A stretch of DNA of 26,685 nucleotides from a virus: positions 1-26,685 of IMG/VR virus record IMGVR_UViG_3300035698_020060; one strand, given 5' to 3'. A program made the position numbers and the translations under genes. The notes beneath the pieces were generated by a model that did no database searches, was not told the DNA's origin, and saw only the letters and a program-made list of their open reading frames with translations. This document shows positions 1 through 26,685 of the stretch, piece by piece (position 1 is the stretch's first letter; each line of letters starts with the position of its first letter).

Positions 1-495
1 CTTATCTACATTACCAAACAATGTTTCTATTCTTTTTCTTGCTTCATCTGGCTTTTTACTGTGCTTTGTTCTTTCCGCTTCAATTAATTGAACTACATTG
101 TTTGCTTCTTTGTGTTGCCTCATATTACCTCTCGCACCGAATAAACATATTTCGCAATTTTTCATAGTCCACGCACCCACATTCGCACAAGTATTCCCTT
201 TGCTTGTTATTTTCTTCCATATAAAAACAATGGTTCTATACTTAAACCCCCACGCTTCCATCAAAGCAATTCCTTGTTTTAAATGGCTATCTGTAACCCA
301 TAAGAACAAAGCTGCATCTTTATCAGCTAAATTATTTACAGGTAATTCAAGTAATTGCTTTTCGCTCATTGTTTCATATTCATCATTTATGCTTCTTGCC
401 TTTCGTGTTTGCTTTCTTTTTGGGAAAGTTTCTTGATATACAGGTCGGCTGTATCCCCACGCAGGGTCAGCATAAATTACTTTGTATTTTTTCAT
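1..495 (-). CDS. MT-A70 family adenine-N6 methyltransferase, 3' end outside window
   Basis: This open frame of 165 codons has no stop and runs off the left edge, so the C-terminus is missing. The protein begins MKKYKVIYADPAWGYSRP. The motif DPAW (residues 10-13) stands where MT-A70 enzymes carry the catalytic DPPW, with one Pro replaced by Ala. Further family hallmarks follow in order: ALFLWVTDSHL, EAWGFKYRT, an NCEICLFGARG strand and, near the cut end, SKKPDEARKRIETLFG, the usual C-terminal helix. Family members transfer methyl groups from S-adenosylmethionine to adenine N6, and in phages this usually protects DNA from host restriction. The start at 495 is the only reasonable ATG. It lies about 30 bp beyond an attC-like palindrome (525-591) and has no clear promoter of its own. 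Family assignment is firm; the target sequence cannot be told. Confidence 0.88.
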   Translation of the reverse strand, partial: MKKYKVIYADPAWGYSRPVYQETFPKRKQTRKARSINDEYETMSEKQLLELPVNNLADKDAALFLWVTDSHLKQGIALMEAWGFKYRTIVFIWKKITSKGNTCANVGAWTMKNCEICLFGARGNMRQHKEANNVVQLIEAERTKHSKKPDEARKRIETLFGNVDK

Positions 496-524
496 CTTTC
501 GTTATTTTAATCCGTTCATACTAC

Positions 525-591
525 ACCTAACACCGTATATAATGCATAATTTGTAAAAACAAATTCCGACACCATATACAACACGTTAGCT
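525..591 (-). repeat. attC-like imperfect palindrome A
   Basis: The arms pair as CTAAC (527-531) with GTTAG (585-589), GTATAT (535-540) with ATATAC (574-579), and AATTTG (548-553) with CAAATT (560-565) around a TAAAAA loop. Unpaired spacers separate the blocks and differ in length between the two sides, as in integron attC sites. Read on the minus strand, the site ends in GTTAGGT, which fits the attC core consensus GTTRRRY exactly. It starts with AGCTAAC, one base off RYYYAAC. It lies just 3' of the 117-aa gene and just 5' of the methyltransferase gene. It could instead be an unrelated phage hairpin. Confidence 0.45.
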
Positions 592-594
592 GCA

Positions 595-630
595 AGCACT
601 ACACTTGTTCATTTAATCAAGTGTAGTGCT
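595..630. repeat. perfect 13-bp hairpin between the 117-aa gene and palindrome A
   Basis: Bases 595-607 are the exact reverse complement of 618-630, with a 10-nt A/T-rich loop. The hairpin lies 3' of the leftward 117-aa gene, where a terminator would be expected. Neither strand has a T-tract after the stem, so a classical intrinsic terminator is not supported. It abuts palindrome A with only three bases between them. Confidence 0.6.
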
Positions 631-658
631 ATACTGCCAAAAGTAAAAAGCCACCGCA

Positions 659-1012
659 CTATTTCTTTTTTTTAGACCTATATGCTTTCATTGCTTTTTT
701 TTTATCAGCCCCCTTCTTCCACGATCCAGCAGCTAATTTTTCTGCCTTACGCTTACTTTTTACTTTAATCATCTCTCCTTTAGCAGCAGCTTCTTTTGGG
801 GTTTGAGATTTCCAATCACCTGCCTTAGTTGAGGATTCTTTTCCCTTTTTAGGTGTAATTGTTGGAAATACACCAAAATCGCCACGCTTCTTAGATGTGT
901 CTCCAACCCACGCCATTTTGTGAGAAGATGTTGTTCCATCTGAGTTTTTAAGGGCTGTAGTTCTCATTTCTCTAATCGCCTTCTTTTTGTTTATTACTAC
1001 TTTCTTTGCCAT
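659..1012 (-). CDS. 117-aa lysine-rich phage protein
   Basis: The protein is strongly basic and ends in a run of lysines. The central part carries SHKMAWVG, VFPTITP and, further on, GEMIKVKSKRKAEKLAAGSW. This order (a HKM-type strand, a FPT-I/L strand, then a helix ending in A-GSWK) resembles a small domain I recall from many tailed-phage proteins near structural genes. Its biochemical role is not known to me. The basic tail suggests contact with nucleic acid or an acidic partner, which is inference. The gene stands apart from the operon to its right, with 216 bp upstream, and is bracketed by two attC-like palindromes. No promoter matching the TAnnTTTG type was found upstream. Confidence 0.7.
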   Translation of the reverse strand: MAKKVVINKKKAIREMRTTALKNSDGTTSSHKMAWVGDTSKKRGDFGVFPTITPKKGKESSTKAGDWKSQTPKEAAAKGEMIKVKSKRKAEKLAAGSWKKGADKKKAMKAYRSKKKK

Positions 1013-1123
1013 TTTATATGGTATTAAATTATTGGGTACTCTTTAAAAGATTTTCCCCACCCTCTTTTTTATTTTTTAGTTCAGTATTTTAATCAACTTT
1101 TGTGCTTATTTTCCGTGCCAGTC

Positions 1124-1186
1124 AGCTAACACGGCATCATATTGCATTGTGAAAAACAACGACAATATCGGCAACGAGAGTTTAGC
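1124..1186 (-). repeat. attC-like imperfect palindrome B
   Basis: The outer arms GCTAA (1125-1129) and TTAGC (1182-1186) pair. ATATTG (1139-1144) pairs with CAATAT (1163-1168), and TTGT (1147-1150) with ACAA (1156-1159) around an A-rich loop. Unpaired bulges lie between the blocks. On the minus strand it ends GTTAGCT, one base off GTTRRRY. It shares with palindrome A the stretches TTGTTTTT, ATGCA-ATAT and CGTGTTAG, so the two appear related. It lies between the end of the 70-aa gene (1229) and the start of the 117-aa gene (1012). The match to attC is weaker than for palindrome A. Confidence 0.38.
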
Positions 1187-1228
1187 CGAGAACCGTTAAG
1201 GAAGCGTTCTATATATTCTTTTTCAACT

Positions 1229-1441
1229 TTACACAAGCCCCAATTTTCTACAAGATCCCTTACCATCCTGGTCCTCATACCTTATACTGAGTATTTGGTA
1301 ATTAGGTTTGCCATTATCAAAGAGGCTTATTGGTGTTATACCTAGGGTTATCGTATGATCCAGATTACTGTTTTCATCGTGGATGTCACGGTAGGTAGAC
1401 ACACACTTTTTTCTAAAAAAAAACTTCTTTGTCCACTTCAT
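1229..1441 (-). CDS. 70-aa hypothetical protein, last gene of the leftward operon
   Basis: I do not recognise this protein. It begins MKWTKKFFFRKK, a basic stretch, followed by a mixed polar region without a membrane segment or obvious motif. The ATG lies two bases after the metallophosphoesterase stop codon, so the two genes are very likely translated from one message. A single internal Cys (CVSTYRD) and one near the C-terminus are the only cysteines. It is the last gene before palindrome B and so probably the end of the operon. The tight spacing supports it as a real gene; length and lack of homology keep confidence moderate. Confidence 0.55.
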   Translation of the reverse strand: MKWTKKFFFRKKCVSTYRDIHDENSNLDHTITLGITPISLFDNGKPNYQILSIRYEDQDGKGSCRKLGLV

Positions 1442-1443
1442 AG

Positions 1444-2667
1444 TTAAAAAATGTGAGTGAACCTGGCAACTTGGCCAAAATCTATATGATGAATAAATCC
1501 TTCAATTGCTTTTGGTGCACCTGTGAACCCATTCCTTGCATGCCAACTATCTGTTCCGGAAGGACTTCTTAGAGTCTCAAATGTCACTCCAATATAATCT
1601 TTTGATATCTTATGATGAACGTGGTGCCCATATATGTATCTATGTTTACACTCACTCCAATGCTTGGATTCATCTGCCATGAGTAAAGGTAAATCAGCTT
1701 GTTTAGCACCATCACCATGCGTGGACCCTATCAGATTATTTCCGTATCTAAAGTATTTCCTGTGGGCTATCGATGTATCAAATGTAATATTCTTGCAGTC
1801 TTTAAAATATGTGGAAATTACATCCGCTAAAAAGAACCCGCTTTGGTAATCATGATTTGACGGATTGTATAGGAAATGGACATCGGCCACCTCTAACAAT
1901 CTCTCTAATAGTTCTACATACAGTTCTTTAGCTATGAGGAATGCCCTGTACCACATTACATCACTATCGACAGTTGTCCCAGACGTGGTTGTACTCCTAG
2001 GTGTATCAATATGAAGAATATCATTTCCGGCTATGAACAGCACCTTGCTGATAGAGAATCCCTTAGACTTCTCAATGATCCCCTCAACACCCTCTCTTGC
2101 TCTTTTCACAGCTATCTGACTATTGTACTCCTCCCCATCTTCAAGACTATCACAAAGTTTTCCTATATGGAGATCTGCTGGATCAATAATTAGTAGATGT
2201 GGTTTACTATCATCTGTTTGTTGCCTTTTTATTGTCTTAGGCCTGTTGGGGATACCCTCAATCTCTAGCAGCAGATCCTTACAAAATTTTTCAAACCCAT
2301 CTCCTGCAATAATGTTGCTTGCAATATTGTAATAAGCCCCTTTAGAAGTGTGCGTTACAAGCTTAAAGGTTCGCACTTGTTCAAAAGGAATTTCGTAAAA
2401 TTCACAATATTCCTTAATACTCATCACTTTCCCATCTGGCTTCAATGCGGAAAGTTGCGACACACCTTCATACCCATTTGTATCTGTGACGGTTTCGTTC
2501 TCAAGGTCTTGATCTACATTGTTTTTCTTGAGATAACGAGAGACTCTGAGTCGGTACTTTTCCTCGTATGGTATGTTTACTGAACTGCAGTAGTTCTTCA
2601 CAGCTTCTGTTATATTCCCACCAACCCTGTAGGTGTCAATGATCACCCCTATGTCAAAGTTTTTCAT
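1444..2667 (-). CDS. metallophosphoesterase with N-terminal HTH-like region
   Basis: The C-terminal half shows the calcineurin-like metallophosphoesterase signature in order: DLHIGK (D165, H167), GND (214-216), NHD (271-273), a lone His in THGDG (H317) and GHHVHH (347-352). These residues bind two metal ions in the family and hydrolyse phosphomono- or diesters, often in nucleic acids. The first 50 residues (GNITEAVKNYCSSV, then YRLRVSRYLKK) look like a helix-turn-helix, which would bring the enzyme to DNA. The fusion recalls phage relatives often compared to SbcD-type nucleases. Its operon mates RecA, an SSB-like protein and a GIY-YIG nuclease point to DNA recombination or degradation. Substrate and exact role are inferred. 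At 407 aa it appears complete. Confidence 0.85.
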   Translation of the reverse strand: MKNFDIGVIIDTYRVGGNITEAVKNYCSSVNIPYEEKYRLRVSRYLKKNNVDQDLENETVTDTNGYEGVSQLSALKPDGKVMSIKEYCEFYEIPFEQVRTFKLVTHTSKGAYYNIASNIIAGDGFEKFCKDLLLEIEGIPNRPKTIKRQQTDDSKPHLLIIDPADLHIGKLCDSLEDGEEYNSQIAVKRAREGVEGIIEKSKGFSISKVLFIAGNDILHIDTPRSTTTSGTTVDSDVMWYRAFLIAKELYVELLERLLEVADVHFLYNPSNHDYQSGFFLADVISTYFKDCKNITFDTSIAHRKYFRYGNNLIGSTHGDGAKQADLPLLMADESKHWSECKHRYIYGHHVHHKISKDYIGVTFETLRSPSGTDSWHARNGFTGAPKAIEGFIHHIDFGQVARFTHIF

Positions 2668-2684
2668 AAATACTTATAGTTATT

Positions 2685-2879
2685 TTAATAAAAGCTATCA
2701 AAGTCTTCTTCCATGTCTCCTATATCAGAGTCATCAAGAAACCTTTCATTCTGACTATACAGTGCAGAAAATAGTGCTTGATCATTCTCCCAAGAGCCTG
2801 TAAGCTCTGGGTACATCTCTTCTAGGTCACCACTGTCCCTAAGCGCTATGTACACTGCTCGAATTTCTTTAGCTGACAT
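2685..2879 (-). CDS. 64-aa acidic hypothetical protein
   Basis: This short, strongly acidic protein ends in an Asp/Glu-rich stretch (DDSDIGDMEEDFDSFY). The N-terminus MSAKEIRAVYIALRDSG could form one helix, and the acidic tail is probably disordered. I recognise no family. Small acidic phage proteins sometimes mimic DNA or bind host enzymes, but nothing here proves that. It sits six bases after the secreted-protein gene and 17 bases before the metallophosphoesterase, in the same direction, so it belongs to the leftward operon. Position and tight spacing are the main support. Confidence 0.55.
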   Translation of the reverse strand: MSAKEIRAVYIALRDSGDLEEMYPELTGSWENDQALFSALYSQNERFLDDSDIGDMEEDFDSFY

Positions 2880-2885
2880 ACAGTC

Positions 2886-3248
2886 CTAGTATTGGTGTGC
2901 AAAAGTCAAACCTTCCCCATAGACTCTGGTGTAACTACCAGAGCTATCTATTAAGAGGATCATTCTGGTCGAAATCTCTAAAGTGAAAGTAAAGGCGTTC
3001 CCACTCTTATTCATCACCTCGTAAACAATTTTGTTAGGGTAAAAACTGACGCTCAATACTTTGATTTCATCAATCAGCTTATAGTTAGAGAATTCTTGAA
3101 TTTGAGAGTTGTTTGCAACATAACTTAATTTAAGATCTTCATCAAGCGTTGTTCTGCTAATTCCAAACCTTGTTCCATATTCGAATGTCACCTGTGCATT
3201 TAAAGGCAGTGTGGATATTAGTGTTAAAAGTATTATTAGTTTTCGCAT
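2886..3248 (-). CDS. 120-aa secreted or periplasmic protein
   Basis: The chosen start (3248) gives MRKLIILLTLISTLPLNAQ, a textbook Sec signal peptide with a basic N-region, a hydrophobic core and an NAQ cleavage site typical of Bacteroidetes. An in-frame ATG at 3293 would add 15 residues ahead of the signal and overlap a hairpin, so it is less likely. The mature part (about 100 aa) is rich in beta-forming residues with no cysteines, and I recognise no family. A secreted protein inside a DNA-metabolism operon is out of place. Possible roles are altering the infected cell's envelope or excluding other phages; both are speculation. The signal peptide is the only solid functional clue. Confidence 0.7.
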   Translation of the reverse strand: MRKLIILLTLISTLPLNAQVTFEYGTRFGISRTTLDEDLKLSYVANNSQIQEFSNYKLIDEIKVLSVSFYPNKIVYEVMNKSGNAFTFTLEISTRMILLIDSSGSYTRVYGEGLTFAHQY

Positions 3249-3264
3249 GTTGTCAGATATAATA

Positions 3265-3294
3265 AGTGGAGACCCTTTTACAGAAATCTCCACT
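3265..3294 (-). repeat. 8-bp hairpin between SSB-like and secreted-protein genes
   Basis: AGTGGAGA at 3265-3272 is the exact reverse complement of TCTCCACT at 3287-3294, with a 14-nt loop. It lies in the 55-bp gap after the SSB-like gene on the leftward strand. It has no clean T-tract (TATTATAT follows on the minus strand), so it may be a weak terminator, an attenuator or an mRNA-stabilising hairpin that lowers expression of downstream genes. Confidence 0.4.
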
Positions 3295-3303
3295 CACATG
3301 GTT

Positions 3304-4128
3304 TTAGAAAGGTAAATCATCATTACTTGCCAGCTTAGCTGGTGGTGCCTGATACACAACCTGTGTTGGCGTAGGTGTCTGTACATACTGTTGACCAGAT
3401 GCCGCAGCGTATTGTTGTACAGGTGCTTGTTGTGTAACCGGTTGTTGTACAGGTGCTTGTTGAATTGGAGCAGCTTGTTGTGTAACTGGTGCGCCTTGTA
3501 CAGGGGGAGCTGTTTGAGCAGGAGCAGCTTGTTGGACTTTCCCATATTTCAACAACACCTGGCTGTATAGGTAGTTGTCTTTATCTGATGAATTTGCAGA
3601 ACTGCTGCCATCAAAGTTTTTTGACCAAACAATTGCTGGGATATCACCTTGATTGAACACACCCTCTTTAGTGGTGTATGTTCTTGATAGTCGCCCCACT
3701 TTAGGTTCATCCATCACATTCTCCCAATCTGATGCAAATTTGATGGAGATGCCTATGCTATTATACGTAGTGCCTTCAACAGGCATATTGTAAGCATAGA
3801 ATCTGTATAGAGTGCCTGCTTGTAAGAACGGGAGCTTTTCTAAAATAGACTCTGCAAACGTGCCTATACCTCCTTTTTGGTTCTTGAAGGGAATTTGTAG
3901 GTAGACATTATTGTTAAACTGGTCCATTAAGTGTACAGATACCTGCTTACCTATTTTTGAATCCCGGAGCTCAACAGTTTGGAAGAAGCCGAAGAAACCT
4001 TTCGTGTGAACTTTTCTGAAAGAAATATTGTTCTTGGTACTGATATGTTGTTCGAAACCTTCTTTTGGAGTTTTGGAAGACTCATATATCGTTCCATCAT
4101 ATCCTGCATTTAAATAAATTGTTGCCAT
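3304..4128 (-). CDS. single-stranded DNA-binding protein-like, acidic tail DDLPF
   Basis: The protein has three parts: an N-terminal domain of about 190 residues, a low-complexity Gln/Pro/Ala linker (about 198-260), and a C-terminal tail SNDDLPF. That layout (DNA-binding fold, flexible linker, acidic tip ending in Pro-Phe) is the hallmark of bacterial SSB proteins, whose tip recruits repair enzymes. The N-terminal domain does not show the canonical SSB motifs, so this is either a divergent OB fold or a phage-specific binder. At 274 aa it is longer than the usual 160-180 aa. RecA and nucleases in the same operon support the role. The region before the ATG is very A-rich, consistent with efficient translation in this group. 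Confidence 0.75.
   Translation of the reverse strand: MATIYLNAGYDGTIYESSKTPKEGFEQHISTKNNISFRKVHTKGFFGFFQTVELRDSKIGKQVSVHLMDQFNNNVYLQIPFKNQKGGIGTFAESILEKLPFLQAGTLYRFYAYNMPVEGTTYNSIGISIKFASDWENVMDEPKVGRLSRTYTTKEGVFNQGDIPAIVWSKNFDGSSSANSSDKDNYLYSQVLLKYGKVQQAAPAQTAPPVQGAPVTQQAAPIQQAPVQQPVTQQAPVQQYAAASGQQYVQTPTPTQVVYQAPPAKLASNDDLPF
3412..3462 (-). repeat. 21-bp direct repeat in the SSB linker
   Basis: Bases 3412-3432 and 3442-3462 are identical over 21 bp, 30 bp apart. They encode the repeated QQAPVQQ segments of the SSB linker. The repeat keeps the reading frame, so slippage would lengthen or shorten the linker without breaking the gene. Confidence 0.85.
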
Positions 4129-4175
4129 TATTTTTTAGTTTTTATTATTATTTTTTTTGTAAAGGTAAACCTTAT

Positions 4176-4376
4176 TTACTTATCTCCAAACTTTTTATCT
4201 AAAAAAATTACAATTTCTCTTAGAGCTGCCTGTGTGTCAAGCATGTAGCTCTGTGTCCACATCCCTAATAAGAAGCTAAATTTACGTTCCCCTATGTCTT
4301 TACCACCATTCCCAATGAAGTATTGGTATAAGAAATCTCGTTTTGTCCGGATTGCTATGTATTGCTCTTTTGTCAT
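4176..4376 (-). CDS. 66-aa hypothetical protein
   Basis: I recognise no family. The sequence looks helical, with an aromatic-rich centre (FSFLLGMWTQSYML) and a charged C-terminus ending KKFGDK. The hydrophobic stretch is too short and polar for a confident membrane segment. The ATG overlaps the stop codon of a 28-codon frame (4373-4459) in ATGA fashion, suggesting coupled translation within the leftward operon. The SSB-like gene starts 47 bp further along. Support is operon position, direction and intact frame. Confidence 0.55.
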   Translation of the reverse strand: MTKEQYIAIRTKRDFLYQYFIGNGGKDIGERKFSFLLGMWTQSYMLDTQAALREIVIFLDKKFGDK

Positions 4377-4459
4377 ACTTCGTATTTTGATGTATAGACC
4401 ATTGCTTCATCAATTCGAATCAGCATCCAGTCTAGGATTTTAACTACTAGCCTCTTCAT
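4373..4459 (-). CDS. possible 28-aa small protein
   Basis: The frame begins MKRLVVKILDWMLIRIDEAM and ends KYEV. It starts inside the last codons of the 107-aa gene, and its TGA overlaps the ATG of the 66-aa gene. It therefore fills exactly the only gap of note in this part of the operon. The first 20 residues would form an amphipathic helix. It may be a real micro-protein or merely a translation-coupling leader peptide; nothing beyond its fit to the gap supports it. Confidence 0.33.
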   Translation of the reverse strand: MKRLVVKILDWMLIRIDEAMVYTSKYEV

Positions 4460-4763
4460 CCCTTTTCAAATTAAATTTAGCTAAAAGAGCATTTATCATC
4501 ATATCATCATGGTATGAATATACATCTCGATGGGTAAGATTATTGAGTAGGTTTTCTGCACCACTTGTTAATCCTTTATACCTAGAGACCAATTCAGTGA
4601 TGATCATATCAGTATCGGTCACTCTAGGCGGAACACCCATAGTAAATGATTTCCCATAAGTCTTGGCAAGTTTACTCACCTCTTTGCTTACCATATCAAT
4701 CAATTCGTTGTTTGGTATATCAGCTAGTGCTTTCTCAAAAGCCTCTTGTCTAGTTACGCTCAT
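4440..4763 (-). CDS. 107-aa hypothetical helical protein
   Basis: The protein is predicted by eye to be mostly helical, with charged helices at both ends and no cysteine or membrane segment. Features include GVPPRVTDTDMII in the middle and a C-terminal RDEEASS. I recognise no family. Its start overlaps the GIY-YIG stop by four bases (ATGA), a sign of coupled translation, so it probably works in the same DNA-processing pathway. No catalytic motif is visible. Confidence 0.6.
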   Translation of the reverse strand: MSVTRQEAFEKALADIPNNELIDMVSKEVSKLAKTYGKSFTMGVPPRVTDTDMIITELVSRYKGLTSGAENLLNNLTHRDVYSYHDDMMINALLAKFNLKRDEEASS

Positions 4764-5200
4764 AAAAATAGTTTTGGATAAAATTTACCTAGTATGTTTT
4801 CATTATAAGAATTATTGCCAGGTTCAATGACTCCATCAATCATTTGGTACTTTATTTCGAAATAGGACATTGCTTGTTTTGTACTACAAACTTGTAAAAT
4901 CTCTTTGGTATATTTGGCACCATCAGAAATTGATTGATTGAGTGGTACACAAGATCCTGTATATTCGGACCATTTTGGCATAACTGTCGTCACCATCTCA
5001 TAAAGTTTCTTACGCTTGTCTGTGATCTCTGCCTTTTGTTTTTTGCCAAAATGTTTTTTACGAGTTGAAAACAAAGACTTCTTTCCAATATAGCTTCTGT
5101 TATTTGTATGATCAGTTATCTTATAGATAAAACCTATAGTTCCTTCCGGAAACTGCGAGACATCTTTCATCTCGACCCCTTTATACGTCCAGTAAATCAT
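4760..5200 (-). CDS. GIY-YIG family nuclease
   Basis: The GIY-YIG core appears as GFIYKITDHTNNRSYIGKK (residues about 23-41), with FIY replacing GIY and YIG retained, followed by an Arg/Lys-rich helix. Later blocks WSEYTGS and YTKEILQVCSTKQAMSYFE match a conserved phage branch of this family, in which the Glu of the second block is the likely metal-binding residue. Such enzymes nick or cut DNA; this branch has no separate DNA-binding domain, consistent with 146 aa. It overlaps recA by four bases (ATGA) at its start and the 107-aa gene at its end. A recombination-linked role is more likely than homing because it is an integral operon member, but that is inference. Confidence 0.8.
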   Translation of the reverse strand: MIYWTYKGVEMKDVSQFPEGTIGFIYKITDHTNNRSYIGKKSLFSTRKKHFGKKQKAEITDKRKKLYEMVTTVMPKWSEYTGSCVPLNQSISDGAKYTKEILQVCSTKQAMSYFEIKYQMIDGVIEPGNNSYNENILGKFYPKLFL

Positions 5201-6162
5201 TTTTGTTGCTTTAGTCCATCAAGTACTTTTTTTCTTAATTCTTCAAGAAGCTCTGGGTTATCATTCATTAAAACTGTGACCTTTTCCAAGCCTTGCCCTA
5301 ATTTAGTATCACCGTATGCATACCAAGACCCTGACTTTTTAACGATTTCCATTTCGGTTGCTAATGAGATAATTTCTGCAGCTGTATCATAGCCTTCCCC
5401 GTATTTTAGAATAACCTCGCATTTTTTGAAAGGAGGAAATACCTTATTCTTCTTTGTCTCAAAAATCATCTCGTGCCCAACAGCTTCCCCTGCAACCATA
5501 ATAGGTTGTGATTTTCTGATGCTTAATCTGATTGATGCATAAAACTTCATGGCATTACCTACACCAATTGCTTGTCCTGCATAAAGGCCAATCTTATCTC
5601 TGATTTGAGAAATGAAGATTACAGTACATTTGTGTTTTTTGGCAACTCCTGTGATTTTCCGTAAGCCTTTTGAGAGCATCCTTGCTTGTAAGCCCATTTG
5701 CTGATCACTCATTTCCCCTTCTAACTCAGCTTTTGGCACTAGCGCAGATGTTGAATCGACTATGGCTAGTGCGATTTCCCCCGTCTCAATCATTGCAATG
5801 GTTACATCAATTGCATTCTCCCCACTATCTGGTTGTGAGATAGCTAGTTCATCAATATTCACACCTAGTGATTTTGCATATTCCGCATCAAAGGAATGCT
5901 CTGCATCACAAAAAAAGGCATTATGCCCATCTCTCTGTGTTTGTGCAATTGCTTCAATTGTCACAGTAGTTTTACCTGCGGATTCGGGCCCATAGATTTC
6001 GATAATACGTCCTCTTGGAAATCCTCCTCCTGTGATATGATCGAGCCACAAGGATCCACTAGGTAAAAATTCTATATCTGTACTCGTATCAGATAATTTC
6101 ATTACAGACTCTTTTCCATAGAGTCCTTGTACTTTGGCTAATGCCTCTTTCGATATACCCAT
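5197..6162 (-). CDS. recA: RecA recombinase (phage-encoded)
   Basis: Walker A is GPESAGKT (58-65), followed by the catalytic-Glu region CDAEHSFDAEYAKSLGV (85-101), Walker B ALAIVD (131-136), the segment KAELEGEMSD and the DNA-binding L2 region (about 188-205) after FISQIRDKIG. This order matches bacterial RecA closely. RecA forms ATP-dependent filaments on single-stranded DNA and drives strand exchange. At 321 aa it is about 30 residues shorter than the E. coli protein and lacks the long acidic C-terminal tail that restrains filament formation, so it may be more active. It begins 9 bp after the TnpB-like gene and overlaps the nuclease gene, forming a recombination module with the SSB-like protein. 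Alternative phage recombinases such as UvsX or Sak4 fit less well. Confidence 0.95.
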   Translation of the reverse strand: MGISKEALAKVQGLYGKESVMKLSDTSTDIEFLPSGSLWLDHITGGGFPRGRIIEIYGPESAGKTTVTIEAIAQTQRDGHNAFFCDAEHSFDAEYAKSLGVNIDELAISQPDSGENAIDVTIAMIETGEIALAIVDSTSALVPKAELEGEMSDQQMGLQARMLSKGLRKITGVAKKHKCTVIFISQIRDKIGLYAGQAIGVGNAMKFYASIRLSIRKSQPIMVAGEAVGHEMIFETKKNKVFPPFKKCEVILKYGEGYDTAAEIISLATEMEIVKKSGSWYAYGDTKLGQGLEKVTVLMNDNPELLEELRKKVLDGLKQQK

Positions 6163-6171
6163 TTTACTTTT

Positions 6172-7422
6172 TTAGTTGATGTAATCCGTGAAAAATAACT
6201 CTTTTCCAAACACTCTTCTCGTTACTGATATCCCGTAGAACACCCGCTTTTTACGCTTCTTTGCCCTAACGCTCCATTTTCCCTTTTGATCTTTTGTGAA
6301 GACTAAGTACTCGTACCACTTACCCCTCAGTTTTCTATCCATTTCAAAGGCAAGTCCTAAACTTTTTACGTAGAGAATATTATCTTTAAAATGAAAGCCT
6401 TCGCTTATTATAAAGTGATCGCAGACCCTCTCGTCAACCCATGTCCTGTTATTATTTGCACGTGTTCTTGCACATGCTGCAATCACTGACATCTTCAAGA
6501 GGTCTTGGTATAACCCCTCTTTCTTATAGAATTTTTTTTTAACGAAATAGGATTCTGAGTAAACCTCACTCTGATACCTAGGAGTCATCGCATTTTTAAT
6601 GCCCGTTTGGTAAGAGCATAAGGCGGTGTTTAACTTTGTTTGAGTCCCTGTTAATGGAGTTAGTTCAACCTTATTCGTATCTGTTTCTAATGACCCCTTC
6701 TTATCTTTCAATAAGTCAACTTTATCCAACTTTTCTAGTAGTTCTAGCCTAGCGCCCCAAGTACCATCTGTATTACTTGTGATAATAATCCGCTCAACTC
6801 CTCCTGGTGGGAGTGTCTCATTGATTATGATTGAAGACTTATAGTTGTTCAAGTAGAGAAACCCATTTCGTACTCTATAACACATTTTTGCTTCATAGGA
6901 TGTGTTTTGATCTAAGAATCCTCGGAACTGTCGGATCTCTGTATAGGCCTTTACTACAGCCCTATGTGCCACCTTGTAAGTTGCATTTTTTGCCCAATCA
7001 AATTGTTTGAAGTGCTTAGCTTGCTCAATCATGATGTATGATGGAGTATGTGGTAGATTCCTACCATCTTCAAGTCTTTCCGGACAATTGACCCTTGACC
7101 TCTGGACTTTTTCTGAGTTATCATAAAAATAATAATACCCATCATCCTGTTTTTGAAAAGGTTCAGCAAGTCTTCTCATAGTATACTCGTAGACCTCATT
7201 GAACAACCTCTTATCATTGAGAAGGTATTCCATCTGCTTTGTAGTCGGACTCAATGTTACGTTGAATACATACACTGCTCTTCCTTTCTTTGGCTTCCGT
7301 CCCCGCTTCTCCTTCCGACTCCTGCGCTTTGGCTTTTTTGAGGCCCCCTCAACACCTTTGTGAATCCTTTGCCCTACAAACTCAGCGGTGTAGTCATCGG
7401 ATATATGTGATTTTCTCTCCAT
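6172..7422 (-). CDS. TnpB/OrfB-like protein without a recognisable RuvC nuclease
   Basis: A basic N-terminal tail (about 28-48) is followed by YVFNVTLSPTTKQMEYLL (51-68) and FNEVYEYTMRRL, resembling the opening of IS605 OrfB/TnpB. A helix VAHRAVVKAYTEIRQFRGF (151-169) resembles their conserved QALRRLDRAFKNF helix. Next comes a barrel-like block, GFLYLNNYKSSIII then TSNTDGTWGARLELLE (187-230), like the TnpB WED domain. A second similar block appears at 343-390 (FHFKDNILYVKSLGLAFE, then DQKGKWSVRAKK). Neither the GIDLG-type RuvC-I motif nor the later Glu and Asp motifs are visible. A canonical promoter ends seven bases before the ATG at 7422, which decides this start over an upstream ATG at 7551. 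It is the first gene of the recA operon. The TnpB link is by eye only; an unrelated DNA-binding protein is possible. Confidence 0.5.
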   Translation of the reverse strand: MERKSHISDDYTAEFVGQRIHKGVEGASKKPKRRSRKEKRGRKPKKGRAVYVFNVTLSPTTKQMEYLLNDKRLFNEVYEYTMRRLAEPFQKQDDGYYYFYDNSEKVQRSRVNCPERLEDGRNLPHTPSYIMIEQAKHFKQFDWAKNATYKVAHRAVVKAYTEIRQFRGFLDQNTSYEAKMCYRVRNGFLYLNNYKSSIIINETLPPGGVERIIITSNTDGTWGARLELLEKLDKVDLLKDKKGSLETDTNKVELTPLTGTQTKLNTALCSYQTGIKNAMTPRYQSEVYSESYFVKKKFYKKEGLYQDLLKMSVIAACARTRANNNRTWVDERVCDHFIISEGFHFKDNILYVKSLGLAFEMDRKLRGKWYEYLVFTKDQKGKWSVRAKKRKKRVFYGISVTRRVFGKELFFTDYIN

Positions 7423-7429
7423 TAGTTGG

Positions 7430-7461
7430 CAAATGTAAAACATTAGTTTGACTTTTCCAAA
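7430..7461 (-). promoter_or_regulatory. Bacteroidetes-type promoter for the leftward operon
   Basis: On the minus strand TTTG (7461-7458) is followed after 20 bp by TACATTTG (7437-7430), matching the Bacteroidetes consensus TTTG-N19/20-TAnnTTTG. The box ends seven bases before the ATG of the TnpB-like gene, so the transcript would have almost no leader. Confidence 0.8.
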
Positions 7462-7689
7462 CTTTATATGAAAATAATTAATAGTCCTTATTATATAGGG
7501 CGAAAAGTTATCTAATCGGAGGTTAAAATAAGTACAGAGTGGTGGATTCATAACTGACTGATAACCAATATCTTATTATAGGATAAAACTGCTGTTTTTT
7601 ATTATACCTTTTACCCTAGTTTTTCAAATCAATGTTATTTTATCTTATTCTATTTAATATATTCTTTATCTTAAACATTAAGTTTATAC

Positions 7690-7717
7690 GTATGCGTGAC
7701 ACATGTATGTGTATGCG
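7690..7717. promoter_or_regulatory. operator-like repeat cluster
   Basis: GTATGCG occurs at 7690-7696 and again at 7711-7717, exactly 21 bp apart, which is two helical turns. Between them lies the palindrome ACACAT-GT-ATGTGT (7699-7712). Same-face spacing and dyad symmetry are typical of a regulator binding site. No regulator gene can be assigned to it from the window. Confidence 0.5.
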
Positions 7718-7736
7718 AGAGAGGAAAGGATAAATA

Positions 7737-7765
7737 TTTGGGCATTTTTTAAGTTTGGGGCATTT
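7737..7765 (+). repeat. direct repeat TTTGGGCATTT / TTTGGGGCATTT
   Basis: The two copies (7737-7747 and 7754-7765) are about 17 bp apart and identical except for one extra G. They lie about 46 bp upstream of the rightward promoter, so they could be activator or repressor sites. A TTTG within either copy could also act as a cryptic -33 box. Confidence 0.45.
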
Positions 7766-7810
7766 CTCCCGATTTCTTACCGGCTTTTTATCTGTTAATT
7801 CCCAATGTTT

Positions 7811-7841
7811 TTTGAGGAAGCTGTTTCTTGTACTAAATTTG
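7811..7841 (+). promoter_or_regulatory. consensus Bacteroidetes promoter, first rightward gene
   Basis: TTTG (7811-7814), 19 bp, TAAATTTG (7834-7841): a full match to the Bacteroidetes primary-sigma consensus. The ATG at 7847 follows after five bases, so the predicted transcription start falls at or next to the start codon. Confidence 0.85.
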
Positions 7842-7846
7842 GACTC

Positions 7847-8134
7847 ATGTATAAAAACCAAAGAGATTTTGATCATGAGGCGATAGACCTCCGAGAGTCC
7901 TTTGAGGTATCTGGGGAGATCCTCACCGAAGAGGAGTATTTAATACAAGCCATTAACACGATTCCAGAGGGGATACTGTCTGACGATTTTTACCGAAGAA
8001 ATAGCTTTTTGATCAGGGATATGACGGATGCTTTTTGTGATCGCCACAATCGTAATGGGGATTTCCCACCGGCTGTTGCTAGTAGAACGTTGAGTATTTT
8101 CCTCTGTTCCCTAACTAAATTCGGGTTAAGGTAA
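7847..8134 (+). CDS. 95-aa hypothetical protein, first rightward gene
   Basis: The start at 7847 (MYKNQRDFDHEA) is chosen because a perfect promoter occupies 7811-7841. A longer in-frame reading from 7805 would place its start upstream of the -33 box and is very unlikely to be transcribed. The protein is acidic in its first half (LTEEEYLIQAINTIPEG) and ends in a hydrophobic segment, TLSIFLCSLTKFGLR. I recognise no family or motif. As the first gene rightward of the divergent control region it may be expressed early and could be a regulator, but no HTH is evident. Confidence 0.65.
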   Translation: MYKNQRDFDHEAIDLRESFEVSGEILTEEEYLIQAINTIPEGILSDDFYRRNSFLIRDMTDAFCDRHNRNGDFPPAVASRTLSIFLCSLTKFGLR

Positions 8135-8151
8135 AAATAAGCGCTAAAAAA

Positions 8152-8183
8152 TTAGGAATTGTCAAAGTAAGGTTTTAAATTTG
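8152..8183 (+). promoter_or_regulatory. probable promoter for the packaging block
   Basis: TAAATTTG (8176-8183) is a perfect -7 box. A TTAG (8152-8155), one base off TTTG, lies 20 bp upstream. The GTG start at 8204 follows after 20 bases, leaving a short leader. Confidence 0.65.
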
Positions 8184-8203
8184 TACCCAACTAAAGTTAG
8201 ATT

Positions 8204-8620
8204 GTGGAGAAAACGACAAAGAAAAGCCCCCAGATTTACGCACTGGATGCTCGGTACAAGGATGAATTCGATAAGTTGAAGAAGCTTGTTGAGATATTTT
8301 CTTATCACTGGAAGATGGAAGGACGTGTCTCAAACGTATTGAGAAGTAAGCTTGCAATTCTATTAACCTTGTATATGAAATACGGGTTCAACAGCAGTAC
8401 AAAGAAAAAGGCTTGTGAGATACTTGGGGTGAATATTCCAGCAGTTAATTGCATGAACCTCGAGTTGAGGCAAGGGAACTACCTATACAAAGATCGTTAC
8501 AATACCCGCACTAATCATCTCCACCCGGACTTGGAACTTTTGAAGAAGTATGTTGAAGAACTGCCTCTCGACAGTGCAACCCCTTTGATTTTATACAGAA
8601 TACAAAAAGCAAATGGATAG
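8204..8620 (+). CDS. 138-aa hypothetical, possible HTH DNA-binding protein
   Basis: The start is GTG, 20 bases after a -7 box; the next Met is too far inside the frame. The sequence is lysine-rich and mostly helical. The segment KKKACEILGVNIPAVNCMNLEL (about 67-88) has the spacing of a helix-turn-helix, with a short helix, a Gly turn and a second helix. It lies at the head of the block leading to TerL, where small terminase subunits often sit. A terminase small subunit is therefore one possibility, a regulator another; neither is proven. Its end overlaps the HU/IHF-like gene by eight bases. Confidence 0.6.
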   Translation: MEKTTKKSPQIYALDARYKDEFDKLKKLVEIFSYHWKMEGRVSNVLRSKLAILLTLYMKYGFNSSTKKKACEILGVNIPAVNCMNLELRQGNYLYKDRYNTRTNHLHPDLELLKKYVEELPLDSATPLILYRIQKANG

Positions 8621-9014
8621 TATTTTATTTGAAAAAGATATTGTAGCCTCCGTAGCAAAGGAGCTAGAGATGGATGAAGGGAAAATCAAAGCACATTTTA
8701 AATTTTTAAAAACTTTCATAAATGAGCTAATGGATACAGAAGTCCATAATATATCCTTACCGCATCTCGGGAATATCTATCGGAATATTAAAGGGTGTTC
8801 TTCAATGAACATCCACATGGAGTGGAGTGAACTCGAAGATAAATATCCGGAAAAATTTGCCAAGAACCTATCAGACATAAGTTCTATACTGACTACGATA
8901 AAAAAGGGTAACACCCATTCATACCATAATTCAAGAAGGCGCATACATAACCCCTATTTTACATGCACAATGCGAAAAGAGGAACTAGAAAAATTTCAGA
9001 ATAATGAAGGATAG
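8613..9014 (+). CDS. HU/IHF-like DNA-binding protein
   Basis: The N-terminal 55 residues follow the HU/IHF pattern: a first helix KDIVASVAKELEMD, a second helix FKFLKTFINELMD, then the strand-turn NISLPHLGNIYRN, where the HU family has V-I-x-x-L-G-x-F. HU/IHF proteins bend DNA and help pack or recombine it. The remainder (about 60-133) departs from HU, with an Arg-rich SRRRIHNPYF segment in place of the usual arm, and is longer than the usual 90-100 aa. IHF-like genes near packaging genes are known in crAss-like phages. The gene overlaps both neighbours, so it belongs to the packaging operon. The HU assignment rests on pattern alone. Confidence 0.55.
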   Translation: MDSILFEKDIVASVAKELEMDEGKIKAHFKFLKTFINELMDTEVHNISLPHLGNIYRNIKGCSSMNIHMEWSELEDKYPEKFAKNLSDISSILTTIKKGNTHSYHNSRRRIHNPYFTCTMRKEELEKFQNNEG

Positions 9015-9666
9015 AATCAAACAAGCAAAATCAATCATAAAGGCTTTCGCAGGGAGTCTCCCGGAAGGGCAGGACTGGTATGAGAAGCGAATGGATATTT
9101 GCAATGTGTGCCCGAAAAACACTCGGAACATGTCTGAGGACGAGTTGCGAGTTGTCGATAGGATCAAATTGAAACTTCATGCATGCCCAGAGGGGGACCA
9201 TTGTACTGCATGTGGATGCTGTACTCATAGGAAGGCCTCCCAAAAGAGTGAAAACTGTGGAATGGTAGATTTAGGTCAAGAACCAAAATGGGTTGCCCTA
9301 GAGGTGGAGTCAAAAGTGGACAGAAAGATAGCCGTTGAAAATGTAACACCTGATGCAGGTGTACTCACAGTTGAGGACAACATACTGATCTATCAGATTG
9401 GGGAGACGAGCAAGGAGAGGTTGGAGTTCACAGTCGGGATGGCTCGTAAAGGGGTTTTCAAAATTAAGTCTGTCCGAATCGGATGTAAGTGCACCGTTGC
9501 AGAAACTAGAGAAGTCTCTGAAAATAATTACCATTTTGATATCATCTTGACAACAAAAGATTTCAGATCTGGAATGGATATTGAGAGGAGCTTCACAGTA
9601 GAGTACTACGATGAAAAGGAAAAAATAAACGAGATAGTTGTAAAAATAAAATTAAGAAAGAAATGA
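9004..9666 (+). CDS. Cys-cluster (zinc-ribbon-like) protein with DUF1573-like C-terminal domain
   Basis: The N-terminal part has CNVC (33-36), then Cys at 61, 67, 70, 72, 73 and 85, in a CTACGCC-type cluster ending near GQEPKW. This is a metal-binding pattern I associate with a family found in Bacteroidetes phages next to packaging genes. The C-terminal 110 residues are beta-rich and include FTVGMARKGVFKIKSVRIG then CKCT, close to the DUF1573 hallmark in which a strand of this kind leads into GCGCT. DUF1573 is an Ig-like domain usually seen in secreted Bacteroidetes proteins, but no signal peptide is present here. It overlaps the HU-like gene upstream and the 69-aa gene downstream by a few bases. 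Its role is unknown; a virion or assembly factor is plausible. Confidence 0.6.
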   Translation: MKDRIKQAKSIIKAFAGSLPEGQDWYEKRMDICNVCPKNTRNMSEDELRVVDRIKLKLHACPEGDHCTACGCCTHRKASQKSENCGMVDLGQEPKWVALEVESKVDRKIAVENVTPDAGVLTVEDNILIYQIGETSKERLEFTVGMARKGVFKIKSVRIGCKCTVAETREVSENNYHFDIILTTKDFRSGMDIERSFTVEYYDEKEKINEIVVKIKLRKK

Positions 9667-9872
9667 GTACAATAAACTACAAACCACTGATCAAGGACAA
9701 GATTCGTGAATTTTTTGCTGAGAATCCTACATATACGTATGGGGAAATGTTACACAGTATCCAGTCTTGCTTGAAGAGATCGACTAAAGTTGATAATGTA
9801 AAATTCCTAGACCTCTCAGATGAAGATTTCTACACAGGAATAGACTTAGCATTAGAAATTGAAAGAGAGTAA
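9663..9872 (+). CDS. 69-aa hypothetical protein
   Basis: I recognise no family. The protein is helical by appearance, with IKDKIREFFAENPTYTYGEM near the start and an acidic end (LSDEDFYTGIDLALEIERE). A single Cys is present. Its ATG overlaps the stop of the upstream gene by four bases and it ends three bases before the next ATG, so it is embedded in the operon leading to TerL. That arrangement is the main argument that it is real. Confidence 0.65.
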   Translation: MSTINYKPLIKDKIREFFAENPTYTYGEMLHSIQSCLKRSTKVDNVKFLDLSDEDFYTGIDLALEIERE

Positions 9873-9875
9873 GAT

Positions 9876-10379
9876 ATGGAGCAATCAAAAGGGTTAGACG
9901 TGAGTGTCTACATTAAAGAGAGAGTTATAGAGTATCTCAATTTATCATCAGAGTTCTATAAGAAAATTACTTCAAGCCAATCTGCATTGAGAGCATTCGA
10001 TGCAGATATTCGGAGGATTTGTGCAGAAAAAGGCGAGGAAGGCTTCGAGGAAGCCAAGTCCATACTAATTGCTATGCAAGAGGTGCACTACAATATGTTC
10101 CTTTTGGATCAAAGTGTGAAGCAATTACAAGTTGGTATTTTTGAACTAAGCACCCTGTCCAAATTGGCCGGAATAGAGATACAAGTCTCTGATGATGCAA
10201 AGGAGTACTTTAGCACAATTACAAAGACTAGCCCACACATTTACATGATTGAAAAAGGTGAGGTTACCATGGTTAAGAATGAAATGACATCAGCCATACT
10301 TGGAGCAATGGATCAAAAAATACGTACAGAGGAGACCCTCAAGGAGATGTACAAAAGTTTTTCAAGATCACATAAATAA
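9876..10379 (+). CDS. 167-aa hypothetical helical protein upstream of TerL
   Basis: Long helices with heptad-like spacing (KEGFEEAKS-type segments, then HYNMFLLDQSVKQLQVGI) suggest a coiled-coil or helical-bundle protein. No catalytic or DNA-binding motif is visible. It is the last gene before TerL, five bases away, a place commonly held by the small terminase subunit. Its size (167 aa) also fits that family, which diverges too much to recognise by eye. It is therefore a candidate small terminase, on a par with the 138-aa protein at 8204. Confidence 0.6.
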   Translation: MEQSKGLDVSVYIKERVIEYLNLSSEFYKKITSSQSALRAFDADIRRICAEKGEEGFEEAKSILIAMQEVHYNMFLLDQSVKQLQVGIFELSTLSKLAGIEIQVSDDAKEYFSTITKTSPHIYMIEKGEVTMVKNEMTSAILGAMDQKIRTEETLKEMYKSFSRSHK

Positions 10380-10384
10380 CCCTA

Positions 10385-12448
10385 ATGTCATTAACCACAT
10401 CTTCTGATCTATTTATAAATATGAAGGACACACCTCGGTATGATCCTAAGAAGCATTATTATGAGCAAGGGAAGGATGTCGTAGACTTCTATACAGAGGA
10501 GCGGAATAAGCTGATATATGGTACAAATATCGGAGGATTTTTTGTACACCCTTGGCTTTATTGGCATATCAATTACTTCAAAACACCTGTTCCTGTTGAG
10601 AACAACGGAGTAGGGGCAGAGGAAATAATGGCCCCACCCCTAGATGATAACATATTTTATATCACAGAAACCTACCAGGCAGCAAAAGAGCGTAATCAAG
10701 GAGTGTTTATCTTCGGAAGCCGTGGGGTTGCTAAATCTACTGATATAGCCTCTTTGACTAGTTGGTTAGCAACAACAAAGTATAACGGAACAACATCAAT
10801 AGTTGGAGGAGACAAAAAGGATCTCTCTGCAATTTCCTCACTTCTCCAAATTGGTCTAAACCAAGTGCACCCAGCTTTCAGTATGCCTACCTTAACGGCT
10901 AATTGGGGATCCCTGGTCGAATTTGGTATACGTGGAAAAAGTGATAAGAAGAGAAGTGTTTTTTCAAGATATAGTATAACCAATGCAGATGTAGCAAAAA
11001 TCGCCTCGACTGAGAAGGGTGCTGGACTAAGCCCTGTTGGGTATGTAATTGATGAGACAGGTAAGTTCGACTTCTTAAAGATGTATGAATCCGCTTTACC
11101 CTCTTTCCAAACACAGTATGGGTATAAACTCGTACCTTTTTTGGCGGGAACTGGTGGTAACTCCGCCCTTTCAAAAGATGCCAGAAAAGTTATGTCTGCA
11201 CCGCAAGATTATGGACTAATAGGGCTAAATCGTAATAGACTTGATAGGAGTGTTCCAGAGGAGGCTTTGACTTGGAAAGAGGATAAGGATGACTCATTTT
11301 GTACCTTCATACCGGGACAAATGTCTTACCGTTTAGCGGTCCCTAAAATTACACAAAAACTGTCCTCATATCTCGGGGTATCACATAGAGATCTAGATAG
11401 GATTAAGATCAATACTACAGATTGGGTAAAAGCAACAAATTACCTAGAGACTCGAAGAGCCTCTTATAAAAAAGATGATCTGATTAATCGTGATAAGATG
11501 TATTATCCTACAAAAACGAGTCATTGCTTTTTAATTGATGCTGTTAACCCGTTTCCAACTGCCGTCATAGCCAGGCATATTGATAAATTAGAAGCAGAGG
11601 GTAGGACTGGTAAGAATGTAACACTCTATAGAGAAGGTACAGAGTTCAAATATGAATTTTCTGATAAGAAACGAGCAGAGGTTAGTCATGGTGGAGGAAT
11701 TGCAGATGCACCTATAATAATTTTTGAGGACCCTCCAAAAGAAGCCCCCCAAAAATTAATCTTTGTTGGAGGACATGATGGGTATAAGATTGATGTATCT
11801 GATACGGACTCATTAGGATCACATTATATCATAAAAAGGCGTAACATGGTTCCCAATGAACCATGCGAAACGATACAAGCTAGTTATACAACTCGACCAG
11901 AGAGGATGTTGGAGTATTTGCAAGGTTGTGAAGTCCTTATGAAGGCTTGGAACGCAATGACAAACATGGAATCTGTTGATATCGGTCTACAGCATCACCT
12001 TGAGGCCAAAAGCTTGGAGTATGACTACCTTTGTCCAGCATTTAGCTTTACACAAAAAACATCTAGGACCAACGTCAGACTCAATTCAAAATTTGGGCTA
12101 TTTCCAAATATAGGTAACAACACTTACCGATTTAATAGTTTTGTTACTTGGGCTTGGGAGGAGCATACAATTGGAATCGATAATGAAAACAATCCAATCA
12201 TAAAGTATAGCGTTGAATTTATAGAGGACATTGATCTCCTAAAAGAAATGTTGAACTTTAAAAAGGGGAATAACGTTGATAGGATGACAGCATTCTCCCA
12301 CGCACTTGTCTATGCCCAAGAATTAGACAAGAATAATGTCTCACCAGAAAGAGAGAAAAAGCAACAGCCTACACAAAAAGAGTTGGAAAAGAGAGCAGAC
12401 TTGCTGAAAAATAGCCGGTACGGAGGTAAAGGACACAGCCGGTATTAG
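10385..12448 (+). CDS. terL: terminase large subunit (ATPase-nuclease)
   Basis: The ATPase half has Walker A GSRGVAKS (111-118) and Walker B VGYVIDE (218-224) with the catalytic Glu. The nuclease half shows VGGHDGYKID (461-470) with the first metal-binding Asp, a second acidic site in DTDSLGSHYI, and a late Asp in NNVDRMTAFSHAL near residue 635, the usual position for the third. TerL pumps DNA into the prohead and cuts genome units. At 687 aa it is long for TerL, with an N-terminal extension (NIGGFFVHPWLYWHINYF) also seen in crAss-like relatives. It is followed by its own short intergenic region with a promoter for the portal gene. Start ATG is the only one at the operon junction. Confidence 0.9.
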   Translation: MSLTTSSDLFINMKDTPRYDPKKHYYEQGKDVVDFYTEERNKLIYGTNIGGFFVHPWLYWHINYFKTPVPVENNGVGAEEIMAPPLDDNIFYITETYQAAKERNQGVFIFGSRGVAKSTDIASLTSWLATTKYNGTTSIVGGDKKDLSAISSLLQIGLNQVHPAFSMPTLTANWGSLVEFGIRGKSDKKRSVFSRYSITNADVAKIASTEKGAGLSPVGYVIDETGKFDFLKMYESALPSFQTQYGYKLVPFLAGTGGNSALSKDARKVMSAPQDYGLIGLNRNRLDRSVPEEALTWKEDKDDSFCTFIPGQMSYRLAVPKITQKLSSYLGVSHRDLDRIKINTTDWVKATNYLETRRASYKKDDLINRDKMYYPTKTSHCFLIDAVNPFPTAVIARHIDKLEAEGRTGKNVTLYREGTEFKYEFSDKKRAEVSHGGGIADAPIIIFEDPPKEAPQKLIFVGGHDGYKIDVSDTDSLGSHYIIKRRNMVPNEPCETIQASYTTRPERMLEYLQGCEVLMKAWNAMTNMESVDIGLQHHLEAKSLEYDYLCPAFSFTQKTSRTNVRLNSKFGLFPNIGNNTYRFNSFVTWAWEEHTIGIDNENNPIIKYSVEFIEDIDLLKEMLNFKKGNNVDRMTAFSHALVYAQELDKNNVSPEREKKQQPTQKELEKRADLLKNSRYGGKGHSRY

Positions 12449-12468
12449 ATTGTAGAAAATATAATTTT

Positions 12469-12500
12469 TTTGCGTAGGTTGAAGAGGTTCACCATCTTTG
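12469..12500 (+). promoter_or_regulatory. probable promoter for the portal gene
   Basis: TTTG (12469-12472), 20 bp, CATCTTTG (12493-12500), one base off TAnnTTTG. The portal ATG follows after six bases, again predicting a leaderless or near-leaderless message. Confidence 0.6.
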
Positions 12501-12506
12501 TAACCT

Positions 12507-15260
12507 ATGTTTAATGCAGTAGGGTATAATACACACTATACAAAGTACAATCTTCCACCGATGACAGTCAGGAAGTCAGTTAAAAAGACGGACTCCTGGA
12601 AGAAAGCTGTATTAGATGGATTTGAAATGATTGCAACAGAACAGTGGCAAGAAAATTTGGAATTCTTTGACCTCTACCGGATGGTAGACGGGCGATTAAC
12701 TTATCAAGAACTCTCAGAGGTTGCCCCACATTTTGATGGTATTCAGTCTGTTTTAGATGGGGTAGGCATCCCATCATTTCTTCGTCACTATGATGTTGTA
12801 GGGATTATCCTAAAAGGGATGACTGGGATACTCATTCAGATGCAGGATAAGTTCCATGTAACAGATACGGGAGAGGTCGCAGAAAGTGAATTCATGAGAT
12901 ATAAGAATGACAAGCTCCGAGAGATGCTTTCACAAGTCATTCAAAATTCAATAAATTTAAGATTAGCTCAAGCAGGGTTTGATAAAGACATGAGTAAGTT
13001 TGCTTCACAAGAGGAGCAACAACAATACATGGAACAACTCCGTGCTGCACAAGAGAAATTTTCACCAAAAGACACAGTTGACTCGACTAAGAAGACATTT
13101 AAGACAATTGGAATTAAATGGGGAGAGCAAACACTAGAGCGGGACAAAGAAAGGTTTGATACACAATACATTGATAAGGAGAATTTTAAAGACTTCTTTA
13201 CGATGGGCAGATGCTTTAGGCATCATCGAATAGGTTTTGATGATTACAGCATAGAGAAATGGGATGCAAGAAATGTGTATTTCTCAAAAGAACTCAACGC
13301 TAGGATTGCCCACAAAGGAGAATATATAGGACTTATTGATTTTATGACTCCTGCACAAGTTATTCGGACACATGGACACCTTATACCAACAGAAACACAG
13401 AAACAGCTTTTAGGTGGCAACCCGGACTGGAAGGACTTTATGGGTACTGGACATCAGTCTGGTACTATTGAGCAGTCAATCAAGTCAAACTTCAATACTC
13501 AGGCGAGAGTCCCTTTTAGTGGATATCACGAATACAATATGTATTTAGGTCTGCAGGAGGAAACTGGCGTAGCCCTTGGGGTACAGACACTTTTTAATGA
13601 GGATGGATCAACAACTACAAGAGATAGATTCCTCCCGAAAATGGCTGGGAATATACAGGGGTCTGCCTATGGCTCATACGCAAGAGTTTTAAGGGATGAT
13701 TTTGAACACCGTGACGATCTATGCCAAGTTACTGAAACATATTTTAGAGCCTATGATCTACATGGGTATTTAACATACCCAGATGAATATGGGACAATGG
13801 TTACCGAGGAAGTGACAGAAGACATTCTTCCGGGATTCTTGAAAGATAATAATATCAAGCAAACATATAAGGAGTCAATCGTTGAGATAGTTGATGGTTT
13901 TGAACCAAACACCTTAAAGTGGATCTACAAGCCTGTCGTCTACAAAGGCGTTAAGGTACAATGCGGATTACTAAAAGACCCACTTTACTTGCAGTGTGAG
14001 GAGTGGGAACACCAGATAAGCGGGGACAGTGAGTTTGATGTATTCTTACCAGTATCCGGATTTATCGGGGAGTCTATTGCTAAGAAGATAGAGCCGTATC
14101 AAGCACAGCATAACCTCTACATGAACCAGGTTTATAGCTTGGTTGAGAAAGAGATTGGTATTTTCTTCTTGATGGATGTTGCAATGATTCCATCACAATA
14201 TGCAGAATGGGGTGATGCAGGGGATGCATTCATGGCAATGCGGAATATTGCAAAAGAGGTTGGGATATTACCTAGTTCGAGCTCCCCGGATAAGCAAGGC
14301 GTACAGAACCCACATAATCACATCGGAGCATATAATCTATCGAACTCCTCTCAAATCAATGACAGGGTGAGACTAGCAGAGTTTGTTCAAGGGAAGGCGT
14401 ATGAAGTTGTAGGGATGAATCAGACAATCCTTAAACAGCCAACTAAATACGAGACTGCGGAGGGTGTAAAACAAAGCCAGGAAGCAGGCTATGCACAGAT
14501 GGCTGAGATATATGAGGACTTCAATAAGTTTATGAAGGCCTCAAAGGAATTGCATTTATCTGTTGCACAGTATGCGCAGAGTAATAATAAAGACATCAGT
14601 TTGTATTACACAAAATCTGATGGCTCCATTGAGTTCCTTAAAGCAACCGATCCAAGCTTCCCACTTAGACGTATTGGAATTATTGCTACAATGGATTCCT
14701 CTAAACGAAAAGAATTAGAGCAATTCAAGGCATACGTACTAAGCACAAACACATTGGCAACTGATACGATTGAGATAGCAAAACTAATCTCATCTGATGC
14801 TATGGTAGAAGCTGTTGAAATCACGAAACTATCTCAAGAACGAAGAGAGGCTAGAGAGGACATGATAAGAGGTCAATCGCAACAAGCACAACAACAAGAT
14901 ATCGAGGCTAAAAAGGAAATTGCAAAAGCAGAGATAGAACAAATTGCTTATGAGAGAGAGAAGGACCGTGAGTCTAAAATCCTTATAGCGGAAATTAACT
15001 CACTAGGAAGAGCAGCGGACAAGCAATCTGATGAAGTTGGTATCAGGAATATCCAACAGGCTTCTGATCAAGCTATCAAGATAAATAAGAACCAAACTGA
15101 TCAGGAAATAGCTAATGCGAAGTTGGAGTTAGAGGATAAGAAACTAACACAATCACAAGCCCTTGCAATGGAGAAGCTGAAGTTAGAAGCACGTAAGATA
15201 GAGGAAAAAGTGAAGGACCGGACAAGCAAGGAATACATCGCAACAATCAACAAAAATTAA
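12507..15260 (+). CDS. portal protein, large form
   Basis: The gene lies directly after TerL and before a scaffold-like and a capsid gene, the classical portal position. At 917 aa it is far longer than typical 400-700 aa portals, but similar in size to those of crAss-like phages. The N-terminal part includes FLRHYDVVGIILKGMTGIL, followed by a charged segment with ESEFMRYKNDKLREML, a pattern of that portal group. The last 130 residues (AREDMIRGQSQQAQQQ onwards) are a long Lys/Glu/Gln-rich coiled coil, probably in the portal barrel. The protein forms the dodecameric ring through which DNA enters. Assignment rests on position, size and coiled coil more than on a catalytic signature. Confidence 0.8.
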   Translation: MFNAVGYNTHYTKYNLPPMTVRKSVKKTDSWKKAVLDGFEMIATEQWQENLEFFDLYRMVDGRLTYQELSEVAPHFDGIQSVLDGVGIPSFLRHYDVVGIILKGMTGILIQMQDKFHVTDTGEVAESEFMRYKNDKLREMLSQVIQNSINLRLAQAGFDKDMSKFASQEEQQQYMEQLRAAQEKFSPKDTVDSTKKTFKTIGIKWGEQTLERDKERFDTQYIDKENFKDFFTMGRCFRHHRIGFDDYSIEKWDARNVYFSKELNARIAHKGEYIGLIDFMTPAQVIRTHGHLIPTETQKQLLGGNPDWKDFMGTGHQSGTIEQSIKSNFNTQARVPFSGYHEYNMYLGLQEETGVALGVQTLFNEDGSTTTRDRFLPKMAGNIQGSAYGSYARVLRDDFEHRDDLCQVTETYFRAYDLHGYLTYPDEYGTMVTEEVTEDILPGFLKDNNIKQTYKESIVEIVDGFEPNTLKWIYKPVVYKGVKVQCGLLKDPLYLQCEEWEHQISGDSEFDVFLPVSGFIGESIAKKIEPYQAQHNLYMNQVYSLVEKEIGIFFLMDVAMIPSQYAEWGDAGDAFMAMRNIAKEVGILPSSSSPDKQGVQNPHNHIGAYNLSNSSQINDRVRLAEFVQGKAYEVVGMNQTILKQPTKYETAEGVKQSQEAGYAQMAEIYEDFNKFMKASKELHLSVAQYAQSNNKDISLYYTKSDGSIEFLKATDPSFPLRRIGIIATMDSSKRKELEQFKAYVLSTNTLATDTIEIAKLISSDAMVEAVEITKLSQERREAREDMIRGQSQQAQQQDIEAKKEIAKAEIEQIAYEREKDRESKILIAEINSLGRAADKQSDEVGIRNIQQASDQAIKINKNQTDQEIANAKLELEDKKLTQSQALAMEKLKLEARKIEEKVKDRTSKEYIATINKN

Positions 15261-15391
15261 AATATATAATATTCTCCAATAATGGGGGATTAGAACATAT
15301 AATATTTTACAACTGAGTAAAACTTAATATTATTAGATTTCATATCTAATACATAGATTTTCATAATTAAAAACCATAAAATATATTTGCA
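15261..15391 (+). other. 131-bp A/T-rich intergenic region with hairpin
   Basis: This gap holds an 8-bp hairpin (15331-15338 with 15344-15351; core ATTAGAT/ATCTAAT), two partial copies of ATATAATATT near 15262 and 15298, and the scaffold promoter. The hairpin has no T-tract, so it is not a convincing terminator. No small frame of note is visible. Confidence 0.5.
15359..15389 (+). promoter_or_regulatory. probable promoter for scaffold and capsid genes
   Basis: TATATTTG (15382-15389) is a perfect -7 box. TTTC (15359-15362), one base off TTTG, lies 19 bp upstream. The ATG at 15392 begins only two bases after the box, so either translation is leaderless or the true start is the ATG at 15440. Confidence 0.6.
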
Positions 15392-16540
15392 ATGCCAGAA
15401 ACAGAGAAATCAGCGAAAATTATTGACTTAAACGAATTAATGTCGCAAGAGATTGGTGAAGAACAAGAGGAGGTTAAGCCCTTTGTATATGATCTAGAAC
15501 CTAAAAAAGAAGATCTTTTTGATTTAGGAGATCCGGAAAATGAAGAGGAGGAAGCAGGTGAAGAGGAGGAAGAAAATGAAGAGGAGGAAGAAAATGAAGA
15601 AGAGGAAGAAGGTGAAGAGGAGGAAGAAGGTGAAGAGCCGATAGGAAATTCAAACCACTACATCACCTCACTTAAAAATTTACTTGGAGATAGTGTGACA
15701 CACATCCTACAAGAAAATGAAGCAGGAGAAGAAGTTGAAGTAGCGATTGAGGATATTGATATTACGCAAGAAATTTACGAAGATATTCTTCGAGCGAGAA
15801 TTGAAACAATAGCAGAAGAGGCAAAAGCCAATACCATCTCTACAGAGGGTATATCAGAGTTCACACGAGAACTTATAGAAATTGACAGATTAGGAGGAGA
15901 TGTAAGTACATTGTTGAAGTCCAAAGAGACTTATACAGATGTTCTCGACCAACTAGATTTAACCAAAGTTGAAGACCAAAAGAAAGCTGTTTACCTGCGA
16001 TTAAAAGCGGAAGGTAGCCGATCAGATGAAGAAATTGACATCTTGATTAGTGGATATGAAACAAAAGGATTACTAGTAAGTAAAGCAGAGATATCTGATA
16101 AGGAGATTAGAGACGCTATACAAGGACAAGTTGATCAGGCTAAAGAGGTTGCAAACAAGCAACGGGAAGATAGGGAGAAGTTGATTAAAGACTATGAAAA
16201 AGATTTAGTCAAGAGCTTAGATCAGTTTGAACTGGATGATAAGATTAAGAAAAAGTTGGCTAAAGAGTCAATTAAAAGGGATGATAAGGGGCGATTTGAA
16301 GTTGATAACCTTTATTTCCAAATGAAACAGGATCCAGACTTAGCTGCAAAACTTATGCTCTTCATTTATGACATGGCGGAGTACAACAAGCAGATAAGCA
16401 AGGAAGTGAAAAAAGAGGTACAGTTGAAAGGTGCAAAAACACTGTCTCTAGTCAAAAGAAAGATTGATGGGGGCAGTTCAAAACAGACTAACAGGAGTGC
16501 AGCTAAATCTGTGTTATTAGCAGATTTAGAGAGAGGTTAA
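15392..16540 (+). CDS. acidic scaffold-like head protein
   Basis: The gene lies between portal and capsid, where scaffolds and head proteases are found. The protein is acidic, with an almost pure Glu stretch (residues 51-82) in six-residue repeats. It then becomes helical and Lys/Glu-rich, with a long coiled coil at about 235-320 (QVDQAKEVANKQREDREKLI). The basic C-terminus (LKGAKTLSLVKRKIDGG onwards) is the usual capsid-binding part of scaffolds. No protease triad was seen. The ATG at 15392 almost touches a -7 promoter box; a shorter form starting at residue 17 cannot be excluded. Function inferred from position and composition. Confidence 0.7.
   Translation: MPETEKSAKIIDLNELMSQEIGEEQEEVKPFVYDLEPKKEDLFDLGDPENEEEEAGEEEEENEEEEENEEEEEGEEEEEGEEPIGNSNHYITSLKNLLGDSVTHILQENEAGEEVEVAIEDIDITQEIYEDILRARIETIAEEAKANTISTEGISEFTRELIEIDRLGGDVSTLLKSKETYTDVLDQLDLTKVEDQKKAVYLRLKAEGSRSDEEIDILISGYETKGLLVSKAEISDKEIRDAIQGQVDQAKEVANKQREDREKLIKDYEKDLVKSLDQFELDDKIKKKLAKESIKRDDKGRFEVDNLYFQMKQDPDLAAKLMLFIYDMAEYNKQISKEVKKEVQLKGAKTLSLVKRKIDGGSSKQTNRSAAKSVLLADLERG
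15542..15631 (+). repeat. five 18-bp tandem repeats encoding EEEEEN/G
   Basis: Five successive 18-bp units encode residues 51-80 of the scaffold-like protein (EEEEAG, EEEEEN, EEEEEN, EEEEEG, EEEEEG). The unit is a multiple of three, so copy-number change by slippage would keep the frame. Confidence 0.85.
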
Positions 16541-16566
16541 ACGATAAATTAATAAATAACAAAACG

Positions 16567-18267
16567 ATGAATAAGTTTGATATCAAACAAGTAGTAAATG
16601 GAGATTCCGTAATTGGGTTCACGTCAGCAAAAGAGATGAAAACTCAAGGTTGGTTGGACGCAGCTAAAGTTTCTGCCTATTTGACAGGAGGAGAAGGAAG
16701 TCCTCATAAAAAACACCTTGGGATGATTAATCTCTTCAACACAACGCATGATGTATCAGTACCTTTTATGAGGAACTTATTCGAAAACTCTGCGGTATTA
16801 TCATGCGAAGAAGGCGAATCAATCACGTATGATTTACCGGTTAACCGCTCAAAGACTAAAACTTATACGGCAGTTGATACTTCTAATAAAACAGAAGCGC
16901 CGGGTATAGATGAGTCATACTTTGAATTGATTCTCTCAACAGAGTTCACAAAAGGTGATATTCTAACTTATGACCCACAATTTGGGGAGCAAGTAGTTGT
17001 ATCAAGTGAGCATGAAATTGAAAGAGTTGGAGAGAACTACAAACACTTTGTACAGTACTCTACAAACAACCGTAATGCATCTTTTCCAAAGCAATGGTTG
17101 ACTGCGGGTATTAACTACATGAAAGTTGGTAATGTAATAGCCGAGTTTGATACAACTTTCTCTTCTATTACAATGTTGAAAGGACCAGCTGGTTCAATAA
17201 CTAGTGAATTTATCTTAGGTTCACCAAGAAGTGTTGAAACATACACAACTGCTAAGGCAGCTCGAATGCACTCACCAGGTTTAAATATGGTTGCAGATGA
17301 CATTAGAGAGTCTGCAAATAGAGAGTTAGATGCATTAGGTGGGAAAGACCGCAACATGTTCTTTGTCGCTAAATTAGACAAAGGAGGAAAAGGATTCAAG
17401 GATGCTAACATGAAAATCGGGGCCACTTTAGAGTACCTTGCAATCATGGAGCTGTACAAAATGGAGACTTACTCGTTATTGTTTGCAAAAGCAGCTACGA
17501 TCCAAAGCTCTAATGGGGTTAAGCGTATCAATGAGGGTGTGTGGCACCAAATTAGACGTGGAAAGATCATTAAATACTCAAGACCAGGGGCGATCACTCT
17601 TGAGCATTTGTATGAAGCAGCTGAGTACATCTACAAAAACAGCTCTATCGAACCGAAAGACCGTGTTATCGAATTTGAGGCAGGGTGGTATGCATACCAA
17701 AATGTTATGCAGTTGTTCAGCAAAGAGGCACTATCACAATTAGGAGCTATGCCAGTTGGAGTATTCGGAGACTCAATGCAAACACAAGACAAATTGTTCA
17801 CAGGAAACCTCGACGATTTGGCAATGCAAGCAGTTCAAATTCGTTCTGTACTCTTCCCGGGAATTGGGCGTGTTAAAGTAACACACAGCTCCTCTATGGA
17901 TTACCAACCGTTAGCTGATCGTAATTCATCAGGGATGTTTGGGGAAGGTTTGGCACAAACTTCATATTCACTGACAATCTCAGATGCAACTAAACCAGAG
18001 TACACTAACGTGGCTAGTAAGGTTAAAGGAGCAAACTTGGTAGAAGGTGGTGCACGTAACGCAAATATCTACTATGTTGCACCAGAGGGTGGTAACTTGA
18101 TCTACGGATATGAGCAAGGACGACAAGAGAATGGTGCACAAAGAGCTGACATTGTATCTTCTTTGAAGTATATGGGAAGAACGTTCTGGGCAACCTCAAC
18201 CTCAGCAGCTCTTGTTTTGGATACAACTCGATACATTACAATTGAACTCTCTACACTTGGTAGATAG
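16567..18267 (+). CDS. major capsid protein candidate
   Basis: The gene directly follows the scaffold-like gene, is 566 aa long and is followed by a strong terminator, as expected for a highly expressed capsid gene. The sequence starts MNKFDIKQVVNGDSVIGF and contains a mid-protein E-x-x-A-x-R-E-L-D-type helix (RESANRELDALGG), long beta segments and a hydrophobic C-terminal part (FWATSTSAALVLDTTRY) common in HK97-fold capsids. It has only one Cys, unlike the virion proteins further downstream. Codon use favours A/T-ending codons smoothly across the gene. I cannot identify the HK97 fold directly from sequence; position, length and terminator are the support. Confidence 0.75.
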   Translation: MNKFDIKQVVNGDSVIGFTSAKEMKTQGWLDAAKVSAYLTGGEGSPHKKHLGMINLFNTTHDVSVPFMRNLFENSAVLSCEEGESITYDLPVNRSKTKTYTAVDTSNKTEAPGIDESYFELILSTEFTKGDILTYDPQFGEQVVVSSEHEIERVGENYKHFVQYSTNNRNASFPKQWLTAGINYMKVGNVIAEFDTTFSSITMLKGPAGSITSEFILGSPRSVETYTTAKAARMHSPGLNMVADDIRESANRELDALGGKDRNMFFVAKLDKGGKGFKDANMKIGATLEYLAIMELYKMETYSLLFAKAATIQSSNGVKRINEGVWHQIRRGKIIKYSRPGAITLEHLYEAAEYIYKNSSIEPKDRVIEFEAGWYAYQNVMQLFSKEALSQLGAMPVGVFGDSMQTQDKLFTGNLDDLAMQAVQIRSVLFPGIGRVKVTHSSSMDYQPLADRNSSGMFGEGLAQTSYSLTISDATKPEYTNVASKVKGANLVEGGARNANIYYVAPEGGNLIYGYEQGRQENGAQRADIVSSLKYMGRTFWATSTSAALVLDTTRYITIELSTLGR

Positions 18268-18285
18268 GTAAATAATTTTTAAGGG

Positions 18286-18316
18286 AAAGGTGTGTTGGAA
18301 ACTTCACACCTTTTTT
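18286..18316 (+). terminator. intrinsic terminator after the capsid gene
   Basis: AAAGGTGTG (18286-18294) pairs perfectly with CACACCTTT (18305-18313) around a 10-nt loop and is followed by a T-tract to 18316. It lies 19 bp after the capsid stop codon and just before the next promoter, so it closes the scaffold-capsid unit. Confidence 0.88.
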
Positions 18317-18336
18317 ATTGTATAAAATCTAATTTT

Positions 18337-18368
18337 TTTGGAGCAATCTCTATAATAAGTTAAATTTG
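18337..18368 (+). promoter_or_regulatory. consensus Bacteroidetes promoter downstream of the terminator
   Basis: TTTG (18337-18340), 20 bp, TAAATTTG (18361-18368): a full consensus match immediately after the capsid terminator. It shows that an in-frame TTG at 18366, inside the -7 box, cannot be the start of the next gene; the ATG at 18399 is used instead. Confidence 0.85.
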
Positions 18369-18398
18369 GACTTTCAGAATAAAAACCAAATCAGTGAT

Positions 18399-19364
18399 AT
18401 GAGTGATAAAAAATTATTATTTGAACTCCATGGGATGAAGATCATGGATGATTCAATCTACCTAGTTGTGGATAAGCGGGATTATAGCGCCCCATCTGGA
18501 TTCCAGGAAAGGGGTATTACAAAATTACCTTCTGATGGAGTTGGTGTAACTTTTCACGCACCTTATAAAAGGATCACTGCAACTACCGGCACATGGGATA
18601 CAGGTTTCTACTCTCTGTCACCATGCTATGAAGGAGTTCCTACATCAAATGTGGATGCGATTGTTGCTGGACTAACAAAAAATTTGGTACAACCCTACCG
18701 ACAAGCGACTGGTGACGAGAATGCACTAGGACAACACAACAATGACTTCTTTGACAAAACAAACTGGAATGTCTACGAAGGAAAGAGATTTAAAACAAAA
18801 AACCCTGCGGACAGGATAGCTTTATACTTCGCACTTTTAACAAAAGAGCTTGCTCCAAAGGATAAGAAGGATGACTCTACATTCATAACAGCTGCGTATA
18901 TCGTAGTTGATGTTGACCAAAATGTTAAAAAGCGTGATGAAGTAGCTTCTTTGGAATTTGAGGCAATTGGCTTATTTGAAGCACTTTACAGAACAGATCC
19001 AACTAAGTTGAGTAAGATGCTCTACTACTTAAGAGGTAGTGCTATTGCAGAGGATATTGATATCAGTGCATATAGGAGTATATTCAAATCCTACATTTCC
19101 GGAACACCCGCTAATATTGAGGCATTCCTCGCACTTGATAAAGAGTGCCAAACAGAAAAAGGGATTGCTCGAATAAACATCTACCAAGCGTTGAAGGTTA
19201 ACAATACACGTAATCCAAAGCTGACTACATCAAACGGAATAATCTACTACGGAGATGTAGAGGTAGGCGCTGACCTTAAAACAGCAGCAGCAAACATTAC
19301 GATCAATCCAGAAATGGCGCAAATTAAGAAAGAGATCCTATTTGGTGAACTAGGCGAGAAATAG
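18399..19364 (+). CDS. 321-aa virion or head-completion protein, unknown family
   Basis: The start at 18399 (MSDKKLLFELHGMKIMDD) is set by the promoter whose -7 box covers the only upstream alternative. The protein mixes beta strands and helices with a Lys/Asp-rich middle (KELAPKDKKDDS) and has two cysteines. No catalytic motif is visible and I do not recognise the family. Following the capsid and preceding a connector-like protein, it most likely belongs to the virion, perhaps as a decoration or connector protein. It is separated from the next gene by 14 bp and presumably co-transcribed with it. Confidence 0.7.
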   Translation: MSDKKLLFELHGMKIMDDSIYLVVDKRDYSAPSGFQERGITKLPSDGVGVTFHAPYKRITATTGTWDTGFYSLSPCYEGVPTSNVDAIVAGLTKNLVQPYRQATGDENALGQHNNDFFDKTNWNVYEGKRFKTKNPADRIALYFALLTKELAPKDKKDDSTFITAAYIVVDVDQNVKKRDEVASLEFEAIGLFEALYRTDPTKLSKMLYYLRGSAIAEDIDISAYRSIFKSYISGTPANIEAFLALDKECQTEKGIARINIYQALKVNNTRNPKLTTSNGIIYYGDVEVGADLKTAAANITINPEMAQIKKEILFGELGEK

Positions 19365-19378
19365 TTTAAAACTAGACG

Positions 19379-20044
19379 ATGAATATAGCAGAAGTATACC
19401 TAAGATTTAATCAGTATATTAATGGGAATGCCACTAACAACAATATCAGTGTGGATAAGCCCAGGTTTGTACTCTTATACAATGCTGCACAAATTCGGTT
19501 TCTAGAGAATGTATTAGACAAAAGGAATGATGACAGCATCCGCTATGTTTCAGACCTTCTTGTGGTAGATAAAGCAATTGGAAAAGTGGGGGATAAAAAA
19601 ACCCACTCTTCCTTTGCACTACCAAAAAATTATTTCGATCATGCAAGTGCATGGGCAGAGGCTTCCAAAGATGGGTGCTCTGACCGTATTAAATTGTTTG
19701 AAGTAAAGCCGGAGGATATTGAGGAACTGTATGTAGATGATAGCTCTGAGCCTTCCTTTAAGTATAGAGAGACTTTTTACTTGACATCAGAAGATAACTT
19801 TCTTGTGTACAGAAAAGGCTTCACGATTGATAAGGTATTCCTAACATATTATAGAGAGCCAAATAGGGTTGATATTGAAGGGTACATCCATCTAGATAAT
19901 AGTGCCTCATCTAACATTGATCCAGAGCTTCCTGAAAAGGCCATTGAAAAAATTCTTCGAATAATGGCAAAAGAGGTTTCGATAAATTCTGGAAACGCTA
20001 CGCAAGCACAGCTTGATAATGCAAGGATAAATTCCCCTGTATAA
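19379..20044 (+). CDS. head-tail connector/adaptor-like protein
   Basis: The beginning (MNIAEVYLRFNQYINGNA, then FVLLYNAAQIRFLENVL) is helical and is followed by a beta-rich centre with SSFALPKNYFDHASAWAEA and KVFLTYYREPNRVDI, then a helical end. This helix, strand, helix order, with a phrase of the type F-L-T-Y-Y-R-x-P, is common in head-tail adaptor or ring proteins of large podoviruses. At 221 aa the length fits. It follows the 321-aa protein in one unit and precedes a promoter for the 758-aa protein. The assignment is a family resemblance, not a proven fold. Confidence 0.55.
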   Translation: MNIAEVYLRFNQYINGNATNNNISVDKPRFVLLYNAAQIRFLENVLDKRNDDSIRYVSDLLVVDKAIGKVGDKKTHSSFALPKNYFDHASAWAEASKDGCSDRIKLFEVKPEDIEELYVDDSSEPSFKYRETFYLTSEDNFLVYRKGFTIDKVFLTYYREPNRVDIEGYIHLDNSASSNIDPELPEKAIEKILRIMAKEVSINSGNATQAQLDNARINSPV

Positions 20045-20068
20045 AAACATTAGATAAACTGTAATCTT

Positions 20069-20100
20069 TTTGCAAAAAAGATAAAGACTGTTTATATTTG
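20069..20100 (+). promoter_or_regulatory. consensus promoter for the 758-aa virion protein
   Basis: TTTG (20069-20072), 20 bp, TATATTTG (20093-20100): a full consensus match. The ATG at 20174 lies 73 bases further on, the longest leader in the window, with an A-rich end before the start codon. Confidence 0.85.
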
Positions 20101-20173
20101 CAACATCAGATTTAAGTAGCGTTCTGCTACAACATTCTTTAACAAGAAATTTTTAAACTAAAACATAACAAAA

Positions 20174-22450
20174 ATGGCAATCGGAAATCCGTATGATAGG
20201 GACTTTTTTTTGATTGGCGGTGCAGTTAAACTTTCGGGAGGTTCTTTGAACTTATCTAAAGGTACACTTGCATTGGTTGATCAAACACAAAGTACCTTAA
20301 GTGGCTCAAAAGTACTGGCAACAGTTACTGGGATGAGCAAAAGAGAAAAAAACTTAGTCCTGAGACTAGGAATTCAAGATCGGACATCAACTCGATCTCA
20401 TTCAAATGGTTCAATGAAAACATTACCCTTCTCCTTAAATGAGGTTAAGGACTTACGAGTTTCTACTCCAGAAAACACTGAGCAAAAGGTTGATGAAGTA
20501 CTCTTAGGATATGATGGAATTAATGCAGACTCTGCATTTAACTTCCGTACAGGAGATTCTACCTTTAGAGTGACATTAGAGTTGTCAGGGGATCCAATTG
20601 CTTTCAGAGGCGGTGGAGGCAAAGATACTGAGTTTGTCAGCGTAAATGTCGAGATACCTGAATGTAACGTATTGGATACCTGTGTAGATTGTGATCCATG
20701 CTCTAATGTGAATCCACGAGGGATCATCTTAGATGCTATTGAGCAATTGAAAAGACGACAATTGACAGGCGGTAACACAGTTGACCAATTTGTAGACATT
20801 ACACCGGTATTCAGTTGCGCTGATGATCGCACAGCAATAGAAGTACCTTATGATTATTACTGCCTAAGCGTATGTGACACTGGAACACAAGAAGCACTAG
20901 CTTTAGTCTCTCAGCAATATGACACAACTGTTATCTTAACAGAACGTGTTGGATCAACATCTACGTACCAAATGTTGTTACCAAGAACAGCCGGAGCACC
21001 AGCAGGTTACTCGCAATCTTTAGCAAGTCTAATCAAAGGCTGTGATGCATGTCCAGCAGGATACACAGCAACAGATGGTGGCTACTTGTACTCAGTTTCT
21101 ATTGAGGATGATGGAACTGACCAAAGCGCAGCCATTGATGATTTGCCAGGATATGTTGCTGGGACAGTTACAAGAGAAGATGGACACTTACACGGTGCAG
21201 GGTTCTATACACTTGTTGTTGAGAACGTCTTAACATCTGCGCAAATTGCATCATTCATTGCAGCTTCGGCAATCAAATCAACAGCAATTTTTGAAAATCA
21301 TGGACCGGTTGCAGCCATTTGTGAGAATGGGACATTAACAACTGTGTCATGGGCTAACTGTGGAACTTGTAATGTTATCGCAGAGACGTACACAATCACA
21401 TTACCAGATAATGAATGTGGGTCGGATCGTTTGGATGAATTGAATGCTGCGTATGAGACCACAGTTACTCTTGCAACACAAGAAGCAACAACTGCGGACT
21501 TAACCTTAACAGGGACAAGTGGAACAGCAAATGTGAATGTTGATGGAACCAACTACTTAGCAACTTTTGCTACAAGTTTGACTGTCACAGCTGCAAACTT
21601 TGTTACTGCGCATGCAGCTACAATTTTAGCTGCCCACGGAATGGTTGTGGAATCAGCTGGTGCTGTGATCACTTTCACAGCTGTAACTGCAGATTGGGTA
21701 CTACCTACAATTACAAATGTAACAACTAACTTGGCAGGTGCAGTAGCAGCAACTACGTTAACTACTTTACCAATACGCCAAGCATGTCAGACTCAGTACC
21801 AAATTTCAGTATTCTCTGATATTGTATGCGAAGAGTGTGATGCAGTTTTTGAAGATTTCTACTCTACAAAAGCGCCAGCTCCTTATGACATGACTGATTG
21901 GGTGAAAGATGCAAATGTTGGATCAAACCCTTCTGGATTATGTTTGACAGGTATCCGTATCAAAGGTAAAGTGTTTAGATTACAGTCAGAAGAAGCACTT
22001 CGAGATCTCGTTGGGTTTGTTGAGGCTTCTACTAAAGTTAGAGCATCAGCTGGTTACCCAGTGGAGGTTAGAGAAGGTATTGGACGAATCTTTGGAGGAT
22101 CCTACATTGGTAAATATTTGTCACGATGGGTTCCTAGAACACATTTGGCTGGGAATTTACGTGATTTAGAAAATGAATCTCGTTACTACTTCCAAGGTTT
22201 TGATAAGAAAGATTACCTAGGACGCATTTTGACCGGAGAGGTGAGTAATTTAGAAGACCAATTAAAGCAGTACGTGATGTACACTTTACAAATTTCTTCT
22301 GATAAGCACTCACAAGGATTTGCTGGAAGGGTATCGCAAGATATCAACTATCAATTCTGGGCAGAAGTTGGACGACACAATGCTGTAGAATCGTTACTAA
22401 ACAATATCGCTACAAACGCAGGAGTACCTGCTGTGAAAGCTTTCGGATAG
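20174..22450 (+). CDS. 758-aa Cys-rich major virion protein, probable tail or neck structural protein
   Basis: The N-terminal 155 residues (MAIGNPYDRDFFLIGGAVKL, later KTLPFSLNEVKDLRVSTPE) resemble a family I recall from Bacteroidetes phages. It has a Cys cluster at 164, 170, 173 and 176 and further Cys pairs, at least 17 cysteines in all. Two related stretches of about 75 residues occur near 213-290 and 400-440, each with a T-V-I/T-L strand after a helix. The second is interrupted by a Thr/Ala-rich module (442-533, GTSGTANVNVDGTNYLATF). The C-terminal 180 residues form an alpha/beta domain (RLQSEEALRDLVGFVEAS onwards). Its own strong promoter and a terminator bracket it, so it is probably abundant. 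A tail tube, sheath or fibre-base role is possible but unproven. Confidence 0.65.
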   Translation: MAIGNPYDRDFFLIGGAVKLSGGSLNLSKGTLALVDQTQSTLSGSKVLATVTGMSKREKNLVLRLGIQDRTSTRSHSNGSMKTLPFSLNEVKDLRVSTPENTEQKVDEVLLGYDGINADSAFNFRTGDSTFRVTLELSGDPIAFRGGGGKDTEFVSVNVEIPECNVLDTCVDCDPCSNVNPRGIILDAIEQLKRRQLTGGNTVDQFVDITPVFSCADDRTAIEVPYDYYCLSVCDTGTQEALALVSQQYDTTVILTERVGSTSTYQMLLPRTAGAPAGYSQSLASLIKGCDACPAGYTATDGGYLYSVSIEDDGTDQSAAIDDLPGYVAGTVTREDGHLHGAGFYTLVVENVLTSAQIASFIAASAIKSTAIFENHGPVAAICENGTLTTVSWANCGTCNVIAETYTITLPDNECGSDRLDELNAAYETTVTLATQEATTADLTLTGTSGTANVNVDGTNYLATFATSLTVTAANFVTAHAATILAAHGMVVESAGAVITFTAVTADWVLPTITNVTTNLAGAVAATTLTTLPIRQACQTQYQISVFSDIVCEECDAVFEDFYSTKAPAPYDMTDWVKDANVGSNPSGLCLTGIRIKGKVFRLQSEEALRDLVGFVEASTKVRASAGYPVEVREGIGRIFGGSYIGKYLSRWVPRTHLAGNLRDLENESRYYFQGFDKKDYLGRILTGEVSNLEDQLKQYVMYTLQISSDKHSQGFAGRVSQDINYQFWAEVGRHNAVESLLNNIATNAGVPAVKAFG
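21497..21772 (+). other. region encoding an inserted Thr/Ala-rich protein module
   Basis: This stretch encodes residues 442-533 of the 758-aa protein. It is Thr/Ala/Val-rich, almost without Cys, and begins LTLTGTSGTANVNVDGTN, then TSLTVTAANFVTAHAATIL. Similar modules occur in other Bacteroidetes phage proteins as far as I recall. It breaks a repeat unit of the host protein, so it looks inserted. Confidence 0.5.
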
Positions 22451-22477
22451 TACCAAGAGTAATTGACAAAAATAATC

Positions 22478-22510
22478 AAAGGAGAGGGCATAATAGTCCT
22501 CTCCTTTTTT
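22478..22510 (+). terminator. intrinsic terminator after the 758-aa gene
   Basis: AAAGGAGAGG (22478-22487) pairs with CCTCTCCTTT (22498-22507) around a 10-nt loop and is followed by T residues to 22510. It closes the transcription unit of the 758-aa protein. Confidence 0.9.
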
Positions 22511-22530
22511 ATTTACTATAAACTAATGTT

Positions 22531-22562
22531 TTTGCATTAATGAATATCATGTATTAGATTTG
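22531..22562 (+). promoter_or_regulatory. consensus promoter for the fibre and lysis block
   Basis: TTTG (22531-22534), 20 bp, TAGATTTG (22555-22562): a full consensus match right after the terminator. The ATG at 22586 follows after 23 bases. Confidence 0.85.
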
Positions 22563-22585
22563 CTACTTCAAAACCGAATTTCAAC

Positions 22586-23707
22586 ATGGACCAATCTAAA
22601 GCATACACACTAATGTTGAGGAAGTACTCCTCAAGAGTGCAGATGCTTTGTTGTAGGCTGAAACAAATTAGAGAAGAATTAGCAGCGTGTGAAGCAGGTG
22701 TCGGTGGAGGAGATGTTACAATCAACATAAATGGAATACTGTTTGATGTTATTGCATGTGGAGAAACCATTGATGTAGCTGTTGTAGACACAGGTGATGT
22801 TGCAATAGGGACTATTGTAGGGGATAAGGTGGTTATCCCGGATTGTCCAACACCAGATGATGGAGAAGTGCGAGTTAATAGTAACCTCATTGGATTTGTA
22901 CCTAGTGGGGGGTTGATAAATGTTCCCGTAAAATACCAAAACGGTGCCTTAACTGGAACTATTATTGCAGGAGAAGTTATAGTTGATGATCCGATTGTTT
23001 GTGCAGACGCATCTGTTACAGTCAATTCAATAGCATTTGGTAGCGTAGTTAGTGGAGGGACAATTAATGTTCCTGTAAAATACGCTAATACTACACCTGT
23101 TGGGACTATCATTGGAGGAGAGGTTATAGTACCAAACCCGGTCACGCCAAAAAACACAGCCAATCTTTTTAAGACAGGATCAGTTGCTTTCACACCAAAT
23201 GATACAGGGTCAATAGGACAAGGAAGGGGTGTAGACTTCTTCACCCTATCTATTAATAATCCCTTTGGGAATAATAAGAGGTTTACAGATTTACTAGGAA
23301 CTCAGGTCTATACAAACTTTGTAGTAATAGATTGGTCAACAATGAACCAGATTGATAAGAAGGTGCTATGTTACTACATAATACCATTATCACCAGACTC
23401 TCTTTATAACCACCATGCCAATGCCCCATATAGTCGAGTATCAAAAACAGGGTGGCAATTATTTAGCCTTAAACAATATGTGAATATAATGAATATAGGA
23501 GTAGTTAGGGATTATTTGAACTACCCCCCATTCAATTATGCAAACTCTGGTGCGATTGCTGACAGACTATGGTTCAATGATTCAGAATCTGCAACAACCG
23601 GCATGTTTGCTGTAAACACAGGTATGTCTGTAAGTGGTAAAAACTCTGTGTATAAATCAATATTGCAGAGAGAGTATACCGAAGCGGAGATAGGCGTACC
23701 TTTTTAA
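22586..23707 (+). CDS. 373-aa fibre-like protein with three beta repeats
   Basis: An N-terminal helix (MDQSKAYTLMLRKYSSRV) leads into three related units of about 46 residues (43-88, 93-137, 141-187). Each holds the pattern SGGTINVPVKY, then a short loop, then GTIIGGEVIVPNP; the second and third are the most alike. Such triplicated beta units are usual in trimeric tail or head fibres. The C-terminal 185 residues (from about 190) form a separate domain rich in aromatic residues and Asn (YNHHANAPYSRVSKTGW), a plausible receptor-binding tip. Several cysteines lie in the first part (CC at about 22-23). The gene starts its own unit after a terminator and promoter and is followed by the holin. Receptor binding is inferred. 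Confidence 0.65.
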   Translation: MDQSKAYTLMLRKYSSRVQMLCCRLKQIREELAACEAGVGGGDVTININGILFDVIACGETIDVAVVDTGDVAIGTIVGDKVVIPDCPTPDDGEVRVNSNLIGFVPSGGLINVPVKYQNGALTGTIIAGEVIVDDPIVCADASVTVNSIAFGSVVSGGTINVPVKYANTTPVGTIIGGEVIVPNPVTPKNTANLFKTGSVAFTPNDTGSIGQGRGVDFFTLSINNPFGNNKRFTDLLGTQVYTNFVVIDWSTMNQIDKKVLCYYIIPLSPDSLYNHHANAPYSRVSKTGWQLFSLKQYVNIMNIGVVRDYLNYPPFNYANSGAIADRLWFNDSESATTGMFAVNTGMSVSGKNSVYKSILQREYTEAEIGVPF

Positions 23708-23727
23708 TAAAATAACACCCTTACCAA

Positions 23728-24234
23728 ATGAAACAACACAACTACTTAGGATTCGATGATCTACAAGATTTTTTTGGGAGCCTCCTTAGATTTAAGGATT
23801 GGTCAGTAATCTCTATCCCTGTGATAATAGCAGGGATTACTACTTTTATAACCGGATTCATCTGGGATTCACCTGAAGCGATATGGACATTATGGGTTCT
23901 TATGTTGGCAGACTACACCACCGGGGTAGCTAAGTCAATGAAGGCAAAGGAGTTTGTCAGTTACAAGTTATTCAGGATGCCAATATATTTTTTTGCGACG
24001 AGTTTTCTGATATCAATTTCTTGGTGGATATCAAAATCAAGTATTCTTTTTATACCTCTTCCTAGTCTCGTATATGGGGGTTTCACAGGGGTATACCTGA
24101 TATCCCTACTTGAAAACTTAGGAGAACTTGGGCTGTTACCAAAGACCTTAGTAAGTGTAATCAAGAAGAGGTTTGGGCTAAAGGCCTTGATGGACAAGTG
24201 GGATAAAACAGAAGAAGATGAAAAGCCTGAGTAG
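23728..24234 (+). CDS. holin-like membrane protein
   Basis: The protein has about four hydrophobic segments (about 26-46, 52-66, 85-105 and 107-125) and a charged C-terminal tail (KTEEDEKPE). The stretch LWVLMLADYTTGVAKSM, followed by a polar loop and another membrane segment, matches the phage holin-4/toxin-secretion holin group (D-x-x-T/I-G near the second segment). Holins open the inner membrane at a set time so that the wall enzyme can act. Its last bases overlap the spanin-like gene, and a wall-active enzyme candidate follows, which makes a complete lysis block. At 168 aa it is typical for the family. Confidence 0.75.
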   Translation: MKQHNYLGFDDLQDFFGSLLRFKDWSVISIPVIIAGITTFITGFIWDSPEAIWTLWVLMLADYTTGVAKSMKAKEFVSYKLFRMPIYFFATSFLISISWWISKSSILFIPLPSLVYGGFTGVYLISLLENLGELGLLPKTLVSVIKKRFGLKALMDKWDKTEEDEKPE

Positions 24235-24562
24235 AGTGCTACCCTACCTCGTTTTGGTGATTTTGACCATAGTTATAATGAGGGCATTGGGGAGCACGGG
24301 GGAGTTCCATTCAGCTATTGATGAGGACAAGGAAGCCCTCATAGAAGAGGTGAGCATGTGGAAAGAGAGGTACTTAGAAGCAGAGCGTAATACACAATCT
24401 CTTATAAAGAAGGTAGAATTAATCACAATTGAAATAGCTAGATATGAAACAGATAATGATAGCGTTGTTAATGGTATTCGCATGGCTGCCTCAAGTAGGG
24501 ATTACACAAGACTCGACGAATTTGGAGACGACCTCATACAGAGACTGCGAAAAAGGAGATAG
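24218..24562 (+). CDS. inner-membrane spanin-like protein
   Basis: An N-terminal membrane anchor (LPYLVLVILTIVIMRAL, about 8-24) is followed by a charged helical periplasmic region with heptads (WKERYLEAERNTQSLIKKV) and an Arg-rich end. This single-anchor plus coiled-coil layout and the 114-aa length are those of i-spanins (lambda Rz type), which connect inner and outer membranes at lysis. The gene overlaps the holin by 17 bp and the next gene by 119 bp in a different frame, similar to the Rz/Rz1 overlap. Sequence identity is not usable for this family, so the call is by layout. Confidence 0.6.
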   Translation: MKSLSRVLPYLVLVILTIVIMRALGSTGEFHSAIDEDKEALIEEVSMWKERYLEAERNTQSLIKKVELITIEIARYETDNDSVVNGIRMAASSRDYTRLDEFGDDLIQRLRKRR

Positions 24563-24863
24563 TATAAAAACTATTTGCTATAATGACTTTGCACTACTTT
24601 TAGAATATGCGGAAAAAGGGTATGATTATGATTCTGTAGTATTCAAGTTCAAGCAGCAATTATCATACACGGAAAGTAAGTTTGATAACTGCAAGGACCA
24701 AACAGAGTATCTCCTAGAGGTGAGCAACTCTTTGAACACACATATTGAGAAGTTAGAGAGAGCATTAGATAAAGAGCATAAAAGACTAAATAGAGTCAAG
24801 GGGGTCGCATATACAAGCGTGTTTATTAACCTCTTCTTGGCACTACTAATAATAGTAAAATAA
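24444..24863 (+). CDS. 139-aa protein with signal peptide and C-terminal anchor, spanin-like
   Basis: A signal peptide (MKQIMIALLMVFAWLPQ, residues 1-20) begins inside the upstream spanin-like gene. A charged coiled-coil region follows (about 65-115), then a C-terminal hydrophobic segment (TSVFINLFLALLIIV, about 124-138). Export signal plus C-terminal anchor recalls unimolecular spanins, but there is no lipobox Cys, so outer-membrane attachment is not shown. It may partner with the i-spanin, or may itself span the periplasm. Cys pairs (35, 45, 83) could form disulfides. Gene overlap by 119 bp in another frame makes independent shadow coding possible, but the signal peptide and anchor argue for a real gene. 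Confidence 0.6.
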   Translation: MKQIMIALLMVFAWLPQVGITQDSTNLETTSYRDCEKGDSIKTICYNDFALLLEYAEKGYDYDSVVFKFKQQLSYTESKFDNCKDQTEYLLEVSNSLNTHIEKLERALDKEHKRLNRVKGVAYTSVFINLFLALLIIVK

Positions 24864-24864
24864 G

Positions 24865-25449
24865 ATGAATTACAGCGCTAAAATATTGGTGGAGAAAGCC
24901 AAAAAATCACAGGGGTATGAGGACATACCAATGGATTATTGGATTTGTTGCGTTAGGAGCAATATGGAAGAAAGGGAGCCAAATAAGTTTAAGTGTATGC
25001 TAAACCTAATGAAAGGTGAGGATCTTATTTTGACAACAACTTGTACAACAGTACCCGGACTTCCTGCGCTAAAGGGTGGCTTCAAGAAGTATAACAAGGC
25101 TGGCGCAGCTGTTGTTAAGGCAGGCATTTGGATGTATAGGGCCTTTGCACCAGGAAAGCATAACGGCAGAATGGATGCACTAAGACAGGTTAAGAAGATA
25201 TATGCATACAGAGACAGTGACATGGACTCAGTCGCAGAGCAGAATGGGATTGCATCTCTTGGAATGTGGAATACACATATACATGGAACCAGCTATAATT
25301 TTATCGACACAATTCGAAAGGTATTTATTGGAGAGTGGAGTTATGGGTGTATTGCATGCAACTTTATGCCTGAATATAAACAGGTGATTGAAATGACTAA
25401 AAATCAACCAGAAGTATCTGCCATTATTTTAGATGAATTCAGCATTTAA
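24865..25449 (+). CDS. putative cell-wall-active enzyme (endolysin candidate)
   Basis: The sequence TTTCTTVPGLPALKGGF, then GKHNGRMDALRQVKKIYAYR and finally NTHIHGTSYNF with WSYGCIACNF, follows the pattern of a phage-borne family with N-x-H near an IH and WS-x-GC. The His (138/140) and Cys162 placement recalls L,D-transpeptidase-fold enzymes, where His and Cys catalyse cutting or joining of peptidoglycan peptides. There is no signal peptide, so export would need the holin. It starts two bases after the spanin-like gene and ends the lysis block. I recall relatives annotated variously as hypothetical or peptidoglycan-binding proteins, so the enzymatic role is inferred. Confidence 0.5.
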   Translation: MNYSAKILVEKAKKSQGYEDIPMDYWICCVRSNMEEREPNKFKCMLNLMKGEDLILTTTCTTVPGLPALKGGFKKYNKAGAAVVKAGIWMYRAFAPGKHNGRMDALRQVKKIYAYRDSDMDSVAEQNGIASLGMWNTHIHGTSYNFIDTIRKVFIGEWSYGCIACNFMPEYKQVIEMTKNQPEVSAIILDEFSI

Positions 25450-25469
25450 TGTTGGCAAATCTAATGTTT

Positions 25470-25500
25470 TTTGAGAATAGATAATTGATGATTAAATTTG
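25470..25500 (+). promoter_or_regulatory. consensus promoter for the last block
   Basis: TTTG (25470-25473), 19 bp, TAAATTTG (25493-25500): a full consensus match. The ATG at 25505 follows after only four bases, so the message should be leaderless. Confidence 0.85.
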
Positions 25501-25504
25501 TGAT

Positions 25505-26020
25505 ATGGCTGCTATTAATATAGACTTTTCAATTTATAGTTCCCCCTACTACCTGAAGGTTGTGGATTTGAGCGTTTGGGGAGTAATTGCCCCTAAGCCG
25601 TCTATTATAGAGATTACTTTACCGGGGTATTCGGAGCCCATTACTAAGTTTTTTGATAAGGTAAAACTAAACGTCTTTAATACAAATAATTTAGGGATAA
25701 GTGCCGGGGATGCAGAAGGGTTGAGCACACTTCCAGATGGGGTATATAGAGTTAAGGTCATAGGCTCACCGGAGAAGTATAACAAAGAGACATACTACCT
25801 GAAGACCGACCTATTTGATATGGAGTTTGATAAAATACTCATTGACAATGTGGATAAGATGGGGGATAGCGTATTCAATACAAAACTGACAGAGATCGAA
25901 TTCTTAAAGTCTGGTGCACAAGCACATCTAAGAGCAGACCTATTAGGGATGGCCTCTATGTTATTTGATAAAGCACAGGAACTAGTTGACGATTTGATAA
26001 CCTGTTCAACCTGTAAGTAG
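25505..26020 (+). CDS. 171-aa phage structural-type protein, Bacteroidetes phage family
   Basis: The protein has an N-terminal beta-rich domain with PSIIEITLPGYSEPITKFF, LNVFNTNNLGIS and LPDGVYRVKVIGSP, followed by a helical part (about 115-165) and a C-terminal CSTCK. This order (I-T-x-PGY, N-x-F-N-T-N-x-LGI, LPDG-x-Y, helix, Cys pair) matches a family I recall in large Bacteroidetes phages in the tail or fibre region. Function is not established. It overlaps the next gene by one base, and the four genes from here on form one unit. A perfect promoter ends four bases before the ATG, which fixes the start. Confidence 0.65.
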   Translation: MAAINIDFSIYSSPYYLKVVDLSVWGVIAPKPSIIEITLPGYSEPITKFFDKVKLNVFNTNNLGISAGDAEGLSTLPDGVYRVKVIGSPEKYNKETYYLKTDLFDMEFDKILIDNVDKMGDSVFNTKLTEIEFLKSGAQAHLRADLLGMASMLFDKAQELVDDLITCSTCK

Positions 26021-26280
26021 TGTGTGGGTGTAATAGGGGGGTAAAATCCAATGTGAATGGAACAGCTTGCCAGGGAAAAGTGAACACTCTCCAAGTTTTA
26101 AGGAATAAGCTCATCACTTTGGAAAAAGTCGTCATATCCGAGGAGAAAACTAATGAGTACAGAGAGGTCAGAACTGATGTGGAGGAAATGGTAAGAGACT
26201 CAGTGAATACATGCCCGGATATGTCCACAGTAAATCTACTGAAACAATATGTAGAAAATGAGTACACAAAGAATAATTGA
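26020..26280 (+). CDS. 86-aa Cys-containing hypothetical protein
   Basis: The start is GTG at 26020, whose first base is the last base of the preceding stop codon. The N-terminus MCGCNRGVKSNVNGTACQG has Cys residues spaced as in a small metal site or a disulfide-linked cap. A helical, Glu-rich region follows (KVVISEEKTNEYREVRTDVE), with one further Cys. I recognise no family, but similar short Cys-led proteins follow the preceding family in Bacteroidetes phages as far as I recall. Overlap with both neighbours and position in the block support it as a real gene. Confidence 0.6.
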   Translation: MCGCNRGVKSNVNGTACQGKVNTLQVLRNKLITLEKVVISEEKTNEYREVRTDVEEMVRDSVNTCPDMSTVNLLKQYVENEYTKNN

Positions 26281-26515
26281 TAAGACTAATCTCCCAACCT
26301 CAACGTTGGTTTACCAAGCATTGACTAAGATGTCTGTGGACCTTTTGAAAGAGTTAAAATTTGAAGTTGGGCATGTCTGTACAAGTAAAATGCGTAACCT
26401 GCTAAGATTTGAGAGACTTCATTGTAACGACTATTGCTACATAGATGAAGAGCAGGGCAGAAAAGTAAGAGAAGAGTTAATTAAAATAGCAATACTGAAA
26501 ATAGATGTCTTGTAA
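26258..26515 (+). CDS. 85-aa hypothetical protein
   Basis: I recognise no family. The protein is helical, with a Cys-containing middle (VGHVCTSKMRN, then HCNDYCYIDEEQG) and a hydrophobic C-terminus. Its ATG lies 23 bases inside the end of the 86-aa gene, and its own end overlaps the next start by 11 bases, so it is translationally linked to both. Position in the block suggests a virion or fibre-related role, without proof. Confidence 0.6.
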   Translation: MSTQRIIDKTNLPTSTLVYQALTKMSVDLLKELKFEVGHVCTSKMRNLLRFERLHCNDYCYIDEEQGRKVREELIKIAILKIDVL

Positions 26516-26685
26516 TGATAAAATATTTAACCCTTGTGGAAAGAAGATCAACGCTAACTGTGTTGATTATACAGGGGACTTACATGTAAATACCAACCTA
26601 GATATCTGCGATAAACCGTCTGTCACAGATGTAATCGAGGATATGAATGATTACCTTGATGAGATATCAGACTCACTGGATCTGA
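26505..26685 (+). CDS. Cys-rich virion or fibre protein, 3' end outside window
   Basis: The frame opens at ATG 26505 with MSCNDKIFNPCGKKINANC, followed by VDYTGDLHVNTNLDICDK and an acidic helix (VIEDMNDYLDEISDSLD). No stop occurs before the window edge, so only the first 60 residues are seen. The pattern of an N-terminal Cys pair and a C-V-x-Y-T-G phrase resembles the beginnings of fibre-type proteins in Bacteroidetes phages, as far as I recall. It overlaps the 85-aa gene by 11 bases. Confidence 0.6.
   Translation, partial: MSCNDKIFNPCGKKINANCVDYTGDLHVNTNLDICDKPSVTDVIEDMNDYLDEISDSLDL

Follow-up and report, generated by a model that had tools for sequence, protein, structure and literature searches.

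The window analyzed here is the whole of a 26.7-kb fragment (26,685 nucleotides) from an IMG/VR virus record. Replication-type genes point left from ∼7.5 kb, and packaging and structural genes point right. The portal protein is 32 to 34% identical to those of Cellulophaga phages phi17:2 and phi4:1 (genus Lightbulbvirus) and of phage csAssE-Sib, and because of this resemblance a Bacteroidota host is likely. The minus strand carries, near the left end, site B, a gene encoding 117 aa, site A, and an MT-A70 methyltransferase gene that crosses the window edge. In the replication arm, a SegE-like GIY-YIG endonuclease gene (4760 to 5200) overlaps the end of the RecA gene (5197 to 6162), and positions 6172 to 7551 encode a basic protein of 459 aa that matches no Pfam or PHROG family. 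The features of the left end are given below.

1 to 495, minus strand: MT-A70 DNA methyltransferase gene (start at 495, leaving the window), second and incomplete cassette; Pfam PF05063, 4.2e-23; phrog_359, 6.3e-55
482 to 532, minus strand: 51-bp leader of the methyltransferase cassette, with 100% identity to viral contigs L015 and L016 that stops at the GTTAG end of site A
529 to 587, minus strand: site A, attC-like, heading the MT-A70 cassette (AAC..GTT core; flanks to 525 to 592); PWM score, 30.5 bits; minus-strand fold, z −5.3
586 to 1195, minus strand: complete predicted cassette, 610 bp (site B hairpin plus gene 659 to 1012), supported by complementary ends at 585 to 592 and 1123 to 1130 and by the same rule in relatives
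595 to 630, no strand assigned: perfect inverted repeat of 13 bp with a 10-nt loop, between the cassette gene stop and site A
659 to 1012, minus strand: cassette gene, 117 aa, Lys-rich; no Pfam or PHROG family; relatives in three viral contigs
1128 to 1197, minus strand: site B, weaker attC-like, heading the cassette with gene 659 to 1012; similarity to A, fold z −2.7, and flank complementarity with A; missed by the PWM

No integrase-type recombinase was found in the 26.7 kb, in agreement with the initial annotation, which had described the sites as attC-like palindromes bracketing a phage gene as in an integron cassette. Set against the definition of a CALIN (at least two attC sites with no intI close by), the window holds two sites, of which B is weak, and no recombinase; the sequence is fragmentary, with its end 530 bp from site A. 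Gene 659-1012 had no match among annotated phages, and contig L050, which carries a relative of it, has no recognizable sites beside the gene. The inverted repeat at 595 to 630 is possibly a terminator carried within the cassette.

An attC core is defined by RYYYAAC and GTTRRRY around a hairpin of about 55 to 150 nt. Site A reads CTAACACCGTATATAATGCAT..TTGTAAAAACAA..CAACACGTTAGC on the plus strand and has the ends AGCTAAC..GTTAGGT; site B reads CTAACACGGCATCATATTGCAT..TTGTGAAAAACAA..GTTTAGCC..CCGTTAAGG on the same strand. Both have the outer AAC..GTT around a hairpin (59 nt in A, 70 nt in B), with one mismatch to the consensus each, in AGCTAAC of site A and in GTTAGCT of site B. Reading of both sites confirmed that they lie in the same orientation, share arm and loop sequences, and end on the minus strand in GTTAGGT and GTTAGCT, as first described, and that the methyltransferase start, at 495, is ∼30 bp from the site. 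The existence of both palindromes also stood; their limits were refined to 529 to 587 for A and, via an outer GTTAAGG, to 1128 to 1197 for B, past the right-hand limit of 1186 proposed earlier.

The minus strand of site A folds with −13.4 kcal/mol (z −5.3), and none of 200 shuffles did as well, while the plus-strand fold is weak (−6.8 kcal/mol; z −2.4); a direct comparison of the strands gave −11.0 for the bottom strand versus −6.6 for the top strand. The fold of site B is modest on either strand (z −2.6 and −2.7; −11.8 for the bottom strand versus −11.2 for the top strand). Better folding of the bottom strand, which is characteristic of attC, is thus clear for A, and the strands of B hardly differ. 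The predicted crossover points lie between 585 and 586 in site A (CG^TT on the plus strand) and between 1195 and 1196 in site B. Rfam covariance models gave no family match in the window, even at an E value of 1.

The 17-nt 5′ arm of site A (TAACGTGTTGTRTATGG) was found at 20 viral loci and at 29 loci in a prokaryote genome collection. Among the latter were Flavobacteriaceae/Bacteroidia genomes in which the arm belongs to full attC-like hairpins in strand-consistent clusters; Psychroserpens algicola has at least 11 such sites (up to two mismatches) within 66 kb. The chromosomal array sites are ∼120 to 170 nt long and occur once per ∼0.7 to 1 kb, typically with one ORF each, its stop codon near the site. 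A PWM was built from 97 chromosomal sites using only the columns inside the AAC..GTT core. Its best place in the window was site A, at 30.5 bits, compared to a maximum of 17.0 in 40 shuffled windows (1.07 Mb). Because the training loci had been located with the 5′ arm, the score of that arm is partly circular; the 3′ arm, which contributed 19.2 of the 30.5 bits, played no part in choosing those loci and is not circular. On sequence grounds, site A is a member of the Flavobacteriaceae array-site family. Site B did not match the PWM, and its resemblance to A together with the flank complementarity weakly suggests its identity. Long strand-consistent attC-like arrays were seen at G004:C14 (L122 to L124), G012:C30 (L129), and G042:C1:2739920-2787501; several of these genomes have a ∼390-aa Xer-like recombinase at the array head and resemble chromosomal integrons without the IntI insertion.

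Integrons are bacterial gene-capture platforms in which circular cassettes are joined at G^TT, so that the ends of a gene segment are complementary even between differing neighbor sites. The ends of the 117-aa gene segment in the window, GTTAGCTG (585 to 592) and CAGCTAAC (1123 to 1130), are complementary over 8 nt including the core, and five further matching bases beyond the core are expected by chance about once in a thousand. Because the outer flanks are complementary across the gene at 5 of 7 nt and the two flanks of site A itself match equally well (5/7), complementarity in the window alone is supportive, not decisive. In the chromosomal arrays, 6.04 of 7 outer nt were complementary across the gene segment, compared to 2.61 after permutation (maximum of 3.16 in 2,000) and 2.17 within sites. 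The viral contigs gave 4.42 of 7 (12 pairs, with several sites misplaced by the matrix) versus 2.94 after permutation (maximum of 4.33). The AACG (bottom) strand was the more stable one in 95 of 101 chromosomal sites and 29 of 39 viral sites, which is the asymmetry expected of attC bottom strands.

Gene orientation differed between the two settings. In assignable cases, the gene stop adjoins the site in chromosomes (62 versus 2), and the gene start adjoins it in viral contigs (18 versus 1). An opposite gene end at a site of the same polarity means that the genes of phage cassettes are inverted relative to those of bacterial cassettes, presumably with promoters of their own. No report of inverted genes in phage cassettes was found in the open-access literature.

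Evidence for exchange was sought among viral contigs with relatives of the window methyltransferase. Contigs L015 and L016 share 667 bp at 100% identity, comprising a hairpin and a methyltransferase gene; the block is delimited by AAC^G at either end, and the sequences beyond it are unrelated. A unit of 824 to 828 bp bounded by AAC is common to L017, L018, and L019 (99.5 to 99.9% identity), and a methyltransferase cassette of 613 to 713 bp that ends at AAC is common to L024, L027, and L025 (94 to 95% identity). Each of these units is a hairpin that moves together with its downstream gene, and the variable junction is therefore the AAC^G side. The junction being on that side of the gene strand, the hairpin belonging to a cassette is the upstream one, B for gene 659-1012 and A for the methyltransferase. 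Thus, the cassette reading of the initial annotation largely holds, with this correction, and the cassette-like spacing that it noted (∼600 bp with one gene and one palindrome) agrees with the 610 bp predicted here.

The phage contigs L139 (the same contig as L025) and L140 are nearly identical except in the array. The recombinase region (99.4% identity) and the left backbone (96.9%) are shared, and the segment between them is fully different: ∼4.9 kb with a methyltransferase and other cassettes in L139 and 1.8 kb in L140. This difference is bounded by CTCAAC^G and CTAAC^GTGTATATG, AAC^G at both ends. Within the two array segments, ends are complementary over 9 to 10 nt; since shuffled sequences gave a mean of 5.5 and 1.1 such pairs, the evidence is carried by the chain and its order, not by any single pair. 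ARAGORN gave no support for a tRNA that had been considered within the site loop of L140. When the ends of all alignment blocks were checked for AACG (14 of 60), ordinary homologous blocks diluted the result, so cassette-sized blocks were read one by one. The natural exchange boundaries in the relatives are compatible with G^TT. The earlier suggestion of an exchange hotspot is therefore borne out in related phages, in which genes are swapped exactly at the predicted points (the 667-bp block of L015/L016; L139/L140), and these swaps, with the PWM score of site A, support the attC-like reading. For the window itself, no close relative that would allow a swap test at sites A and B was found; the two terminase relatives, G001 and G002, have neither the exonuclease gene of the window nor an integron-type recombinase and thus provide no such test.

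The leader at 482 to 532 is fully identical to that of L015/L016 although the methyltransferase proteins are only 55% identical. This identity ends on the GTT side of hairpin A, contrary to the expectation from the polarity model, and the most probable explanation is that a promoter or leader is under strong selection. A 39-nt leader after the site is likewise identical in several contigs, and a typical site with its leader gave only short BLAST matches among annotated phages. The model predicts that the methyltransferase cassette ends in ..TACACCTAAC, complementary to GTTAGGTGTA, to the left of window position 1.

The 64-kb contig L025 carries, directly after its cassette chain, a gene for a 277-aa tyrosine recombinase ∼36% identical to a recombinase of the flavobacterial arrays. 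A wider scan yielded 80 viral loci (L145 to L224) with related recombinases of ∼270 aa. An attI-like junction was defined as an AAC within 85 nt before the start codon, ending a segment in which 7 or more of 8 bases are complementary. Such a junction precedes 33 of the 60 recombinases with readable upstream DNA (versus 4.5% of control draws), mostly 36 to 53 nt before the start, and often reads TAAC followed across the junction by TACTATATGTA. An attI-like junction at an integrase with cassettes joined to it, as in a complete integron, thus occurs in relatives (L139/L140 and these 33 of 60) and not in the window. Genes close upstream of the phage recombinases include N6/N4 and C5 methyltransferases and a PAPS-reductase-like protein.

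The viral contigs are metagenomic and may include prophages. A terminase above the Pfam cut-off was detected in 7 of 29 tested recombinase contigs. In L189 the terminase begins where the recombinase gene ends and is followed by a portal gene, in L154 the terminase is 1 kb from the recombinase, and in L171 and L218 a head protease follows the recombinase. By this gene content, at least part of the recombinase-bearing contigs are phage. Most of the site-bearing viral contigs examined, many of which are fragments, lack a relative of the recombinase.

Five bacterial genomes have a recombinase of ∼380 to 430 aa, codirectional with the array genes, 0.4 to 0.9 kb ahead of the first array site; the copy in G007 is interrupted by stop codons. 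The family best matches NF040815 (XerA-like), at or below the cut-off, and the best matches among solved structures are PDB 5hxy and 4a8e. The catalytic R, K, HxxR, H, and Y are conserved. An integron-integrase model matched the array recombinases in two pieces, at 195 and 206 bits versus a cut-off of 265, and none of 10 bacterial genomes had a match above the cut-off. Alignment of the phage protein with IntI4 (PDB 2A3V) revealed that ∼45 residues are missing at the IntI-specific insertion. An IntI with that insertion, the other hallmark of a complete integron, was thus found neither in the aligned phage recombinase nor in the window, and the bacterial relatives score below the integron-integrase cut-off. 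Of the proposed link to integron integrases, the attC-like sites stand; the system is that of a Bacteroidota Xer-like recombinase without the IntI insertion, not demonstrably a classical IntI. Among 120 genomes of Flavobacteriaceae, 60 had a strict 15-nt site core and 54 had the recombinase at an E value of ≤1e-60. The recombinase was present in 19 of the 27 genomes with at least four cores, compared to 21 of the 60 without a core. The two are associated, but loosely, which the existence of further variants of the site would explain.

The site family, end complementarity, strand asymmetry, exact exchange boundaries in relatives, and, in some phage contigs, an array beside its own recombinase and attI-like junction are all read from the sequences themselves. 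We consider it highly probable that the window contains the end of a small array of integron-type cassettes belonging to a Bacteroidota phage and exchanged by a tyrosine recombinase at CG^TT. Each cassette would consist of one hairpin site and one gene, and the minus (bottom) strand of the site would fold into the hairpin that serves as the recombination substrate. Exchange at CG^TT (AA^CG on the gene strand) would move a cassette as a hairpin plus its downstream gene and leave the two ends complementary. The enzyme acting on the single-stranded hairpins may be an array-adjacent recombinase encoded by the phage or by a flavobacterial host; in many of the related phages their own small integrase probably performs the swaps, and phages without one may draw on that of the host or a coinfecting phage. 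Methyltransferase cassettes may be selected as anti-restriction genes, kept because they would protect phage DNA from host restriction.

The most serious alternative is that these are ordinary classical attC sites, acquired as a CALIN and mobilized in trans by a canonical host IntI, with no separate system. CALINs have been described in virulent phages, including Polaribacter phage P12002L (NC_028924) with methyltransferases, and five of six phage attC sites tested, including one from P12002L, recombined with attI1 by IntI1 (Qi et al. 2023, PMC9892861). P12002L has sites of the window's family in the same orientation, and the sites follow attC in their architecture, bottom-strand folding, and flank rule. 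Nevertheless, the subthreshold scores of the array recombinases, with no genome of 10 above the cut-off, and the missing ∼45-aa insertion in the phage recombinase argue against a canonical IntI, and IntegronFinder 2.0 names only Salinibacter ruber with a complete integron in Bacteroidetes proper (PMC9024848); we regard this alternative as unlikely. That the hairpins are terminators or promoter elements, with mosaicism arising from homologous recombination at short conserved intergenic sequences, is a much weaker proposal. It would account for their intergenic position, the T-rich loops of several of them, and the strong conservation of the 39-nt leader after the site. However, exchange ends at the same AAC base while the hairpin sequences differ, complementary gene-segment ends are not expected from homologous recombination, and no T-run follows the stem of site A, which makes this explanation very improbable. 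Scarcely credible is a dispersed repeat or MITE-like element whose hairpins alone are mobilized by a transposase: the one site family does recur many times over in Flavobacteriaceae genomes, but the mobile unit is hairpin plus gene, the arrays are strand consistent with about one gene per site, and an attI-like junction precedes the related phage recombinases.

Beyond the window, the data lean toward a wider proposal, that a second kind of integron exists in Bacteroidota and their phages alike, with an Xer-like recombinase without the IntI insertion, attC-like sites, and an attI before the phage integrase; it would be the phages' own platform for anti-restriction cassettes, with genes inverted relative to the bacterial ones. 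The flavobacterial arrays resemble chromosomal (sedentary) IntI integrons in having one gene and one site per cassette with the site after the gene stop, complementary cassette ends, a recombinase at the array start, and a better bottom-strand fold. They differ from them in their XerA/NF040815-like recombinase without the IntI insertion, its codirectionality with the array in the bacterial genomes read, and a CAACACGTTR core instead of the general GTTRRRY. Conversely, the recombinases resemble Xer/XerA proteins (NF040815, PDB 5hxy and 4a8e) in best family and structure match and conserved catalytic residues, but they lie beside cassette arrays or attI-like junctions, whereas Xer proteins act at one dif site.

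A study of 2023 had reported integron sites from virulent phages, and its phage CALINs, like the window, have attC-type sites between single genes, methyltransferase cassettes, and no integrase nearby (PMC9892861). In contrast to the present data, it contained no cassettes caught in several phages and no link to Flavobacteriaceae arrays; the complete integrons that it listed were all in temperate phages, and no integrase with attI dedicated to a phage was among its entries (PMC9892861). Reviews and surveys mention Bacteroidota only briefly as integron carriers, with S. ruber as the complete case in Bacteroidetes proper (PMC9024848), and no description of flavobacterial arrays or phage-encoded Xer-like integrons was found in the open-access literature. 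A phage-encoded Xer-like integrase without the IntI insertion and with an attI, its tie to the arrays of Bacteroidota, and the inversion of cassette genes in phages thus appear to be new. Phage genomes appear to operate an integron with a minimal integrase of ∼270 aa, which would explain in concrete terms how phages trade accessory genes, those for methyltransferases among them, and would connect the cassette pools of phages and bacteria. With the core site in about half of the sampled Flavobacteriaceae, these results suggest that surveys demanding the IntI insertion missed this type of array, and they offer a compact recombinase for which candidate attI and attC sites are defined.

One recombinase-bearing contig differs in its integrase content. 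In L158 (3977 to 6050), another tyrosine integrase, 415 aa long and different from the integron-type recombinase, comes directly after it, and the L158 phage may thus be temperate as well.
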